A stretch of DNA of 64,000 nucleotides, from assembly GCF_000423705.1 (NCBI RefSeq), contig NZ_AUIM01000004.1:248001-312000 (forward strand), in the 5' to 3' direction. This stretch comes from Stappia stellulata DSM 5886. Its GTDB lineage: Bacteria > Pseudomonadota > Alphaproteobacteria > Rhizobiales > Stappiaceae. Each line of letters starts with the position of its first letter. Positions within the stretch are counted from its first letter, which is position 1. The translations under genes were made by a program, and so were the position numbers. The notes beneath the pieces are model-generated. The model had not been told where the DNA came from, searched no databases, and saw only the letters and a list, made by a program, of their open reading frames with translations. Shown piece after piece: positions 1 to 64,000 of the stretch.

Positions 1-500
1 AATGCGATGGGGATTTCGCGGCGCTCGACTTCTCGTTGGAGGTCTTCCATCAGCGTCGTTCCACGCTTGTCGCGCGGCGCATGCAGACGATGCACGCTGT
101 GGCCGACGTGCCGATAGGTGTCGATCAATTCCAGGTCGACGCCGGCCGTATCCACCAGCCATTCCACCAGTTCAGCGGAGGTCTCGGCAAGACGCTGCGT
201 CAGGTGCGGTGCATCATGATCGCCGCTGACGCGGAAAAGATCGGCGGCGAACCGCGCTGGATCGTCGGATATTCCGCGCTCCACCTGGAAGCGCGTTCCG
301 GCGCCGGGAATGGAGCCGCTCGAAAGGCTCGTGTTGCCGGCGATGGCGTGGCCCTTCTCGACAACCGCAACGTCGGCGCCGGCCTCATGGGCGGCGATGG
401 CCGCGACGAGGCCGCAGCCGCCTGCGCCGATCACCAGCACATCCACTGCGATGTCGGCCTCGACAGTCCCTGACGTGGAGGGGGGCGACGGATCAGACAT
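1..500 (-). CDS. FAD-dependent dehydrogenase, fumarate reductase/succinate dehydrogenase flavoprotein type (partial)
   Basis: The reading frame starts at an ATG at 500 and runs off the left edge of the window, so only about 166 N-terminal residues are visible. Residues 22 to 48 form a Rossmann FAD-binding segment with the GAGGCG fingerprint followed by an acidic residue ending a second strand (VVEKG). It is followed by NTSLSSGSIPG, typical of the flavoprotein family that includes fumarate reductase, ketosteroid dehydrogenase and related FAD dehydrogenases. The substrate cannot be told. The gene is divergent from the TctB/TctA pair, and its promoter region holds an operator-like site at 685, so it probably belongs to the same regulon as the rest of the cluster. 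Confidence 0.85.
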   Translation of the reverse strand, partial: MSDPSPPSTSGTVEADIAVDVLVIGAGGCGLVAAIAAHEAGADVAVVEKGHAIAGNTSLSSGSIPGAGTRFQVERGISDDPARFAADLFRVSGDHDAPHLTQRLAETSAELVEWLVDTAGVDLELIDTYRHVGHSVHRLHAPRDKRGTTLMEDLQREVERREIPIA

Positions 501-661
501 TGCACGCCCTCGCAACGCAGGCGAAACGATTGGAAATCCGGGTGTCGGGGAAGGGGAATCTCGTCATCGGTCCTCGTCTTCGCTGTTGCCGCACGGGCGT
601 CGCGGCGATCTTTACGGAAGGGTGTCGCGCCGGTTTTCGGCGGGGCGGTGGAGATGCTGAG

Positions 662-693
662 ATTATTGAAGCGCGGCGGTAAACTGTCAACAG
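662..693 (-). promoter_or_regulatory. Leftward promoter with overlapping TGTYRACA operator
   Basis: CTGTCAACAG lies at 684 to 693. On the minus strand it reads TGTTGACA and so contains a perfect -35 hexamer TTGACA (690 to 685). A 17-base spacer is followed by AATAAT (667 to 662), five of six matches to a -10 box. The promoter points at the flavoprotein gene starting at 500. The operator sits on the -35, so a bound repressor would compete with RNA polymerase. Confidence 0.6.
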
Positions 694-794
694 AAGGCGG
701 GCGTCCGATACAAAGACATCTTGAACGCCATGATTTTCTGAAAAAATACATCCCTTGATGGTGATTTTTTGGAGTCAAGCAATCTCTTTGGTTC

Positions 795-808
795 AAAGTG
801 TTGACATT
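795..808 (+). promoter_or_regulatory. TGTYRACA operator with plus-strand TTGACA
   Basis: AAAGTGTTGACATT holds the core TGTTGACA at 799 to 806, which contains TTGACA on the plus strand, pointing at tctB. No good -10 box follows at 17 bases. With the site at 685 it gives two operator copies in this divergent intergenic region. Confidence 0.55.
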
Positions 809-835
809 TTTCCTGCGCTGTCGCAAAAAATTGTG

Positions 836-1438
836 GTGCCTGGGTCGGGGGACGGGCCGCACCCGTCCGGATCCGGCCACGAGTCGTCCGACGATCACGC
901 GGCACTCGCTTCGCCGCCGCCTCGTCTTGAACGGGAGTGTGCCTCGTTGCCGCAGCGACCGGATCGAAACGCGCTGGCCGAGCTCGCAGTGCCGTTGGCA
1001 CTGATGGGCGGCGCCGGCTGGGCGATGTGGCAGGCGGGAACCTACGGCGTCGGCAGTTTGCGCATGCCTGGAGCAGGCGGCTATCCTTTCATTCTTTCGA
1101 TCGGGCTGTTTCTGGCCGGCGCAGTGTTGGCGTTTGCGCCGGCCGGCCGTCTCGTCCGTGCCGTCCGGACGCGCGGTGAGCGCCCGACGGCGAACGAGGC
1201 GCCGGTCGATCCCGATGCGCGGCTGGGGCTGCAACGTGCGGCCGCCCTCGTGGCAGTTCTGGCCGGCTGGATCTTCCTCTTCGAAAGCGTTGGCTTCGTC
1301 GTCGCATCGGTGTTGTGCTCGGCCGTTGTATGCCTGATCGGCGGCCTGCGGTCGCCGGTACGCGCCGCCCTCTTCGCCTGCGCGCTGACCGCCTTCTGCT
1401 ACCTGCTCTTCGTCATGGCGCTCGGCCTGCCGCTTTGA
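836..1438 (+). CDS. TctB-family small membrane subunit of a tripartite tricarboxylate transporter
   Basis: The C-terminal 150 residues have four hydrophobic segments. They include the TctB-like N-terminal pattern in which a first helix is followed by a short loop with MPGAGGYPF and then a second helix, and two more helices follow around a GLRSP loop. TctB is the small membrane subunit of TTT secondary importers, which carry carboxylates using a periplasmic binding protein. The frame is open from 755, but an operator-like site lies at 799, so a later start is more likely. I chose a GTG at 836; GTG 833 or a start further down is possible, and no clear ribosome binding site decides. TctA follows after 47 bases. 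No tctC precedes it, which is unusual. Confidence 0.7.
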   Translation: MPGSGDGPHPSGSGHESSDDHAALASPPPRLERECASLPQRPDRNALAELAVPLALMGGAGWAMWQAGTYGVGSLRMPGAGGYPFILSIGLFLAGAVLAFAPAGRLVRAVRTRGERPTANEAPVDPDARLGLQRAAALVAVLAGWIFLFESVGFVVASVLCSAVVCLIGGLRSPVRAALFACALTAFCYLLFVMALGLPL

Positions 1439-1485
1439 CGCGGCAGCCTTCGCGACCGTCCCCCCCAACCGAACCGAGCGGCAAG

Positions 1486-2985
1486 ATGGATAACGTCCTT
1501 CAGGGATTTATGATGGCATTCGGCCCGGAGCAGATTCTCTTCTGCTTCGTCGGGGTCCTTCTGGGCACCTTGGTCGGTACGCTCCCGGGTATCGGAGCCG
1601 CGGCCTGCATATCGATCGTCCTGCCGATGACCTTCGGGCTTGACGGGCTAACTGCGCTGATCATGCTTTCCGGCATCTTCTACGGCTCCCAGTACGGCAG
1701 TTCGACGGCCGCGATCCTGCTGAACATACCGGGCACCTCGACGGCCGCCGTCACCTGCCTCGACGGCTATCCAATGGCGCAGCAGGGCAGGGCGGGCACG
1801 GCGCTTTTTGTCACCACGATTGCATCCTTCATCGGCGGCAGCATCGCCATCATTCTTCTGATGGGCATTTCTCCGGTGCTTGCGAAGCTCGCCTTGCAGT
1901 TCGGATCGGCAGAGTACTTCGCCGTCATGGTACTCGGGCTGGTCGCGGCGCTCTCGATGGGCGCGGGCAGCGTCGCAAAGGGCGCGGCGATGACCGTCCT
2001 GGGGCTCCTGCTCGGCACGTTCGGCATGGATATGACGACCGGAGCCATGCGCTACACCTTCGGTTTTCCCGAGATGACGGAGGGCATCGGTATCCTCGTT
2101 CTCACTATGGGGCTGTTCGGCGTTTCCGAACTGCTTGAGAACGTCAGCCGCCGGCAGGTCGCCGCGCCTGCAGCACACAGCTACAAGCTGCGCACCATGC
2201 TGCCGAGCCGGGCGGAACGCCGGCAGATGTATGGCCCGTGCTTCCGCGGAACGGCGATTGGATCCTTGATCGGGGCGCTGCCCGGTGCGGGGCCAACGGT
2301 CGCGGCCTTCCTCGCCTATTCGCTGGAGCAGAAGGTCTCGCGCACGCCCGAAAGGTTCGGCAAGGGCGCCATCGAGGGGATCACCGCGCCCGAGGCCGCC
2401 AACAACGCGGCGGTCCAGTCGGCCTTCATCCCCACGCTGAGTCTCGGCATTCCAGGCGATGCGGTGATGGCCATCCTGCTTGCCGCAATGACGCTTCACG
2501 GCATCATCCCCGGCTCTCAGTTCATGACCTCGGAGCCGGAGTTCTTCTGGGGACTCATCGCGAGCTTCTGGATTGGCAACCTGTTGCTGCTGGCGCTCAA
2601 CCTGCCGCTCATCGGATTGTGGGCCCGCATCACCAGCATCCCGCATTACTACCTGTCGGCACTGATCGCCATTTTGATCCTTCTTGGCGTCTACAGCGCC
2701 CGCAGCAGCCTTTTCGATGTCGCGCTTGCGATCCTCATCGGCGTGGCGGGCTGGGTGCTGTCGCGCAACCGATACCCGATGGCGCCGCTTATCCTCGGCT
2801 TCGTGCTCGGACCGCTTCTCGAGGAGCATTTTCGGCGCGTCATGCTGATCTCCCGCGGTGACCTAACGGCGCTGTGGGGCAGCGAGGTCGCGCTCGTGCT
2901 CCTGCTGACGGCGGTGGGCCTCGTCGTACTGACCGTATGGCGTCATCTGCGGCGCGATGGACCAGAGACTGCCGCTGCGCCCTAG
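1486..2985 (+). CDS. TctA-family large membrane subunit of a tripartite tricarboxylate transporter
   Basis: This 499-residue, very hydrophobic protein has the usual TctA length of about 500. Family motifs are visible: GTLPGIGAAA near residue 30, GIFYGSQYGSSTAAILLNIPGT near 65 to 86, and in the second half a repeat of the same fold with GALPGAGPTVAAF and EAANNAAVQSAFIPTLSLGIPG. It is the transmembrane permease of a TTT importer in the inner membrane. It lies 47 bases after tctB and is probably in the same transcript. The binding protein for this pair is not beside it; the intact tctC at 14,772 or the broken copy near 8,500 are candidates. The ATG at 1486 begins a typical TctA N-terminus. Confidence 0.93.
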   Translation: MDNVLQGFMMAFGPEQILFCFVGVLLGTLVGTLPGIGAAACISIVLPMTFGLDGLTALIMLSGIFYGSQYGSSTAAILLNIPGTSTAAVTCLDGYPMAQQGRAGTALFVTTIASFIGGSIAIILLMGISPVLAKLALQFGSAEYFAVMVLGLVAALSMGAGSVAKGAAMTVLGLLLGTFGMDMTTGAMRYTFGFPEMTEGIGILVLTMGLFGVSELLENVSRRQVAAPAAHSYKLRTMLPSRAERRQMYGPCFRGTAIGSLIGALPGAGPTVAAFLAYSLEQKVSRTPERFGKGAIEGITAPEAANNAAVQSAFIPTLSLGIPGDAVMAILLAAMTLHGIIPGSQFMTSEPEFFWGLIASFWIGNLLLLALNLPLIGLWARITSIPHYYLSALIAILILLGVYSARSSLFDVALAILIGVAGWVLSRNRYPMAPLILGFVLGPLLEEHFRRVMLISRGDLTALWGSEVALVLLLTAVGLVVLTVWRHLRRDGPETAAAP

Positions 2986-3642
2986 GTGTGATGTGTGATG
3001 TCCCATAAGGGTGTTCCTGGGGACCAACCGCCTGAAGCTGGTTGTTACGACAGAGCTGGCTGACAGGGGGAACCCGGATGGCAGCTCGTCATCAGACGGG
3101 CGATCCACTTGGCCACCTCGCGGCGGCGTATGACATTTCTCAGCGCACGGTGTTCAAGTGGCTGATGCGCTCCAGCGTGGCGCGCCGGCTGGCGGAGGCC
3201 GGACTGTCGCGGATGTCCCGGTTTTGTTCGGTCGAACCTGTGTGCCGCTATCGGCGCGAGCGACCCGGCAAGCAATTCCTCCCCCCGGAAACGGCGGCTT
3301 GGCGGGAATCGACGATGGCGGGATGGGCGCCCTCAGCCCGGATCCGCATCTCGCGCGGGTTCACGACCCGGCGCTGCTTCAGCCTGAGGGACGGACACCT
3401 TCGCGAAGATATTGTTTCCGATATATCTTCGTTGGTCCATACCTGATGGACGGTCGCGCGAGTCCGCGGCCGGCGGCTCTCCCGCACTCCGGAGATCCTC
3501 ACGGTTAGGAGAGCCGTGCCGGTTGGGAACCAGGGAGCCACGGCGAGGGCAAACCGAGAAGGCTCGCGCCGCGCCCTCCGGCGGCTGCAAAGAAGAGCGT
3601 TGCAGTGGCGACGACGACCGTGCGCCAGCGACCGGCCAAGGC
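2986..3642 (+). pseudogene. Gene-poor stretch with a possible decayed transposase N-terminus
   Basis: Between tctA and ubiX no intact gene is convincing. From an ATG at 3078 a frame encodes about 30 residues resembling the helix-turn-helix at the N-terminus of IS481/IS3-type transposases (PLGHLAAAYDISQRTVFKWL). The frame then loses any family resemblance, suggesting frameshifts or truncation. The rest, 3,450 to 3,642, shows nothing I can name. The call rests on one short HTH match and is weak. Confidence 0.3.
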
Positions 3643-4215
3643 TTAGCTTCGTCCGGTCCAGCGGCCGGCAACGCCGGCATCGATATCAAACAGATCGAGA
3701 AGCCGGCCGACCGAATGGTCGATGATCTGTGTGATCTCCTGCGGGCGATTGTAAAAGGCCGGCACCAGCGGCGCAACGATGGCGCCGGCCTCCGTAACGG
3801 CCGTCATGGAGCGCAGATGGCCAAGATGGAGGGGCGTCTCCCTGAGGCCGAGCACAAGCCTGCGACGCTCCTTGAGGACGACGTCGGCGGCGCGGGTCAT
3901 GAGCGACGATGTCACGCCCGTGGCGATCTCGCTCATCGTGCGGATCGAACACGGCAGTATCAGCATGCCGCGTGTGCGGAACGATCCCGAGGCGATCGAT
4001 GCGCCGACATCGCCGATCGGATGGCAGTGATTGGCGAGCGCCTTCACGTCGCGCGGGGCGATGTCGACTTCGGAGCGCATGGTCATTTCCGCAGACTTGG
4101 TGACCACGAGATGCGTCTCGATACCGAGCGCGCTCAGGATCTCCAGAGCCCGGATCCCGTAGATCACGCCGGAGGCTCCCGAAATTCCAACGATCATGGG
4201 CGACGATGCGGTCAT
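3643..4215 (-). CDS. ubiX: UbiX-family flavin prenyltransferase
   Basis: This 190-residue protein has the normal UbiX length. UbiX joins a dimethylallyl group to FMN, giving prenylated FMN, the cofactor of UbiD decarboxylases. Seen here are the N-terminal GISGASGVIYG flavin-phosphate motif, LPCSIRTMSEIATG in the middle and the C-terminal series LKERRRLVLGLRETPLHLGHL followed by PAFYNRPQ. All are hallmarks of the family. A UbiD-family decarboxylase is encoded at 12,996 to 14,492, so a working pair is present in the cluster. The start overlaps the stop of a small upstream ORF by ATGA, which implies translational coupling. Confidence 0.93.
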   Translation of the reverse strand: MTASSPMIVGISGASGVIYGIRALEILSALGIETHLVVTKSAEMTMRSEVDIAPRDVKALANHCHPIGDVGASIASGSFRTRGMLILPCSIRTMSEIATGVTSSLMTRAADVVLKERRRLVLGLRETPLHLGHLRSMTAVTEAGAIVAPLVPAFYNRPQEITQIIDHSVGRLLDLFDIDAGVAGRWTGRS

Positions 4216-4463
4216 GAAGGGGTCATGCGCAGATCGGGATGGATGGGGTTCGCGACGGCGGGAGGCATGCTTGGTGGAACGTTGGCGCGGACAGAGAGGC
4301 CCCGTTCACGAAGGGCTGCACATGCGCGGATCGCTCCAGGCGGACCGGAAACCGGTCGCCTGAACGGCCGCGCCCTTTGGGATTGGATGACGGCATGGAT
4401 CTTGTGCTGGCCGTCATGCGCTGCGGCATCGCTTATCTGCCAGCTTGGTCGTTCGCAATCCAT
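4212..4463 (-). CDS. Small protein of unknown function, coupled to ubiX
   Basis: An 83-residue frame starts at an ATG at 4463 preceded by GGGAGA at good spacing, and its TGA overlaps the ubiX ATG (ATGA). That arrangement is why I treat it as a gene. The product is basic and proline-rich, has no membrane segment and no CxxC pair, so it does not look like the small zinc-containing subunit of hydroxyarylate decarboxylases. I do not recognise it. The divergent promoter region with an operator at 4546 lies just upstream. Confidence 0.45.
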   Translation of the reverse strand: MDCERPSWQISDAAAHDGQHKIHAVIQSQRARPFRRPVSGPPGAIRACAALRERGLSVRANVPPSMPPAVANPIHPDLRMTPS

Positions 4464-4541
4464 ACTCTGTCTCCCTCTGTGTCCTTCGCGATGTCCTGCA
4501 GGCTCGTGTCAGTCTGGTTGACGCTACGATACATCACGCGC

Positions 4542-4557
4542 AAAGTGTCGACAGTTT
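4542..4557. promoter_or_regulatory. TGTYRACA operator in a divergent promoter region
   Basis: AAAGTGTCGACAGTTT has the fully symmetric core TGTCGACA at 4546 to 4553 with A- and T-rich arms. It lies between the leftward ubiX unit (start 4463) and the rightward amidase unit (start 4665) and could control both. Confidence 0.6.
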
Positions 4558-4664
4558 AAGCAAGGGTGTGCTGAATGGAAAGGCCCAAGCTCCCAAATCC
4601 TTTGGTTCTGGGCGAGCATCATGCTGGTCCGGGGGGGGCGAGGGAGACGAAAAGGAGATTGGAC

Positions 4665-4931
4665 ATGGCGGCAGACGATGGCGACACAATCGACGGCGGG
4701 GGTGGCGCCGGCGATCGGGAGACCGGGCCGGAGCCGACCCGGCAGGGACGGGCAGGGCAGTCGACCGCCAATGTCCGGCAGGCCGGCTCTATCGGAGCTG
4801 CCACGGAGCGGTCGGCCGGACCGAGCGGCAGGCGCGATCACCGCGGGCCCTTTGAACCCGGAGTTGCGTTCGCTCCGACTGCCGAGCCGGCTTACCGCTT
4901 CGTGCCGGACAATGAGCCGGACGCATCATGA
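4665..4931 (+). CDS. Small protein of unknown function, coupled to the amidase
   Basis: The start is an ATG with AAGGAG seven bases upstream, and the TGA overlaps the amidase ATG by ATGA. The 88-residue product is rich in Gly, Asp and Arg in its first half and ends in a more ordered segment (FEPGVAFAP, then YRFVPDNEPDAS). It could be a small accessory subunit of the amidase, in the way small AtzG or GatC proteins pair with other amidase-signature enzymes, but no similarity to those is visible. Function is unknown. Confidence 0.55.
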   Translation: MAADDGDTIDGGGGAGDRETGPEPTRQGRAGQSTANVRQAGSIGAATERSAGPSGRRDHRGPFEPGVAFAPTAEPAYRFVPDNEPDAS

Positions 4932-6337
4932 TCGCGTATCCGACCATCGCCGAGGCCGGCCGGATGCTGCGCGCCGGCGCGATCAGCAGCGTAGACCTGA
5001 CCTTGCATCATCTCGAGCGAATTGCGCGGCTCAATGATCGGATCGATGCTTATCTGGTTGTCCTGGAGGAGCCGGCGCTTGCCGCGGCCGAGCGTGCCGA
5101 TGCCGCTTTTCGTGCTGGCGCGGACCATGGCCCGATGCATGGCATCCCGTATTGCCTTAAGGATATCTTCGACGTCGCGGGCATGGTCACAACGTGCCAT
5201 TCGCGCATCGTACCCGAAGAGCCGGCGGCCACGGATGCCGCCGTTGTGGTCCGGCTCGCAGCGGCCGGAGCGATCCTTCTCGGCAAGACCGCCCTGCACG
5301 AATTCGGTACCGGCGGTCCGACCTTCGACCTGCCTTTCCCTCCGGCCCGCAATCCATGGAACCGGAACCATCATCCGGGCGGCTCGAGCAGCGGGTCGGG
5401 CGCTGCGGTCTCCGCCGGCCTCGCAATGGCGGGCATCGGCACGGATACGCTCGGATCGGTGCGCAGCCCGGCAACGGCTTGCGGTCTCGTCGGCCTGAAG
5501 CCGACCTATGATGTGGTGCCGCGCCGGGGCTGTTTCCCTCTTGCCTTTTCGCTCGATCATGTCGGGCCTCTGACCCGCACGGTGGAGGACTGCGCGCTCA
5601 TCATGGACGTCGTCGCCGAGCCCGCCCGAGGGGGCGGCTCCTATGGTGCGGAACTCGGGCACGGGCTCAAGGGGCTGCGCATCGGCACGCTCGCCTCCTT
5701 TCACGAAGCGGCCGGGGCGATCGATCCTGATATCGAGGCGGGTTTCGGGAATGCCCTTGCCGCCCTGCGCGACGTCGGCGCCGAGGTCGTCGCGATCGAC
5801 GATCTTCCGCCCCTTGCCGCGTTTCAGACCACGGCACTGACGATCCACCGCGCAGAGGCCTATACGATACATCAGGCCTGGCTTGCCGAACGACCGGACG
5901 ACTATTGCGCCATCAGCCGCGAAAAGCTGCGGGCAGGTGCGTCGCTCGGCGCGTCCGATTTCATCACCGCGCAACAGGCGCGGGGCGAACTCATCGCGCG
6001 CTACCGGCGCGCGACAACGGGGGTCGATGCCGTGATCGGGCTGTCCTCTTTCGCGCTTCCCTGTCGGATCGACGATCAGGCCGCGCTCGGTGAGACCTAC
6101 CGGCGCCATATGCGCACGCCCTTCAATGTTCTTGGGTATCCGACCCTGTCCATGCCCGTCGGATTGTCGAGCACCGGTTTGCCGCTCGCCGTACAGCTCT
6201 CGGCGCGTCCCCATGGCGAGCCACGCCTTCTGCGGATCGCCGACGGTCTGGAGCGGGCCCTCGGCCGGATGAACACGCCGCCGGGTTTCGCCTGGGAGGG
6301 CGCGCGACCCATGGGATTGCCGGACCCTGCGGGTTGA
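4928..6337 (+). CDS. Amidase-signature family amidohydrolase
   Basis: This 469-residue protein belongs to the amidase-signature family, which hydrolyses C-N bonds with a Ser-cisSer-Lys triad. The triad is visible with family spacing: Lys78 in YCLKDIFDV, the cis-Ser near 153 in GGSSSGSG and the nucleophile Ser177 in GTDTLGSVRSPA. The residue before GS is Leu, where most members have Gly. The C-terminal part has NVLGYPTLSMPVG, common in the GatA/allophanate-hydrolase branch. The substrate is unknown; in this cluster it could release a carboxylate from an amide intermediate. It is translationally coupled to the small ORF before it. Confidence 0.92.
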   Translation: MIAYPTIAEAGRMLRAGAISSVDLTLHHLERIARLNDRIDAYLVVLEEPALAAAERADAAFRAGADHGPMHGIPYCLKDIFDVAGMVTTCHSRIVPEEPAATDAAVVVRLAAAGAILLGKTALHEFGTGGPTFDLPFPPARNPWNRNHHPGGSSSGSGAAVSAGLAMAGIGTDTLGSVRSPATACGLVGLKPTYDVVPRRGCFPLAFSLDHVGPLTRTVEDCALIMDVVAEPARGGGSYGAELGHGLKGLRIGTLASFHEAAGAIDPDIEAGFGNALAALRDVGAEVVAIDDLPPLAAFQTTALTIHRAEAYTIHQAWLAERPDDYCAISREKLRAGASLGASDFITAQQARGELIARYRRATTGVDAVIGLSSFALPCRIDDQAALGETYRRHMRTPFNVLGYPTLSMPVGLSSTGLPLAVQLSARPHGEPRLLRIADGLERALGRMNTPPGFAWEGARPMGLPDPAG

Positions 6338-6349
6338 TCAAGCGCCCAG

Positions 6350-6365
6350 TAATGTTAACACTTTT
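6350..6365. promoter_or_regulatory. TGTYRACA operator after the amidase
   Basis: Core TGTTAACA at 6353 to 6360, followed by CTTTT. It is the first of three sites in the 493-base intergenic region before the aldehyde dehydrogenase gene. Confidence 0.45.
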
Positions 6366-6656
6366 GGTGTGAAGCGGCGTTGGGCGCCGGAACAGCTGCA
6401 CCCGGGTCGGGCTTTCCATGTCTCGCCCAGATTGACGCGCTTCTGCGCGAACAGGATCAATTGCGGGGATTGGAAAAAGTCTAGTAAAGCAACAAAATCA
6501 GATAATTAATTTTGCTTTGCAGCTTTTCGTTCCGCATGACGCTGCGTCCGACGTATCGAATTCCGGATGCGATCACACGACTACAGCGCCTGTACGGCCC
6601 GGAGAGGGTGAATTGTCGGTGCGGCATATTGACCCGAGTCACGGCGTTATGATAGC

Positions 6657-6671
6657 AAAGTGTCAACAGAA
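6657..6671. promoter_or_regulatory. TGTYRACA operator upstream of the aldehyde dehydrogenase
   Basis: AAAGTGTCAACAGAA with core TGTCAACA at 6661 to 6668. The TTGACA read-out is on the minus strand here although no minus-strand gene follows. It may act as an auxiliary site with 6785. No other gene is visible in 6,338 to 6,810. Confidence 0.5.
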
Positions 6672-6780
6672 TTGTGAATTCTAAGCGCTATTATTACGCA
6701 AGGCCTGCTGGCTCCGGGAGCGTACGTCACGGCGTGGCTGCGGGGTGATATGACGGGGTCGATTGGCGAGACTTTGTTCT

Positions 6781-6794
6781 AAAGTGTCGACACT
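6781..6794 (+). promoter_or_regulatory. TGTYRACA operator next to the aldehyde dehydrogenase start
   Basis: AAAGTGTCGACACT, core TGTCGACA at 6785 to 6792, is the most symmetric copy (AGTGTCGACACT is a perfect 12-base palindrome). It lies 17 to 25 bases upstream of the first start codon, where bound protein would block transcription. Confidence 0.6.
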
Positions 6795-6810
6795 CGACGG
6801 GGGGAAGTAA

Positions 6811-6834
6811 ATGACGACGGGCGAGGGACGATGA
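6811..6834 (+). CDS. Possible 7-codon leader ORF coupled to the aldehyde dehydrogenase
   Basis: An ATG at 6811 follows a G-rich ribosome-binding stretch (GGGGGGAAG) and encodes MTTGEGR. Its TGA overlaps the ATG of the next gene (ATGA). It may be a leader that couples translation, or chance. Confidence 0.3.
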   Translation: MTTGEGR

Positions 6835-8330
6835 GGCTGCCGCTTGATGAAAGAGATATCCGGCACACGGTGACGGCGTTGATCGATGGAGCGCCGGTCC
6901 GCGGCGGTGGAATCGAAATTCCGGTCTTCTATCCGGCAACCGGCAACCGGGTCGCGACGCTCGTCGAGGACGATGCCGCAGATATTGACCGTGCCGTCGC
7001 GGCGGCGCGCCGCGCCTTCGACCATGGACCCTGGCCACATCTCAGCGTGGAGGAGCGGCAGGAATATCTCTGCCGGTTCTCCGAGGTCATCGAGCAGAAC
7101 ATCCCGCTGCTCGCCGGCCTCGAATGCCTCGATACCGGCAAGCCGATACATGATCTCCTCACCCGCTATCTCAAGCGCACGGCCTATTGCTTCCGATTCT
7201 TTGCCGACTATATCGGTCAGTCGTCCGGGACCGTCTATGACCAGGTGAAAGGTTTCCGCACCGTTGTGGCGCGCGAGCCCGTCGGCGTCGCCGCGCTACT
7301 TGCGCCGTGGAATTCGCCGATCTCGCTTGGCGCCATGAAGGTCGCCGCCGCGCTCGCCTTCGGCAACACCTGTGTCCTGAAGCCGTCCGAGCAGACGCCC
7401 ATGGCGTTGGTGCGCCTGGTGGAACTCCTTCACGAGGCGGGATTGCCGGAGGGCGCCGTCAACGTCGTCAATGGCCGTGGGCCGGTGACTGGCGCGGCGC
7501 TCGTCGCCCATCAGGGCGTCGACCTCGTCTCCTTCACCGGAGGCACGGAGACCGGCCGCTCCATTATGGCTGCTGCGGCGCGCAATCTCGTACCCTGCAT
7601 GACGGAACTTGGCGGCAAGTCCGCCAATATCGTCTTTGCCTCCGCTAATCTCGATGATGCGCTCGATGGCGCGCTGCTCGCCATCTACACCAATGCCGGC
7701 CAGCAATGTCTCGCCGGCTCGCGCATTCTGGTGGAGCGGCCGGTCTTCGACGACTTTGTGGCGCGGTTCGCCGAGCGTGCCGAGCGCATCCGGGTCGGCG
7801 ATCCGACCGACGAGGCGACCGAGATGGGCCCGCTGGCCACCGAGGCGCATATGAACCACGTCCTTTCCTATGCCGAGTTGGCGCGCGAAGAGGGCGGCCG
7901 GCTCGTGACGGGCGGCCTCCGCGACGAGAGCCTGGGCAGTGGCTATTTCGTCAGACCGACGGCCGTCGTCGCTCCATCGAATGAGACCCGCGTGGCGCAG
8001 GAAGAGATCTTCGGTCCGTTCGCCACCTTCCTGCCCTTCGAAGGGGTCGACGAAGCCGCGGCGATCGCCAACGGCACCGATTTCGGCCTCATGTCCTATG
8101 TCTGGTCGGACCATCTGCCGACCGTCAACGCCGTCGTTCCGCGCCTGCGTTCCGGCGGTGTTATGGTCAACGCCACCATGATGCGCGATCTACGCGCGCC
8201 CTTCGGCGGCTTCAAGGACTCCGGCGTCGGCCGTGAGGGCGGCGAGGCCAGCGAGCGCTTCTACACGCAGGAGAAATTCGTCTCCACCCGAATGGTGCCG
8301 GGGCCATTGCGCCGGCTCGGCACAGTATAG
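6831..8330 (+). CDS. NAD(P)-dependent aldehyde dehydrogenase, semialdehyde dehydrogenase-like
   Basis: This 499-residue protein has the usual aldehyde dehydrogenase length and oxidises an aldehyde to a carboxylate. Catalytic residues are in place: Asn161 in PWNSP, Lys184 in VLKPSEQTP, Glu259 in ELGGKSANIVF and the nucleophile Cys293 in NAGQQCLAGSR. The closest impression is of the 2-hydroxymuconate or 5-carboxymethyl-2-hydroxymuconate semialdehyde dehydrogenase group used in aromatic ring-cleavage pathways, but the substrate cannot be fixed by eye. Three operator-like sites precede it. The downstream region is decayed, so it is probably transcribed alone now. Confidence 0.93.
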   Translation: MRLPLDERDIRHTVTALIDGAPVRGGGIEIPVFYPATGNRVATLVEDDAADIDRAVAAARRAFDHGPWPHLSVEERQEYLCRFSEVIEQNIPLLAGLECLDTGKPIHDLLTRYLKRTAYCFRFFADYIGQSSGTVYDQVKGFRTVVAREPVGVAALLAPWNSPISLGAMKVAAALAFGNTCVLKPSEQTPMALVRLVELLHEAGLPEGAVNVVNGRGPVTGAALVAHQGVDLVSFTGGTETGRSIMAAAARNLVPCMTELGGKSANIVFASANLDDALDGALLAIYTNAGQQCLAGSRILVERPVFDDFVARFAERAERIRVGDPTDEATEMGPLATEAHMNHVLSYAELAREEGGRLVTGGLRDESLGSGYFVRPTAVVAPSNETRVAQEEIFGPFATFLPFEGVDEAAAIANGTDFGLMSYVWSDHLPTVNAVVPRLRSGGVMVNATMMRDLRAPFGGFKDSGVGREGGEASERFYTQEKFVSTRMVPGPLRRLGTV

Positions 8331-8477
8331 GGAGATCGTGTGGTTCGGCACACGCATCGCCGGGCGGCGAGACGCTGATTTGGGCACCGAGAGCGCCGCC
8401 GACATCGTGGTCGGCGAGGGCGAACTCATCCATGGCAGCGCCGGTGTTCCTGCCTCCATCGACAGGAAGACGGCATA

Positions 8478-8800
8478 GAGCGCTCGATTCCGGCGTGCGG
8501 GCGATCAACGGCTCTCCGGGCAAGTCCAACACCTGCCATCGTTCGAGCGCGACGAGGTCGATCTCGATGGTCAGAATAATATTGGTGACCTGACCAAGGT
8601 CGTGCCGCTGATGGAGGAGGGCAAGGCGATCCCGCTCTTCACTGAGAACCTCAACGACGAGAGGGGAAACCTTGGGCGCAACCCGGCGAGTCGCGACTGT
8701 CCGACCGTGCCCGAAGTCTACCGCGAGGCCCATGACAAGGATTCCTCTGGCCGGCCTGGGGCTCCTGCATGTCGATGACCGGCCACCAGCCTTGTGCGGG
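8478..8800 (+). pseudogene. Remnant of a TctC-type periplasmic binding protein
   Basis: One frame from about 8521 to 8793 encodes a segment with the C-terminal lobe pattern of TctC binding proteins: GDLTKVVPLMEEGKAIPLF, then NLNDERGNLGRNPASRD and CPTVPEVYREAHDKD. The same order, a basic or acidic residue run followed by P.IPT or PTV, is present in the intact tctC at 14,772. There is no start or signal peptide, the upstream frame is broken, and it ends at a stop at 8793. Bases 8,338 to 8,477 and 8,800 to 8,974 hold further fragments I cannot name. Confidence 0.6.
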
Positions 8801-8974
8801 CGAAGTGCCGGAGGCCCCCGTCGCGGCCAAGATGGGCATGTCGAAAGACGACCGGGCATGGCTTGAGGACGACCTCTCCACCGAACATGGTGCCCGCTTC
8901 GGATAGGCAGCCGGATCGGGCCTACGCCGACAGCTGTTCCGGCAGGCGGCTGTCATTTTGAACCCCGGACAGGA

Positions 8975-9740
8975 TTGACAATACGGGCTGTCGGGGTGGT
9001 CGGGCTGGAGAGAAGATCGCTCGGTCTCCACCGCGCCGGCTTCGACGTTCATGTTGCGGACGCAAACCCGGGAACGGCCAAAGCCGCGCGGTGCGCCAGC
9101 GTGTCAATCTGTGTCACTCCCACCGAACTCGGCCAAAGCTGCGACCTGATTGTAGTCATGGTTGGCTTCGAAGTGGGTCTGGAGGCGGTCCTGTTCGGTG
9201 ACAACGGCCTGGTGCCGGCGGCTTCGCTCGGCCTTACAATCGCCTTCGCTTTGACCATTCCTCCCGCCGCGATCAAGCGACTGTGCGAGCGCCTTGTCGG
9301 CACCGGAGCCACGCTGATCGACGCCCCGGTCGCGAGGGACGAAGCAGCTACCCCCGACGGCACGCTTCTGATGTTTGCAGGCGGAACGGATGCCGAGATC
9401 TCCGCATGTCGTCCAGTCTTAGAAGGCTTCTGTTCCGATATCTTTCATGTCGGCCCGCTCGGCGCCGGCCGGACCGCCAAGATGGTCAGCAACATGATCC
9501 TCTGGGCCTGTCTCACGGCCATGGTCGAGGGGCTCGATCTCGCCGAGGCCATGGGCATCGACCGCGAGCGCCTGCGCGCGGCGCTGGCGCCTGGCAGTGG
9601 GCGGAGAAGGACATGACCATCCTGCTCGCCGAGGCCGATGCCGCGCGATGCGCTTTGCCGCTCGCCGGAGCGCTCACGGAGGCGCTCAAGGTGATTAAGA
9701 TCGCCCGCAATCTGCCGATGCCGGACCAGGCAGTTAGGCG
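8975..9740 (+). pseudogene. Frameshifted 3-hydroxyisobutyrate-dehydrogenase-like gene
   Basis: The main frame (8,975 to about 9,590) encodes a beta-hydroxyacid dehydrogenase: VADANPGTA after a Rossmann strand, CDLIVVMV, LIDAPVARDEAATPDGTL with the substrate-binding pattern, then HVGPLGAGRTAKMVSNMI with the catalytic Lys. The N-terminal NAD-binding glycine loop is lost (VGVVGLERRSL in place of GLGxMG). Near 9,590 the family sequence continues in the next frame as WQWAEKDMTILLAEADAARCALPLAGAL and stops at 9,736. Two lesions make it a pseudogene. Confidence 0.75.
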
Positions 9741-9891
9741 ACTTTTCGCGACCAATAGATTCGACCATAAGTGCCAACAATACATTTGGTTTGCTTCGAA
9801 ATCTGCGTGTAGAAGGACTTTTTTGGGGTGAAAAACTAAAAAATCCGCATTCTTTTGCTTCTTTTGACTTGCGGGGCCATATCTGATCGGC

Positions 9892-9909
9892 AAAACTGTT
9901 GACAGTAAA
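9892..9909 (+). promoter_or_regulatory. TGTYRACA operator with plus-strand TTGACA before the monooxygenase operon
   Basis: AAAACTGTTGACAGTAAA has the core TGTTGACA at 9897 to 9904 and near-perfect arms (ACTGTTGACAGT). TTGACA at 9899 to 9904 points towards the monooxygenase gene about 90 bases downstream. Bases 9,740 to 9,890 hold no gene I can see. Confidence 0.65.
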
Positions 9910-9995
9910 GACATTCAAAAGTCATGCGCCAGACTGGCTGCATGCGCGGTTCTGCCGCTTCAGCGGGGCCGCACAAATCTGCGGGAGGGAGAGGG

Positions 9996-11216
9996 ATGCA
10001 CTCAGGCACACGGCAAACCGACATGGCAAACCGGGTGATCGTGGCAGGCGCCGGCCCGGTCGGACTGGCCGCAGCTGTCGCACTAGCCGATCGCGGGGTG
10101 CCCGTGCTGGTGTTGGAGAAGCGTGGCCGCCTGACGGCCGCGTCCAAGGCGTCGACCTTTCATCCCTCGACGCTCGAGATCCTTGATGCGCTCGGCGTCA
10201 TCGCGCCGGTCCTGGCCGCCGGCCAGCGCATTGATCGCATCCAGTACCGAACGGACGCGGCGGGCATCATCGCCGAGTACGATCTCGGGCTTCTGGCCAA
10301 CGAGACGCGCTATCCCTTCCGTCTGCATCTCGAACAGTCACGCGTCACGCCGCTCCTGCTTGACCGGCTCGCGGAGCATGATCATGCCGAAATCCGCTTC
10401 GGCGCCGAGGTCGTGGACGCCGTGAACGAGGATGGCGGCGTGACGGCGGTCGTCGCCGGGCCAGCCGGGTCCGAGACGGTCCGCGGCCTCTATCTGATTG
10501 CCGCCGACGGGGCGCGGTCGGCCATTCGCGACCGGCTCGGCATCGCCTTCGACGGCAGCGCCTATTCCACCAAGGTTCTGCGTCTGATGACCGACATGGA
10601 CCTTGAGGCCTGGTTGCCGGGTCTGGCGCCGGTCACCTATGTCTTCAATGGGGAAAAGTCGATCAGCCTGCTGCGCATGCCGGATTGCTGGCGGATCATC
10701 ATCCGCCTGCCGGTCTCCGTGCCCGACGAGGAGGCGCTGAAGCCCGAATGGATGCTGGCCCGGTTGCGCGAGGTCTTGCCCATGGCCGAGCGGCTGCCAC
10801 CGCTCATCAATACCGACATCTATTCGGCCTCGAAGCGCGTCGCGGCGCGCTATCGCGACGGCGGGGTTTTTCTCGCCGGCGACAGCGTACATGTCACCAA
10901 TACCCGCGGCGGGATGAACATGAACTGTGGTTTGCATGACGCCTGGTATCTCGCCGGTGCAATGGCAGAGGCGATCCAGACCGGTGATCTTAACGCCCTC
11001 GATGCCTATGCCGAAGAGCGTCACCGCATCGCCACCGACTTCCTGATCCCGCGCACCGACCGCAGTGTCGGCGACGCCACGACATGGCTTGAAACCGTTC
11101 GCATGCGCGCCGCCGATCCGGAGGCCACCCGGGCTTTTCTGGTGGAGGGCGCCATGCTGGATATCGCGCCGCGCCCCTTCGGCGCCGGCGCTACGTCAAG
11201 GGAGGCCATGCAATGA
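9996..11216 (+). CDS. FAD-dependent aromatic-type monooxygenase (UbiH/phenol-hydroxylase fold)
   Basis: This roughly 406-residue flavoprotein matches the class A hydroxylase family, which uses NAD(P)H and oxygen to hydroxylate aromatic or related substrates in the cytosol. It has the N-terminal GAGPVGL FAD loop, LIAADGARSAIRDRLG in the middle (the DG motif region) and VFLAGDSVHVTNTRGGMNMNCGLHDAWYLA near the C-terminus, the GD motif contacting the FAD ribityl chain. I start it at the ATG at 9996, seven bases after GGGAGG; an ATG at 10,023 is possible. It overlaps the next gene by ATGA, and the two are probably coupled. The operator at 9897 lies in front of the pair. Confidence 0.92.
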   Translation: MHSGTRQTDMANRVIVAGAGPVGLAAAVALADRGVPVLVLEKRGRLTAASKASTFHPSTLEILDALGVIAPVLAAGQRIDRIQYRTDAAGIIAEYDLGLLANETRYPFRLHLEQSRVTPLLLDRLAEHDHAEIRFGAEVVDAVNEDGGVTAVVAGPAGSETVRGLYLIAADGARSAIRDRLGIAFDGSAYSTKVLRLMTDMDLEAWLPGLAPVTYVFNGEKSISLLRMPDCWRIIIRLPVSVPDEEALKPEWMLARLREVLPMAERLPPLINTDIYSASKRVAARYRDGGVFLAGDSVHVTNTRGGMNMNCGLHDAWYLAGAMAEAIQTGDLNALDAYAEERHRIATDFLIPRTDRSVGDATTWLETVRMRAADPEATRAFLVEGAMLDIAPRPFGAGATSREAMQ

Positions 11217-11974
11217 CGACAACGGTGAAACTGAAAGCAGTCGTACCACCCGAACTCGAGCATTCCCGACGGGTTGCCGTGGCAACACCGCCGGCCAATC
11301 CGACGGTCGAACCGGAGCTGCAATATCTTCTGCCGGCCGGGGTGACCCTCTATACGACGCGTCTTCCGGTGTCCGCCTCGACGCGGCTTGAGACCCGCAA
11401 CGAAGGCTATGTTCGCAACTATGACGATCTCTATGGGAGCTTTGGAGCGCTCAAACCGTCCTCGCTGCTGGTCGGCCTGACCGGCCCGAGCTATCGGCTC
11501 GGTCCCGACGGCGACGAGGACCTCGCCGCTCGCTTGACTGCGGCGGCCGGCGCGCCGGTGCTGACCGTGAGCCTGGCGATTCGCAAGGCGCTTGTCGCGC
11601 TCGGCGCTCAGAGCCTCAATCTGGTCTCTCCCTATCCCGGCTGGCTAACCGAAAAGGCTGTCGCCTATTGGGAGGCGGCCGGCTTCTCCGTGCGTCATGT
11701 CATCAAGGACCAGGAGGACTTCCGGGCCTACGACCTGACGACGGAAGATGTCGTTGCGCTCCTGGAGCGGGTGCCCTTCAACGATGCCGATGCCACTGTT
11801 ATGAGCGGCACTGGCATGATCACCATTCCCGCCATCGTGGCGGCCCGCGCGGAGATTGACCGGCCTGTCCTGTCCTCCAATCTGTGTGGCGCGTGGTGGC
11901 TGACGGGGCAGGCGGGCATCGCCGCCTCGCAGGCGCTCCGCCGGTCATGCCCGGAACTGGCCGACCTGGGATAA
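11213..11974 (+). CDS. Asp/Glu racemase superfamily protein, maleate isomerase/arylmalonate decarboxylase-like, without the usual cysteines
   Basis: This 253-residue protein follows the fold pattern of maleate cis-trans isomerase and arylmalonate decarboxylase: a strand then PPANPTVEPE near residue 25, LVGLTGPSY near 86 to 94, and MSGTGMITIPAI near 197 to 208. The family uses one or two cysteines, in the positions filled here by the TGP segment and by Gly199 of SGTGM (arylmalonate decarboxylase has SCGGL). The only cysteines are 225 (SSNLCGAWW) and 246. It may therefore catalyse something different or use Cys225. It overlaps the monooxygenase stop by ATGA and precedes the GntR gene, suggesting a three-gene operon. 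Confidence 0.75.
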   Translation: MTTTVKLKAVVPPELEHSRRVAVATPPANPTVEPELQYLLPAGVTLYTTRLPVSASTRLETRNEGYVRNYDDLYGSFGALKPSSLLVGLTGPSYRLGPDGDEDLAARLTAAAGAPVLTVSLAIRKALVALGAQSLNLVSPYPGWLTEKAVAYWEAAGFSVRHVIKDQEDFRAYDLTTEDVVALLERVPFNDADATVMSGTGMITIPAIVAARAEIDRPVLSSNLCGAWWLTGQAGIAASQALRRSCPELADLG

Positions 11975-12043
11975 TGTTGGAATGCGGTGCGCAAAACGCA
12001 TCGCATTCCAGTCAAGCCCGCGCCCCTAGCTCGCGAGACAATC

Positions 12044-12904
12044 ATGCCGATCCAGACGCTCCGCACGCCGCTTTTTGTCACCGACGCCGGCGAGCCAAGG
12101 TCGGAATCGCAGAGCCCGGCAGGGCCGCAATCGTCCGCGGCAGGGCCGGCGGGCGGTGAAATTCCGCTCTATTATCGGCTTTATGCAGCGCTGCGGGAGA
12201 AGATCATGGCCGGCGTCTGGCCGCCGCCGCGTCCCCTCCCGACAGAGGCTGAACTGTCCGCTTTTTATGGCGTGTCGCGCGTCACGGTGCGCAGGGCCAT
12301 GGCGCTCCTGGAGGAACAAGGTCTCATCTGGCGCCAGCGCGGCCGAGGCACCTTTGTCAACGACGCGGTCCTCAGCGGCAGCGACCGGTCCAATTTTGGC
12401 GGCTTGATGGAAAACATCAACGACTTCCAGCTCGTCACCACGGTTCAACCGATCCGCATCGCCACCGTCGCCGCCAATGCCGAAGTTGCGCGCCGCCTGG
12501 AAGTCGCCGGCGGCTCGGACGTCCTGCAGGTGGTGCGGGTGCGCCACCGCCCGGACGGCCCGATCTCTCATGTCACCTGCCATGTGCGCTTTCCCGAAGC
12601 CGCCATCATCGACCCGGATCGGCTCGGAAACCGGCCGGTGCTGGCAGCGCTGGAAGCGGCCGGAATCCGCGTCGACCGGGTGGAGCAGGGCCTTTCGGCC
12701 GTCAATGCGGCCGGCGAGGTGGCCGACCGTCTCGAGGTGCCGGTTGGTGCGGCGCTGATCTCCATGTGGCGGGTGGTGCGCGACACGGTCGGCCGGCCTG
12801 TCGAGTTTATCCGCTCGCTCTACCGCCCCGACCGCTATGAGTATCGAGTTGCCCTGTCGCGCCATGCCGGCTCGACGCCGCCCCGCTGGGTGCCGCTCGA
12901 CTGA
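12044..12904 (+). CDS. GntR-family transcriptional regulator with UTRA ligand domain (HutC subfamily)
   Basis: After a 35-residue disordered N-terminus, residues 40 to 105 form the GntR winged helix: PLYYRLYAALREKI, then PLPTEAELSAFYGVSRVTVRRAMALLEEQGLIWRQ split over a recognition helix, then GRGTFV in the wing. Residues 130 to 285 form the UTRA domain that binds a small effector, ending YRPDRYEYRVALSR. Such proteins are usually repressors released by a pathway metabolite. GntR operators follow the pattern GT-N(few)-AC with flanking Y and R, which the recurrent TGTYRACA sites in this cluster match. The start is uncertain between 11,987 and 12,044. It is the only regulator seen in the cluster. 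Confidence 0.9.
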   Translation: MPIQTLRTPLFVTDAGEPRSESQSPAGPQSSAAGPAGGEIPLYYRLYAALREKIMAGVWPPPRPLPTEAELSAFYGVSRVTVRRAMALLEEQGLIWRQRGRGTFVNDAVLSGSDRSNFGGLMENINDFQLVTTVQPIRIATVAANAEVARRLEVAGGSDVLQVVRVRHRPDGPISHVTCHVRFPEAAIIDPDRLGNRPVLAALEAAGIRVDRVEQGLSAVNAAGEVADRLEVPVGAALISMWRVVRDTVGRPVEFIRSLYRPDRYEYRVALSRHAGSTPPRWVPLD

Positions 12905-12995
12905 CACCGAGGGCTTCATGCGGGGGGGCGTCGGCGCCTTTGCCTGCTCGAGCGGTGCGTGGGCTTTTCGTGCCATTCCTGGCGCGAAGCGGCCT

Positions 12996-14492
12996 TCACC
13001 GCAGAAGATATCCGAACCGCGCCCTGGCCGCGTCCCGCTGTTCCTGGGTCGGCCGGGAGCTCTCGGGAAACTGATCGCGCCAGTGGAACGGTATGCAGGC
13101 ATCGATGATCATGCGGGAATTGGTGATGTCGCCGGCTGCGCGCTGTTCCGGCGGAATGCGCGGATCGGCCGGCGAGGTCCAGGCGCCGCGAATGAAGTCC
13201 GTTGAGGTGACCGGATCGGAGCGAGTCAGCGCAGCCCAGATCACCTCGTCCAGATTGGACGGGTCGATATCGTCGTCGACGACGATCACCCACTTGCCGC
13301 CGTAGGCGCCGGCGTGGCACTGGGAGGCAATGTGACCTGCCTGGCGGGCATGGCCGGGATGGCGCTGCTCGATGGCGACGACAGTGAGCATACGGGCCCC
13401 GCCCACTTCATGGCACCAAACACCCGCAATACCGGGAATGCCGCTCGCTTCGATGTTACGCCGCACGATCGCCGTTCGCGTAATCGCCCGGAAACGCGAA
13501 TATTCATCCGGCAGGCTCTGAGGAATGAAGCCGAGCAGGATCGGGTCGCTGCGGTGATAGATCGCCGACACCCGGACAAGCGGCCGCTTGCGGCCCGCCT
13601 CCGTATAGGTGCCGGTCCAGTCGCCGAACGGGCCTTCGGGCACCACTGCCTCCGGGTCGACATAGCCTTCTATGACAATCTCGGCATTGGCGGGGAAGGG
13701 CAGGCCGGTATGGCGGCCACGGACGAGTTCGAGCGGCCGGCCCCGCATGCCGCCGGCAATGTCGTATTCGCTGATTTCGGCCGGGGCTTCGATCCCCGAC
13801 AAAAGGAAGGTGAGCGGATCGCCGCCGACGACGATGGCGACCGGCATATGCTCGCCACGCGCGGCATACTTCTCATGGTGCAGGCGGCCGTGCTTGCCCG
13901 GACCGGCATTATACGACAGGCTCTGGCGATCGTTTAGCATCACCCGATAGCAGCCGAGATTGAGCCAGCCGCTATCGGGGTCGCGGGTCAGATTGAAGCT
14001 GCCGGTGCCGATATACCGGCCGCCGTCTCCCGGATGCCAGAGCGGCGTCGGGAAGATGTCGAGGTCGATGGCGTCCCCCTCCAACACGTTGTCCAGGATT
14101 GGCCCGGTTTCCACGATCCTCGGCGGGATCAGTGCTTCGTTCGGCCGGTAGATCTCGGAGAAGCCATTGCTCAGCGCCTGCTTGTCGTAGTGGGCGGGAA
14201 AGCCGAGTGTCATCGCCTTGCGCTGTCCGCCGAAGATGTTGGTGAGCACCCGGAAGCCCTTGGCGTGGCCCGGAATCTCGTCGAACAGGAGAGCCGGCGT
14301 TGAATCCGAGTGACTAACGAGTTCGGTCGCTGCGCCGATGCCCTCCTGCCAGTCGACGCCGGTTAGCACCTCCAACTCCCCGAGTGCCTCCGCCTCGACG
14401 ATCCAGTCACGCAGATCCGAATAGGCGACATCGAAGCGCTGTCTGTCGGTTTGAGTTTTCGCAGCGTGACCGTCGTCCCGTTTCTGAGCCAT
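12996..14492 (-). CDS. UbiD-family prenyl-FMN-dependent decarboxylase
   Basis: This 498-residue protein has the UbiD length. UbiD enzymes decarboxylate, or carboxylate, unsaturated and aromatic acids with prenylated FMN and Mn. Visible family segments are IFPTPLWHPGDGGRYIGTGSFNLTRDPDSG split across the metal and cofactor site, NAGPGKHGRLHH, and EGPFGDWTGTYTE, which holds the catalytic Glu/Asp pair. The start at 14,492 is chosen because GGAGG lies about nine bases upstream. UbiX for the cofactor is encoded at 3,643. An operator with TTGACA on the minus strand lies 60 bases upstream. The substrate is unknown. Confidence 0.94.
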   Translation of the reverse strand: MAQKRDDGHAAKTQTDRQRFDVAYSDLRDWIVEAEALGELEVLTGVDWQEGIGAATELVSHSDSTPALLFDEIPGHAKGFRVLTNIFGGQRKAMTLGFPAHYDKQALSNGFSEIYRPNEALIPPRIVETGPILDNVLEGDAIDLDIFPTPLWHPGDGGRYIGTGSFNLTRDPDSGWLNLGCYRVMLNDRQSLSYNAGPGKHGRLHHEKYAARGEHMPVAIVVGGDPLTFLLSGIEAPAEISEYDIAGGMRGRPLELVRGRHTGLPFPANAEIVIEGYVDPEAVVPEGPFGDWTGTYTEAGRKRPLVRVSAIYHRSDPILLGFIPQSLPDEYSRFRAITRTAIVRRNIEASGIPGIAGVWCHEVGGARMLTVVAIEQRHPGHARQAGHIASQCHAGAYGGKWVIVVDDDIDPSNLDEVIWAALTRSDPVTSTDFIRGAWTSPADPRIPPEQRAAGDITNSRMIIDACIPFHWRDQFPESSRPTQEQRDAARARFGYLLR

Positions 14493-14548
14493 GTCGCGCG
14501 CTCCTCCTTCGCTGCCTGACGCTCCCGAATGTGAGCTCAAAGATATCC

Positions 14549-14564
14549 AAAGTGTCAACAGAAA
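14549..14564 (-). promoter_or_regulatory. TGTYRACA operator upstream of ubiD
   Basis: AAAGTGTCAACAGAAA, core TGTCAACA at 14,553 to 14,560. On the minus strand it contains TTGACA, directed at the UbiD gene. The -10 region is not obvious. Confidence 0.6.
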
Positions 14565-14676
14565 AGCTAGGTTGGTCTCAAAAGCGCCAGCGACCCCCAT
14601 CTCCATTTCGCAGAAATCTCAAGAAAAACAAAATGTATACGAATTGACATTTCTTGGTTTCTTGAAGGACTCTTCA

Positions 14677-14693
14677 AAACTGTCATCAGTTTG
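14677..14693 (+). promoter_or_regulatory. Variant operator upstream of tctC
   Basis: AAAACTGTCATCAGTTT keeps the arms ACTGT and CAGT but has TGTCATCA (14,681 to 14,688) in the core. A separate TTGACA lies at 14,644. The site is about 80 bases before the tctC start and forms a pair with 14,553 in this divergent region. Confidence 0.45.
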
Positions 14694-14771
14694 AAAAAAG
14701 CGGGCCGCTGTCCCGATGGCGCGAACCCGCATCAAGCGTCGCTGATGAATTGTGAGGAGGAGGAAAAAGCC

Positions 14772-15854
14772 ATGAGTGCAACGAAGAGGATCGCCGCGAC
14801 GGCGGTGCTTGCCATGGGACTGGCATCTGTGCCGGCCCTTGCTGAGACGCCGTTCTACGAGGGCAAGACCATCGAGGTCCTGATCAACTATTCCGCCGGC
14901 GGACCGACGGATGTCGAGGCTCGGCTGATCGCCCGGCATCTCGGCAAGCACATTCCAGGCAATCCAACTATTGTCGCCCGAAACCGCGCCGGTGCCGGCG
15001 GGATGATTGGCATGAACTACATGGCGGATGTGGTCAGGCCGGACGGTTTGACCGTCGCGATCTTCTCGCCGCCGGTCTTCACCGAAGTCCTCGGTGATGC
15101 GGGGCTCGATACCCGCTTCAAGGACTTTATCTGGCTGTCCTCGCTCGCCGTGCCGCAGATCTGTTACGTGCGCCGCGACACGCCACCAGGCGTTGAGGAG
15201 CCAGCCGATCTCCTGCAGGCCGAGACCTTCAACGCGTCCGGAATCCGTCCCACCAGCACGCACGACATCCGCATGCGCCTGTCGCTCGACGTGCTGGGCG
15301 TCGACTACAATTATGTGACCGGCTACAAGGGACTGGCTGGAGCTTCTGCCGCAGTCCTTCAGAACGAGGCGCAGTATTCCTGTGGCTCGATCGCCAGCTA
15401 CCGGTCTTCCGTGGTGCCGTCGATGGTGGAGACCGGCATTGCCATGCCGCTATTCTACTATGCGGTCGTCGATGCGACGGGGAATGACGTCCTCAATGCG
15501 AGCCTGCCCGACATCCCGACATTCCGAGACTATTACCGGTCCGTCCACGGCGAAAACCCCTCCGGTGAGGTCTATGAGGTCTTCGAGGCGGTCAACAATC
15601 TGAAGACCAGCCTACAGCGCGGCTCCTTTGTCCCGCTCGGCACGCCCGATGAAGCGGTCGACGCCCTGCGTCAGGCCTGGAAGGCGCTTGAGACCGATGA
15701 GGAATTCCTTAGCGCATACGAGGAGGCGTTCCAGGCGAAGCCGGTCATTTCGCACGGCGAGGAGACGATGGCGCTGATCGAATCCCTGGATGACATCGAC
15801 GCCGACCTGGTGAAGTTCCTCAGCGACTACATCGCCGCCGGCTCCGACAACTGA
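14772..15854 (+). CDS. TctC-family periplasmic solute-binding protein
   Basis: The ATG at 14,772 follows GAGGAGGAGG. Residues 1 to 25 are a Sec signal peptide (Arg/Lys, a hydrophobic core, then PALAETP). The mature protein begins FYEGKTIEVLINYSAGGPTDVEAR, the ligand-loop pattern of TctC/Bug proteins, and has NRAGAGGMIGMNY. At 360 residues it is slightly longer than usual. It captures a carboxylate in the periplasm for the TctA-TctB membrane part encoded next, 174 bases downstream. This is the only intact tctC in the window and may serve both TTT systems. Confidence 0.93.
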   Translation: MSATKRIAATAVLAMGLASVPALAETPFYEGKTIEVLINYSAGGPTDVEARLIARHLGKHIPGNPTIVARNRAGAGGMIGMNYMADVVRPDGLTVAIFSPPVFTEVLGDAGLDTRFKDFIWLSSLAVPQICYVRRDTPPGVEEPADLLQAETFNASGIRPTSTHDIRMRLSLDVLGVDYNYVTGYKGLAGASAAVLQNEAQYSCGSIASYRSSVVPSMVETGIAMPLFYYAVVDATGNDVLNASLPDIPTFRDYYRSVHGENPSGEVYEVFEAVNNLKTSLQRGSFVPLGTPDEAVDALRQAWKALETDEEFLSAYEEAFQAKPVISHGEETMALIESLDDIDADLVKFLSDYIAAGSDN

Positions 15855-16028
15855 CCGGCTCCGGCCGGGCGATCGCACGGCGGTCGCCCGGCTGGTCCGG
15901 GCCTTGTTTCGAGCCAGATCGCCCGACTTGCATCACCTCCGGCTGCGTGGAGCGGGCGGGCTTCACGCGGCGCCGGCCCATTCGCGATGACCGCGGCCCG
16001 GGGGCCGGAAAGTGTCACGGAGACCGCA

Positions 16029-18005
16029 ATGTATGACCTGATCCTGAGCAGCCTTGCCGCCGTCTTGGCCTGGCCGGCCATTGGATATCTTCTGTTGGGC
16101 ACGATCCTGGGCCTCTTTTTCGGTGCGGTGCCGGGCTTGTCTGGCCTCGTCGGCATGGCGATCCTGCTGCCCTTCACCTTCACCATGGAGCCGGTTGCCG
16201 CCTTCGCCTTCCTGCTCGGCATGTACGCCGTTACTACGACGAGCGACACGCTGGCCTCGGTGCTGCTCGGCATTCCGGGCACTTCCGCATCCCAGGCCAC
16301 CATCCTCGACGGCTATCCGCTGGCGAAGAAGGGTGAGGCGGCGCGGGCGCTCGGCGCCGCCTTCTTTGTCTCCGCCGTCGGCGGTCTGCTCGGCGCGCTG
16401 TTTCTCGGTCTGTCGATCCCGGTCCTGCAGCCGGTCATCCTCGCCTTTGCCCAGCCCGAATTCTTCATGCTTGGCATCCTGGCGCTAACCATGGTGGCGT
16501 CGCTGTCCGGGGGCTCGATCCTACTCGGCCTCGTCTCCGCGCTGTTTGGGCTCCTGATCTCCTACATCGGCTATTCACCGACCGACGCGATTCCGCGTTA
16601 CACCTTCGATGTCATCTATCTGTTCGAGGGCCTGCCACTCATTCCGGTGATCCTTGGCCTGTTCGCCTTGCCGGAAGTGCTCGCGCTAGCCGTCGGCAAT
16701 ACCTCGATCTCCCGCGTCGACCGGACCGAGACCCGGTCACGGATGATCGACGGCGTGCGCGATGCCGTCCGCAATTGGTGGCTCGTCCTGCGCTCAAGCG
16801 CGATCGGCTGCTACGTCGGGCTGCTGCCGGGGCTCGGTGGCTCCATCGTCGATTGGATCGCCTACGGCCATGTTGTGCAAAGCTCCAGGGACAAGTCCGG
16901 TTTCGGCGAGGGCGACATCCGCGGCGTGATCGCGCCGGAAGCGGCCAACAACGCCCAGAAGGGCGCCGCCCTCATCCCCACGGTCACCTTTGGCATTCCC
17001 GGCAGCGCACCGATGGCGATCCTCCTCGGCGCGCTGCTTATCCAGGGCCTGCAGCCAGGCCCGCAAATGCTGACCACCAAGCTCGACATCACCTTGTCCA
17101 TGATGTGGACGATGGTGATCGCCAACGTGCTTGGGGCGGGGCTTCTCTTCCTGTTCAGCCGCTATCTTGTGCGGCTCACCTTCGTGCCCGGCCATCTCAT
17201 CGTGCCGGGCGTCTGCCTGTTTTTGTTCATGGGCGCCTGGCTTGCCACCAGCAATATGGGCGACTGGGGCGTGCTGCTCCTGTTCGGTACGCTTGGCTAT
17301 CTGATGAAGCGCGGCGGCATCCCGCGCGCACCGCTGGTTCTCGGCATCATTCTCGGCCCCATCATGGAGAATGCGCTCGCCATCTCGCTTTCCGCCTATA
17401 ACGGATATGGCTGGATCGCCCGGCCGATCGTCACGGTGCTCGCGGTCATGGTCGTCGTATCGCTCGCCTATTCGATCTGGATCCACGTCCGGAGGCGGAG
17501 CGTCGTTCCAGCGGATGTCTCTGGCGCTCGCGTACCACGGCCGGGCATGCTTGCTGCGCGGCCGCTCGATCAGCTCCTGCCGCTCGTTATCCTCACCGGC
17601 GTCTTTGTCGGTGCAGCGGTCCTTGCCATGGACTGGCCCGCCAACAGCGCCCGCTTTCCGTTCATGACCGGCATTTCCGGCGCGGCGCTCGCCGTAGCGG
17701 CCCTGGTTGTCTCAATTTGCCATCTTCAGGCCGATCATGCCGCAGGCAGGGGTGGGGGCACGTCACCGCAGCCGCTCGGCTCTGTCCTGCATTTCGCCCT
17801 TTGGATGCTGGCCATTGTCGGCGTTACGATCCTTCTTGGCCAGCGCATCGCGCTGCCGCTCTTTGCAGGGCTTTATATTCTCGTCTGGGGTGGCTATGGA
17901 TGGAGGGTTGCCGTGCCCTATGCACTCGGCTGTCTCGCGGTCCTCATACTGATCTTCGACCAGGTCGTGGCCGTCAGTTGGTATCCCGCATTGCTTCTGC
18001 GATAA
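16029..18005 (+). CDS. TctA-TctB fusion, membrane part of a tripartite tricarboxylate transporter
   Basis: This 658-residue protein consists of a full TctA permease (residues 1 to about 490) joined to a TctB-like four-helix domain (about 515 to 655). TctA motifs are GAVPGLSGLVG near 34, LGIPGTSASQATILDGYPLAKKGE near 85, GLLPGLGGSIVDW, and APEAANNAQKGAALIPTVTFGIPGS split in the second half. The C-terminal part begins LLPLVILTGVFVG and carries the MTGISG loop between its first two helices. Fusion removes the need for a separate tctB. The start is the ATG with ACGGAGA upstream. It probably forms one transcript with tctC. Confidence 0.93.
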   Translation: MYDLILSSLAAVLAWPAIGYLLLGTILGLFFGAVPGLSGLVGMAILLPFTFTMEPVAAFAFLLGMYAVTTTSDTLASVLLGIPGTSASQATILDGYPLAKKGEAARALGAAFFVSAVGGLLGALFLGLSIPVLQPVILAFAQPEFFMLGILALTMVASLSGGSILLGLVSALFGLLISYIGYSPTDAIPRYTFDVIYLFEGLPLIPVILGLFALPEVLALAVGNTSISRVDRTETRSRMIDGVRDAVRNWWLVLRSSAIGCYVGLLPGLGGSIVDWIAYGHVVQSSRDKSGFGEGDIRGVIAPEAANNAQKGAALIPTVTFGIPGSAPMAILLGALLIQGLQPGPQMLTTKLDITLSMMWTMVIANVLGAGLLFLFSRYLVRLTFVPGHLIVPGVCLFLFMGAWLATSNMGDWGVLLLFGTLGYLMKRGGIPRAPLVLGIILGPIMENALAISLSAYNGYGWIARPIVTVLAVMVVVSLAYSIWIHVRRRSVVPADVSGARVPRPGMLAARPLDQLLPLVILTGVFVGAAVLAMDWPANSARFPFMTGISGAALAVAALVVSICHLQADHAAGRGGGTSPQPLGSVLHFALWMLAIVGVTILLGQRIALPLFAGLYILVWGGYGWRVAVPYALGCLAVLILIFDQVVAVSWYPALLLR

Positions 18006-18408
18006 CGCGCGTCTGGCGAGACGACGAGGACGTTCGCTCCCTATCAGGGCGAGCGACGCAACGCCTCGCCCTGGTCGATCCGCGCGCTTCCGTCCGAGCC
18101 GGAAACGCCAGCATTCATCCAGTCCGCCAGCGGCGCCTTGCGCGAAGTCTAAAGGAGGCGGCACCGGAACAGGTCTGTCTGTCCCCGGCAAGGTGGGATT
18201 TGTCTTTGGGCAGCACGCCCGTTACCCGAACGCTCTGCCCACAGCCGCGGTTCGCCTATCTCGCGCCGTAGGCGCTCAAGCAACTGGTCTACAAGCGCGA
18301 TATGGCCGCCGTGACCCTGTTGAAACTGACCGATGTCGCGGCCCCGCCATGGCACCAACATGCCGGGGCAGGTGTTCGACTGATCAGGGGGCGAATTTCT
18401 TGGGCAGA
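18006..18408. other. Intergenic debris without a convincing gene
   Basis: Short frames occur here on both strands but none has family motifs, a ribosome binding site or a credible length. AAAGGAGG at about 18,151 is a good ribosome-binding sequence with no start after it, suggesting deletion of the gene it served. Confidence 0.4.
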
Positions 18409-19027
18409 TTAGGCGACACGCGTCAGCTGCATCGGCCACACAATTTCGTACGCCGTGATGCCCTCGGTCTTTGCCAATGAGCGGACAGAGGTCGGGATTC
18501 GCTCGGCGACGAAGACTCCGTCCAATTTGCCGTCAACAAAGGCATCTCGCTTCCCGAGGCGAGCAAGTAATCCGCCACCTGCTCCACGGCTTCGGACCTC
18601 GCTTCGGCGCGCTTTAGCTCTATTACAAGCCAATCTCCTGTGGACCGGTCACGTGCCAGAATGTCGATCCGCCGAGATATGAACCCGCCGTCGGCCGGGA
18701 ATTCGTCTTGAACAAGGTTGTAACGTCCAGCCCAAGGCGTCTGCTCCCAATTCGCGATAATTCTGTGCTGGATCACGTATTCGGTTGTGAAGCCATCCCC
18801 TTGATGTAGCGTCCTGTTGAGGGTCAAGACGCTGTGATCGAAGTGCGCCAGGTCAACAAGGGCGGGGATCACGAAATCTCTGGCAACGACCAGATGCCCC
18901 GACGTCTTGTTGCGCCCCTCGAAGACAAACGGGATGCCCCTCGTAACAAACTGCGCGTGATGCTTACCGTTAAAAACGGCACAACCGAAGTCACCGCGCG
19001 CCGGGCGAAATGTGTCGATCGCGACAG
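18409..19027 (-). pseudogene. Frameshifted PD-(D/E)xK nuclease-like gene (NucS/DUF91-like)
   Basis: From an in-frame TAG near 19,027 a minus-strand frame without an early ATG encodes GKHHAQFVTRG, then an ordered domain ending SRRIDILARDRSTGDWLVIELKR, the D-x(n)-ExK core of a restriction-like nuclease, and EAVEQVADYLLA. At about 18,560 the family sequence moves to another frame (KRDAFVDGKLDGVFVAERI, then TEGITAYEIVW) and ends at 18,409. The missing start and the frameshift mean it is broken. It lies close to the prophage end and may be cargo of an older element. Confidence 0.6.
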
Positions 19028-19124
19028 TCTACTGCAGATCAGGAGACGCCGAGAAAGCCAAGTAGACAACGCCTCGCGCATTGGGCCATCGCGCTTTTCG
19101 AAGCGGGTGATCTGAGCGGATCAT

Positions 19125-19448
19125 CTAGTCCAACCCACTGGCAGTTGCTGTCCTGATCAAATGATCGACCGCGGACGTGAGACACCAGGGTCGCGCAACG
19201 TAGGCTTCGCCACCTTGTTGTATCAGCAGGCCATCCTCGAGTTGCGCTATCTGAATTCCGTTCGAGTAGGCTTGGTGGTCCATCCGCATCCGTTCCCGTT
19301 GCTTGAAATTATTGTCGTTTGATAACCGATCCGTCTTCAGCGCTTTCTTGCGGATCGCGCACACTGCCACGCTGACCTGCACTGCCACGCTGACCTGCAC
19401 TGCCACGCTGACCTGCACTGCCACGCTGACCTGGCGATAGACCGCCAC
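19125..19448 (-). CDS. Small protein of unknown function with a tandem QVSVAV repeat
   Basis: The 107-residue frame begins with three to four copies of QVSVAV encoded by an 18-bp tandem repeat and continues into an ordered region, MRMDHQAYSNGIQIAQLED then GGEAYVARPWCLTSAVDHLI. The true start may be the later Met near residue 55, leaving the repeat outside the gene. I do not recognise a family. Confidence 0.35.
   Translation of the reverse strand: MAVYRQVSVAVQVSVAVQVSVAVQVSVAVCAIRKKALKTDRLSNDNNFKQRERMRMDHQAYSNGIQIAQLEDGLLIQQGGEAYVARPWCLTSAVDHLIRTATASGLD
19363..19434. repeat. Tandem repeat, 4 x 18 bp
   Basis: ACTGCCACGCTGACCTGC occurs four times head to tail (19,363; 19,381; 19,399; 19,417), the last with one change at its final base. 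There are no spacers, so it is not a CRISPR array. Confidence 0.95.
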
Positions 19449-19669
19449 AGAGCCGTCCTCCCGGCCGTCCTGCGCCTTCGTGTCTGTTTCGGTCGCCGGA
19501 TTGTTCCGCGAACGCGACGCCCCCTTGAACGCGCCAACTCAATGAAATTACGCGGATGTTTTACGCCGTCCCGTGACCAACAAGGGGCGCTCGAAGAGAG
19601 ACACGGGCCATTCGGAGACCCGAGCTGCGTCAAGCGCCCGGTCTCCGAAGGGCGGATAGCCCTGCCAAC

Positions 19670-19707
19670 GCCCTTTAAAACAAAAAAAGGGCCCAATCGG
19701 GACCCTT
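19670..19707 (-). terminator. Rho-independent terminator on the minus strand
   Basis: Read on the minus strand, AAGGGTCCCGATTGGGCCCTT can pair (GGG with CCC arms around GATT) and is followed at once by seven T (19,688 to 19,682). A second inverted repeat, GCCCTTT/AAAGGGC (19,670 to 19,692), overlaps it. It lies just outside the proposed prophage end and would stop transcripts leaving the phage. Bases 19,449 to 19,669 show no gene. Confidence 0.6.
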
Positions 19708-19754
19708 GTGTAGCGCGCAAAAACAAATGGCATTTCGCGCAAGATCAAATGGCA
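19707..19754. other. Prophage right end with two transposase-binding-site repeats
   Basis: Two 19-bp direct repeats, CGCGCAAAAACAAATGGCA (19,714 to 19,732) and CGCGCAAGATCAAATGGCA (19,736 to 19,754), match at 17 of 19 bases and start 22 bp apart. Mu right-end sites R1 and R2 are also 22 bp apart and begin a few bases inside a terminal TG. TGTGTAG precedes the first repeat here, so the junction is probably TG at 19,707 or 19,709. Confidence 0.65.
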
Positions 19755-19802
19755 ACCGATTTCGGGTCGGGGGACGGCATTTGAGCGCGGCTCAAACGGT
19801 CA

Positions 19803-20123
19803 TCAATCGATGATCTCTTCCGCCCTCAAGATCCTTTCCGCAAGTCCGCAGTGAGCGCTTCCCGGTTGATGGCGCACAATCGACCCGGCCCGAACGAAAC
19901 GATCCACCGCGCCGAATACAACAGGGTCGAGCGCGCCCCTTTGTTCGTAGTAGGTTCGAAGACGATCTGTCTCGATATCGATCCGACAATGGTCAGCAGC
20001 GCCGAGGTAGAAGCCGACCGTCTCTAGCCGTTTCATCGTGGTAGCGTCGGGCATGGCCGCAGCCTGATGGGGCACGATCGTTGCGCACAGCGCGGCGAGG
20101 AGGAAGGCGGCTCGAAATGTCAT
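19803..20123 (-). CDS. Small secreted protein at the phage right end
   Basis: The 106-residue product begins with a signal peptide (MTFRAAFLLAALCATIVPHQAAAM) and has two cysteines in the mature part (DHCRIDIE and SAHCGLAE). No family is recognised. Position after the mom-like genes suggests a lysogenic-conversion or exclusion protein, but this is only inference. Confidence 0.6.
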   Translation of the reverse strand: MTFRAAFLLAALCATIVPHQAAAMPDATTMKRLETVGFYLGAADHCRIDIETDRLRTYYEQRGALDPVVFGAVDRFVRAGSIVRHQPGSAHCGLAERILRAEEIID

Positions 20124-20200
20124 GGCTCAAATCTCATTTCTCGGGGGACTACACCCCGCTTCAAAACCACTTTGAGCCTGACACACGCCGAGATGGGCGA

Positions 20201-20770
20201 TCAAGAGGCCACCCGGTTGCGGTGCAACGCTTCCTGTGGCGCGGCATCAAGTCGACCGTGATCGTCGAGATGCGAAAGCGCCTTCTCGAGTAGCTCGAGG
20301 CCCATCGGCGCCAATGCCCTACGCCAAAGCCCGGCGTCTGTCTCTCCGTGCTGGATGAAGCACCAGTCCTGGAACACGACCGATCCGGTGTCATAGCCAC
20401 CCTCGAGGAGATAGACCGTTCCACCGGTCACGCGGTCGCCCGCCGCGATCGCCGCTGCCACGGCGTTGCGGCCGCGATGAAGCGGCAGAAGCGACGGATG
20501 ATAGCCGATCGACCAGGACGCACGCCCGCGCAGCCAGGCCGGCACATATAGGAACGAATGCGCGGAGATCAGAACGTCCACGGCCGGCAGATCGAAGGGC
20601 CTGCGCAGCCCGGACGGCCGTACGTGAACATCGACGCGCGCGGCGCGCGCCGCAAGCGCCAAGCGATCGCCGGCCTCGGGCGCGATGACATAGTCCACGG
20701 TACCATAGGCCCCGGCGGCCTTGAACACCTCAGTTCCAAACCATTTCTGACCAACGATCGCAATCCTCAT
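20201..20770 (-). CDS. Formyltransferase-fold protein in the mom-like operon
   Basis: This 189-residue protein has the N-terminal domain pattern of 10-formyltetrahydrofolate-dependent formyltransferases (Fmt, PurN, sugar N-formyltransferases): MRIAIVGQKWFG first strand, DVLISAHSFLYVP, then HPSLLPLHRG at 91 to 100 and GGTVYLLEGGYDTG ending at 129. The catalytic His91 and Asp127 are present, but the usual Asn two residues before the His is Gly89. It lacks the C-terminal tRNA-binding domain of Fmt, so tRNA is not its likely substrate. Its ATG overlaps the TGA of the ABC-GNAT gene. In this operon it may add a one-carbon group to a DNA base or to a Mom-type adduct. Confidence 0.8.
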   Translation of the reverse strand: MRIAIVGQKWFGTEVFKAAGAYGTVDYVIAPEAGDRLALAARAARVDVHVRPSGLRRPFDLPAVDVLISAHSFLYVPAWLRGRASWSIGYHPSLLPLHRGRNAVAAAIAAGDRVTGGTVYLLEGGYDTGSVVFQDWCFIQHGETDAGLWRRALAPMGLELLEKALSHLDDHGRLDAAPQEALHRNRVAS

Positions 20771-21876
20771 GCGCACCCCTCCACGTAGCGAAAGCCCTGC
20801 ACGGCCCGGAAGTGGCCACCGTATCCAGCGCCTGCGTTCTTTGTGCGTCGGATGCTCCGCATGGACGCGGCCTTGTTTGCCCCGAAGAGCGTGCTCGATA
20901 CCTGCACCCACAAGGGGCTGCGTCGAAGCGCGGCGGCGAGACCCGGATGGGAGGTGTGGAATAACGTTGGCACTGGCTTGGCGTATCGGTTCTCGCCGCG
21001 CCGCCAACGTGCGCAGATGGCATTGAGGAACCGGAGGCCAACGCCTGCGCCCTGCCATTCCGGCATGATCACCAACCGGCACGCGCGGGCTTCCACGAGC
21101 CCCGGTCGCGTCGACACGGCCACATGCGCCACCGGCTCATCACCGACGAAGCCGACGTAGCACGTGGCCGCGATCATCTTCGGCAGCGTCAGATAGTGAT
21201 GTGGTTCAAATAGCGGCCAGAAGCGCCAGTCGGTTTCGTAGATGTCGAGCTTGATCGCGGGCCGTCGTCGAAGATACCTCCCGGTGAAGTGCCCCGTTCG
21301 GGTGTCATAGATCCAGTCGGGCGCAACCCAGTCGATGATGTCCCGATGACAGGACAGAAGCACCGCCCGACCACCGGTGCGCCGCCAGGCCTTCGCGAAC
21401 GCATGGGCGCCGATGCGCGCGATCTGCCGGTCGACGACTGAGGTGAACTCGTCGATCACGATCCGGGACGGCTGCTCGCAAACAATTCGCGCCAGATCGG
21501 CCCGGAACCGCTCCCCATTGGACAGAACTCGGTAGGGCCGCAGCCAGGCCGGCACCGATCCGAGCCCCACCGCCGACAGCGCAGCGGTAACGTCGTCGAA
21601 CCGGCCTTCGGGTGAGATCGCGTCGATTACCGGCGCGTTGGCCGGCCAGCCCTTTGGTGTATAGAAGGCGCGCGGGCCGAACAGCTTGCGTCCGATTGAG
21701 GTCTTGCCGGACCCGGAAGGGCCGACGACCAGGCCGATCGACCAGTCGCGATCCTCGATCGGTAGCTCGGCCGAGATCTCGACATTCGCGCCAGTCTCGA
21801 CGTTGAAGAGCGATTTGACGCGCGCGGCGCGATAGCTGTCAAAGTCGTCGCAGCGGTGGCGGATCTTGATTTTCAT
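20767..21876 (-). CDS. ABC-type ATPase fused to a GNAT domain (mom-locus protein)
   Basis: Residues 1 to about 205 form an ABC-type ATPase: Walker A GPSGSGKT (52 to 59), signature LSNGE (118 to 122), Walker B RIVIDEFTS (138 to 146) and H-loop His177. Residues about 210 to 369 form a GNAT domain with the acyl-CoA loop PEWQGAGVGLRF (272 to 283), then THSHPGL-type LFHTSHPGLAAALR. No membrane partner is present, so this is not a transporter. Mu Mom, which modifies adenine in phage DNA, is a GNAT-like enzyme made from the same place, directly after com. I infer a DNA-modification enzyme with an ATP-dependent part. It overlaps both neighbours by ATGA. Confidence 0.8.
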   Translation of the reverse strand: MKIKIRHRCDDFDSYRAARVKSLFNVETGANVEISAELPIEDRDWSIGLVVGPSGSGKTSIGRKLFGPRAFYTPKGWPANAPVIDAISPEGRFDDVTAALSAVGLGSVPAWLRPYRVLSNGERFRADLARIVCEQPSRIVIDEFTSVVDRQIARIGAHAFAKAWRRTGGRAVLLSCHRDIIDWVAPDWIYDTRTGHFTGRYLRRRPAIKLDIYETDWRFWPLFEPHHYLTLPKMIAATCYVGFVGDEPVAHVAVSTRPGLVEARACRLVIMPEWQGAGVGLRFLNAICARWRRGENRYAKPVPTLFHTSHPGLAAALRRSPLWVQVSSTLFGANKAASMRSIRRTKNAGAGYGGHFRAVQGFRYVEGCA

Positions 21877-22055
21877 GTCACCACCACCTTGAGACGCGCG
21901 GTTTGAAGCGCCTTTAAACCCTCGTAGATCGCGCGTTGCGACCCTTCATCCGGACAGACGGCAATGACGCCGTACTGCTCGCGGTAGCGTTTGCCCTTAG
22001 GAATGCCGGGCGATTTCGGGTCCAGCGGCGGGAGGGTGTTATCGTCCTTGGCCAT
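21873..22055 (-). CDS. 60-residue conserved-looking protein between com and the ABC-GNAT gene
   Basis: The product starts with a disordered PLDPKSPGIPKG segment and then KRYREQYGVIAVCPDEGSQRAIYEGLKALQ, ending in a strand KVVVT. It looks like a small alpha/beta domain. It overlaps Com by 17 bases and the ABC-GNAT start by ATGA, so expression is tightly coupled to both. Function is unknown; a subunit or adaptor of the ABC-GNAT protein is plausible. Confidence 0.65.
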   Translation of the reverse strand: MAKDDNTLPPLDPKSPGIPKGKRYREQYGVIAVCPDEGSQRAIYEGLKALQTARLKVVVT

Positions 22056-22242
22056 GTGTCCCTATCCCTTGGTCCGGCAGCTCTTTCCGGCTTTCGCCGG
22101 CGCGCTCTGGTTGGGGCTCGACAGGCCTCAAGGCATTGATCGTGCCGCAGCGCGGGCACTTGATTTCGATCGTGTCAGATATCGCGCGCGGTGCCGCTTT
22201 CATCAAGAGACGACGGCAGCTCGCGCATCGGATGGACTCCAC
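22039..22242 (-). CDS. com: Com-like zinc-finger translational regulator
   Basis: The 67-residue product begins ESIRCASCRRLLMKA and continues DTIEIKCPRCGTIN, giving a CxxC...CxxC zinc ribbon. Mu Com starts with the same pattern (KSIRC..C...L.KA, then IEI.CPRC). Com binds mom mRNA and opens its translation start. I chose the GTG at 22,242 since it follows GAGGT and gives the Com N-terminus; the frame is open to 22,359. It is the first gene of the right-end operon. Confidence 0.8.
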   Translation of the reverse strand: MESIRCASCRRLLMKAAPRAISDTIEIKCPRCGTINALRPVEPQPERAGESRKELPDQGIGTHGQGR

Positions 22243-22264
22243 GTTGTACCTCACATAGAAACAA

Positions 22265-22303
22265 CCCCGCTGCCGATCGTTCCGGTCAGCAGAAGCGGCG
22301 GGG
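22265..22303 (-). repeat. GC-rich inverted repeat just upstream of com
   Basis: CCCCGCTGC (22,265 to 22,273) and GCGGCGGGG (22,295 to 22,303) can pair at eight of nine positions around a 21-base loop in the com leader RNA. It is placed where a translational regulator such as Com might act. Confidence 0.5.
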
Positions 22304-22408
22304 TCGCTGTTGAGGTTCACTTGCAGCGTGTGGGGGTTCGATTGGCGTTGGGTCCCCACGGTCCGGAAGTTGCATTCCGGGCTCCCCGCTCCTCACAGGG
22401 CGCTTCTC

Positions 22409-23413
22409 CTACTCCTGGCCTCCTTTCTTCCCGCCTTCCGGCGCTTCCAGTTCGATGATCGTGGTGTAGGTGTCGGCGAAGCTGTGTTCCACGCTCGCCA
22501 CCCGCCAGCGCCCGTTGATTTCGGGGCGAAAGCCTATGAGCTGCGCATCGGTCTCCGCCTGGGCTTCCGGCAGGCCGGCAAGCGTGACGCTGCCCGATCC
22601 GGTCGCGCGCGACAGCCGCTCGCCTTCCGACTTCGCCGCCGCCTTGGCCTCGGCCTGTGTCGGCAGGGCATGACGCAAACGGCGCTCGGGGCCTTGCATG
22701 CCGGTCGGCTCGGTTTCGATCTCGGTCTTTCCGGTTGCGCGGTCATACCATTTGGCCGAGGTCGAGCCGTATTCCGGACGCGGATCGATATCGAAGCTCC
22801 AGTCGCGGCAGTCCGACCTGGCGATGGCAAGCGTCGGCAGGGACAGGCCGGATGCCGATCCGGAGCCGCGTTTGACCAGCAGCATCTTGCCGTCCTTGAC
22901 CGCGAAAAGCGCGCCGAAGCGGTCGGCGATCCGGGTTCCGAAGTCGAGCGTCGACTGGTCAAGCCGCGCGATATAGGGGAGCATCTCGTTACTGAGCGCC
23001 GGGCTGACGACCGCCTGGAGCCCATGCCGGCCGGCAAGCTCCCGGACGAGATCCCCGACGGTTGCGTTGTCGAAATGCTCGGAAACGGGTTCCTTGAGAT
23101 CGGAGCGCATGTCGGCCGATCGCCCGGAGATCGTCAGTCGCTCGCCGTCCGGTCCGCCTTCGAAGGCAAGGCCCTCGACCGTATAGAGCCCCATCTTCCA
23201 GGAGCCGATGCCCCGGAAGCCAAAAGAGACTGCGATCAGCGCGCCGGGTGCAGGGGCTGCCACCTCGTTGCGGGCGTCGTCGAACACCAGCTCCACCGTA
23301 TCGGCATCCTGGCCGACCTCGTCGCGTATCGTCGCCGTGCTGAGACGCTCGTAGAAAACCGCGTTCACCGGCTTGCCGCCGACCGTCACGTCGATGAAGG
23401 GCTTGTCGCGCAT
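22409..23413 (-). CDS. Phage late control/tail hub protein, P2 gpD-like
   Basis: This 334-residue protein has the order of P2 gpD: an N-terminal domain VTVGGKPVNAVFYERLSTATIRD, a middle domain with LTISGRSADMRSDLKEP and DQSTLDFGTRIADRFGALFAVKDGKML split, and a C-terminal WRVASVEHSF domain. It forms the hub beneath the tail tube. The ATG at 23,413 overlaps the gpX stop (TGATG), and it is the last gene of the tail operon before com. Confidence 0.85.
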   Translation of the reverse strand: MRDKPFIDVTVGGKPVNAVFYERLSTATIRDEVGQDADTVELVFDDARNEVAAPAPGALIAVSFGFRGIGSWKMGLYTVEGLAFEGGPDGERLTISGRSADMRSDLKEPVSEHFDNATVGDLVRELAGRHGLQAVVSPALSNEMLPYIARLDQSTLDFGTRIADRFGALFAVKDGKMLLVKRGSGSASGLSLPTLAIARSDCRDWSFDIDPRPEYGSTSAKWYDRATGKTEIETEPTGMQGPERRLRHALPTQAEAKAAAKSEGERLSRATGSGSVTLAGLPEAQAETDAQLIGFRPEINGRWRVASVEHSFADTYTTIIELEAPEGGKKGGQE

Positions 23414-23667
23414 CAGTCCCAAAGCCTCACGGATTGCTTGTCTTCGACGATCCGCCATTCGGGCAGGTGCACTGTCGCTCCCAGGGGCAGCAAAGGCCCG
23501 GCCGCGACCAGCTCCGGATTGGCTTCGAGGATTGCCTCGACGTAGCCGGCAAGTCGGGATGCGCGCGCGGTGTCGCCAAGCCGCAGCGCCGCGTTTTCGA
23601 AGGCGATCAGATCAAGCGTCGCGTCGGGCTTGGTGACGCGTACGGTCTCGGCCGGGAGCACGGTCAT
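23413..23667 (-). CDS. Tail protein X, P2 gpX-like
   Basis: An 84-residue LysM-like protein: DATLDLIAFENAALRLGDTARASRLAGYVEAI then GPLLPLGATVHLPEW. This matches the small tail protein X that lies between U and D in P2-type tails. It overlaps both neighbours by a few bases. Confidence 0.85.
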   Translation of the reverse strand: MTVLPAETVRVTKPDATLDLIAFENAALRLGDTARASRLAGYVEAILEANPELVAAGPLLPLGATVHLPEWRIVEDKQSVRLWD

Positions 23668-24089
23668 CTGAACAGCCCTCCCGGCGCGCCGTCGCCGGCA
23701 TGCGGCGCGACCTCAATGGAAAACTCCAGCTTCCGGCCCTGGCCGGCGCGCGAGATGATCGATTGCGTGTCGAACACGCGCTGGATGACGACGCGGCCAA
23801 ACACGCGGCCGGCGGTCTCGGCCGTCCAGCCGACCATCATCACTGGTGTTGCCGCCATCTGTGTTGCGCGAATGGCCTCGAACTCGTCGCGGCCGCCGAA
23901 CTCTTCCGGGTAGAGAAGGCCGGTAATCGTCACAGGGTTCTCGCCGATCCCAGTGAACTGGCGACCGGGTGCCCGGCCGAAGCGCTCGATTGACGGCCAG
24001 CGCGCTTCGGTCTCGCGCTCGATCGACTGGAAATTGAGCGGCAGGATCTCGAAGACGTGGCGTCCGAGGGCGAGAAGCGGTACGGCCAT
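23664..24089 (-). CDS. Tail protein U, P2 gpU-like
   Basis: This 141-residue protein has LALGRHVFEILPLNFQSIERETEARW at the start and ITGLLYPEEFGG then RATQMAATPVMMVGWT, the pattern of P2 gpU, which terminates the tail. It follows the tape measure gene and overlaps gpX by ATGA. Confidence 0.88.
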   Translation of the reverse strand: MAVPLLALGRHVFEILPLNFQSIERETEARWPSIERFGRAPGRQFTGIGENPVTITGLLYPEEFGGRDEFEAIRATQMAATPVMMVGWTAETAGRVFGRVVIQRVFDTQSIISRAGQGRKLEFSIEVAPHAGDGAPGGLFR

Positions 24090-24092
24090 GGT

Positions 24093-26576
24093 CTACTCCG
24101 TCCCATCATGCAGCGCGCCGGTCCGTCCGCGACGCACGGCGGCCTCGATGCCGGCATTGGCGGCGCGCCCGGCGGCGACCGGATCGACGACGCCCGTTAT
24201 CGACTGGTTGACGGTGACATTGACCTCGGGCGGCCGCCTATCGGTGACGGAGGCGGAGACCTCCTGTTCGACCTTCGCCGGCGGCAGGCTGTCAAGGTAG
24301 TCCTGAAGCGGCGGGATCGGGTCGGGCGGCGCAGCTGGGAAAGGCGTGGATGTTTGATTGCCGCTGGAAGAACTCTTCAGCGTCTCTCGAATTGCGTTGT
24401 GGCTCTCCTGTCCTTCACCCCCCCCACCGAAAAACGACCAATCGAACTTCAGCTTCTCCTTGAGTGCGTCCACCTGCGTCTGGAACCAGGCCGACAGCCG
24501 CTCCCACGACCCTTCCAACCCTTCCATGATTGCGTCGACGATCGCGGATCCGAACCCGACAAAGTCGCGCAGCGTGGCCTTGATCGCCTCGCCAAGCCGT
24601 TCGCCGATCCGCTTGCCGGCGGCCTCGATCCCGGCCGCGTCTCCTGCGCTCAAGTTCTCTTGCGTGAAGAGTGACGAGAAGAAGTCGGCGACCGCCTGTT
24701 TGGCCTTTGAGAGGCCTTCAAGAGCGCCTGAAAAGTCGAACATCCGCGCGAAATAGGCCGCGACCAGATCGACGTTGATCCCGATAGCCTCGGCCATCTC
24801 GCGAGCGCGTGCGGCGACACTGTCGACAAAGCCGTTCCAGGCGGCCTTGACCGCCTCGATTTCCGGCGCGAAGGCCTCGCCCAGCCCCTGGAAGAAGCCG
24901 GAGACGGCGGTCGACAATCGCTCCCAATACTTCCAGACGAAGAAGGCAGCGGCAGCCAGAGCGGCGATCGCGGCCGTCACAGGCCAGGCGGCCGCCGAGA
25001 TTGCCGCAAGCGCGGTGGTGGCGGCGGTCTTCAGGCCGGCGAAGACCGCGCCAATCGCCGCGCCCTTTCCGAAGGTCGAAAGCATGCGCAGCCCGGCAAG
25101 AGCCGATTTCACCTTGTTCGGACCGAAGGACGCCAGGAACAGACCGGCCTGCGCGGCCAGCCAGCCGAACCCGCGTCCCGCGCTGCGCAGTCCGCGCAGT
25201 GAGCGCGCCACCAGCGAGATGTTTCGACCGCTCGCACCAAAGCGCCAGAACAGGGAGATCAGCTTGATCAAGGGTCCGGCGATCAGGGCATGCGCATAGC
25301 CGACAAGCCGCGAGGCAATGCCGAAGGCAAGCAACGCGGCCGTGCCCAGGACGATGGCCTCAGTCAATTCCGGCTGGCGTTCTGCGAAAGCGGACACTCG
25401 GTCGATCAGCGCGCCCAGACCCTCGGCCGCATGGCCGAGCGGTTCCAGAAGCTGATCACCGAGCACGATGGCAAGCGCGGCAAGTCGGTTACGCAGAAGC
25501 TCCAGCTTGTTTTGCGTCGTCTCCGCGCGTTTCTCGTACTCTTCCAGCGCCGACCCTGCATAGTCGGCCTCGTTGCCCACCAGCGCGAAGGCCTGGCGCA
25601 ACAGATCCGGATTGTTCAGGAGCTTGGAGAAATCGTCGGAAAAGTCCTGGCCGACGAGGTCGATCAGAGCCTTCATGCCGTCCGGCGATTTCGACAACCG
25701 GTCGAACAGGTCGGAAAGGGCCGCCGGTGCATCGTCTTCCAGCGATGCCATGAAGTCCGCGTAGGACAGCCCCGCCGTCTTGAGCGCGGATTTCGCCTTG
25801 TTCGATCCCTGCGCCAGCCGGTTGGAAAGTGCCGAAACACCGCGCGCGCCGGTTTCCGGCATGATGCCGGCCGCGACCATCGCCGCGCCGACGGCGTTCA
25901 TTTCGACGGCCGTGAGCCGAAGCGTCCGCTGCGCGCCCGCCGCGCGATTGGCGAAGTTTGTGATCTCCGCCGCCGTCGCCGCCAAATTGTTGGACAGGTG
26001 GTTTGCGCTGTCGGCGTAGAGCTCGAGCTGGTCCTGGTTGAGCTTGTAGACATTGCGCAGCTTGGCGAAGCGGGTGCCGATCTCGCCAGCCGTCATGTCG
26101 AAGGCGACCTTGGCCCGAGCGGTCCCTTTAGTGAACCGCTCCAGCTCCTGTGTCGGAATGCCGGCTTGCGCGGCCGAGGCCATGATCGTGGTGAGCCCGG
26201 TCGAGGACAGCGCGATCTCGCGGCTCATGCCGATCAGACCCTGGCGGATCTCGGCAAGCTTGCGCGCCGGCGCATCGAGCACCTTTTCAAGATCGGCGAA
26301 AGCCTCCTCGAACTGCATCGCCGCGCGCACCGGCGCACCGAGCGCGACGGCCATGCCGACCGCATCCATCAGCCGGCCGCGCGCCCGGGTCAATCGCTGT
26401 TCGGCGTTGTTGAGCGCGGTGTCGATGTTGCTTTCGGAAAAGCCTTGCCGGATGGCGCCCGAAAATCCCTCGCGCAGGCCCTGGAACTGCTTGCGGATGC
26501 CGCCGACCTCGTTGCGGACCTTGTCCGCGCCCTTGGTCAGGAACTGGATTAGCAGCGAGACATTCATGCCGGACAT
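24093..26576 (-). CDS. Tail tape measure protein
   Basis: The 827-residue protein starts at an ATG preceded by AGGAGG. The N-terminus is charged and coiled-coil-like. A TP901-type core follows (MQFEEAFADLEKVLD, LSSTGLTTIMASAAQAGI, then EITNFANRAAGAQRTLRLTAVEMNAVGAAM split). Long alanine-rich hydrophobic helices lie between about 370 and 560, and the C-terminus is Pro-rich. It sets tail length and is expelled on infection. It lies directly after the E/E' frameshift pair, as in P2. Confidence 0.93.
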   Translation of the reverse strand: MSGMNVSLLIQFLTKGADKVRNEVGGIRKQFQGLREGFSGAIRQGFSESNIDTALNNAEQRLTRARGRLMDAVGMAVALGAPVRAAMQFEEAFADLEKVLDAPARKLAEIRQGLIGMSREIALSSTGLTTIMASAAQAGIPTQELERFTKGTARAKVAFDMTAGEIGTRFAKLRNVYKLNQDQLELYADSANHLSNNLAATAAEITNFANRAAGAQRTLRLTAVEMNAVGAAMVAAGIMPETGARGVSALSNRLAQGSNKAKSALKTAGLSYADFMASLEDDAPAALSDLFDRLSKSPDGMKALIDLVGQDFSDDFSKLLNNPDLLRQAFALVGNEADYAGSALEEYEKRAETTQNKLELLRNRLAALAIVLGDQLLEPLGHAAEGLGALIDRVSAFAERQPELTEAIVLGTAALLAFGIASRLVGYAHALIAGPLIKLISLFWRFGASGRNISLVARSLRGLRSAGRGFGWLAAQAGLFLASFGPNKVKSALAGLRMLSTFGKGAAIGAVFAGLKTAATTALAAISAAAWPVTAAIAALAAAAFFVWKYWERLSTAVSGFFQGLGEAFAPEIEAVKAAWNGFVDSVAARAREMAEAIGINVDLVAAYFARMFDFSGALEGLSKAKQAVADFFSSLFTQENLSAGDAAGIEAAGKRIGERLGEAIKATLRDFVGFGSAIVDAIMEGLEGSWERLSAWFQTQVDALKEKLKFDWSFFGGGGEGQESHNAIRETLKSSSSGNQTSTPFPAAPPDPIPPLQDYLDSLPPAKVEQEVSASVTDRRPPEVNVTVNQSITGVVDPVAAGRAANAGIEAAVRRGRTGALHDGTE

Positions 26577-26585
26577 GCGCGCCTC

Positions 26586-26711
26586 CTAGATGATCCGGCC
26601 GGTGAGTTTCAGGGCGCGCGGAAGATCGCGGCGATAAGCCAGCAACTCCCACCAGTCGAGCGCTTCGATCTCGGACGGCGGCCAATGATGCACCGCCGCC
26701 AGGTCGCTCAT
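26586..26711 (-). CDS. Tail assembly chaperone extension E' (GpE family), reached by -1 frameshift
   Basis: The frame MSDLAAVHHWPPSEIEALDWWELLAYRRDLPRAL resembles the GpE family that follows the E protein in P2 and Mu-like tails. An ATG at 26,711 exists, but the frame is open upstream to the slippery site at 26,753 to 26,747, so it is probably made as the C-terminus of a frameshift fusion with the gene before. Confidence 0.8.
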   Translation of the reverse strand: MSDLAAVHHWPPSEIEALDWWELLAYRRDLPRALKLTGRII

Positions 26712-27127
26712 GAACTCTGCGACGCGAACGCACTCATAAGCGCGGGAAAAAAATCCAGCGTCGCCCGCCCGACGGCGACGAGATCCATGGGATCGAGATC
26801 GTCGATCACCGTCGCCGCGACCCCGCACATGTCGGCGAGGATCTCGGTCAATCCGTCCAGCCGCTCCGGTTCGGTCAGGAGCGCGAGCGCCTCGGCCGCC
26901 GCCTTGTCGGCTGCCGCATCGGCAGCCTTGCCGGTTCCGGCCGCGCCGAAAAGCTTTGCCGGGAAGTCCGCGCCGAGAAGCGCCACCAGCTTCTTCACGT
27001 GCTTGGTTCGGGGCCGCTTCATGGTGAGCGAGGAATGCGTGCGGTCCCCGTCTTTCGTCTTTTCGTCGACGGGAAAGTCCAGGGGAATGGAGATCTGGCG
27101 CTTGGGTTCGGTCACGGGATCGCTCAC
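26708..27127 (-). CDS. Phage tail assembly chaperone (E protein, Mu gp41-like)
   Basis: This 139-residue protein starts at a GTG at 27,127 (GGAG nine bases upstream). It begins with the typical PKRQISIPLDFPV strand and has TMKRPRTKHVKKL then an Ala-rich helical part and LTEILADMCGVAATVIDDLDPMDLV. It lies between the tube and tape measure genes. It is the shorter product of a frameshift pair that guides tail tube growth on the tape measure protein. Confidence 0.85.
   Translation of the reverse strand: MSDPVTEPKRQISIPLDFPVDEKTKDGDRTHSSLTMKRPRTKHVKKLVALLGADFPAKLFGAAGTGKAADAAADKAAAEALALLTEPERLDGLTEILADMCGVAATVIDDLDPMDLVAVGRATLDFFPALMSAFASQSS
26747..26753 (-). other. Slippery heptamer for programmed -1 frameshift
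   Basis: Read on the minus strand the 0-frame is GAT TTT TTT CCC, giving T TTT TTT as the X XXY YYZ heptamer. After a -1 slip the frame continues as SRAYECVRVAEF into E'. Confidence 0.75.
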
Positions 27128-27150
27128 GGGAAGGCTCCGGGTTTGAAAGG

Positions 27151-27666
27151 TCAGGAGAAGAGAACGCGGCGGCGGCCTTCGTTGACGGGCACGCCGTTGC
27201 GCACCATCCAGCCGCCGCTTGCGAAGTTGAACCGGTGCAGCACCTTGCCGTCGGCCATATGCGAATATTGCGTGATCGACCCGATCTTGTGATCGTAGCC
27301 GGACGCCTTTCCGCCGGACATTTCCTCCTCGGCGACCGAGATCAGCCGGCCGGTGATGTCGATCGCGTGTTCGATCTCCGTCCCGTCCATCTCGTCGACG
27401 ATGAACTTCTTGCCGGTGAAGTTGTGGCGCACGCCGGGAGGGCCACCGAAGAGGCCGATTACATCGGCGGAGTGAGACTTCAGCTTGAACGGGGCTTCCA
27501 GCGCCTTGACGCCGAGACCGGCGATCTGGACCTGAAGGTCGCCGCCGCCCGGCTGGTAGTCCTCGGTGATCTCTTCCAGACCGGGAAGCTGCAGGGTTTC
27601 GATCTCGATCATGAGGTTGAGACTGTCGTTCACGATCAGGGTGAAGCCGCGAAGAATGGGCAACAT
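27151..27666 (-). CDS. Major tail tube protein, P2 FII-like
   Basis: This 171-residue protein has the FII pattern: MLPILRGFTLIVN at the start, LPGLEEITEDYQPGGGDLQVQIA, and an end with GKVLHRFNFASGGWMVRNG. It builds the tube inside the contractile sheath. It lies 17 bases after the sheath gene. Confidence 0.9.
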   Translation of the reverse strand: MLPILRGFTLIVNDSLNLMIEIETLQLPGLEEITEDYQPGGGDLQVQIAGLGVKALEAPFKLKSHSADVIGLFGGPPGVRHNFTGKKFIVDEMDGTEIEHAIDITGRLISVAEEEMSGGKASGYDHKIGSITQYSHMADGKVLHRFNFASGGWMVRNGVPVNEGRRRVLFS

Positions 27667-27683
27667 GGCCTTGTCCTTTCCTG

Positions 27684-28946
27684 TTACGCGGCTTCGCCGA
27701 CGCGTTCGAACGAAACGGAAATGCGGCGTTCGATCTCATCCGCGAGCAGGTCGAAATAGACCTCGTTGCGGCGCGAGCCGAAGGTCAGATCCTCAAGCGG
27801 CGGGGCCTCTTCGGCGTCGAACTCGATGCGCAGCTTGCCGGAGCGAAGCAAGGCATTGGTGTTGACGTCCCGGTCCCAATAGACGGACCCGCCAAGGATC
27901 GCGCCGATCGCCTTCAGCTCGTCGAGGAACTGGTCCAGGCTTCGCATGATCGCGATGACGAGCTGCGGGCTCAGGTTCTGGTCGTTTGCCCAGCGGAAGG
28001 AGCGCGCGATGGTCTTCTCGATCAGGGCGCGCGTGCGCACCACATTGACGAACTGCCAGAGCGGATCGGTGGACGTCGTGCGATTGCCCCACAGGATGCG
28101 CCCGTTTGCGGCAAAAGTGCCGCCGGCGCCCTGCGACAGCCGCGCGGGAATGAAGGTGGCGATTCCGTTTTCGTTTAAGAGGTTCGCCTCGTGGTCGATC
28201 TCGCCGTCGTAGTAGGAGACAGGCCGGGCGATCCCGAGGATGCCGCCCGTTTCCTGGTTGGACGGCGACCAGTACGGTCCGCCCTTTTCCTTGTCGCGCT
28301 TGATGAAGAGCCCGGCCGCGAAGGGAGCCGCCGGCTTCACGACGACGCTTGCACCCGACGCGACCTTCACCATCGGATCGACCAGATAGGCGAAGCGGTC
28401 GGAGAAGTCGGCGCGGTAGGCAAGGCTTTCGTCGCGGTCCGGGCCGCCGGTGTCGAGGATGGCGATCACCTGAAGCTTCTTTGCGACCTGTTCCAGCGCG
28501 TCGGCGACCGGGTTCTTGGCGCTGGCGATCTGCCCGGCCGCGTATCCAGGTGCGATCAGGAGATCCGGCTCCACGCCGACATGCCCGAGCGCGTAGGTGA
28601 GCGCATGGGCTCCGGTTTGCGACGCGGCCGCGCCGACCATGTTCGCCCGCGTCGCATCGGGATCGACGCCTTCAGCGACACGCACCATGACGATGGAGCC
28701 TTCGATCCCTTGCGCCTTCACCGCGTTGATCACATCGAGCGCGGTTCCCGTCGCGCCAAGCAGGGCGATTTTCTCCGTTTCATGCGTGTAGAGATGAACC
28801 GGTTCGTCGAGGGGAAATGCCGTGTTGTCGGCATCGGGCGCGGTGACGAGCGCGCCAAGGGTCGACACGTCGGAGACGGCGATCGGGCGCGGGCTTTCGC
28901 CAAGCCGCAGAACGCGAGTGCCGTGATTGAAGGGAGCCGTGGGCAT
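27684..28946 (-). CDS. Contractile tail sheath protein, P2 FI-like
   Basis: The 420-residue protein has FNHGTRVLRLGESPRPI at the start, LLIAPGY near 170, IALLGATGTA, and the C-terminal sheath domain with ILWGNRTTS, FVNVVRTRALIEKTIARSFRW split and GSVYWDRDVN. It forms the contractile tail. It is the first gene after the late promoter site at 29,009. Confidence 0.93.
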   Translation of the reverse strand: MPTAPFNHGTRVLRLGESPRPIAVSDVSTLGALVTAPDADNTAFPLDEPVHLYTHETEKIALLGATGTALDVINAVKAQGIEGSIVMVRVAEGVDPDATRANMVGAAASQTGAHALTYALGHVGVEPDLLIAPGYAAGQIASAKNPVADALEQVAKKLQVIAILDTGGPDRDESLAYRADFSDRFAYLVDPMVKVASGASVVVKPAAPFAAGLFIKRDKEKGGPYWSPSNQETGGILGIARPVSYYDGEIDHEANLLNENGIATFIPARLSQGAGGTFAANGRILWGNRTTSTDPLWQFVNVVRTRALIEKTIARSFRWANDQNLSPQLVIAIMRSLDQFLDELKAIGAILGGSVYWDRDVNTNALLRSGKLRIEFDAEEAPPLEDLTFGSRRNEVYFDLLADEIERRISVSFERVGEAA

Positions 28947-29008
28947 ACGCTGATCCTCGTGTTCGGGGTCAGTGCAAACCTACGTTTCGGGGATGGAACC
29001 TCGCGCCC

Positions 29009-29021
29009 CTGACAGTGTCAG
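29009..29021 (-). promoter_or_regulatory. Late-operon activator site (palindrome) before the sheath gene
   Basis: CTGACAGTGTCAG is a perfect palindrome apart from its centre and lies 63 bases upstream of the sheath start. The same 13 bases with the same CGCGCCC flank occur at 41,500, and the sequence again at 54,772. Confidence 0.7.
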
Positions 29022-29089
29022 CAGCACGCCTCAAAGGGCTTTCGAACGCCGTTCACGCTGCCATGAAACGGGCGTTCGGGCAACGCGGG

Positions 29090-29656
29090 TCAGGCGCCGG
29101 CCACTTCTGCCGCAAACGCCGCCTCAACCTCTTCCGGCGTCGTCAAGGTGCCCGCATCGATCTGCGCGACTATCGCAGCTTGTGCGATGAACGCGCCGTT
29201 GATATGCGCCAAAACGGCATTCGACAAAGCGATGATGCCGGCGGCGTCGAGTTCGAACCTACCGTTGTTTGCGGACCAGACGGTGGTGAAATCAGGCATC
29301 TGTTCGGCGGCAACACGCGCCCCGAGCAGGTTCGTCCGTCCCTCCTGGTCGGTTGCGACGTCGATCACGTCCGATCCGACCGTGGCAGTCACGCCGCCCG
29401 TCTCGTGAGCGCGGCGGATTTCGGCAAGGTGAGCGTGGAGATCGACAGACGGCTCCACCCAAGACGAGGTCAGCCCTAGGTTGTCGGGGTCGACAACCCA
29501 TGAGGACGCCGGCCCATCAGGGGCGGGTGCGACGAATGCGCCGGGGCGCCCGTACGCCTCTACATGCGCTTGGGCCTCGATTTCTGTCCCAAAGTTCATA
29601 AACTTCGAGATTAGGTTGGTTGTCGTGTCCCAAGAAATAACAGCAGTGTAGGCCAT
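29090..29656 (-). CDS. DUF4376-type tail fibre assembly protein
   Basis: The 188-residue protein has a short N-terminal domain with YTAVISWDTT, then TATVGSDVIDVATDQEGRTNLLGARVA and FELDAAGIIALSNAVLAHI, the DUF4376 pattern often found right after phage tail fibre genes. The start is the ATG at 29,656. A role as fibre chaperone or fibre tip is likely. Confidence 0.7.
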   Translation of the reverse strand: MAYTAVISWDTTTNLISKFMNFGTEIEAQAHVEAYGRPGAFVAPAPDGPASSWVVDPDNLGLTSSWVEPSVDLHAHLAEIRRAHETGGVTATVGSDVIDVATDQEGRTNLLGARVAAEQMPDFTTVWSANNGRFELDAAGIIALSNAVLAHINGAFIAQAAIVAQIDAGTLTTPEEVEAAFAAEVAGA

Positions 29657-29671
29657 GTTTCGGCTCCGCAA

Positions 29672-30760
29672 TCAGGTAAAGCAGGTGACTTGAATGCGAC
29701 CCTCTACGCTTGGGTTTGCGCCCAGATAGACACGCACACGGTCCAAAACTCCACTTAGGGTCTTCTTACCATATGCGTTTGAGAATGTCGGACTTGGGCC
29801 GGCGTTGCTTACTTTCCCGTCCACCGTCCAAGTATTTCCCTCGTGTTTGGTCAGGGTAAGGAACCCCGCATGGTCGGCGTTCGCAAACGGCCAATGCGTT
29901 AGGTACAAGTAGAAAGATGAGCTGGTGCTGCCCAACGTCAATTCATTGCTTCCGTCGATTCCTTGGGCGACACACCGATAACCCGAGGTCTCAAAACCAC
30001 CGGAGTCACCAAGCAAAAGATAGAACGCAGTGCTGGAGCCTATCTCGATCGCGTCAAATGTAATTCTGATCAGCTTCGCTTCGGCAGGAATTCCGGTGAT
30101 GTCAACTCCCGTCGTACCGGCGGTGTCTTGCGCCGCAAGCACGGTGGCCCCATCGGGGGCGCTCTCCAGAGCATCAATCCGCCCCGTGTTGCTTGCCACG
30201 TCGGCATTGGTCCCGGCCAACGCTGCATCCAGTCCGCTAACCTCCGCAGTGGTATGCGTGTGACTGGTCGATGCCTTTCCGCCCAGTGCCGCCGTCATCG
30301 TCGCCGCGAAATTCGGATCGTCACCAAGCGCGGCCGCAAGTTCGTTGAGCGTGTCGAGTGTTGCGGGGGCGGCATCCGCAAGGGCTGCGATCGCCGCCGC
30401 GATTGCCGCGTCGACCTGTGCCTGCGTCATCGGCGCCGGCCCGATGCCGACGCCGCCGCCCGCCTGCGTCGTGAGCGGGCGGCCGGCTGGCGCACCGGTG
30501 ATGTCGACATCCGTCAGATCGTTGATCGCGTGCGTGTGACCGGCCGCCGCCTTGTCATTCAGCGCCGCCTGGAGCCCGGTCACATCGCCGATGACGTGAC
30601 CGTGCGAAGCAAGCGCCGCTTGCGACACCGAAATCAGCAGGGACGCCACGTCCCCGTCGATCGATTGCAGCGCCGAGACCAGCCGCTGGACGTCCGTATC
30701 CAGTTCGTTTTCCGGGTGCGGCAGTGGATAGCCGCGATTGGCTGTCGTTGGTGTGGGCAT
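29672..30760 (-). CDS. Tail fibre protein
   Basis: The 362-residue protein starts with an adaptor segment (YPLPHPENELDTDVQRLV). It then has two collar repeats, HGHVIGDVTGLQAALNDK with HTHAINDLTDV and SHTHTTAEVSGLDAALAG, whose HxH pattern is typical of metal-stabilised trimeric tail fibres. The C-terminal 150 residues form a separate beta-rich tip ending RVYLGANPSVEGRIQVTCF. It probably binds the host receptor. Confidence 0.85.
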   Translation of the reverse strand: MPTPTTANRGYPLPHPENELDTDVQRLVSALQSIDGDVASLLISVSQAALASHGHVIGDVTGLQAALNDKAAAGHTHAINDLTDVDITGAPAGRPLTTQAGGGVGIGPAPMTQAQVDAAIAAAIAALADAAPATLDTLNELAAALGDDPNFAATMTAALGGKASTSHTHTTAEVSGLDAALAGTNADVASNTGRIDALESAPDGATVLAAQDTAGTTGVDITGIPAEAKLIRITFDAIEIGSSTAFYLLLGDSGGFETSGYRCVAQGIDGSNELTLGSTSSSFYLYLTHWPFANADHAGFLTLTKHEGNTWTVDGKVSNAGPSPTFSNAYGKKTLSGVLDRVRVYLGANPSVEGRIQVTCFT

Positions 30761-30769
30761 TCGCGCCTC

Positions 30770-33700
30770 CTAGATCGTCGCGACGCGCAGGTCGGCGAGC
30801 GAGGGCCGCGCCGCCGGCCCGCCGGTGAGCGTCAACCGGACACGGGTCTGCGCCCCCCACGTCGGTTGCGGATCGGCGACATCGATTTCGTGGGTGCGAT
30901 CTACCCAGCCGGCCAGTTCCAGCGCCTCGGTTTCGTCGAGCGGGATCGCCTGCCAGGCGGAGGCCGCGTCCTGCAGCTCGACGGTGACAGTCGACCCGGC
31001 CGGCAGATTGGCCTTGAGCCAGACCGGCAAGCGCGTCGCGCCGTCGACGATGAATGCGCGGCTCACATAGGTCGCCGTGTCTCGCAGGCTGCCCGCGATG
31101 AGTTGCGCGCCGGGGAAGAGCGTCGGGCCCGCCGTCTCCGTACCAGTAAGAACGGCGCGCAAGGTCACCGTCTCGGTCAGGCGTTCGGTCAGTTCGACCA
31201 CCTGATCCAGCACGAGCCGCAGGATCTCGCCGCCGGGCCGCACGACCTCGAAGACGACACGGCAGGCGGCGGTGGGCAAATCGACGGCTGCGCGGATCAC
31301 CAGATCCGTGCAATCGACCAGGTCCACGGTGCCGAGCGCGACCGTCTTCGTCGTCGGCGCGAAGCGTGCGGCGTCGAGCGCGAAGGTCAGGTCCTCGTCC
31401 TGATGCGGCGTCCAGGTGCGGGCGTTCGACGACGACAGCATCACGCCAACCGAATAGGGCTGAGCCGCGACGCGTTCCTGCCGCGCCGCATCGAAATCGC
31501 CGACGGCAGCCGAGCTGATCGCATGTGCGTCATCGTCCGACTTGAGGACGAAGCAGACCTCACGGCCCGCCGGCAACCACACGGGCTCGGGGAGCGCGAT
31601 CGTGTGCGGTTGCCCGATCACGACCGCCGACATCTCGACGAACGCCTGCGTCAGGATCTCAGCCGTCGGCAGGCCTTGAGCAACCGTGCGGATTTCCAGA
31701 AGGCATGGATTGGCCGCATCGCCCACCGCGCAGAAGGTGACGGTGACGCTCGCCAGATGCCGGCCCACGCCGCCGGGCAGGATGAAGGTCTGGGCAAGCG
31801 GGTCGACCGACCCGCCTTCCAGGTTCTGCGCCGATGCGTCTTGCTGTTGCGGGATCCACACCGGCGGATCGCTCCACCGGGTGACATTCGTCACCTGCCG
31901 CATGATGGTGATGTCGATGCGCCCCTGACCGACAAAGACCGCCGAGGCCGACGTGCCCGAGGCGCCGGTGGCGCGCACAAGCTTGCGACCCGCCGGATAG
32001 GTTTCCGCTGCGACCGCGATGGTGCCGGTCACCTCGCCATTCGCATCGGCAACGAGTGCCGGCGCCGGCGTCACGTCGATACCGTCGAAGGTGAGCGCGT
32101 CCAGGATCTCGCCGGCACCGAAACCCGACACCGTGAAGGCAATCGAGATCGGCCGCAGGAACTCGGCCAGTTCCTCGCGCTGATCGACCTCTTCCGCCTC
32201 CGTCGTGGTGCGCGCCCGATTGCCGGAGCCGAAGGTGCGCGTCGTGGCCGAGGCCCATTCCGTGCGGACCTCCGTCCAGAAGTCGGCAGCGGGGGTCAGT
32301 GACAACTCGGCCGGGATCGGGGTGAAATTCGCATACGGATTGACCAGCCGGCAGCGCGTCGAGAGCGGCTGCGAAACCACGGTCTCAGCCGTCCAGTCCA
32401 ACATCACCGGTGCCGCGATCGGCAGGGAGAAGACGGTCGGGTCGATCGCCAACTGACACGACCCTTCGAAGACGGCTGCGTCCTGTGCGATGCCGCCGTC
32501 GCGATAGCGATCGGAGGTGAAGGGATCGACGAAGACGCCCCGCTTGGCGACCGGCTCGCGGCTGTCGATCTGGCGGCGCAAGCGCTCCAAGGCGACGAGA
32601 TTGTAGAGATCGATCTGGCGGGCATAGAGCCGGTAAAGCCCCGCGACGGTGAGCGGGCGCACATCCGAGTTGATGATGGTCGGCGCGCCGGTCCAGGAGT
32701 TGACGACCTGGCACAACGCCAGATGCCGCTCCGGGACCGCCGGCGGCACCGCGCGCGAGCGGCTTGCAATGCCTTCGATGTAGACCACCCGGCCATCCGG
32801 ATCGAGGCAAAGCCGGTCGATGCGCGGCAGCTTGTAATCATAGGTCAGCAGCACCTCGCCGCCGGTGACGCCACCGGCGAGCGTCACGCTTGTGTCAGTC
32901 GTCGAGACCGGCGCGACCGCGTCGCGGTAGCGGTATTTGACCGTGTAGCTCGAGCCCGGCGCCGGCTCCGCCCCGCCAGGCGTCCAGTCGACGCGGTCGG
33001 CGTTGAGCTGATAGTCGGCGCCTTCCACATAGGTCGTGCCGCCCTGGGCAACCTCGACCAGCGCCGTAACGCTCGTATTGGCAAGCGCGTCGATCGCGCC
33101 CGCGCTCGGGCCGTGCGTGACGGTCTCGGTCACTTCCTTGGTGACCAGCGCCGTCACCAAGTTGGCGAGCGGCGGGAAGCGCAACGCGAAGGTCGCCGTG
33201 CCCGTGCCCGCGTCATCGAAACTGTGCTGTTCCGCGTCCACGCGCTCGACGTCGAAGCGTTCCTCGACCGCAAGACGCAAGCTCGCCGTGCGCTGGAACT
33301 TGACGCCGTCGACATTGGCGACGCCGGCCTCGATCACAAAGACCTGGTCAAGGCCGACCATCCCGAGCGCCGCGACACGGCAGCCGTCGACGATGTAGGA
33401 GCCGTTGACGTCGCGGTCATAGGCCGCGATCGCCTGAACGGTCTCGGAGAGATCCGACGGCGGCGTCTGGTCGAGCGCCACGCCGTTCTGGAGGCGATAG
33501 ACAGGGTACAGCTCGCCCGGTTCTCCGTCACCGGCAAAGCCCCATTGAAGCGTCTCGACGATGCGCGCGGCGCCGGCTTCGCCTTCCGCCGCCGTGCCCG
33601 GCGCCAGGCCGAGCAGGTCGGGGTCCTCGATCTCGGTCACCACGTCCTGGACAAGGCGGACGCCGATCACGACGTCGCCGGCCATCGGCACGCCGACGAG

Positions 33701-33988
33701 CGTCGCCTCATCGACCGGGCGCACGTCGCCGGCGGCAAACACTCGGCCCGCCTCCAGAAACACCGACCCGGCCGCTTCATTGACGAGAATTGCACCGCCG
33801 TCGATCCGGTCGCCGTCGCGCGCCGACAGCTCGCCGACCCGCTTGATCCGGCCGCGCAAAACGGACTGCGCTTCGTTCAGCTCGGCGCCCTGCAGGAAGT
33901 GGCCCTCGCGGAACACCACGTCGGTGACGTCCGGCTTGGCCGGCGTGCGGTCGAAGGCGTCCGCGATCAAAGTGTGTTCGAAGGCCAT
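30770..33988 (-). CDS. Large DUF4815-type baseplate/fibre protein
   Basis: The 1,072-residue protein begins MAFEHTLIADAFDRTPAKPDVTDVVFREGHFLQGAELNEAQ across its first 40 residues, the pattern I associate with DUF4815 phage proteins. The body is beta-rich with Ig-like stretches and very few cysteines. It lies between tail protein I and the fibre gene, so a fibre-attachment or adhesin role is likely. The start is the ATG at 33,988. Confidence 0.75.
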   Translation of the reverse strand: MAFEHTLIADAFDRTPAKPDVTDVVFREGHFLQGAELNEAQSVLRGRIKRVGELSARDGDRIDGGAILVNEAAGSVFLEAGRVFAAGDVRPVDEATLVGVPMAGDVVIGVRLVQDVVTEIEDPDLLGLAPGTAAEGEAGAARIVETLQWGFAGDGEPGELYPVYRLQNGVALDQTPPSDLSETVQAIAAYDRDVNGSYIVDGCRVAALGMVGLDQVFVIEAGVANVDGVKFQRTASLRLAVEERFDVERVDAEQHSFDDAGTGTATFALRFPPLANLVTALVTKEVTETVTHGPSAGAIDALANTSVTALVEVAQGGTTYVEGADYQLNADRVDWTPGGAEPAPGSSYTVKYRYRDAVAPVSTTDTSVTLAGGVTGGEVLLTYDYKLPRIDRLCLDPDGRVVYIEGIASRSRAVPPAVPERHLALCQVVNSWTGAPTIINSDVRPLTVAGLYRLYARQIDLYNLVALERLRRQIDSREPVAKRGVFVDPFTSDRYRDGGIAQDAAVFEGSCQLAIDPTVFSLPIAAPVMLDWTAETVVSQPLSTRCRLVNPYANFTPIPAELSLTPAADFWTEVRTEWASATTRTFGSGNRARTTTEAEEVDQREELAEFLRPISIAFTVSGFGAGEILDALTFDGIDVTPAPALVADANGEVTGTIAVAAETYPAGRKLVRATGASGTSASAVFVGQGRIDITIMRQVTNVTRWSDPPVWIPQQQDASAQNLEGGSVDPLAQTFILPGGVGRHLASVTVTFCAVGDAANPCLLEIRTVAQGLPTAEILTQAFVEMSAVVIGQPHTIALPEPVWLPAGREVCFVLKSDDDAHAISSAAVGDFDAARQERVAAQPYSVGVMLSSSNARTWTPHQDEDLTFALDAARFAPTTKTVALGTVDLVDCTDLVIRAAVDLPTAACRVVFEVVRPGGEILRLVLDQVVELTERLTETVTLRAVLTGTETAGPTLFPGAQLIAGSLRDTATYVSRAFIVDGATRLPVWLKANLPAGSTVTVELQDAASAWQAIPLDETEALELAGWVDRTHEIDVADPQPTWGAQTRVRLTLTGGPAARPSLADLRVATI

Positions 33989-33995
33989 TCGATCC

Positions 33996-35138
33996 TCATT
34001 CGAAATCGAGAAGGAAGGTGACGCGCTCGCGGACCGTCCGCCCGAGCGCAATCGAGACTGGTGTGCGCGCGACCGCCGCCTGCGGCGTCACGAGATCCGC
34101 CGCGTCGATCCACAACGCGCCGGGCTTTGCCGGGTTCGTATGATGCGCGCCGCACAGGATACCGACCTCGGCCACCTGTTCGCCGGCAGCATCGCCGAAG
34201 CCGGTCAAGGCTTCGACATAGACGCGGTCGCCGCCAGTGGTCGGCGCAAGGCTCTCGCCACCGAGGCGGAAGATCTCGCTCGCGGCCGGCACGACGCCGA
34301 CCTGCGCAATCGCCTTGGCCCGGCGCGCACCGATCAGCGACGCATCGCCGCGCCAGAAGCCAACATAGGCGCCGAAGGCCGCCAACGTCTGTGCCATCTG
34401 AGCGTTGCGGGTTCCCGGCGATCCAAGCTCCGCCCAGGTCTGCGTGATCTCGGACCATGGCGTCTGGATATCGGCCCATCGCAGGCCCGACGATCCGTCG
34501 CCGGGGATCCAGATCCCGAGCGCTGTCAGCTCCGCCTCGCTCAAGGTGACGGCGAACGGATAGCTGCGCCCATAAGACCATTTCGGCCCGTCCAGCCCTC
34601 CGGTCTCCGGGAGATGCACGCCGCTGTCGTCGCCGAGAATGCACGCGCTTGTCCGCGTCCAGGACGCCTCGACGGCCGGAATGTCATAGCCGTGCACGCC
34701 GCGCCGGAACTGCGAACGCGCCGGCTGCGACAGCCGTGCCACGCCGTCGATCGGCACAAGGTCCGCCTCGTCGTCACGCACCCGGTCGAAGGTGAGCTGA
34801 TAATCCGCCCAGGCGAGCCGTCGCGCGGGCGGGTCGACGATCTCAGCCGAGTAACCGACAAAGCCGAGCCCCATTGCCATGCCGGCATGCGTGCCGCGCA
34901 ACCGCTCCCACCGAATGCCGTCGTCTAGCAGGTCGTAGAGGTTCGGAACGTATGGGCTGAGCGGCCCGAGGCCGTATTCATAGGTGAGCCAGGGTGCGAG
35001 CGCCGGTTGCGGGTTTACGATCTTCCAGCCCGCGATGGCATCCGCCGCCTGCTCAAGGCCGGCAATCGCGCCGGCGCCGGTCAGGTCGAGCGCGCGCTCA
35101 AGCGGCGTTGAGTTGGAGGGAACCAGCGTCGTCGTCAT
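33996..35138 (-). CDS. Tail protein I, P2 gpI-like, with long C-terminal extension
   Basis: The N-terminal 150 residues have the gpI pattern (LERALDLTGAG, then LAPWLTYEYGLGPLSPYV and IRWERLRGTHAGM), including the WL..E.G loop. P2 gpI is about 176 residues, but this one has 380. The extra C-terminal 200 residues carry SYPFAVTLSEAEL and a Trp-rich ITQTWAELGSPG region. It joins the baseplate wedge to the fibres, and it overlaps gpJ by ATGA. Confidence 0.85.
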   Translation of the reverse strand: MTTTLVPSNSTPLERALDLTGAGAIAGLEQAADAIAGWKIVNPQPALAPWLTYEYGLGPLSPYVPNLYDLLDDGIRWERLRGTHAGMAMGLGFVGYSAEIVDPPARRLAWADYQLTFDRVRDDEADLVPIDGVARLSQPARSQFRRGVHGYDIPAVEASWTRTSACILGDDSGVHLPETGGLDGPKWSYGRSYPFAVTLSEAELTALGIWIPGDGSSGLRWADIQTPWSEITQTWAELGSPGTRNAQMAQTLAAFGAYVGFWRGDASLIGARRAKAIAQVGVVPAASEIFRLGGESLAPTTGGDRVYVEALTGFGDAAGEQVAEVGILCGAHHTNPAKPGALWIDAADLVTPQAAVARTPVSIALGRTVRERVTFLLDFE

Positions 35139-35983
35139 CGCCCGCGGCCTCCGTCCTCGATCGTGATCGACTGGAGCGCGATTGCCTCGGTCGGCGCGGC
35201 GACGACGTCCTCCGCCGGAGCGACCACCTCGACGCGGCTCACGCCGGGTCGCATGGCCCGCGCGACCAGCCAGGAAGCCGTGAGATCCAGCCCAAGCAGC
35301 GCTTCCGCCGTCCAGGCCTCCTGGAGGATCGTCGGCAGATCATCGAGCACGGACTGCGGCGCATCCGGCGCAAGCCGAACCCGCAAGGTCACATCGACGA
35401 ACTTGCGAACCGCCGAGGCAACCTCGAAACGATCAGAGACCACCCGCACGGACGGCGCTTCAAGCGCCGCGCGCACCGTGTCGAGCAGGCCTTGATCGGC
35501 AACGCCGTCGGCTTCGGTCGACAGAACTGCGATCCGCACGGTCGGGTCGCGGCCGTCTCGCCAGATCGCGACATTGCGCACGCGCACGTCCGCCGCCATC
35601 GCAACGGCCTTGTAACGCTCGGCCGGGCCACCGGCGGAGCGACCGAGGATCGTCAGCCGCACCCGCTCGCGCAGCCGCGCATCATCCTCGCCGACAAGCC
35701 GCGCCACATCGTAGAAGGCGGCCAGGTGGTCGAGATCGGAGTTGCGCGCGAACGCGAGCAGATTGGCGCGGGCCGCATCGTTGATCCGCCCGCGCAGGAG
35801 CAATTCGCGATAGGCAAAGGCCTGGCAGATGATCGTCACCGGATCGGTTTCCAGTCCGCCGACGTTCCAGGTGATGCCGACCTCGGCAAGACGGGCCCGC
35901 GCGTCCTCGACGAGCGCTCCCAGCAGCGCCTCATAGTCCAGCTCTTCAATAATCGCCGGGGCGGGAAGCTGCGGGATCGTCAT
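35135..35983 (-). CDS. Baseplate assembly protein J, P2 gpJ-like
   Basis: This 282-residue protein shows the gpJ order: FEELDYEALL-type start, WNVGGLETDPVTIICQAFAYRELLLRGRIN split, LDHLAAFYDVARL and the conserved GRSAGGPAERYKAVAM. It forms the baseplate wedge with W and I. Confidence 0.92.
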   Translation of the reverse strand: MTIPQLPAPAIIEELDYEALLGALVEDARARLAEVGITWNVGGLETDPVTIICQAFAYRELLLRGRINDAARANLLAFARNSDLDHLAAFYDVARLVGEDDARLRERVRLTILGRSAGGPAERYKAVAMAADVRVRNVAIWRDGRDPTVRIAVLSTEADGVADQGLLDTVRAALEAPSVRVVSDRFEVASAVRKFVDVTLRVRLAPDAPQSVLDDLPTILQEAWTAEALLGLDLTASWLVARAMRPGVSRVEVVAPAEDVVAAPTEAIALQSITIEDGGRGR

Positions 35984-36360
35984 GCGGCCCCCACCAGAAC
36001 GTCGGCGACACGATCCTCGCGAAGGCTGTAGTCGCCAAGATGACCGGCCGGATAGAAGACGCCATCAAGCCTGAAGACGAAGCGTCCGGACCGCCCGCCT
36101 TCGATCATGTCGATCGTGCGCAGGCGGAAGCCGGGTTCCCCGTTGCGCGGGTCTTCAAGCGCATCGGCGATCGCCACATAAAGCTCCAGGAGCGTGCGCG
36201 GATTGGCTGGCGCGTCCTGAAGCTCGGGCACGCGGGAGCCGAAGTCCCGCCGCATGATGCGGGTGCCGACGCGGGTCGTGATGACCTTGCCGATCGACTG
36301 GACGCAATGGTCCCAGCCGGTCAACACGCGTCCCGTCCTGGCGTCGACCCCGGTGCGCAT
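35980..36360 (-). CDS. Baseplate wedge protein W, gp25-like
   Basis: This 126-residue protein has WDHCVQSIGKVITTRVGTRIMRRDFGSRVPEL split over the central motif of the gpW/gp25 lysozyme-like family. It lacks the catalytic residues expected of an enzyme. It overlaps gpJ by ATGA. Confidence 0.9.
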   Translation of the reverse strand: MRTGVDARTGRVLTGWDHCVQSIGKVITTRVGTRIMRRDFGSRVPELQDAPANPRTLLELYVAIADALEDPRNGEPGFRLRTIDMIEGGRSGRFVFRLDGVFYPAGHLGDYSLREDRVADVLVGAA

Positions 36361-36363
36361 GGG

Positions 36364-36561
36364 TCAGCCCTTCGCCTTCGCTGCCGGCTTGTCGGCGTCG
36401 ACGGGTTTGGCCTTGTCGGCGGCCGGGTCCTCCAGCTCGCCGGCGATCACCGCATATTGCGCCTGTTCCTCGGTGAGCTTGATCGTCTTGCCCTTGCCGG
36501 GGTTGCGCACGCCGGCGACCCAGGGGCCGGCGGCTTCGAGAACGCGGTAGGATTTCTGCAT
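36364..36561 (-). CDS. Small phage protein of unknown function
   Basis: A 65-residue product with YRVLEAAGPWVAGVRNPGKG, then a short helix KLTEEQAQYAVIAGEL and a Lys/Ala-rich tail. Its tail resembles that of gp35-like proteins. It lies inside the baseplate operon with close spacing. Confidence 0.6.
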   Translation of the reverse strand: MQKSYRVLEAAGPWVAGVRNPGKGKTIKLTEEQAQYAVIAGELEDPAADKAKPVDADKPAAKAKG

Positions 36562-36583
36562 GTCGGGTCTCCTGTGGATGGGG

Positions 36584-37150
36584 TCAGACGAGCACGTCGT
36601 CGGCGCCTTCGATCGCGCGGTGGCCGGCTTCGTCGCGGGCGTCGACGTGGTGAACCTTGCGGGTGCCGTTGTTGAGCCGGGTGCGCGCGGTGGTCACCAG
36701 CTCGTCGGCGGTGATGCGCAAGGCCGCCCCGCCGATCCCGATCTCGATCGCATTGCGGGTGATCTCGATACGGGCATCGCCGTGCTTGATGACGAACCGC
36801 TGGTCATCGTCGGTCGGCCGGGGGTTATCCGTCGTGTAGCCATCGCGCACGGCCAGCGATTGCGGCCCGACTTCGCCGTGTGGTGAGAGAAGCCGCATGG
36901 TCTCGCCGACGGCGACCGGCACATGGGTGGAATAACCGCCGACGCCGTCGCCGGCGCTTTCCTGCACCTGCACCCAGGGCGACAAGAACGGCTTGCCGGT
37001 GCGGCTGTCCGCCGGCATCAACTCCAGCCGCACCTTGTTGCCCTTGATCTCCACGACCTTGCCGGTCATGTGGCTCGCGGCGACCCTGCGGTTCAGCGCG
37101 TCGACCGACTTGCGCAGGGTTCGGATCTCGCGGGCGACGGTCGGGATCAC
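36584..37150 (-). CDS. Baseplate spike protein V, P2 gpV-like
   Basis: The 188-residue protein starts at a GTG (GTGA overlap with the stop before). It has an OB-fold part GKVVEIKGNKVRLEL then PWVQVQESAGDG and GETMRLLSPHGE, followed by a beta-helix-like end ARIEITRNAIEIGIGG. It forms the membrane-piercing spike. Confidence 0.88.
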   Translation of the reverse strand: MIPTVAREIRTLRKSVDALNRRVAASHMTGKVVEIKGNKVRLELMPADSRTGKPFLSPWVQVQESAGDGVGGYSTHVPVAVGETMRLLSPHGEVGPQSLAVRDGYTTDNPRPTDDDQRFVIKHGDARIEITRNAIEIGIGGAALRITADELVTTARTRLNNGTRKVHHVDARDEAGHRAIEGADDVLV

Positions 37151-37671
37151 GGCGCGACCTCCGCATCCGGAACGAAGGCCTCGCCGTTCACCTCGAAGAT
37201 GAGGTCTATGGTCGGCGAATTGGCGAAGACGCCAGCGGTCGCGTTGCGCAGAACCTGCGTCCATTCGACCGCAACCACGGAAACGCCGCGCCGGTCCATC
37301 TTGCCGCTCAAAACGGGCGCGATCCGCAGCTTGGAGGGCGCACCGATGCTGTCCAGGCCGAAGCGCTGGCGCGGTGACAGAATGGCGAGAACGGCCTCGG
37401 CCATCGCCCAGGCATCATTGTCGCGCGCAGGCTCTGAGCCTTGCACGATTGCGAAGGCCGCGCATTCCAGCGGAAGGTCATAAGATCCGTCGGCGTTCGA
37501 CTGGACGGGTGCGCGCAGGACGCCAATGCGCAGGCCCGGCGTGCGGATCGAATTGCGCTCCAGCTCGTCGAGATCGAAGCGGCCGAGCTGCAGTTCGCAG
37601 CTTTTAAGGGTCGGCAAAGCGGTCTTGAAGTTGGTTTCAACGGCGCTTCGAAAGGCGTTGATCCGGCTCAT
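37147..37671 (-). CDS. Mu gp37-like (DUF1834) tail connector protein
   Basis: A 174-residue protein (start ATG 37,671) of the type found between gp36/G and the tail genes in Mu-like phages. It has MSRINAFRSAVETNFKTALP at the start and VEWTQVLRNATAGVFANSPTIDLIF at the end. It overlaps the stop of the gene before it by four bases. Confidence 0.65.
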   Translation of the reverse strand: MSRINAFRSAVETNFKTALPTLKSCELQLGRFDLDELERNSIRTPGLRIGVLRAPVQSNADGSYDLPLECAAFAIVQGSEPARDNDAWAMAEAVLAILSPRQRFGLDSIGAPSKLRIAPVLSGKMDRRGVSVVAVEWTQVLRNATAGVFANSPTIDLIFEVNGEAFVPDAEVAP

Positions 37672-38147
37672 TGCAGCACGCTCCCGAGCCAATCACGCAC
37701 CGCCGCCTCGATGTCGGCGCGGTTCTCGGCCGAAAGACCCATCCATGTACGTGCCGGCATGGTGACCGCGCGGGCAAAGACGGCGGCGTCGCCGACCATG
37801 AAGCGGAGCGTCTTGCCCTTCTTCGGCTTGATCGTGCCGCCTTCCTGGTGGATGCGGGCATAGATGAGACCTGAGCCGATCGTGACGCCATGGCTTGAGG
37901 CGACGTAGTCGACGGAGCGCGACAGGTGACCCTCGGCATAAAGGATCGAGGTCCCGGCGCGGTTCGGTTTCCAGGGCGTTCCGTCCGGCGCGGTCTTTTC
38001 CTCTTCGATGCGGCGCCGGGTCTGTTCCTGAACAAGCCGGCCGATGCCGTCGGCAAGCTCGTCCTTGGGCGCGTCGGCAAGCCCTTCGATTTGCACCAGG
38101 CGCGCGGCAAGATCGCTGTCATCGATGCGGATCGCGATACCGGTCAT
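37668..38147 (-). CDS. Phage virion morphogenesis protein, Mu gpG-like
   Basis: The 159-residue product has EEEKTAPDGTPWKPN, ILYAEGHLSRSVDYVASSHGVTIGSGLIYARIHQEGG split and PARTWMGLSAENRADIEAAVRDWL, the pattern of the gpG / phage virion morphogenesis family, which acts in head-tail joining. Start ATG 38,147. Confidence 0.88.
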   Translation of the reverse strand: MTGIAIRIDDSDLAARLVQIEGLADAPKDELADGIGRLVQEQTRRRIEEEKTAPDGTPWKPNRAGTSILYAEGHLSRSVDYVASSHGVTIGSGLIYARIHQEGGTIKPKKGKTLRFMVGDAAVFARAVTMPARTWMGLSAENRADIEAAVRDWLGSVLQ

Positions 38148-38560
38148 GACCGCCCCCGGCCGAAGATACGCGGTTCGGCGAAGAAGGCGGCGCCGCTGTC
38201 GCTGGATGTTCCATCGACCGAGATCTTCGGCTCGGCCGATCCAAGGCCGGCCTTGCCCTCGGCGATGCGCTTCAGGAGATCGACCGCATCCTTGTATCGA
38301 TCCTCGATCGTGGTCGTGAGCGCGGCATGGCGGTTCGCCAGGACATAGACCGCGATATTGGCGCAAGGCGAAATCAGAACGTCCGGACGCGTGGCAAGCG
38401 GCAGCTCATAGCGCGCCGAGATATGCGCATCGATCTCGCGGGCCGCAAACTCAAGGGCGCGCGTGATCGCCGCCGCCGGATCGACATCCTCGGGCAGGAT
38501 GTCCGCGAGAAAGTCCGCGCCCCAGATCTCTTCGATGTCGGCTTGGCTGGCGTAGATCAC
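38144..38560 (-). CDS. Mu gp36-like (DUF1320) head-tail protein
   Basis: The 138-residue protein begins MIYASQADIEEIWG and has RALEFAAREIDAHISARYELPL, the all-helical DUF1320 pattern. It lies in the normal Mu position after gp35. Confidence 0.85.
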   Translation of the reverse strand: MIYASQADIEEIWGADFLADILPEDVDPAAAITRALEFAAREIDAHISARYELPLATRPDVLISPCANIAVYVLANRHAALTTTIEDRYKDAVDLLKRIAEGKAGLGSAEPKISVDGTSSDSGAAFFAEPRIFGRGRS

Positions 38561-38594
38561 GATGCGCTCCGGGGTGGCGGTTGACGGGCCGGCC

Positions 38595-38972
38595 TTAGTC
38601 GGCCGGCTGGATCTTCACGGTGAGTGCGGGGTCGCCTTCGATCGCGACGCGGTCCGGGTCGCTCAGATCGGCGAGCGGTATTTCGGTCGGTTCCTTGCCG
38701 AAGGCCCGTCCCGCCCGGCGGCGCGGCCGGCGCGCGGTCACCACCAGAACCTCGCCACAATCGGACGGCGGTTCCGACTTGCCGGCGTCGGGCTTCGGCG
38801 CGGATTTGGCGGATGCCTTCGGCTTTGCGGCTTTCGCGGCGGGCTTGGATTTGTCGGCCGCCTGGGGCTTGTCGGCCGCCTTGGGATCGTTGGCGGCTTG
38901 CGGCTCGGCCGCGTTCGGCTGTGCCGGTTCGGAGGTTTCGGATGCGGCGGGCGACGGTGTTGCGGGGGGCAT
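38595..38972 (-). CDS. Mu gp35-like protein
   Basis: A 125-residue protein made of an Ala/Pro/Lys-rich N-terminus, repetitive in AADK and KPKA units, and a short folded end with VLVVTARRPRRRAGRAFGKEPTEI. This two-part make-up matches gp35 of Mu-like phages. Confidence 0.7.
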   Translation of the reverse strand: MPPATPSPAASETSEPAQPNAAEPQAANDPKAADKPQAADKSKPAAKAAKPKASAKSAPKPDAGKSEPPSDCGEVLVVTARRPRRRAGRAFGKEPTEIPLADLSDPDRVAIEGDPALTVKIQPAD

Positions 38973-39042
38973 GGCGGCCTCCTGTGAGCAGGATCGGGAT
39001 CAGGGCGAGGAGAAACGGGCGCGGCCGGCGCGCCCGTCAGGC

Positions 39043-39942
39043 TCAGGCGAGATGCGGGATCTCGATGATCTGGAGCAGGTTCCGGTCGGTGTTGGTCTCA
39101 CCGTTCGCCAGGCGTTCGGCGAGGATCAGGTCGCGAGCAGCATCGGCATGGGTGCTGCCGACGACGATCACATTCGGCTTCACGCCGAGCGGCCGGCCCG
39201 CCTCGTTCTTCAGGTCCATCATGGCCCGGCGAGCGGCGCGCAGGTTTTCCTTGGTGAGGTCGGCTTTCGACGCATGGGCCATCTGCCAGAACCCGAAGCC
39301 GGCCGCCGCGCGTCCATCAACGCCATAGGTGAACTTGTCCTGGTCGAACACGCGGTCGGAGGTCTTTGGATCGTCCTTGCGCACGAAGCGGTAGTCCCGG
39401 CGCTTCTGGTAGATCAGCGGCTTCAAGGCGCGGGTCGTGTCCATCAGGTACCAGGGCACGCCCGCGCCGGCCTGCATGTTGGAAACCGACACTTCCTTGC
39501 GCGTTTCCGGGTCGATCACCGGGTGATCGGTGTCGAAGAAGGGCTGCCCGTCGTAGCACTCCGCCTCGAAGGCCTGGTCGAGCATTTCGAAGACGAGCTC
39601 GTCCGGATGCGCTGCGGCAGAACGGCCCATTTCGGTGAAGAGCGGCGAATAGATCCCGATCTGGTCGTCGGAAATATCGTCCGCCTCGACCTCGACCGTG
39701 CCCTCGAACTTGCGGTTCACGATCGTGTAGCGGTGCGTTGCCATCGTTTCGTAGACGCGCGAGCCGATCCATTCCCGCAGCTTCGGGAATTTGCCAAGCC
39801 AGGCATAGGAATTTTCGCGGGTCGACGACGGGATCATGGTCGCCAGTTGCGGCCAGTGCGGCTTCACCTCGGCAAAGCCGTTCTGATAGGCGCGGGAGAA
39901 CCCGCGAAAGAGATCGTCGAGGGATTGCTGGTTGATGAGCAT
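39043..39942 (-). CDS. Major capsid protein, Mu gpT-like
   Basis: The 299-residue protein begins INQQSLDDLFRGFSRAYQNGF and has ENSYAWLGKFPKLREWIG, HRYTIVNRKFEGTVEVEADDI split, and LGVKPNVIVV near the end, all typical of the Mu major head subunit. It comes after the protease/scaffold and decoration genes. Confidence 0.94.
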   Translation of the reverse strand: MLINQQSLDDLFRGFSRAYQNGFAEVKPHWPQLATMIPSSTRENSYAWLGKFPKLREWIGSRVYETMATHRYTIVNRKFEGTVEVEADDISDDQIGIYSPLFTEMGRSAAAHPDELVFEMLDQAFEAECYDGQPFFDTDHPVIDPETRKEVSVSNMQAGAGVPWYLMDTTRALKPLIYQKRRDYRFVRKDDPKTSDRVFDQDKFTYGVDGRAAAGFGFWQMAHASKADLTKENLRAARRAMMDLKNEAGRPLGVKPNVIVVGSTHADAARDLILAERLANGETNTDRNLLQIIEIPHLA

Positions 39943-39992
39943 CGGATGCGGTCCTTGCGGAAGAAGGGAAACTCGGGCGGCGCGGCCGGGCG

Positions 39993-40394
39993 CTAGACCT
40001 CGACCCAGACGCCGGCGGGGTCGACGGCGACAACGCGGCCGGCGGACGAACGTGTGCCCGTGCCGTCGGTCCTGGCGACCGTCTCGTCGTCGACGATGAA
40101 GCAGGTCGTGCCGACGTCGGCCTGGCCGACCGGATCGGCGTCGAGATTGTCGAACTGGAAAGCGCGTTTGCGCAGGATCTCGATCCGGGCTTCGCCAGCA
40201 GCACCTTCGGTGTTGTCGACAGTGCGCTCCGCGCGCCCCAGCGCGATCAACCCGGTTGCCGTGCGCCCCGGCCTGGCGAACCCGGCCTCCAGCACGACGA
40301 GCGATCCGGCGAGGATCTTCACACCGGCCGCGACCGGGTGGCTTTCGCGCTCGGGCAGGCGCATGCGGGTCTGACGTTCCTTGATGAGGGCCAT
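39993..40394 (-). CDS. Head decoration-like protein
   Basis: A 133-residue beta-rich protein between scaffold and capsid genes with KILAGSLVVLEAGFARPG, FQFDNLDADPVGQADVGTTCFIVDDETVA split and VVAVDPAGVWVEV. This is the place and pattern of capsid cement proteins of Mu-like phages. Confidence 0.7.
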   Translation of the reverse strand: MALIKERQTRMRLPERESHPVAAGVKILAGSLVVLEAGFARPGRTATGLIALGRAERTVDNTEGAAGEARIEILRKRAFQFDNLDADPVGQADVGTTCFIVDDETVARTDGTGTRSSAGRVVAVDPAGVWVEV

Positions 40395-40450
40395 GAGGTG
40401 GATCTCCGGTCGGGCGCGGCGCGCCGTGGGTCAAAGGGCTGCGGCGCGCC

Positions 40451-40942
40451 TCAGGCGGTCGCGGCGTAGTCCTCGTCGGACAAGCCGAGCTTTGAGGCGA
40501 TGCTGCGCTGCTGATCGGTCAACGCGGACTTGCCGGCGGCCAGGTCCTTGTCGTCGAGATCGGACGGCTTGCCGATCACCGGCAGGGTTCCGACCAGATC
40601 CTTGAACCGGTCGAGACCGCCCTCCTGGGCGCAAAGTGCGCGGTAGTGATCGCGCGAGGCCGGGGCGATCTTGCCGGCTTTCACGGCGTCCTCGATTGCC
40701 GCATTCACGTCCGCCTCGCGGATCTTCCGTTGTTCGGCTGCAAGCGCCGTCTCGGCCGTATCGGCGCGGGCGATCGCCTGGTCGTAGTCGGCGCGCGGAA
40801 CGAAACGCTCCATGTCCGGCGCCTGGGCGGCGGCAACCGCCGTCTGGTGTTCGGTCTTGAGGCGTTCGACGGCGGCGAGGATGTTGTCGATCGAAGCGCC
40901 GGCATCGAGGCCGAGCGCGCGGCAAAGGGCTGTGAGGTCCAT
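40451..40942 (-). CDS. Nested scaffold protein, Mu gpZ-like, from an internal start
   Basis: An internal in-frame ATG (codon 174 of the protease gene) follows GGAGA at short spacing. It starts right at the scaffold domain (MDLTALCRALGLDAGASIDNI), after a Ser/Pro/Asp linker. It would give a separate 163-residue scaffold, as Mu gpZ is made from gene I. Confidence 0.65.
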   Translation of the reverse strand: MDLTALCRALGLDAGASIDNILAAVERLKTEHQTAVAAAQAPDMERFVPRADYDQAIARADTAETALAAEQRKIREADVNAAIEDAVKAGKIAPASRDHYRALCAQEGGLDRFKDLVGTLPVIGKPSDLDDKDLAAGKSALTDQQRSIASKLGLSDEDYAATA

Positions 40943-41461
40943 GGGGGTCTCCGGGAGGTTGGAGGGAGCATCTGTTGAAGCATCAGGGGAAGCGGGATCT
41001 TCGGCGCGCGAGAGCGCGGCCATGCGCAGCGCCGGGCGGTTGACCAGGCCGGCACCGGCAAGGCGGAGGATGTCGCCGGTCTTGGAGTGAAGGAACTCGG
41101 GCGACAAAAAGCGGTACTCGCGCGCCACGATCATGGCGGCGGCCTTGTCGGTCCACTCGACCGCGCCCCAAAGCGCGCCGTCGCGGATCTCCATCGCGGT
41201 GATCCAGCCGGCTGCCGGCGCGGTCTCGCCTTTCGGCGCGCGGTGCGCCTGGCTGTGTTCATAGTCGATGGGAAGCGGCGCGCCGTTGGCCTCAAAGGCC
41301 GCGATCACCGACGCGGGATCGGACAGGCGCCAGCGCCGGCCGTCGCGGGCAACCAGCTCCGGCCCGGCCGGAAAGAGCTGCACCCATGCGGGCGCCGCCG
41401 ATCCGGTCTCGGAGGCGATGGCGGTTGTCGAAAAAAGGGCGGTTGCGGTTCGCGTTGTCAT
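40451..41461 (-). CDS. Prohead protease-scaffold, Mu gpI-like
   Basis: The 336-residue protein has an N-terminal protease domain (PLPIDYEHSQAHRAP, AAGWITAMEIRDGALWGAVEWT split, YRFLSPEF) and a C-terminal helical scaffold part. Mu gpI is built the same way. The start is the ATG at 41,461; the open frame extends to 41,491. The late site at 41,500 lies just upstream. Confidence 0.9.
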   Translation of the reverse strand: MTTRTATALFSTTAIASETGSAAPAWVQLFPAGPELVARDGRRWRLSDPASVIAAFEANGAPLPIDYEHSQAHRAPKGETAPAAGWITAMEIRDGALWGAVEWTDKAAAMIVAREYRFLSPEFLHSKTGDILRLAGAGLVNRPALRMAALSRAEDPASPDASTDAPSNLPETPMDLTALCRALGLDAGASIDNILAAVERLKTEHQTAVAAAQAPDMERFVPRADYDQAIARADTAETALAAEQRKIREADVNAAIEDAVKAGKIAPASRDHYRALCAQEGGLDRFKDLVGTLPVIGKPSDLDDKDLAAGKSALTDQQRSIASKLGLSDEDYAATA

Positions 41462-41499
41462 GGGCGACAACGTGCAGGACGCACCGCACACCCGCGCCC

Positions 41500-41512
41500 C
41501 TGACAGTGTCAG
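41500..41512 (-). promoter_or_regulatory. Late-operon activator site (palindrome) before the head operon
   Basis: CTGACAGTGTCAG, identical to the site at 29,009 and with the same CGCGCCC flank, lies 38 bases upstream of the protease start. Confidence 0.7.
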
Positions 41513-41898
41513 GCGGATGAGTGCCAGGACCGGCGATCAAATCCGGTCGAAAACGTCACTTCCCGGCTTCACCACCCGCACGATGCAAACCGCACCCGCG
41601 CCCCGGCGACAGCTTCGCCGTTAAAGGGGGTTTAAAGGGGGTAGGACGCGCGTTTGGGGGTGGCGGCGGGGATTGAGGCGGAGCACAACCGGAAGCGCCT
41701 CATGAAGCGAAATCGACGGAGGTTCAGAGCGTTGGTGAGTTGGCGATACGATATGCAGGAATTTGTCAGCCGCTAGGAGTTGGAGTGTCTAGCAACCCCA
41801 GGGAGATTCAAGACTTATACCACCGCCCGGCGCGAGGGATGGCCATTTCGCCTGAGCCAGATAGTCTCTTCAATGTGAGATATCCAGGGTAGAGACAC
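41513..41898. other. Border between phage head operon and cargo
   Basis: No gene is seen. There are two close repeats of TTAAAGGGGG near 41,620 to 41,640. Base composition falls from GC-rich phage to more AT-rich cargo around 41,730. The promoter for the phosphoribosyltransferase-like gene should lie here. Confidence 0.5.
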
Positions 41899-42438
41899 AT
41901 GACAGTCAGTTCTATTGAGTTGCCAACCGGAGAGACCGTTACCGTTTTTCACGTCACGGAGGGGACAGGAACTGCCGGGATATATTTCAATGTAATGCGA
42001 ACTAAAAACAATTATGTGCCTTCGGTGCAGGTGAATTACCATGCGTTGATCCCGAAGTTTCAGACCGTTCTGGTGCAACAAATCGAGGCGAGTGGCTTTT
42101 GCTTCGATGCAATCGTCTGCCCGCCAAGTTCCAGAAACGATTTGCAGCCATATCGTGATGCGATCCTCGGCAAATGGCCCGTCCGCGATTTCACCGAGAC
42201 GTTCACCCGCAAGGGTGAGATCAAGGCGCAAAACAGTGAGACGACCGTCGATGATCTGGTCGAGCGCGAGTTTGTGCATTCGCCGAACGGCTACGAACCC
42301 TCGATCAAATCGATACTCATCGTCGACGAAACCATAGTAACAGGAAAGTCCGCTGCGGCGTTGATCAAGCTGCTGCGCCGCGCTGGGATGCCCGCCGATT
42401 CGCGAGTTGCGATTGCCGTCTGTTCGAAGATGAACTAG
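41899..42438 (+). CDS. Phosphoribosyltransferase-like protein, cargo
   Basis: The 179-residue protein has the type I phosphoribosyltransferase hallmark SILIVDETIVTGKSAAALI at about 137 to 155, the loop that binds PRPP (normally a DD/DE pair followed by TGxT). FDAIVCPPSSRNDLQPYRDAI near 70 to 90 could be the flexible-loop side. The N-terminal 50 residues are beta-rich and unlike known metabolic enzymes. The gene is on the opposite strand from the phage genes, and its TAG shares the bases CTAG with the stop of the convergent zinc-ribbon gene. It may act with it and with the KAP protein; a PRPP- or nucleotide-linked role in defence is inference. Confidence 0.7.
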   Translation: MTVSSIELPTGETVTVFHVTEGTGTAGIYFNVMRTKNNYVPSVQVNYHALIPKFQTVLVQQIEASGFCFDAIVCPPSSRNDLQPYRDAILGKWPVRDFTETFTRKGEIKAQNSETTVDDLVEREFVHSPNGYEPSIKSILIVDETIVTGKSAAALIKLLRRAGMPADSRVAIAVCSKMN

Positions 42439-43352
42439 CGGAGGTTTCGCGCCACTTCGCTCAATAGGACATCGAAGTTTTGCCTAAAGTCGACTTGTGT
42501 CGGCGTAGGAACATTCTCCCTCGCTCGGATGTGTGTGTGCAATGCACCATCCGCGATGTGGCGGAGCGACGTTTCGATTTGCTGGAGCGAGCCCTTTATC
42601 GATTTGGAGCTGTTACTTGCAACCTGACTGAAACTATTGCGACCGAAAATGGGTGGCACGTGGTCTACGATCGCGCGGGCAAGCATGGCCGTCGAAATCG
42701 TCCTGCCGGAACGCCAAGCATCGTTGAGCTCTTCACACATTCTTAGGAGACGAGACAAATCGAATTGATCGCTCTCGATGGCTCGGAGCTCCGCAATCCT
42801 TGCGGAATCTACAAAGTTGTCGCCCGAATAGCGACGTGCTGACGGGCGCTCCGTGGCCTCCAAGTGATCCCAAGCCGCACCGGTCAATCGATAGTTGTCG
42901 TCGGGCACGAACTCGATCAGTCCTTTTTTTTCGGCATCATCAATCAGGTTGCTCGCCGCATCTGGGGATGCAGCGCCTATGATGGAGCAGATGTCGGTTC
43001 CTGAGAATGCTATGGCTTTGAAGTGATCTTCACCGGCCTGTTCTGCCATCCAACGTAACAGGTTTTCTCGCTGCTGTTTCGGCGATGGCAGTTTCTGCGC
43101 TACCATGTCGTCGATCATATTTGAATGGATTTCCAGCCACTCGTCCTCGGAAGAATGTAGACGGATGTAGTGACTGACCTTGGCTACAACGAGTTCATTG
43201 ACGGCGCCGTTCGACTCGTGGAAACGACCTCTAAGCACTGCCACTGCACTGCCGGTGATCATGAAGGGGCCGCATCGGTTGCATCGAAACTGCCGCATGT
43301 CACCGCGCCTACCCGCCTCGGCGCTGCTGCCGCACACATCACATTTGGCCAT
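42435..43352 (-). CDS. Zinc-ribbon protein of unknown function, cargo
   Basis: The 305-residue protein starts at an ATG at 43,352 with a zinc ribbon (Cys4, Cys7, Cys24, Cys27; MAKCDVCG then FRCNRCGPFMITG). A middle region of 100 to 160 looks like a winged helix (GTDICSIIGAASPDAASNLIDDAEKKGLIEF). The C-terminal 120 residues are helical, with AMLARAIVDHVPPIFG then LQQIETSLRHIADGALHTHIR, a pattern I recall from uncharacterised proteins of bacterial immunity loci. The gene ends in convergence with the phosphoribosyltransferase-like gene and follows the KAP gene by 94 bases. No enzyme function can be assigned. Confidence 0.65.
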   Translation of the reverse strand: MAKCDVCGSSAEAGRRGDMRQFRCNRCGPFMITGSAVAVLRGRFHESNGAVNELVVAKVSHYIRLHSSEDEWLEIHSNMIDDMVAQKLPSPKQQRENLLRWMAEQAGEDHFKAIAFSGTDICSIIGAASPDAASNLIDDAEKKGLIEFVPDDNYRLTGAAWDHLEATERPSARRYSGDNFVDSARIAELRAIESDQFDLSRLLRMCEELNDAWRSGRTISTAMLARAIVDHVPPIFGRNSFSQVASNSSKSIKGSLQQIETSLRHIADGALHTHIRARENVPTPTQVDFRQNFDVLLSEVARNLR

Positions 43353-43446
43353 CGCCGTCTCTCCGCCACAAGATCCGAATCCGTCTAGTACAGATTTCGA
43401 AATCATAATTCCCGCACGCCCAGTTCGACTGCTCGGCCGGTATCAT

Positions 43447-46400
43447 TTACTGTTCGGGCTGGTCTCCTTCGGAATTTTCTGACTGGGAGCATGAGAGAGC
43501 AAGAATTTCACGTATACGCTGGCGCACGCTATCACTCTCCTCGTCCTCATCGGAAGAAGTACGGCTTTCGAGATGGTCACAAAGTTCTCCGATAATTGAA
43601 GGTTCCTCTACTCCCTTCAGCACCTGCCGCATCTGTCGTTCGTTGTCTTTCAAGAAATCAAGTGCTGTGGCTGATCCGTTCAGCGCTGCTTCCACCGAAG
43701 GCAGTATGATCTTTCGGGCAGCAACATCGGAGCGCTTTGTTAGTGGAAGTTGTGCAAGCAGCTCGGAATAGCAGGTGAGCGCAACGTCTATACCCGCGGA
43801 TGTGACAACCGTGTTGTCCAGAAGGTCCAGCACATCTTTCGCCAAGCCTGCTCTTGAATTGACTGGAACAGCACGCCAGACGGAATCAAAGTCTTTTCGC
43901 GACGGTCTTTCGCCGGACAGCATGCCCAGGACATGATCCTTGATAGCTGTTTTTATTTTGTCCGGTGGAAGGGTTAGCTTGGCGTCTATTACACGTTGGC
44001 GCAAGACATCAACGAGACGCGTCTCATCGAGCAGCGATTGCGTCAATGTGTCGGCGTCTTGATCGACTAGCCATTTATCGATCGTGGTATACATGGCCTG
44101 CCAACCCTGTTCCTGGCGCTTGGCATTGTCGGCGATCAGGGAAAGCGGAAGATCCGGGGGTGCCAACGATGTCCATTCCTCGGTTTTTCTCACGATGCCG
44201 GTACGTGCTCGGAGAGCTTCCATATCTTCACCCAGCAGCTCTTTGAGAAACTCATAGTGTGTTGCTAGGGCCGAAGGCGGAGGTGGTGCGAAATCGTTGC
44301 GTTGTATGACTTTCAGAATGGCGTTCTGAACGAGACGGGTCTCGCGGGGGGCGGCCGCCGCCCAGTCGATCCAAGCCTCAAGCGTATCACCGTCTCGGAT
44401 CAACTCGGATAGTTTGCTGACAGACCCGTCACCAATCTCTGCGTCCCGTATAGCCTTATTCACCCAATCTCGTTGCGCATTGAGGTCACCGAAGGCGTGA
44501 GCCTGAAGATTGGTTACTTCCGGCGCCTTTCCCTCTGTTTCACCCAGAATCAACCAAAAGGCCGCTGCCAGCCCTTCATCCACTCGGTCATTTTTTGAGT
44601 TACGAATAGCTTCAATATGATGGTAGAGGGCGCCATCACTAACCAAGTCTTGGCGTGCCGTCGTCAACGCACTGGTCATTGTACTATCTGTTATAAGCTT
44701 ATTATAGGACTTTAGCATGATGATAAGGTCGTCGATATCTTCGACCTTTGTTTCCTGTAAATGAGCACTCAAGGCTCCTGCAAATGTGGCCGCCTGTCCT
44801 TTTCCTAACAGCGCGCGCAGCTCGGGCCAAGCATAGTAAAACTCCTCAGGATTTTCGATAAGCCTTGAATCCAACGCTCCGTTTAGGTCCTTTGTTTTCG
44901 GTCGATTCTTGAAGTTTGCTAGGCGTAGACCCGTTAGGTCTGCATCGAATGCGACGCCGATGAGAAATTCGTCGCTTTCGGGGAATTCAATATTTGAAAT
45001 CAGTTCCAGTGCTTCATCCTCGCCGTATTCCGTCACGAGCACCTTGTGCATCTTGCCGACGAAGGAGATCCAATCGCGACCGTGAGAGAAACCGCGTTCC
45101 TCTCTCTTGGGCAAAGAGCGCTGCAGCCACGCGGCCAGTGCCAGCGTCCATTGACGCCCTTCGCTGCGATCGCACAGCTCATACAGTCTCAACAAGTCTT
45201 CCTGCTCGCTCCAAGAAGCAGGAGAGACGGCAACTAGTTCTCCCAGCGCTCCCAGCAAGGCCCGCTTACTTTCAAGCCTGTTGGAGGGGCTCGCATTGAG
45301 GTTTGAGAGGTTGCGAACCGCATTTCTGAACTGTGTCGCGGATGTACTCGCCCAGATCTTCGCTTTGTCTCTGTAGACGTCTGGCAAGATTGTATCCCAG
45401 CCAGGCGAGTCCATGATCGCGTTTACCTCATCCTCGGGTGTGATGCCTGTGAATAGCAATTCAATTCGACCGTCTAAGAGCACCTGCAGAGCAAGGTCGG
45501 GATCTACATTATAGGCTAGCGCCGCCAGATGCTTGAATAGGTCTGGGTCATCGGCCAGGTCGCGTTGTCGCTCATCAATTTCGTCGGGCCGGCGAAGCGA
45601 TGTCGGATCAACTGAAAGCTTTTCACGATTTGCCATGAAAAGCGCGATCGTGGGTATGGGAATGCGCCCTTCCCATTGTTCCCACAGGCCTGTTACCGCG
45701 TTGATGAACGCGATGATCTGGCGGGGAGTGGACAACGATCCCTGACAAGAAATGTCAAAAATTTTGTACGCTCGATAACCGACCTCTTTATCGATTTGAT
45801 CGTCAAGGGCTTCCAACAGTTTCAGGGCAAAGAAAGCAGACGCATCGGAGATAACAGGTGCTGCTACAAACAGGATGGCGTCGAACGACTTGCGCAGGAG
45901 GTCTTCCTGAACTTTCTTGTCAGCGTCGGTCGTGATTGCAGTTAGGTCGGTCGTGATCGCAGTTAGGATGTGCTGACGATCGTAGGGAATAATCAACGTG
46001 ACCTTTCTCTCAGTGCCATCACTGGCGCGGTCCGCCGAGACGATTGCGCGAATGTTCGCCCACGCGTCCTGTATTCCGTCGTTCGGAAGACGATCAACAT
46101 TGTCAAACACGATGATGATGCGCCGCTCTTTTGTCTGATAACCCCCGATAATGTCCTTGAAAGTCTTCTCGAACTCGTGCTGCGAGGGATCAATTTCGCG
46201 AATGCGTTGCTCAAGATGCGTGGTTTCCGCATCTTTCGAGAAAAAGGAAAGCGTACGCGAGATCGCGGCGAGCATCGACATGTTTTCCCCTCTCTGAGGA
46301 CGCGGCTCGTCGTTCCACCATCGCTTGATCAGGTAATATGGACCCCGGTATCCGTTCCCATTCCACCACATGTAGACGATGTGAACTGTGATCAAGGCCG

Positions 46401-46977
46401 CCATGATGCAGACGCCGTACCTCGCGAATACTCCATAGCCACTCGCGATGGCGCTCTTGTTGGAGAATGCAAAGGGGCTGAGCCACATATATATAAGTGG
46501 CAGAAGGAGTATGAAAATAAGAACGATGAGACCAAAAAAAGTAAACGTTTTTTCGTTGCTTGTTCGCGTATTGATAGTTCGATTTGTGATTTGATCGTAG
46601 ATTTTATTCAGAGATTGACGGTCACTTTGCGGCTGAGATTTTAGCCACGCGATCAGTTGCTCCAGAAACGTTCGTCGGAAGTTGCCGGTCTGGTGTGCCC
46701 ACAGATCATACGTAAAGATGTGATATGCACGATTGTTCGAATTCTTCTTCTGCTGATGAGCCTCAATTTCAAGCGTCTTCTTTGCCATCTCAACGATAGA
46801 GGACTTGCCCGATCCCCAGCGGCCCTCAAGGCCGATCGCACGTGTTTCGCCATCAAATTCGCGGATTAATCGTGCGAGGCCGTTAGCTGTTCTAGCATGC
46901 CCACCACCGGTAAATGCATCTGTCTCAGCCGGTCGATCGTATATAATCTGTCGCTTGACAGTTTTCCCTTTTGACAC
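43447..46977 (-). CDS. KAP-family P-loop NTPase with inserted membrane segments, cargo
   Basis: The 1,176-residue protein starts at GTG 46,977. Residues 1 to about 480 are a KAP NTPase: Walker A GRWGSGKS (52 to 59), then two membrane segments at about 147 to 165 and 186 to 205 inserted between Walker A and B, and Walker B RIIIVFDNVDRL (286 to 297). The membrane insertion is the defining trait of the family. Residues 480 to 1,176 are helical repeats without known motif, ending in an acidic tail. KAP NTPases are anchored on the inner face of the membrane, and several act in anti-phage systems such as Qat. The gene is clearly more AT-rich than the phage genes around it. The likely role is phage defence; this is inference. 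Confidence 0.85.
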   Translation of the reverse strand: MSKGKTVKRQIIYDRPAETDAFTGGGHARTANGLARLIREFDGETRAIGLEGRWGSGKSSIVEMAKKTLEIEAHQQKKNSNNRAYHIFTYDLWAHQTGNFRRTFLEQLIAWLKSQPQSDRQSLNKIYDQITNRTINTRTSNEKTFTFFGLIVLIFILLLPLIYMWLSPFAFSNKSAIASGYGVFARYGVCIMAALITVHIVYMWWNGNGYRGPYYLIKRWWNDEPRPQRGENMSMLAAISRTLSFFSKDAETTHLEQRIREIDPSQHEFEKTFKDIIGGYQTKERRIIIVFDNVDRLPNDGIQDAWANIRAIVSADRASDGTERKVTLIIPYDRQHILTAITTDLTAITTDADKKVQEDLLRKSFDAILFVAAPVISDASAFFALKLLEALDDQIDKEVGYRAYKIFDISCQGSLSTPRQIIAFINAVTGLWEQWEGRIPIPTIALFMANREKLSVDPTSLRRPDEIDERQRDLADDPDLFKHLAALAYNVDPDLALQVLLDGRIELLFTGITPEDEVNAIMDSPGWDTILPDVYRDKAKIWASTSATQFRNAVRNLSNLNASPSNRLESKRALLGALGELVAVSPASWSEQEDLLRLYELCDRSEGRQWTLALAAWLQRSLPKREERGFSHGRDWISFVGKMHKVLVTEYGEDEALELISNIEFPESDEFLIGVAFDADLTGLRLANFKNRPKTKDLNGALDSRLIENPEEFYYAWPELRALLGKGQAATFAGALSAHLQETKVEDIDDLIIMLKSYNKLITDSTMTSALTTARQDLVSDGALYHHIEAIRNSKNDRVDEGLAAAFWLILGETEGKAPEVTNLQAHAFGDLNAQRDWVNKAIRDAEIGDGSVSKLSELIRDGDTLEAWIDWAAAAPRETRLVQNAILKVIQRNDFAPPPPSALATHYEFLKELLGEDMEALRARTGIVRKTEEWTSLAPPDLPLSLIADNAKRQEQGWQAMYTTIDKWLVDQDADTLTQSLLDETRLVDVLRQRVIDAKLTLPPDKIKTAIKDHVLGMLSGERPSRKDFDSVWRAVPVNSRAGLAKDVLDLLDNTVVTSAGIDVALTCYSELLAQLPLTKRSDVAARKIILPSVEAALNGSATALDFLKDNERQMRQVLKGVEEPSIIGELCDHLESRTSSDEDEESDSVRQRIREILALSCSQSENSEGDQPEQ

Positions 46978-47405
46978 GGCTCCAACCTTCCCCGAAGTTT
47001 CTCTAATCTTCTTAAGTATCCAGATATTCTATAGGCAAAAGCATCACTTGGCATGAAAAGCCGGTTGACGCTCCTCGAGTAGCTCTGAGCCTGTTCGATG
47101 ACTTTAGCTTATGCCAACACATACAACGGCATCAACCCGGTCGCCATTTTCCAGCGGGCGCGAATGTAAGATCAGATTAAAGGGAAGCTTCCGGTATTAG
47201 TAGTCTGACCACGGAACGGCGGCGTTGGGGGCGGGAAGCAGACGTAAGATTGTAGGTTGCCTATCAGTCGTTGATCTCCCTTTGGGTTTTGCAAGTTTTT
47301 GTTTTTGCCGGTATCTTCAGTTATGCACACGGGCAAATCAAGCCTCCGGGCGCGCTCGGCCACATGCGTTGGCGAAGGGTTTGCGACCTTCTGCCCGTGT
47401 GCCCT
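46978..47405. other. Border between cargo and phage gene F
   Basis: No convincing gene is present. The part next to the KAP gene is AT-rich and has TATAGAAT and TTGCCT-like boxes on the minus strand near 47,030 that may form its promoter. The part beyond 47,330 is GC-rich phage sequence. Confidence 0.45.
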
Positions 47406-48671
47406 TCACTCCAGAGCCGTTCCGGGTTGCTTTTCGAAGTAGCGCGCTTTGCCGCGTGGGCGGAACAGCGTGCGCAAGCGCCAGTGCCCGCCGTGCGGAT
47501 CCAGCACAATGAACAGACCGGTCGCGGGATCGAAGGCACGCATGGTGCCGGCGAGGTCGCGGCGCAGCCGCGCGCGTTTCAGTATGTCGCCGAAGTCCGG
47601 CCAGGCGGAGACATCGACCACCCGCCTGTGATCGGCCGCATGGCCGATGGTCGCCGCGTCGATCATCACAGGCAGATAGTCGTCTCCGAAGCGCCCCGGC
47701 GCGATCGCCACCGGAAAGCGGGTCATGGCGAAGCCGTGCTCGCCATTCAGTCGCGCTGCAATGTCGCGGCCCGATAGCCCTTCCGCCTTGAGCGCAGGCA
47801 CCCGTGCGGCGCGCTTCAGGCCAACTTCGATTGCGTCCTGGACGAAGACCTTGAACGCCGGCGACGCCGTGAAGTCGGCGATCGCCGCACGCCGCGCCGG
47901 TGTCGACAGCTCGTCAAGCCGGCCGGACAGCAGCTCGGCGACGTTCTGCCCACGCGTCTTGCCGGGATTGGTGTCCCAGCCCGGATCGATGCCGACCGGG
48001 ACCTTCACCGTCTGACCTGTGCGCCTGTTGCGCCAGGGCCGCATGACGATCTGAGGCCCGCCGGCTTCCGGGTCGTAGCCGAGACGCTCCGCCTCGCGCC
48101 GTGAGATCTGGCGCACGCCGCATTTGCAGCCCCAGCCGTTCGGCGGATAGTGGGTGTCCCAGAACGGATGATCGACAGGCAGGATCACGCCGACCCAGCC
48201 GCGGTGTTCGGGCCGGCGGCGTTCGGCGAGCGAGAGCGTATAGACCAGGTACGGCAGGAAGCGCTTGGTGCGCTGGGTCCGCTCCCATTCGCCAGCGGCA
48301 TGGGCTGTGCGGATGTTCGCCCAATAGATCGTGCGCAGGCGGCGCGGGCTGCCGAGCTGCACGTATTTGGAGACGCCGTCGGCCGGGTCTTTCGCGAAGC
48401 GCTTGCCCCACCATCCTTTCGCCTGCAGCGTCGGTGTCAAACGCGCCTTGAAGTCCTCGAAGGGCACGCGGTTGACGATGGCGTCGTCGACGGCCTTGCG
48501 CAGATCCTTGAGCACGTCGAAGCCGGCGGACTTGGCGACGGTGAAGGCATAGGCATGTTCGCGCGGGGCGATGTCGCGCCAATCGAAGGTCGGGCGCGAT
48601 CCTTTCTCCCGGAAATAGCGCGTGACCTCCGGCGAGGCGGTCAGGAACTCGTCGGGCAGATCAGCCGGCAT
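47406..48671 (-). CDS. Minor head protein, Mu gpF-like
   Basis: The 421-residue protein has the phage head morphogenesis domain: AYAFTVAKSAGFDVLKDLRKAVDDAI, RLRTIYWANIRTAHAAGEWERTQ split, and VDHPFWDTHYPPNGWGCKCGVRQIS, the conserved WGC.C loop. It follows the portal gene with a short overlap. Confidence 0.92.
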   Translation of the reverse strand: MPADLPDEFLTASPEVTRYFREKGSRPTFDWRDIAPREHAYAFTVAKSAGFDVLKDLRKAVDDAIVNRVPFEDFKARLTPTLQAKGWWGKRFAKDPADGVSKYVQLGSPRRLRTIYWANIRTAHAAGEWERTQRTKRFLPYLVYTLSLAERRRPEHRGWVGVILPVDHPFWDTHYPPNGWGCKCGVRQISRREAERLGYDPEAGGPQIVMRPWRNRRTGQTVKVPVGIDPGWDTNPGKTRGQNVAELLSGRLDELSTPARRAAIADFTASPAFKVFVQDAIEVGLKRAARVPALKAEGLSGRDIAARLNGEHGFAMTRFPVAIAPGRFGDDYLPVMIDAATIGHAADHRRVVDVSAWPDFGDILKRARLRRDLAGTMRAFDPATGLFIVLDPHGGHWRLRTLFRPRGKARYFEKQPGTALE

Positions 48672-50259
48672 CGCCCAGCCCGCGCGCGATCATTGCGAGA
48701 TCGACGATCCTGCGCGCCAGCGGTCCGACGTCGAGCGTGCCGGCCAGCCGGTCGAGCCGTGCTTTGAGATCCTCATAGGAGCTGGCTGCGGCGAACTCCG
48801 CCTGGAGCTGATCCATGACCGGCGCGAGATCCGCGCCCCATTCGTCGAGCGCGCCCTCCAGGAGTTCGTCGAGCTCGTCCGGCTCTTCGCCCCCGCGAGC
48901 GGTCGCATGCACCTCGCCGCAGGACGGGCATGCGCGGGCGGTTGCCGGATCGTCGGCATCCTCGTCTTCCGGTTCGTCCGTTTCCGGCCTGTCTTGACGG
49001 TCGGCCTTTGGCTTTGCCGCCGGCGTGAGCACGTCCGCGTCTTCCTCCGGCTCGCTCAGGCCGATCTTCTCCCGAACCTCCGCCATCGAGACCTTGAGCC
49101 CGAGCGGCACCAGTTTGGTGAGCGCGTCGGACAGCGTCTTGATGTCCTCGGCTTCGGCCACCGGCAGGTCGACGGTCGGGTAGCGTTCCTGCGGACCGAA
49201 GTTGAAGGCGATGAAGGGCTGGATCAGATCGCGGTTGATCGTCGCCGCAAGCTGGCGCGCATCGGCGCGCAGGATGTCGTAGCGGACGTTTTCATGCACC
49301 TGCGCCTGGGCAAGCGACGAACCGTCGTCGGTGGTCATCGTCTGACCCAACACGCCCTTGGAAATCTGCGCGTCGAGGTAATCGGCCATCGCGCCGAAGA
49401 CGGCATTGCCGCTGCCGCCCTTGGCTTCGATGAACTCGATCTCCATGCCGGACGGAATGATCGCGGCGGCATCGGAGGCGAGATCGCGCACGGCACGCAG
49501 GAGCACGCGCTTTTCGTCCGGCGTCGCGCCGCGTCCGTATCGGCCGACGCGCAAGGGCATGCCGAAGACTTCCAGGAACGCGGCCCAGTCCTTGAGCGTG
49601 TAGGATTTCAGAAGGAAGGCCCAGGCGGACAGACGCGCCAGACCGCCCCGGATCGGCAGGCCGGACTTGAGCTTTGGCACATGGCGGATGAAGGAATAGC
49701 GCGACAGGGCGCGCCCCTCGATCGACCCGTCCTCGCGCAGCCGCAATTCGCGACCCGTCTTGCGGTCGAACTGGAAGTGTCGCGGATCGCGCCAGGCATA
49801 GCCGCGCGGACGCCACTCTGCCCCATACTCCCACAGGATCTCCACGACGGAAAAGCCCTTGCCGAGCGCGTCGAGCACGTCGATCTGCATTGTCTCGAAT
49901 TCCGGCGCTTCGACAAGCTCGCGCACCGCGTCGAGGATCTTGTCGTCGGTCGCGCCGCCGTCGGGCGGATTGACCGCCGGCTCGATCGCCAGCACCGCGC
50001 GCTTGCGGGTGCCGAGCACCGAGGCGTAGTGGAGATCGCGTTCCTCCATTTCCTCGGCAAGCGCCAGATAGTCGCTAGGCTCCCCTTCGACCGCATCGCG
50101 CAGGATGCGGGCAAGCTTGCCCGGTGTCAGGCCGGAGGCAACGGGATCGCTCCAGAGCGCACGCACGCCTGTCAGGGTCGGCGCGGCCTCTTCCTTCAGG
50201 AGCGACGTGGAGGAGACGGGCCGCCCCTGCGGATCGACAAGCTGATAGGTGCTCACCAC
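48661..50259 (-). CDS. Portal protein, Mu gp29-like (DUF935)
   Basis: The 532-residue protein shows the DUF935 pattern: RDLHYASVLGTRKRAVLAIE, WRDPRHFQFDRKTGRELRL, GLARLSAWAFLLKSYTLKDWAAFLEVFGMPLRVG split and GQTMTTDDGSSLAQAQVHENV. The C-terminus has a CPSCGEVH half zinc motif followed by acidic helices. It starts at one of two GTG codons overlapping the terminase stop. Confidence 0.93.
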   Translation of the reverse strand: MVSTYQLVDPQGRPVSSTSLLKEEAAPTLTGVRALWSDPVASGLTPGKLARILRDAVEGEPSDYLALAEEMEERDLHYASVLGTRKRAVLAIEPAVNPPDGGATDDKILDAVRELVEAPEFETMQIDVLDALGKGFSVVEILWEYGAEWRPRGYAWRDPRHFQFDRKTGRELRLREDGSIEGRALSRYSFIRHVPKLKSGLPIRGGLARLSAWAFLLKSYTLKDWAAFLEVFGMPLRVGRYGRGATPDEKRVLLRAVRDLASDAAAIIPSGMEIEFIEAKGGSGNAVFGAMADYLDAQISKGVLGQTMTTDDGSSLAQAQVHENVRYDILRADARQLAATINRDLIQPFIAFNFGPQERYPTVDLPVAEAEDIKTLSDALTKLVPLGLKVSMAEVREKIGLSEPEEDADVLTPAAKPKADRQDRPETDEPEDEDADDPATARACPSCGEVHATARGGEEPDELDELLEGALDEWGADLAPVMDQLQAEFAAASSYEDLKARLDRLAGTLDVGPLARRIVDLAMIARGLGDAG

Positions 50260-51956
50260 AAGCCTCCTGAGCGTGATGGATTGATCCCGCCAACGCGGGC
50301 GAAGTCGTCGTCATCGTCGAGCGGCGGTCCACCGTTGTGGCCGACTTGCTGCCCGAATTGCGCGAGTGGGGAATGCCGCGCGGCCGTGTAGTCGAACTCC
50401 GGCAGATCCTGACGGCTTACGTACCAGGCGAGCGCGGAGGCGATCGCGCTGTCGCCGTGGCGCTTCATGCCGTCCGCGCCGTTGACGCTGTGATCGTCGG
50501 GAACCTTGATGATGCCGTCGACATACTGCAGCGCCTGGTGATCCCGCAGGATGTCGTCGTCCTTCGGCAGGATCACGGTGCGATCGGAAAACGCCTCGAT
50601 ATAGGCGGGCATCTCGACCTGGTACCAGGCGCGCGACAGGCTGACCTCGACGATCGACGGACCGTATTTCTGGGCGGCAACCTCGGCGATGTAAGCACCG
50701 TTGCCGGTGGCATCGAGCGCGCCGCCTGACATGCGCGGCAGGCGATCGACGATATAGAACAGGATGTCGCGCTGCTGGTCGAAGGGCACATTGCGCAGCT
50801 CGACGATCAGGCCGGAGCGGCGCACGAGCGCACGGGTGATCGCCATGACGTTGATCACCGTCAGATCGCCCTTGCGCGCGAAGTCCTCGCCGAAGACATG
50901 CGGCAACAGCGGGTCGAGCTTTTCCAGATGGGGTTTCAGCTCGCGTTCGCAGAAGTCGCGCGTGTCGGCCTTGCGGATGTGTTCCGGCGCGTTCTTGAAA
51001 TCGTCGGAACAGGCCCATCGCACGATCGGGATGCCATCCGCCATGCAGGCTTCGATCTGCACGCGGGTCAGTGCCGCGCCCTCCGCCTCGGCGGGAATAG
51101 CGTCGAGTTCCTGTCGCATGGCCGCCTGGCGCGCACCATAGGCGCCCCGGATCTTCGCTTCCCACTCGGCTTCGCCCTCGGCTGTCCACTCGATCCCCTT
51201 GATCAGGCAGACGCGCTTGTAGAGCCCGTTTGCAACGGCGGTGGCGAAGGGGATGTGATGGACGGAGAACGGGACCTTGCCGGCGCGCGCTTCGCGGATC
51301 AGTTCATTAAAGGGGTTCAAGACGCCGTTGTGCGTCGAGATCACGCGGATCTTGCCGCCCCAAATCAGGAGCGCGTTGACCGCATCTAGCACACCGCGCA
51401 CGTCCTGATGGAACGCCGCTTCGTCGATCACGACAATGCCCTGAAGCCCGCGGATGTTTTCCGGGCGCGACGACAACGCCTCGACGCGGTAGCCACTGGC
51501 AAAACGGATGCGAAAGGCGGAGATCATCCGTGTCGAGCCGTCCGCCTTCTGGTCTTCGAACAGGAATTCCTCGATCGCCGCGAGCTCTTCGCCGATCGAT
51601 TTTGCGAACTTCGCGACATAGCCGATGAACTCGCGGCCCTTGTCCTTGGTGTCGCCGATGTAGAAGACGTTGTCGCCGCCGGCGGACCGCTTCGAGGCGG
51701 CGATCAATGTGTCGTCGAGCGCCTCGCCGAAGGTGATGCCGGTGCGGCGGCCCTTTTCGGCGAGCTTCAAATCTGATTTGTCGGCGATCCAGTCGATCTG
51801 GTGCTGCATCAGGATGCCGTCCGCGAGCGGATCGAGATCGTCCGGCACCTCGGCACCGCGCGGCAGGTCGCCGGGCAGCTGATCGTCTTCGCGCGCCAGC
51901 ATCGGCGGACCGGCGAAGAGATCGGGATCGCGCGATTTGCCAGGCTCTTCGCTCAT
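50253..51956 (-). CDS. Terminase large subunit, Mu gp28-like
   Basis: The 567-residue protein has an atypical Walker A segment (AEKGRRTGITF), Walker B GIVVIDEAAFH and a C-terminal RNase H-like nuclease part with LDATGNGAYIAE and DRTVILPKDDDI. It packages DNA by the headful method, as in Mu. It overlaps gp27 and the portal gene by a few bases. Confidence 0.93.
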   Translation of the reverse strand: MSEEPGKSRDPDLFAGPPMLAREDDQLPGDLPRGAEVPDDLDPLADGILMQHQIDWIADKSDLKLAEKGRRTGITFGEALDDTLIAASKRSAGGDNVFYIGDTKDKGREFIGYVAKFAKSIGEELAAIEEFLFEDQKADGSTRMISAFRIRFASGYRVEALSSRPENIRGLQGIVVIDEAAFHQDVRGVLDAVNALLIWGGKIRVISTHNGVLNPFNELIREARAGKVPFSVHHIPFATAVANGLYKRVCLIKGIEWTAEGEAEWEAKIRGAYGARQAAMRQELDAIPAEAEGAALTRVQIEACMADGIPIVRWACSDDFKNAPEHIRKADTRDFCERELKPHLEKLDPLLPHVFGEDFARKGDLTVINVMAITRALVRRSGLIVELRNVPFDQQRDILFYIVDRLPRMSGGALDATGNGAYIAEVAAQKYGPSIVEVSLSRAWYQVEMPAYIEAFSDRTVILPKDDDILRDHQALQYVDGIIKVPDDHSVNGADGMKRHGDSAIASALAWYVSRQDLPEFDYTAARHSPLAQFGQQVGHNGGPPLDDDDDFARVGGINPSRSGGLW

Positions 51957-52534
51957 TTGCGAACGCCCAGGAATTCGCGACGGAGTTGTTCAACCGCTTC
52001 CGCCGACAAACCGGCTTCCTTGCTCACCGTGTCGACGACTTCCTCGACCTTCTCGGCGAACTCGGCTTCGACCTTCTGGCGACGCGACGTGGACACGGAT
52101 TGCGCGGCGGCGGCTGCCCGAAGCGCGTTGGCGAGTTCCTGCGCGCCCTTGGTCGACAGGCCGCCGTCGCCGGCCGATTGCAGGATCTCGAAGATCAGCG
52201 TCTTGATCGCCTCGGCCGCGATGATCGTGAGATCGTCGGACGCACCGGCGTCGAGCCGGTCGCTCAGTGCGGAGGCAATGTTGCGGGTTTCCTCGATCCG
52301 CCGCGCCATGGCGGCAAGCTTCACGCTGTAGCGGTTGAACGACGAGAAGGACGGAACGTCGAAGCCGGCGCCGGTCTCGCCCTGGATGGCGATCAGCTTC
52401 TCGCGGAACTCGGTGTAGATCTCGACTTGCGTGCGGTCGCGCGCAGTCAGTTCCTTCGCCGCCCAGGCAACGACGTCCTCGCATTCCTCCGGGAGCCTGT
52501 CGATCGCCGACAGCCGGCCGCGCCCCTTGCTCAT
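51953..52534 (-). CDS. Mu gp27-like (DUF3486) protein, probable small terminase
   Basis: This 193-residue helical protein has SKGRGRLSAIDRLPEECEDVV and FVPSFSSFNRYSVKLA-type motif (VPSFSSFNRYSVKLAAMARR), typical of DUF3486. It lies directly before the large terminase. ATG at 52,534 is the better start; the frame begins with a TTG at 52,540. Confidence 0.87.
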   Translation of the reverse strand: MSKGRGRLSAIDRLPEECEDVVAWAAKELTARDRTQVEIYTEFREKLIAIQGETGAGFDVPSFSSFNRYSVKLAAMARRIEETRNIASALSDRLDAGASDDLTIIAAEAIKTLIFEILQSAGDGGLSTKGAQELANALRAAAAAQSVSTSRRQKVEAEFAEKVEEVVDTVSKEAGLSAEAVEQLRREFLGVRK

Positions 52535-52536
52535 GA

Positions 52537-52833
52537 TCAATCCACCGGCGAGGGCTTGGCGACGCCTTCCAGATAGGCGCGGCGCTCGACGTGATCGAGG
52601 CCGGCACGGCGCAAGCCGGCGACCAGCACGGTTCCGGCTTCCGACAGGCTCACCGCGTCGAGTTCCGCGAGCCGGTGGAGCTGCGTGCGGACGTAGTCGC
52701 GGGACTTGCGGTGCCCGAAGGTTTCCAGCACGCGCACGAGCAGCGTTTCGTTGAGGCGGTGATCGGTCTCTTCGGAGAGAGCCCGCAAGATGATCAAACG
52801 GCAGTCGCCCGCGATGTGTTCGGAGAAGCTCAA
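52537..52833 (-). CDS. Mu gp26-like phage protein (VpaChn25_0724 type)
   Basis: The 98-residue product starts at a TTG that overlaps the stop before it (TTGA) and reads SFSEHIAGDCRLIILRALSEET, then LNETLLVRVLETFGHRKSRDYVRTQLHRLAEL split and VLVAGLRRAGLDHVERR. It resembles a winged helix. Confidence 0.75.
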   Translation of the reverse strand: MSFSEHIAGDCRLIILRALSEETDHRLNETLLVRVLETFGHRKSRDYVRTQLHRLAELDAVSLSEAGTVLVAGLRRAGLDHVERRAYLEGVAKPSPVD

Positions 52834-53168
52834 CGCTTGCCCTCCTTGTTCAAGAGATAATCGGAGATCCGTTCGGTCACGCGTTGAAGCGCTTTTAAAG
52901 TGTCCTCGACACCGCCGAAGCGAACGCTCATTCCCTCGATCTGCTTGTCGAGCTGATGGAGATCGTCGCGGTCGGGAAGCGTGTTGAGCTTGGCTTCGAC
53001 CCGATCGACCCGCGCTTGCTGTTGCTCGACCTTGGCCTCTAGCGCCGCGATCGCCTGGGTGTTCTTGCGCGACCCGCGTGTAAGCCAGGTGTAGACGACG
53101 CCCGCAGAGCTGATGCCAAGGGCAATGACGCTCAGGAACGCATTCAGCTTCGACCAGTCGAACCACAT
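52830..53168 (-). CDS. Mu gp25-like (DUF2730) membrane-anchored coiled-coil protein
   Basis: The 112-residue product has one N-terminal membrane helix (LNAFLSVIALGISSAGVVYTWL) followed by a coiled coil rich in Glu, Gln and Lys. This matches DUF2730 in the lysis-packaging junction of Mu-like phages; a spanin-like role has been suggested for such proteins. Confidence 0.75.
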   Translation of the reverse strand: MWFDWSKLNAFLSVIALGISSAGVVYTWLTRGSRKNTQAIAALEAKVEQQQARVDRVEAKLNTLPDRDDLHQLDKQIEGMSVRFGGVEDTLKALQRVTERISDYLLNKEGKR

Positions 53169-53174
53169 GAGCAC

Positions 53175-53567
53175 CTACCGCAGCGACCGGAGAGCAGCGA
53201 CGCCGCCGCCGACATAGAACAGCCACTGGATCATCTGCCCGCCCCAGGCTTCCAGAATGGGGACCGTCGCAACGCCCCAGCCGAAGCGGAAGATGCTGTC
53301 GAGGATGACGGCCGCCCACCATGCGCCGAGCGGGAGAACGAAGAGACCCGCGAAGCCCCAAAAAGCCGCGTGTTCCAGCTTTGCGGAATTGAACTTCGCG
53401 AGTTCCTTAGTCTCGGCAACGGCCGCGCGGATCGTCTCGATCTCGACCTGTGTGCGCAGTTTCTCGCGGCCGGTTTCTTCCGTTTGTCGGCGTTCCAGAT
53501 AGGACAGCGTGCGCTCGACCAGACCGGAGGACGCGAAGCGCAGGACGACGGAGAGAAGCCAGCTCAT
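53175..53567 (-). CDS. Membrane protein of the lysis region
   Basis: A 130-residue protein with an N-terminal amphipathic start, a charged helix (LERRQTEETGREKLRTQVEIE) and two membrane segments in the second half. It lies between the holin-like gene and gp25. Function is not known; a spanin or holin partner is possible. Confidence 0.6.
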   Translation of the reverse strand: MSWLLSVVLRFASSGLVERTLSYLERRQTEETGREKLRTQVEIETIRAAVAETKELAKFNSAKLEHAAFWGFAGLFVLPLGAWWAAVILDSIFRFGWGVATVPILEAWGGQMIQWLFYVGGGVAALRSLR

Positions 53568-53764
53568 GCGTCACCCCCGATCGGCGTCCGCGTGATCCGG
53601 CGCAGGAAGATGTTGAGGCCGCCGACGATCAGCATAGCCCACAGCGCGTCGCGCGGCTCCAGGTAGAGGTGCCAGTCGAAGACCTCGAGAAAGCGCAGCA
53701 CTTCGGCGGCGATCGGCAGAAGCGCGACGAGCGTGTTGACGATCAGCGTGCGGAACCCCCTCAT
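53564..53764 (-). CDS. Holin-like small membrane protein
   Basis: The 66-residue product has two hydrophobic helices (TLIVNTLVALLPIAAEVLRFL and DALWAMLIVGGLNIFL) separated by a short charged loop. It starts with an ATG overlapping the endolysin stop, with GGGGAG upstream. Place and shape fit a holin. Confidence 0.7.
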   Translation of the reverse strand: MRGFRTLIVNTLVALLPIAAEVLRFLEVFDWHLYLEPRDALWAMLIVGGLNIFLRRITRTPIGGDA

Positions 53765-54708
53765 GCCGACGCTCCCCGTTTGACCAGTCCGGACAGGCGG
53801 TGGCGGATCTCGTCGCGATAGCGCCAGGCGACAACCGTGCCGCCGAGGACGGCCAACCCGAGCCCGATGCCGGCAACCCACAGCACCCAATCCGGCGCGC
53901 CGCTCTGGGCGGCGGCAACACCGGCGCCGGAGACAAGAGCCCCGACACCGGTCGTCGTGCCGGCCTCGCCAGCGGCCGTCGCACGTTCCAGCGCGGCGGC
54001 TGTTGCCGGGCCGAGCACGCCATCGGTCTTGAGGTGCGGGTGGTCCTTCTGGAAAGCGAAGACGGCCTTTGTCGTTTTCGGTCCGGCCAATCCGTCGAGC
54101 GCGCCGTCGTAGTGGCCAAGTTTGGCAAGAATGCTCTGATAGTGCCGCAGCTCGTCGCTTGCGCTGGACGCGCGCGCCACGTCGGCGCGCGGCGGGACGT
54201 TGATCGCCTTGGATGTCGAATAGATCCCGCGCTGGATCAGCAGCGCCTCGGCCTGACGGCGTTTTACCAGGCCAGGCAGACGACGGCCGGCCGCCGTGGT
54301 GCCCGTCTTGCGCAGCAGTTCGGCGGCGGTACGGGCATCGCCTTTGGCAAGCGCCTTCGCCCACCGCCATGTGGCCGCGCGCGGACCGAGATTGAAGCAA
54401 ACGGAGGCCGCGCCGTCGTAGTGGTGCTGACGGGTCGGCTTGATGTGGCGCACGACAGCGGCGCCGTATTCTTCATCGGTGACCTGGGGAAGGATGCGAT
54501 GACACTCTTCGCGCGTGATCGTGTCGCCGAACTTCAGCGGGCGTCCCCGCGTCTTGATCCAATAGGCTTTGAAGGTTGCCGACCGGTTGGTAAAGCCGGT
54601 TCCGATCGTCGGAACCCCAACCGGATCGCGATAGGTACGGCTGACGAACCCTTCATGCGCGACGATCTCGCGCGCCCCCTGCGGGCTCAATTTGGAAATG
54701 ATCGGCAT
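53761..54708 (-). CDS. Endolysin: GH24-type lysozyme with peptidoglycan-binding domain and C-terminal membrane helix
   Basis: Residues 1 to 160 have the T4-type lysozyme triad in HEGFVSRTYRDPVGVPTIGTGFT (Glu, Asp, Thr in E-8-D-5-T spacing). Residues 190 to 245 form a PG_binding_1 domain (YQSILAKLGHYDGALDGLAGPKTTKAVFAFQ). Near 280 to 300 there is one membrane helix, unusual for a plain endolysin. It would cut the cell wall at lysis. It is the first gene after the late site at 54,772. Confidence 0.92.
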   Translation of the reverse strand: MPIISKLSPQGAREIVAHEGFVSRTYRDPVGVPTIGTGFTNRSATFKAYWIKTRGRPLKFGDTITREECHRILPQVTDEEYGAAVVRHIKPTRQHHYDGAASVCFNLGPRAATWRWAKALAKGDARTAAELLRKTGTTAAGRRLPGLVKRRQAEALLIQRGIYSTSKAINVPPRADVARASSASDELRHYQSILAKLGHYDGALDGLAGPKTTKAVFAFQKDHPHLKTDGVLGPATAAALERATAAGEAGTTTGVGALVSGAGVAAAQSGAPDWVLWVAGIGLGLAVLGGTVVAWRYRDEIRHRLSGLVKRGASA

Positions 54709-54771
54709 GTGGATCGCCCCGGCCTCGTTGGATGAGGTCCACGGTGGCGGATCGACCGATGCGAGGTGAGA

Positions 54772-54784
54772 CTGACACTGTCAG
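54772..54784 (-). promoter_or_regulatory. Late-operon activator site (palindrome) before the lysis operon
   Basis: CTGACACTGTCAG, the complement of the sites at 29,009 and 41,500, lies 64 bases upstream of the endolysin start and eight bases after the Mor-like gene. Confidence 0.7.
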
Positions 54785-54791
54785 CGGCAGG

Positions 54792-55190
54792 CTAGAAAAG
54801 GTCGTCCTGATTGGGGTCCTTGGCGCGAATGCGCGCCCTTGCGCGATAGGCGGTGCGCTCATGGGTTCCCGCCGCTGCCGCAGCTTGCCGCGCCGATGCG
54901 CCGTTTTCAAGCGCCTTCACAAGCGTGCGCCGTGCGCTCGCCGTCCGGGCGATCGGGATCAGGAAGCGCCCGCCGGAATTGCGGACGCGGAAGTGCTCGC
55001 AGATCTTCTCCGCAGCCGGTAGCCCGACCGTCTGGCAAAGCCAGTGATCCGGGTCCGGTCGGCTCGGGATGTAGACGGTTTGACCGCCGCGCGCCGCCGC
55101 CAGTTTCAGGGCCGCATCGAGACCCGCGACCTCGGCAATCTCGGCCAGAAGGTCCGGCAGATAGGCGTGGTCGGAGGCGCTGGACGGCAT
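54792..55190 (-). CDS. mor: Mor/C-family transcription activator
   Basis: The 132-residue protein has the Mor layout: an N-terminal dimer domain (YLPDLLAEIAEVAGLDAALKLAAARGGQTVYIP) with the conserved G.. VYIP strand, and a C-terminal helix-turn-helix (SARQAAAAAGTHERTAYRARARI). In Mu, Mor activates the middle promoter and C the late ones. Only this one member is seen here, so it may switch on the late operons itself through the palindromes. Confidence 0.88.
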   Translation of the reverse strand: MPSSASDHAYLPDLLAEIAEVAGLDAALKLAAARGGQTVYIPSRPDPDHWLCQTVGLPAAEKICEHFRVRNSGGRFLIPIARTASARRTLVKALENGASARQAAAAAGTHERTAYRARARIRAKDPNQDDLF

Positions 55191-55193
55191 GGA

Positions 55194-55844
55194 TCATACC
55201 TTGCGCAAAGCGGCGCGCAGCTTAGCGCCAAGAACGTTCATCAGATCGATCCAGGCATCCTTGGAGAGGTCCGCATAGGCGATGCCGGGCTGCATCCGCG
55301 CCACCCATGCGTCGATCGAGGCGGCGGGCGCGGCATCCAGTCTGACAAGCCGGGTCCACTGCGCCAGCAGGATCTGCATGCGGTGATCGTTCAGAAGCGG
55401 AGGGCGAAGCCTGTCCCGGGTGAACAGGCTCGCGTCGCCGCTTTCCCGCCGCATCCAGTCCTTGAGCGCCTCGATCACCTTGCCCGCATCGTCGCCATGG
55501 CGAAGGAAGCGGCCATGATCGAGCCCGGTCTGACGTTTGACGAACGCAATCAGCGCCGCATCGGAGGCGTTGTCGACGATCCCGAGGTTCCAGGCCGCGA
55601 TCCAAAGCGCCTGGAACTTGGCAGCATACGGCCCGGACAAGCGATCGGCACGCGGCCTTGAACCGCCTTTCGAAGACCGTTTGAAGCCCTGTTGTTCGAA
55701 TGCCAGAACCACCTTGCGCCGCTCGGCTTCGGTGAGATCGGCTGCCGAGCGCTTGCCGGTCTCGCGCGCCAGAAAATCCCGATAGGTCTCGTCGTCGAGG
55801 CCGAGCTGCTTCTTCGCGATGTGGATCGTTGCGAGCGTGCTCAT
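55194..55844 (-). CDS. gemA: GemA (Mu gp16-like) protein
   Basis: The 216-residue protein begins MSTLATIHIAKKQLGLDDETYRDFLARETGKRSA split over the DUF1018 motif and has KVVLAFEQQGFKR, the signature of GemA. In Mu it alters host gene expression. Start ATG 55,844 overlaps the stop of the small ORF before it. Confidence 0.9.
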   Translation of the reverse strand: MSTLATIHIAKKQLGLDDETYRDFLARETGKRSAADLTEAERRKVVLAFEQQGFKRSSKGGSRPRADRLSGPYAAKFQALWIAAWNLGIVDNASDAALIAFVKRQTGLDHGRFLRHGDDAGKVIEALKDWMRRESGDASLFTRDRLRPPLLNDHRMQILLAQWTRLVRLDAAPAASIDAWVARMQPGIAYADLSKDAWIDLMNVLGAKLRAALRKV

Positions 55845-56020
55845 GACCATCCCCAGCGATTTGCGAGGAAGTGCGAGGACAGAGCCGCATGCGATTGCTC
55901 CGGCCGGCTTCGGGACGGCGAGCGAAGCGTGGGCTTGCGACCAGCGGGCGCGGTGTCGCGCTGTATGGCTTTCGCGAGATCCGCGAAGCTTTGGACAGTG
56001 GAGGTGTTGCGGCCGGTCAT
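55841..56020 (-). CDS. Small phage protein of unknown function
   Basis: A 59-residue frame (MTGRNTSTVQSFADLAKAIQRD then a Ser/Arg-rich end) starts one base inside the DUF3164 stop and ends in an ATGA overlap with gemA. The two overlaps support a real gene. Confidence 0.5.
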   Translation of the reverse strand: MTGRNTSTVQSFADLAKAIQRDTAPAGRKPTLRSPSRSRPEQSHAALSSHFLANRWGWS

Positions 56021-56670
56021 CACGAGGCCCTCGCAAGATCGATGGTGACGGCCTGCCAGCGGTCGGTAACGCGATCGCGGCGGTAGAAGCGGACGTATTC
56101 CTTTGAGCCGGTCACCCGCATGGCGTCCCGGATCGCGCGCATTGCCTCCTGCCAGCGTGGATCCTCGATATCGAGCCGCAACAGCATGAAGATCTCGGCG
56201 CGGTTGACCTTGCCTTCCTTGTCGGTGTTGAAGGCGCGCGTGATAACGGCCCGGATCTCGGGCCGGCTGTCGGCCGCCCATTCGTTGAGGCATTCGTCCA
56301 GGAGCCGTTTGGCGATCTGGAGTTGCGGGCCGAAGTCGATGAAATCGGAGACCTGCACTTGCACCTTCATCAGCCCGTCGTGGCTTTGATAGGTGCGGTT
56401 TCCCTTCGGCCCGCCCTTGGTTACGCCGTACTCCTGGGCGAGCAGCGCGTCGAACTCGCCGAGGTCCGTCATCGTGTGGCCGCGAAACCGAGCGATCTGC
56501 GCCGACAGATCGTCGGCGTAGCGCATGATCTTGCGCACCAACTCGTCCTCAAGCTTGTGCGCGGGCTTGACCATTTCGAGCGGCACGAGTGCGCCCTTGG
56601 CATCCGCCATATAGCTTTTTCCGCCGACATCGATCGTACCGTCATCGGCTGCGTTGACTGTCTCCGTCAT
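56020..56670 (-). CDS. DUF3164 family phage protein
   Basis: The 216-residue product has YMADAKGALVPLEMVKP, KGGPKGNRTYQSHDGLMKVQVQ, LQIAKRLLDECLNEWA and RVTGSKEYVRFY, the DUF3164 set seen between MuB and GemA in Mu-like phages. Its role is unknown. Confidence 0.88.
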   Translation of the reverse strand: MTETVNAADDGTIDVGGKSYMADAKGALVPLEMVKPAHKLEDELVRKIMRYADDLSAQIARFRGHTMTDLGEFDALLAQEYGVTKGGPKGNRTYQSHDGLMKVQVQVSDFIDFGPQLQIAKRLLDECLNEWAADSRPEIRAVITRAFNTDKEGKVNRAEIFMLLRLDIEDPRWQEAMRAIRDAMRVTGSKEYVRFYRRDRVTDRWQAVTIDLARAS

Positions 56671-57119
56671 AGGTAGTCTCCATTGCGTTGATCGAGGGCC
56701 GAGCGGCCCGGAGCCGGGTCGCCCAAAAGGGTCTGGTTCGGATCGCCGCGTCCCGCAGGGGGATGGAAGACCGGCACTTCGCGGTAGCGGCGGAAGATCG
56801 CCTCGCGCGGCGGTTTGGCTGCCGGTTTAGGGGGCGGACTTGACGGCTGGGGCGCCGGCGGTGGCGCGGGCTCCGCCGCAAGTTGCTCTTCAAGGCTCGG
56901 CCCGCCGTAGAGCGCTTGCATTTCCTCGCGATAGGCGAGCTCCAGATTGACCGCGTGGACCAGCCGAGCGATTGCCGCGACGAGATCCGCACGCCGGGTC
57001 TGGCCGGTCATGAGTTGCGCTGCCACTTCCTTTGCGGCAATCGTTGCCGGCGTGTCCTGCCGTGTGCCATCGAAGACGGCATCGACGATTTCATCGACAA
57101 GATCGTGTAGCTCGCTCAT
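56667..57119 (-). CDS. Early phage protein of unknown function
   Basis: A 150-residue product with a helical N-terminus (ELHDLVDEIVDAVFDG), a Pro/Ala-rich linker at 80 to 105 and a polar end. It overlaps both neighbours by ATGA. Confidence 0.6.
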   Translation of the reverse strand: MSELHDLVDEIVDAVFDGTRQDTPATIAAKEVAAQLMTGQTRRADLVAAIARLVHAVNLELAYREEMQALYGGPSLEEQLAAEPAPPPAPQPSSPPPKPAAKPPREAIFRRYREVPVFHPPAGRGDPNQTLLGDPAPGRSALDQRNGDYL

Positions 57120-57385
57120 GCAACCGACCCTCCATCGCCGGAGGAATGCGGAACCGGACGCGGCACGATCGGCAGTCGAACCACCTTGCCGGTCTGCATG
57201 TCCGCCTCGGTGATCCGCGCCGGGCCGGCGACCTGACAGCTTTCCAAACTGTTCGCCCGCTTCAGAAGGTCGAGCAGCGCGCTCTTCGCCAGTTGCGTCT
57301 GCATGGCGCTGAGGTGCAGCTCGCCGCGCTCGTCCGTTGCGGCATCGACCATGGCGCGCATGTTCCGGAGTTCATCGCTCAGCAT
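57116..57385 (-). CDS. Early phage protein of unknown function
   Basis: The 89-residue product starts at ATG 57,385, after GGGAGG and inside the end of the gene before. It is helical (MLSDELRNMRAMVDAATDE, then LAKSALLDLLKRANSLE). No motif is known. Confidence 0.6.
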   Translation of the reverse strand: MLSDELRNMRAMVDAATDERGELHLSAMQTQLAKSALLDLLKRANSLESCQVAGPARITEADMQTGKVVRLPIVPRPVPHSSGDGGSVA

Positions 57386-57761
57386 CGACGCCTCCCTTGA
57401 CACGCGAGTGCGGGCAGCTGGACCGGCAGGCCCGGAACATCCGCACCCGGTGCGCGGACGTCGACGCATAGGGCTTTTTCTGCCAGTCGAGACATTGATT
57501 GCGGGACAGGTCGCCAAGCACAGGGCAGTCGACCGAAAGCCCCATCAGCGCACCGCGCACGCGTTCCTCGACCTTCTCAAGGTCGCCGGGATAGCGCGCG
57601 TTGATCACCTGACTGACGACCGCGGGCGAGTAGCCGATGCGCTTGCCGGCACCGGAAAGCCCGTCGCGGTCCGCGAGAGATGCGAGTTCGGCAATCCAGT
57701 CGGGCGGCGACCCCGCCCAGGCGTTGCCGGCCTTGTCGATCATCGGGATTGTCACGTTCAC
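57372..57761 (-). CDS. HTH-type early regulator-like protein
   Basis: The 129-residue product starts at a GTG with AGGAGGT upstream, overlapping the stop before it (GTGA). It has a helix-turn-helix (GLSGAGKRIGYSPAVVSQVINARYPGDLEKVEERVRGAL split) and then VDCPVLGDLSRNQCLDWQ and a Cys-containing end (FRACRSSCPHS). Homologous-looking proteins lie in the early region of other Mu-like phages. Confidence 0.7.
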   Translation of the reverse strand: MNVTIPMIDKAGNAWAGSPPDWIAELASLADRDGLSGAGKRIGYSPAVVSQVINARYPGDLEKVEERVRGALMGLSVDCPVLGDLSRNQCLDWQKKPYASTSAHRVRMFRACRSSCPHSRVKGGVDAER

Positions 57762-58390
57762 GGCGACACCTCCTCGGCGACCGGTTCGCCGTGCAGGTTG
57801 TTCGTGTTCGGGTCGTAGATCGCGTGTGTCCGGAGGATCTTCGGAGGCTTCGGCCCCGTGTTCATGGAGGGTTTCAGGCGCCACTTGGTCAGATGGCGCG
57901 GCCGTCCTGCCTCCAGGCAATGCAGGTAACCGGCTTGGGCGAGGTGTTTGATGTAGCTATGCACCGACACCGTCTTGATCAGGCGGTCGTCTGTCGAGGC
58001 GAACGCCGCCAGTTCTTTCGCATTAAACCCGTCGCGCAGAAGGTTGCGCATCGTGTTCCAGAGAAGCTGTTGAACAGACGGCGGAGCCTCCGAGCCGTCC
58101 CTGCGCAGGCGCGGCGCCTCGGCTCGACGCTCAACAAGTTGGTAGACCGTGCGCCGGTATCGCGGATCCGTGCCAGCTTGCCCGGCCGCCACAATAACTC
58201 CGGCTGCGCGCAGTCTGCGAAGGTAGTCACTCACGGAACTATCGCCGGGGTCGCAACTCGCCTGATCGACGTCGTGTCTCGTGAAGGGCGCGCCGTCGCG
58301 GGTGAGCTCGAGAATGACCGACCAGACGTGTTCGTAGCCGCGCAGGACGGGACGGCCCTTGATCGACTTGAGCTTGAGGACCGCCGCCAT
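57758..58390 (-). CDS. Winged-helix early phage protein
   Basis: A 210-residue protein with two winged-helix-like parts: residues 20 to 90 (HVWSVILELTRDGAPFTRHDVDQA, then SVSDYLRRLRAAGVIV) and 100 to 165 (VSVHSYIKHLAQAGYLHCLEAG). Its end, NTGPKPPKILRTHAIYDPNTN, is a motif I associate with Mu-like phages. It directly follows MuB. Confidence 0.65.
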   Translation of the reverse strand: MAAVLKLKSIKGRPVLRGYEHVWSVILELTRDGAPFTRHDVDQASCDPGDSSVSDYLRRLRAAGVIVAAGQAGTDPRYRRTVYQLVERRAEAPRLRRDGSEAPPSVQQLLWNTMRNLLRDGFNAKELAAFASTDDRLIKTVSVHSYIKHLAQAGYLHCLEAGRPRHLTKWRLKPSMNTGPKPPKILRTHAIYDPNTNNLHGEPVAEEVSP

Positions 58391-59160
58391 CAGATCCGCC
58401 CTCCGCGCCGCCGGATGGGGGTCTCGCCGGTGAAGATCCGCCCGGTGTAGGAGGTCCGGTCGAGGTCCTTGAGACCGTGGTTGCGGGCGAACTGTCCGAT
58501 CTCATGCAGGGTGGTCGCGATGCGCCGCGCCTTGCCGGCCGTCTGCTTCCGAATGTCGTCGAGCAGCTCTTCGGCAATGGCCACTTCGGGCACGAGGAAG
58601 CCGGCAAGCGTCGTGGCGTCTTCGAGATCGCAGGGCTGCGCCAGCCGGAAATCCAGAACCCGGTTGTGCACCCGCTCGTGGGCTTCGAGCTTCTTCGGCA
58701 AGAGTTCCTCGCCGATCAGGACCACGGGCGCTTGCGTCGTTTCGTGGATGTCGCGGACGAACTCGATCATCTTGCCATCGACGAGCTTGTCGGCCTCGTC
58801 GATGATCATCGGCCGATTGGGGGCGTCTCCCATGCGGTGGATGATTTCATCCATCATCGCCGCCACCGTGCCGCGCGGACGCGGTTGCCCGAGTTCTTCC
58901 AGAAGCGCCTCGCAAAACCGCTTTTGTCGCCAGTAGTGACGAACCTCGATATAGACGGCGCCCGTCTTGTTCATGGCGTATTGCGCCGCGACCGATTTCC
59001 CGTAGCCGCTGTCGCCAGAAAAGACGCCGATCCCCGGCAGACCGACGCCGCGATCCTTGAGCGTCTCGATCAACATCATCAGCGTCATGACGTTCTTGAG
59101 CGGGGCGATCGAGCCTCGCCTGGGCGCTTCGCTCTTGACCATCGCCAGATTTCCAGTCAT
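58390..59160 (-). CDS. MuB-like ATPase, transposition target protein
   Basis: The 256-residue AAA ATPase has Walker A GDSGYGKS (49 to 56) and Walker B PMIIDEAD (117 to 124). It follows the transposase gene. MuB binds target DNA and delivers it to the transposase, giving target immunity. I chose ATG 59,160 (AGAGGA upstream) since the frame beyond it to 59,298 overlaps the transposase end and lacks similarity. Confidence 0.9.
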   Translation of the reverse strand: MTGNLAMVKSEAPRRGSIAPLKNVMTLMMLIETLKDRGVGLPGIGVFSGDSGYGKSVAAQYAMNKTGAVYIEVRHYWRQKRFCEALLEELGQPRPRGTVAAMMDEIIHRMGDAPNRPMIIDEADKLVDGKMIEFVRDIHETTQAPVVLIGEELLPKKLEAHERVHNRVLDFRLAQPCDLEDATTLAGFLVPEVAIAEELLDDIRKQTAGKARRIATTLHEIGQFARNHGLKDLDRTSYTGRIFTGETPIRRRGGRI

Positions 59161-59225
59161 CAAAACATCCTCTTTTGACTTTGAAGGGTTCCGGTTCGCC
59201 GGGGCTCTTTTTTTGTGGGCGGCGC

Positions 59226-61397
59226 TCAGCCGCCGAAGTCCTCGCTCATCAACGCGAGCGCACGGTATTCGGGGCCGGCCTGATAGCCGCCGAGCCACAT
59301 GGCCTCTGTTGTTTCCAGTTCCTCACCGGCCTCCAGGCGCGCTTCCAGATCGAGCGCGCGCTTGAACCGGAGCTGTGGCGTCTCCTGCGACCGGATGGGG
59401 GTCACCTTCGCCCGCTCGGGAACCGGCGCCGTAAGTTCGCTCCGCAGTTCGGCCATTGCCTTGGCTTCACGGGTGCTCTTTTGGGGAGCCGCCGGCTCGG
59501 CAACGGCATCCAGCGCGTTTCGAATGTCGGCGGTCGTGTGTTCGCTCTCGCGCCTGGGCAGTGACACCACGTTCGGAACGTCGCGCGCAGCAACGTCGAG
59601 AACCCGTTCGATCAGCGGGCGACCCTTGGTGATCTCGCGAATGTGCCGCTTCGCTTCACGTGTTGCGGCGTCCAGGGTCTCAGACTGTGCTTCGCGCTTG
59701 GCCGCAAGCACCGTCGACGGGTGGATGCCGGCAAGCTCGGGACAGATCGCCTCGTCGATAAAGGTCCCGTCGCCGGCGTCGAAGACAATCACGCGCCCGG
59801 CGTCGTTGGGGTCCATGCGAACGAAGACCTGGGTGCCGGGAAGGGCTGCGTTGATCACGTAATGGAAGTGATCGATCCGGATGCCTTGCTTGGTAACCGT
59901 CCGCAGACCGTCCTTGCCGGCGACCGGCATGAGCAGGATGTCGAGGGCGCGCGCATCGACCGTGCGGATCTCCGCATCGGAAGCCATCGCGGCTTGAGCC
60001 GGCGTCTTGCCCTTGAGGGCTGAGTGCGGGCGGTGATTGTAGCGCGTCTCCGTCCAGGCATCGGCGAAGCGCTGCAATTCCAGTCCGGTCATGGACACGT
60101 CGAAGAGATCGGCGGTATCCGCGCCGAGACGGTCGGCGAAGCTCTTGCGGTCCTCTATCGCCTTCCGGTCGGCGACGTTGTGGCCGACAAACCCCGGCAG
60201 CAGCGTGGCGCAATCGTGCTGGAAGGTCTTGATGACGCGCTCGACGTGGCCCTTTTGCTGCGGGCTATAGGCGTCGGAAACGTCCATCTCTATATCGAGC
60301 GCGGCGAACAGGCGTTTGGTGTCGTTGGCGATAAAGTCCGACCCGTTGTCGGTCTTGATCGTGTCCGGCACACCCCAGGTGAGAATGGCACGGCGCAGCA
60401 GCATGGCGACGGCGGAAGCGCGCGGGGTCTTTGATACATAGAAGAGCGTGCGCCGTGTTGCGATATCGATGCAGGCGTAGATCGCATGCCGTCCGTCGGT
60501 GCAAAGCGCATCCACCGGTGAGGCGTCGATCTGCCAAAGCGCATTCGGCTCGCGAATGTGCCGCAGCGCGCCGATGCCGGCGGGCGCCATCGTGGAACGG
60601 TATTTGTCCGGGTTGGACAGCTTCGTCAGCGCGACTTTTTCGGTCTCTTTAAGCCGCTTCAAAAAGTGCTGGAACGTGCGAACCGGCGGGGTTTCGACGG
60701 ATGCCATTCGGCCCTGCCGCTCCACCTGCAGCGTCTCGCCGAATTCGTCCCGGCACAGCGTGCGGATATGATCGGCCGAAAGATGCGGTTGATGGGCGAC
60801 CAGCGCCAGAATGAAGACTCGGACCGCGCCGCCATTTGCCGTGTCGAGAACGCCCTTGCCCTTGCGGGCGGTGGAGCGATCGACTGCCAATGCATCGGCC
60901 TTGCCGGCGCGTTTCGCGGAGCGCCACCTTTGCAGGGAGCGCTTGGACAGCTGGGGAACGGTATCCCTGATCCAGTCCTCGACCTCGATCGAGTGGGTGT
61001 TGTAGCGATCGGCGAAGATCTGGAGCCGGGACGACAGGCCGAGAGTCAGGCCGGCCGAGAAGCTCTCGAACGCCTTGACGATGGCAAGGCGCGCATCCCG
61101 GTTGACGCGTGCGGCCTCGGTGCCGCTGAAGGTCAGCTTCGTATTGCCGTCGGCGTCCCGTGTCACTTCCCGGCGCACGGCGAGCGCGCGCCGCGTGAAT
61201 TCAAGCTGCGCTTCGGTCGGGAAGAGCCGGAAATGGTACTCGCGGCCTCCGCCGCGCTGGCCTTTCCGGGTACGAGACAAGAATGGGTGTTCGTGCCAGC
61301 TCTCGCGCTCGGCTGCGCGAAGAATGCCGCTTTCCGTTTCGGGCAATCCCGGCAGGTCGAGTTCGGCGGCCTCGCGTGCGGTGAACCATTCCTTCAT
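59226..61397 (-). CDS. Mu-type DDE transposase A
   Basis: The 723-residue protein has an N-terminal DNA-binding part (residues 1 to 90: EWFTAREAAEL, then GREYHFRLFPTEAQ), a second HTH near 150 to 165 and the rve catalytic core. The DDE residues are Asp291 (LWQIDAS), Asp350 (TIKTDNGSDF) and Glu386 (QKGHVERVIKTF). The C-terminal domain II/III follows. Length and spacing match MuA. It replicates and integrates the phage. Start ATG 61,397 follows GGAGGG. Confidence 0.95.
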   Translation of the reverse strand: MKEWFTAREAAELDLPGLPETESGILRAAERESWHEHPFLSRTRKGQRGGGREYHFRLFPTEAQLEFTRRALAVRREVTRDADGNTKLTFSGTEAARVNRDARLAIVKAFESFSAGLTLGLSSRLQIFADRYNTHSIEVEDWIRDTVPQLSKRSLQRWRSAKRAGKADALAVDRSTARKGKGVLDTANGGAVRVFILALVAHQPHLSADHIRTLCRDEFGETLQVERQGRMASVETPPVRTFQHFLKRLKETEKVALTKLSNPDKYRSTMAPAGIGALRHIREPNALWQIDASPVDALCTDGRHAIYACIDIATRRTLFYVSKTPRASAVAMLLRRAILTWGVPDTIKTDNGSDFIANDTKRLFAALDIEMDVSDAYSPQQKGHVERVIKTFQHDCATLLPGFVGHNVADRKAIEDRKSFADRLGADTADLFDVSMTGLELQRFADAWTETRYNHRPHSALKGKTPAQAAMASDAEIRTVDARALDILLMPVAGKDGLRTVTKQGIRIDHFHYVINAALPGTQVFVRMDPNDAGRVIVFDAGDGTFIDEAICPELAGIHPSTVLAAKREAQSETLDAATREAKRHIREITKGRPLIERVLDVAARDVPNVVSLPRRESEHTTADIRNALDAVAEPAAPQKSTREAKAMAELRSELTAPVPERAKVTPIRSQETPQLRFKRALDLEARLEAGEELETTEAMWLGGYQAGPEYRALALMSEDFGG

Positions 61398-61858
61398 CGC
61401 CGCGCCCTCCACTTGGCTTCAAGGGAGGCCTTGCGCGCCGCGACGTCGCGTTCGTGCTCTTCGATTAGGTGCAATTCGATCAGGTCGGCATAGCGCGCAT
61501 CGACCACGACCAACCCGAAGCGCTCGACGATCGCCCCAAGCAGTCCCTGACAGCCGGTTGCTTCAACCAGGGCAATGAATGCGTCCAACGGAATTCGATG
61601 TTCCTCGGATGCTTCGGACGCCCATTTGTCGAGGGTGGTCTCAGAAACCGCCCGCCCGAGTGTCTCGGATATCTGTCGGGCGATCTCCGCACGCGACACA
61701 CCGCCCTCGCGTGCCTCGCGCAGCCCCCGCGACACCATGCGTGCAATCTGACTGTCGAGCGCACCACGGCTTGACTGTTCCTCGCCGAGCCCGACCGTGA
61801 CTTGCGGCGGGGTCCAGGAAAACAGATCTTGCGTTTGGGTATCGCGACGGCGGGACAT
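61394..61858 (-). CDS. Early Mu-like phage protein before the transposase
   Basis: The 154-residue product begins SRRRDTQTQDLFSWTPPQVTV and has MVSRGLREAREGGVSRAEIARQISETLGR split, an HTH-like helix, and IPLDAFIALVEATG. Proteins with this start lie directly before transposase A in other alphaproteobacterial Mu-like phages. Its role is unknown. Confidence 0.75.
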   Translation of the reverse strand: MSRRRDTQTQDLFSWTPPQVTVGLGEEQSSRGALDSQIARMVSRGLREAREGGVSRAEIARQISETLGRAVSETTLDKWASEASEEHRIPLDAFIALVEATGCQGLLGAIVERFGLVVVDARYADLIELHLIEEHERDVAARKASLEAKWRARR

Positions 61859-61863
61859 GACGG

Positions 61864-62745
61864 TTAGCCTCGCTCCGCCAACCAGAGGTCGATGGCGTCA
61901 CGATGCGCCTCGAAGAAGCGATGTTGCTCCGCTCGCTTGAGCCGTGAGAACCGATCCGACACCTTCTCCCAAGGCTTTGGCGTCTGTGCCGGCTGGGTCT
62001 TGTCGATCACGGCAATTGCCTCGTCGACGCTTGTCGCCGTGGGTGGCTCCGCCAGAATGAGACCGATGATCTGCGCTTGCCGGTCCGGCGATTGGTCAGA
62101 GAGTTTCAGGAGTTCGGACTGGTTGCCGGCGAGCGGGCTGTCGGCGATGCGGTCGCGGATGTCGGGCGAGATCGTTGCGATCTGGAGCGCCAGATAGATC
62201 GCCCGCTGGCTCAGGCCGAATGCGGCCTGAGCTGCCTCCGAGAAGCAAACTGCCAACTTAGCACTTTGATCGTCGAGATCCCCGCTCGGCTGAATTCGTG
62301 CAATGTTTGCACTAATTCCGGCATCCGCTTTTTTCGGCTTCCGACCCGGTTTCACCTTGCCATGCGCGGCCTCGTAGATGTCCCGCCATGCGGTAATCGC
62401 GACGGCCCGTTCCAATGGGTTCAACTCGAACCGCATCAGGTTCTCGCGGATCTCCCGAAGACGGGTTTGGGCTTCGTCGGCGAAGGCTTCAGGTGCATGG
62501 ACAATGGACGGGATGGTTGCCCATTCGAGTTGTTGTGCGGCCGCAAGCCGGTGCGCCCCATAGATCAACCGATAACCGCCATCGTCGTTCGGTCCGACCG
62601 CTTCGATAGGCGTCAGCAGTCCGCGTTGATCGAGATCTTCCGCAAGGGCTTCGACGCGCGCCGGCAGGGCCTTGCGCAGGCGATCGGTCGCGTCGATTGC
62701 AGCCAGATCCAGATCCCTGATGGTGTGTGCAGTCATGTGTTTCAT
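61864..62745 (-). CDS. ParB/Srx-domain protein in the early region
   Basis: Residues 15 to 110 form a ParB-like nuclease domain: ARVEALAEDLDQRGLLTPIEAV, then YRLIYGAHRLAAAQQL with the GxHR motif and the strand ATIPSIVHA. The middle has an HTH-like helix (QAAFGLSQRAIYLALQIATIS). The C-terminus is helical. No ParA is beside it. A regulatory or DNA-binding role in phage early control is likely. Start is ATG 62,745 or 62,736; upstream is a GC-rich hairpin. Confidence 0.8.
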   Translation of the reverse strand: MKHMTAHTIRDLDLAAIDATDRLRKALPARVEALAEDLDQRGLLTPIEAVGPNDDGGYRLIYGAHRLAAAQQLEWATIPSIVHAPEAFADEAQTRLREIRENLMRFELNPLERAVAITAWRDIYEAAHGKVKPGRKPKKADAGISANIARIQPSGDLDDQSAKLAVCFSEAAQAAFGLSQRAIYLALQIATISPDIRDRIADSPLAGNQSELLKLSDQSPDRQAQIIGLILAEPPTATSVDEAIAVIDKTQPAQTPKPWEKVSDRFSRLKRAEQHRFFEAHRDAIDLWLAERG

Positions 62746-62773
62746 CCCGGTAATCTTGTTGTCCCCGAAAAGC

Positions 62774-62802
62774 GGCCGGGCCTGCCGCCGCACGGCCCGG
62801 CC
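62774..62802 (-). repeat. Strong inverted repeat in the leader of the ParB-like gene
   Basis: GGCCGGGCC (62,774 to 62,782) and GGCCCGGCC (62,794 to 62,802) pair perfectly around an 11-base loop. On the minus strand it is followed by GCTTTTCGG, so it may act as a weak terminator or attenuator within the early operon. Confidence 0.6.
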
Positions 62803-62864
62803 AGTTGGGGAGGAAACGCGGGTAGCCCCGCCACCCGACCACTGACGCAGGTCGCGCGATCTCA

Positions 62865-63164
62865 TCAGGCCGGCACCTCGATTGCGTGCCAGGGTGCGCC
62901 GCCGATCCCGCGCGCATTGAGCCAGTCGGCTTCCGCTTGGGCTTCGCAGAGCGAGCCGAACCGGTGCGCGTCGCCTTCGAAAAAACTGGTCTCAGCAACG
63001 ACGATGGTTCCGCCGCCGTCGGCCTCGATTTGATGTGTCTTGCCCTTGTGGAAATAGGTCTCGCCGCTGGCGGAGACTTTCAGCAACACGGCCTTTTGAG
63101 ACCGTCCCGGCACCGGGAGACTGTTGTCAGGAAAAGCGCGGTTTGCAGACGGAAGAGCCGTCAT
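62865..63164 (-). CDS. Small early phage protein of unknown function
   Basis: The 99-residue product has AVLLKVSASGETYFHKGKTHQIEADGGGTIVVAE split and a FEGDAHRFGSLCEAQAEADWLNARG end. It looks like one alpha/beta domain. No family function is known. Confidence 0.6.
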   Translation of the reverse strand: MTALPSANRAFPDNSLPVPGRSQKAVLLKVSASGETYFHKGKTHQIEADGGGTIVVAETSFFEGDAHRFGSLCEAQAEADWLNARGIGGAPWHAIEVPA

Positions 63165-63278
63165 TTCGACACTCCTTTGTCAGGGCGCCGACGGACGTTT
63201 TGCCTGTCCCGATCAATCGGGGCGGTACTACGCTCTCGGCAGGTGGCCGGTTGGGCGGCGAAAGAACGATGGAGATGA

Positions 63279-63572
63279 TTGATGGAACAGACCGACATGG
63301 ATTGGCTGCGCGAGCACCGCGAGAACGTCCGCGATGTGATCCTGCGCTGCCTGGCTGCCGGCCTTGAGGGGATAAAGCCCGGCGTCACCACCGCTGCCCG
63401 AGAGGTGGCCGAGCGCGCGCTATTCGATTGGCCGGAGGGCACGCCGCCATATGTGCGCGCCTTCGCCGACGAGGAAACCCGCCGGCTCATCGCCCTGATC
63501 CTTCCGTCTGGCGAAGCTCGTCCAGAACCTCCGGTAGGACCTCGCGCACCGCATCGCGGACGGCGGCCCTGA
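63279..63572 (+). CDS. Plus-strand small protein in the early control region
   Basis: The 97-residue frame starts at 63,279 or 63,282 after GATGGAG and reads MDWLREHRENVRDVILRCLAAGLEGIKPG then AREVAERALFDWPEG and YVRAFADEETRRLIALI. It has normal helical composition and no low-complexity bias. It runs against the phage direction and overlaps the end of the minus-strand gene at 63,487. Mu has its repressor divergent from the early genes, but no HTH is visible here, so function is open. Confidence 0.5.
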   Translation: MMEQTDMDWLREHRENVRDVILRCLAAGLEGIKPGVTTAAREVAERALFDWPEGTPPYVRAFADEETRRLIALILPSGEARPEPPVGPRAPHRGRRP

Positions 63573-63675
63573 AATGGTCGTGCATCTTGGCGCCCAGATC
63601 AGCCGTAACCTCCGCGAGCAAGGCCCCCTGAGCCTCCCGCTTCTTGGCGAGGATTTCGCGTGGCGACAGGTTCAT
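63487..63675 (-). CDS. Small early phage protein next to Ner
   Basis: The 62-residue product is helical (LSPREILAKKREAQGALLAEVTADLG split, then HFRAAVRDAVREVLPEVLDEL). Its ATG overlaps the Ner stop, so it is probably coupled to ner. Confidence 0.6.
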   Translation of the reverse strand: MNLSPREILAKKREAQGALLAEVTADLGAKMHDHFRAAVRDAVREVLPEVLDELRQTEGSGR

Positions 63676-63968
63676 GCCGCCGCGCGGTCCTGGCCGCGAT
63701 TGCCGCTGGTGGCACGCCGCGCATACCTGCTAGAAAGAATGCGGGTTTTCTTGATCGGATACCGATCGGGAAAGAGCTGTTCGACGGGCACCTCAAGGAA
63801 GTCGGCAATCGCCTTCTCAGCCTTGCTATTTTTGCGCGTCCAGATGTGGCCGAAGCTGTTGGGCTTCATTCCGATGCTCTCGGCCAGCGCGGAAAGTGTC
63901 ATGCCACGCCGGTGCAGCTCGGCCTTGATGGAATGCTGGTCCCAGGCGGGAGGCGTTCCGGGCTTCAT
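63672..63968 (-). CDS. ner: Ner/Nlp-like DNA-binding protein
   Basis: The 98-residue protein has WDQHSIKAELHRRGMTLSALAESIGM, PNSFGHIWTRKNSKAEKAIADFLEVPVEQLFPDRY split, the exact pattern of Ner: helix-turn-helix followed by AExAIAD.L.V....P.RY. Mu Ner turns down early transcription. The C-terminal 25 residues are an extra basic tail. It is the first gene of the early operon in the window. Confidence 0.9.
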   Translation of the reverse strand: MKPGTPPAWDQHSIKAELHRRGMTLSALAESIGMKPNSFGHIWTRKNSKAEKAIADFLEVPVEQLFPDRYPIKKTRILSSRYARRATSGNRGQDRAAA

Positions 63969-64000
63969 GGGCTACCCCTTTCGAAACCGGCCTGCGGTAA

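Follow-up and report, generated by a model that had tools for sequence, protein, structure and literature searches.

Background

In temperate phages of the P2 and P4 groups, antiviral hotspots have been described in which a fixed site of the phage genome carries changing sets of anti-phage genes (Rousset et al. 2022, PMC9122126), a study in which the term 'Mu-like' does not occur. In Mu-like phages of Pseudomonas of the D3112 type, the anti-CRISPR region is known in the literature as RGP G and has been noted for its low GC content (PMC4378225). We found no paper, within mostly open-access literature, in which a defence function is assigned to the corresponding site of Mu-like phages from Alphaproteobacteria.

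Individual proteins of known antiviral systems also provide terms of comparison. PifA is the phage-exclusion KAP protein of the F plasmid. QatA of the Qat system (QatABCD) is also a KAP NTPase (PMC13279940). AbiJ-NTD proteins share an N-terminal module, in some cases with a zinc ribbon, which is fused alternately to HEPN or TIR domains (PMC3710099). Phosphoribosyltransferases (PRTases) have been proposed as retron effectors, and a P2 hotspot carries a system that combines one with DprA (PMC9122126).

In this study we analysed a 64-kb window, i.e. the whole stretch of DNA under examination, in which a sequence-only reading had pointed to three genes within a Mu-like prophage as a candidate defence cassette, with a sensor, an adaptor and an effector-like component.

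Results

A foreign block within the head genes of a Mu-like prophage

ORF calling in the window confirmed the three proposed genes, here called PRT, Znr and KAP, at the positions first given for them. PRT (41899-42438, + strand, 179 aa) codes for a putative type I phosphoribosyltransferase-like protein and is convergent with Znr (42435-43406, - strand, 323 aa), whose product comprises a zinc ribbon and a possible winged helix (residues ~1-190) followed by an all-helical, HEPN-like C-terminal domain (~198-323); as had been observed, a single CTAG at 42435-42438 provides the stop codons of both genes. KAP (43447-46977, - strand, 1176 aa) codes for a KAP-family P-loop NTPase with two hydrophobic segments between its Walker A and Walker B motifs. 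These genes lie between gene F (47406-48671, - strand; phrog_220, E 1e-84), the left flank, coding for the minor head protein and DNA pilot, and gene I (40451-41491, - strand; phrog_328, E 1.4e-88), the right flank, coding for the head maturation protease. Portal, terminase, MuB-like, MuA-like and major head protein genes also surround the block, and the phrog profile matches of these flanking genes identify the element as a Mu-like prophage, in agreement with the original proposal; the same prophage is present in IMG/VR as a 43.9-kb contig.

The GC content of the insert is 52.4%, compared with 67.0% and 65.8% in its flanks and ~66% in the prophage overall, and the GC3 of its genes ranges from 0.56 to 0.64, compared with 0.83 for F, I and portal. 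The higher AT content reported by the sequence-only reading is thus real, and the contrasts in GC and GC3 mark the block as clearly foreign.

The edges of the insert were set against sister prophages with an empty slot (L023, L024/L156) or a different filling (L022, L153), the window prophage being L019. On the F side, homology to sister prophages ends at L019 11347-11349 (window ~47324), with weak homology in L020/L154 extending ~97 bp further past this edge, to L019 11444, and is found again on the I side from L019 16971-17013 (window 41701-41659) onwards. Between L019 and L020, whose F genes are 93% identical, the slot is the sole replaced block in 21 kb. By this comparison the insert is longer than the three-gene span, running from ~41,660/41,700 to 47,324, and the whole cargo block (~41660-47324) amounts to 5.6 kb at 52% GC. 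The earlier idea of a compact transferred unit accordingly survives as a foreign block in the prophage, one insert with sharp edges, but not in its extent.

The left cargo boundary is occupied by a structured element of 78 nt (47325-47402, - strand) directly after the F stop codon, which the seven closest prophages all retain, whether their slot is filled or empty. It has an 11-bp closing stem with inner hairpins (RNA fold z -2.65) and no Rfam match, and might function in termination or as a hot point for recombination. By the right boundary there are two tandem copies of TTAAAGGGGGT (41621-41642, + strand), which, with a CTGACACTGTCAG palindrome in the same region upstream of gene I (41490-41660), are kept in sister prophages and constitute a possible regulatory site. 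No RNA was matched in an Rfam search of the block. Promoter scans failed to identify a clear promoter for PRT and, upstream of KAP, detected only a single marginal site. The window is devoid of tRNA genes, so that the insertion cannot be attributed to a tRNA attachment site.

The F-I interval as a variable cargo slot

Among the 58 related phage contigs in which both F and I were callable, nine, including the window prophage, have more than 1 kb between these genes, compared with none of 78 contigs for the portal-F interval and none of 38 for the I-T interval. One of the nine long gaps (L079) contains no ORF of 100 aa. The cargo is more AT-rich than the carrier phage, and the fillings are mutually unrelated across sister prophages.

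The prophages nearest to that of the window (L153, L020/L154, L021/L155 and L022) include some from the same genus. In L153, of the same genus, the slot (2088-5715 of the reverse complement) holds a type IIG restriction-modification (RM)-like gene (REase_MTase_IIG, E 2e-33; Eco57I) and an overlapping gene for a 258-aa protein that gave no match. The slot of L020/L154 (L020 11562-16314) codes for a multiubiquitin-E2 protein, a ThiF/JAB (E1-JAB) protein, a DUF6527 protein, a CapP-like protease and a 244-aa protein, that of L021/L155 (L021 11552-15496) for an inactive sirtuin fused to nSTAND_NTPase7 (iSirtuin-nSTAND_NTPase7) with a 236-aa partner, whereas that of L022 holds DUF6680 and small genes, a set of three small genes being among the fillings of the closest prophages. 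More distant prophages carry an OLD/Gabija-type ATPase-TOPRIM (L042), a PtuA/AriAB-like ATPase (L029), an AAA_15 ATPase (L025) or fillings without assigned function (L026, L030 and L052). Small proteins at L026 11318-11932 and L030 11324-12509 display HEPN-like-looking motifs, e.g. FRNELAHG and FRNRVAHG. L023 and L024/L156 have an empty slot, F and I being ~360 nt apart.

Sequence comparison thus identifies the F-I interval as a variable cargo slot, with conserved flanks and changing cargo, known defence families among it, as expected of a candidate prophage antiviral hotspot. The slot is not devoted to defence alone, since it is vacant at two of the nearest sites and filled in L022, L026, L030 and L052 by genes without assigned function. 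The occurrence of RM-like, multiubiquitin/E1-E2, nSTAND and OLD-like genes in sister slots makes a defence role likely for the window cargo, and it is on this ground that the defence part of the initial proposal is retained.

The location of the slot also invites two other interpretations. Pseudomonas phage D3112 carries the anti-CRISPR AcrF2 in the interval before the protease gene, after gene G, and in Ochrobactrum phage POA1180 the annotation of the matching interval contains no gene. The presence of AcrF2 in the matching D3112 slot (PMC4378225) would fit counter-defence cargo (anti-CRISPR or anti-restriction) serving the phage instead of the host; however, anti-CRISPRs are small (~90 aa for D3112 orf30) compared with 5.6 kb including a 1176-aa membrane NTPase, and the restriction-modification, E1/E2 and nSTAND genes of sister slots are of defence type, so that we consider this explanation highly improbable. 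Ordinary phage or host genes, either replacing Mu gene G and morphogenesis functions or representing metabolic cargo, would be consistent with a position that is the site of G in Mu and D3112. Yet sister phages do without G, with the slot empty and the other head genes kept, and no phage morphogenesis family was matched, which leaves such an origin scarcely credible.

A probable stand-alone membrane KAP NTPase

KAP matches PF07693 over residues 31-429 (E 3.7e-18; 66.2 bits vs a cut-off of 20), with a Walker A motif, GRWGSGKS, at residue 52 and a Walker B-like motif, IIIVFDNVDRL, at ~287 (FDNVDRL near 291). Hydrophobic segments at residues 144-162 and 183-201, called from hydropathy only, fall between the two motifs, as do the transmembrane-like segments by which the KAP family is recognized, and the protein can be kept as the KAP NTPase, with predicted membrane insertion, that it was first taken to be.

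Around 20 KAP-related loci (25-46% identity, ~1,160-1,200 aa) were found in plasmids, prophages and chromosomes, the full-length relatives being single genes. The genome scan used short exact motifs, which will miss relatives, and sampling genomes of the class or the phylum added almost nothing. The nearest relative, from Bordetella petrii (L104), is 46% identical over the full length; a DUF2971 gene (L104 13714-14496) lies directly after it. Other relatives adjoin mobile-element genes, either integrase-like (L106, L118) or Tn7/Tn5053-type transposition-like (L117), and the one in L102 adjoins SIR2/HerA-like and integrase-like genes, all these neighbours having been called by ORF inspection and not by profile search.

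PADLOC and NCBIfam gave no equivalog match for the genes of the block. Membership of Qat was considered and rejected, the match to QatA being weak and local (33.8 bits vs an equivalog cut-off of 600) and the two neighbouring genes having no QatB, QatC or QatD match in NCBIfam or PADLOC. Motifs, architecture and relatives taken together point to a probable stand-alone NTPase, inserted in the membrane and broadly comparable to PifA.

A modular zinc-ribbon protein

The four cysteines of the proposed zinc ribbon are Cys22, Cys25, Cys42 and Cys45, and the C-terminal domain, described at first as helical, is all-helical with a HEPN-like predicted fold. Relatives of Znr begin at the equivalent of Met19, which suggests that the true start may be at 43352. 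The region after the zinc ribbon gave weak winged-helix matches.

The first ~190 residues are ~30-36% identical to plasmid proteins whose C-terminal parts differ, including a CAP12/Pycsar TIR domain (PF10137, E 3e-23; L003), DUF4145 (E 9e-12; L011, L099) and another type (L100). The last ~125 residues form a separate domain that recurs at the C-terminus of diverse proteins from phages and plasmids. From these alignments Znr is a modular protein, with a shared N-terminal module and swapped C-terminal parts, and appears to be of a sensor-plus-effector type rather than a plain adaptor. Neither the N-module nor the C-domain matched a Pfam family at threshold, a phage search with Znr returned no relative and Foldseek yielded no significant match.

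Two further loci were noted by inspection. In L099 (5013-10201), there is a four-base overlap between the gene for the zinc-ribbon-DUF4145 protein and the start of a gene for a 1317-aa, P-loop-like protein, a possible two-gene system. On a phage contig (L121, 7581-11418), a protein with the Znr C-domain lies near cytosine methyltransferase-like and Vsr-like nuclease genes.

The structure model of Znr is of low confidence overall, with only the C-terminal domain confidently predicted. The top structural neighbours of residues 211-323 include the HEPN toxin HepT (Z 8.9, 103 residues aligned, 2.8 A) and other HEPN proteins such as the homologue 1wol (Z 7.2), in a range (Z below ~13) that is weak for helical bundles and reachable by chance. 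Furthermore, the invariant R282 and H290 in the family alignment are spaced R-x7-H, outside the Rx4-6H of HEPN proteins. Because of both the Z-scores and this spacing, we call the modelled domain HEPN-like without assigning it to the HEPN superfamily. A link between this domain and DUF4145, suspected from motif likeness, drew no support from a profile-profile comparison (hhalign probability 0.8%, E 0.073, 34 columns).

HepT of MntA-HepT being the nearest neighbour of this domain, the genes might alternatively serve as a toxin-antitoxin or maintenance pair that takes no part in defence against phages, Znr being the HEPN-like toxin and KAP or PRT the antitoxin. The nucleotidyltransferase that partners HepT is nevertheless absent here, and relatives of Znr occur without KAP or PRT, which argues for regarding such a pair as very unlikely.

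An orphan phosphoribosyltransferase-like protein

PRT contains a PRPP-loop-like motif, VDETIVTGKS, at residue 142 after a hydrophobic strand (ILIVDETIVTGKSA), the arrangement by which such loops are recognized. It has weak matches to UPRTase, Pribosyltran, Apt and PurF, those to UPRTase and Pribosyltran lying below cut-off (17.7 vs 27 for UPRTase). Loop and weak matches would place PRT in the type I PRTase superfamily, so that the earlier description as a PRPP-loop protein holds for the loop itself, but family matches stay below cut-off. No relatives were found in phages, plasmids or viral contigs other than the window's own prophage, and distant matches in genomes correspond to PurF. The single-sequence model is poor (pLDDT 41). 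As far as sequence searches indicate, PRT is an orphan, for which a defence role is plausible by analogy with the PRTases mentioned above.

No co-occurrence of the three genes among the relatives found

The sequence-only reading had itself named the lack of conserved co-occurrence as evidence against a system. None was found: the examined flanks of the ~20 KAP-related loci contain neither Znr nor PRT, and the 14 Znr-related loci contain neither KAP nor PRT. In 15 whole genomes with KAP relatives, a search conducted without a positive control gave no Znr, and the sole PRT-like match was PurF. A three-gene system was consequently dropped as the main reading, and with it the conserved three-part cassette. 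The sensor-adaptor-effector trio is likewise not supported, in view of both this absence and the sensor-plus-effector type of Znr and the single-gene occurrence of KAP relatives.

A dedicated two- or three-gene system of this lineage, in which KAP and Znr would form one operon with or without PRT, would agree with several features of the locus: KAP and Znr are co-directional and separated by 40-94 nt, low GC is common to all three genes, and they lie within a single insert with sharp edges. Unrelated genes, however, often accumulate in such slots; partners are missing from all the KAP and Znr relatives found, and the nearest of the former, in Bordetella petrii, has neither Znr nor PRT. We therefore judge a dedicated system unlikely. 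A more elaborate version, which we put forward as a distinctly speculative one, would see KAP and Znr, possibly with PRT, as a new one-lineage defence system in which the membrane KAP gates a zinc-ribbon/winged-helix sensor with a HEPN-like effector. In other mobile elements the same N-terminal sensor would then act as a plug-in platform for driving effectors of the TIR, DUF4145 or HEPN-like type.

Discussion

The explanation that we favour, and consider somewhat better than an even bet, is that the block is lysogen-protecting cargo in the variable F-I slot, with KAP acting alone, Znr an independent sensor-toxin and PRT separate. Our confidence is higher for the defence slot than for the mechanism. 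From the position and edges of the block, the swapping of cargo, the domain content and the separate occurrence of the genes, we infer that the cargo would be expressed in the lysogen and would protect it against other phages.

Under this explanation KAP would be an autonomous membrane-inserted P-loop NTPase that, in the broad manner of PifA, senses an incoming phage, or what the phage does to the cell, and uses the energy of NTP hydrolysis to damage or shut down the membrane or macromolecular synthesis. The superinfecting phage would then be excluded, or the cell would die before progeny are produced (superinfection exclusion or abortive infection). Znr would represent a second, largely independent module, possibly co-transcribed with KAP given the short gap between them, in which the zinc-ribbon/winged-helix part may be triggered by nucleic acid or some other signal, and a toxic or regulatory output may come from the HEPN-like domain. 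PRT would be a third, unlinked gene, for which we propose no role.

If this reading is right, Mu-like phages in general would have a cargo slot in the gap just before the head protease gene, used for anti-CRISPR genes by Pseudomonas phages and for whole defence systems by those of Alphaproteobacteria, and sampling the F-I interval would offer a cheap route to new anti-phage systems. The locus also provides two candidates for testing, namely a family of stand-alone membrane KAP NTPases and an effector-swapping zinc-ribbon sensor module.

Comparison with known systems

PifA shares with KAP the KAP P-loop NTPase domain, being its best PADLOC match (E 7.7e-13), and stretches around Walker A and Walker B can be aligned. 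In contrast to full-length homologs, the two align in two local stretches only (180 aa at 23% and 63 aa at 30% identity), KAP has 1176 aa vs 741 aa in PifA, and no PifC-like neighbour occurs at the window locus. On these alignments KAP is broadly like PifA without being a PifA, and its similarity to PifA and QatA is real but local.

Znr resembles the AbiJ-NTD HEPN abortive-infection proteins in having an N-terminal module with exchanged effectors, but differs from them in that its N-module and C-domain fall outside the Pfam families at threshold and in the R-x7-H spacing, where theirs is Rx4-6H.

As in the P2/P4 hotspots, the window slot is a fixed temperate-phage site with swapped gene sets, whereas it belongs to Mu-like alphaproteobacterial phages and lies inside the head-gene cluster. 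A positional counterpart is RGP G of Pseudomonas Mu-like phages (D3112), where variable cargo of low GC content likewise immediately precedes the head protease gene; there, however, small anti-CRISPR genes follow gene G, whereas here, in phages with no G, the same place is taken by multi-kilobase gene sets of defence type.
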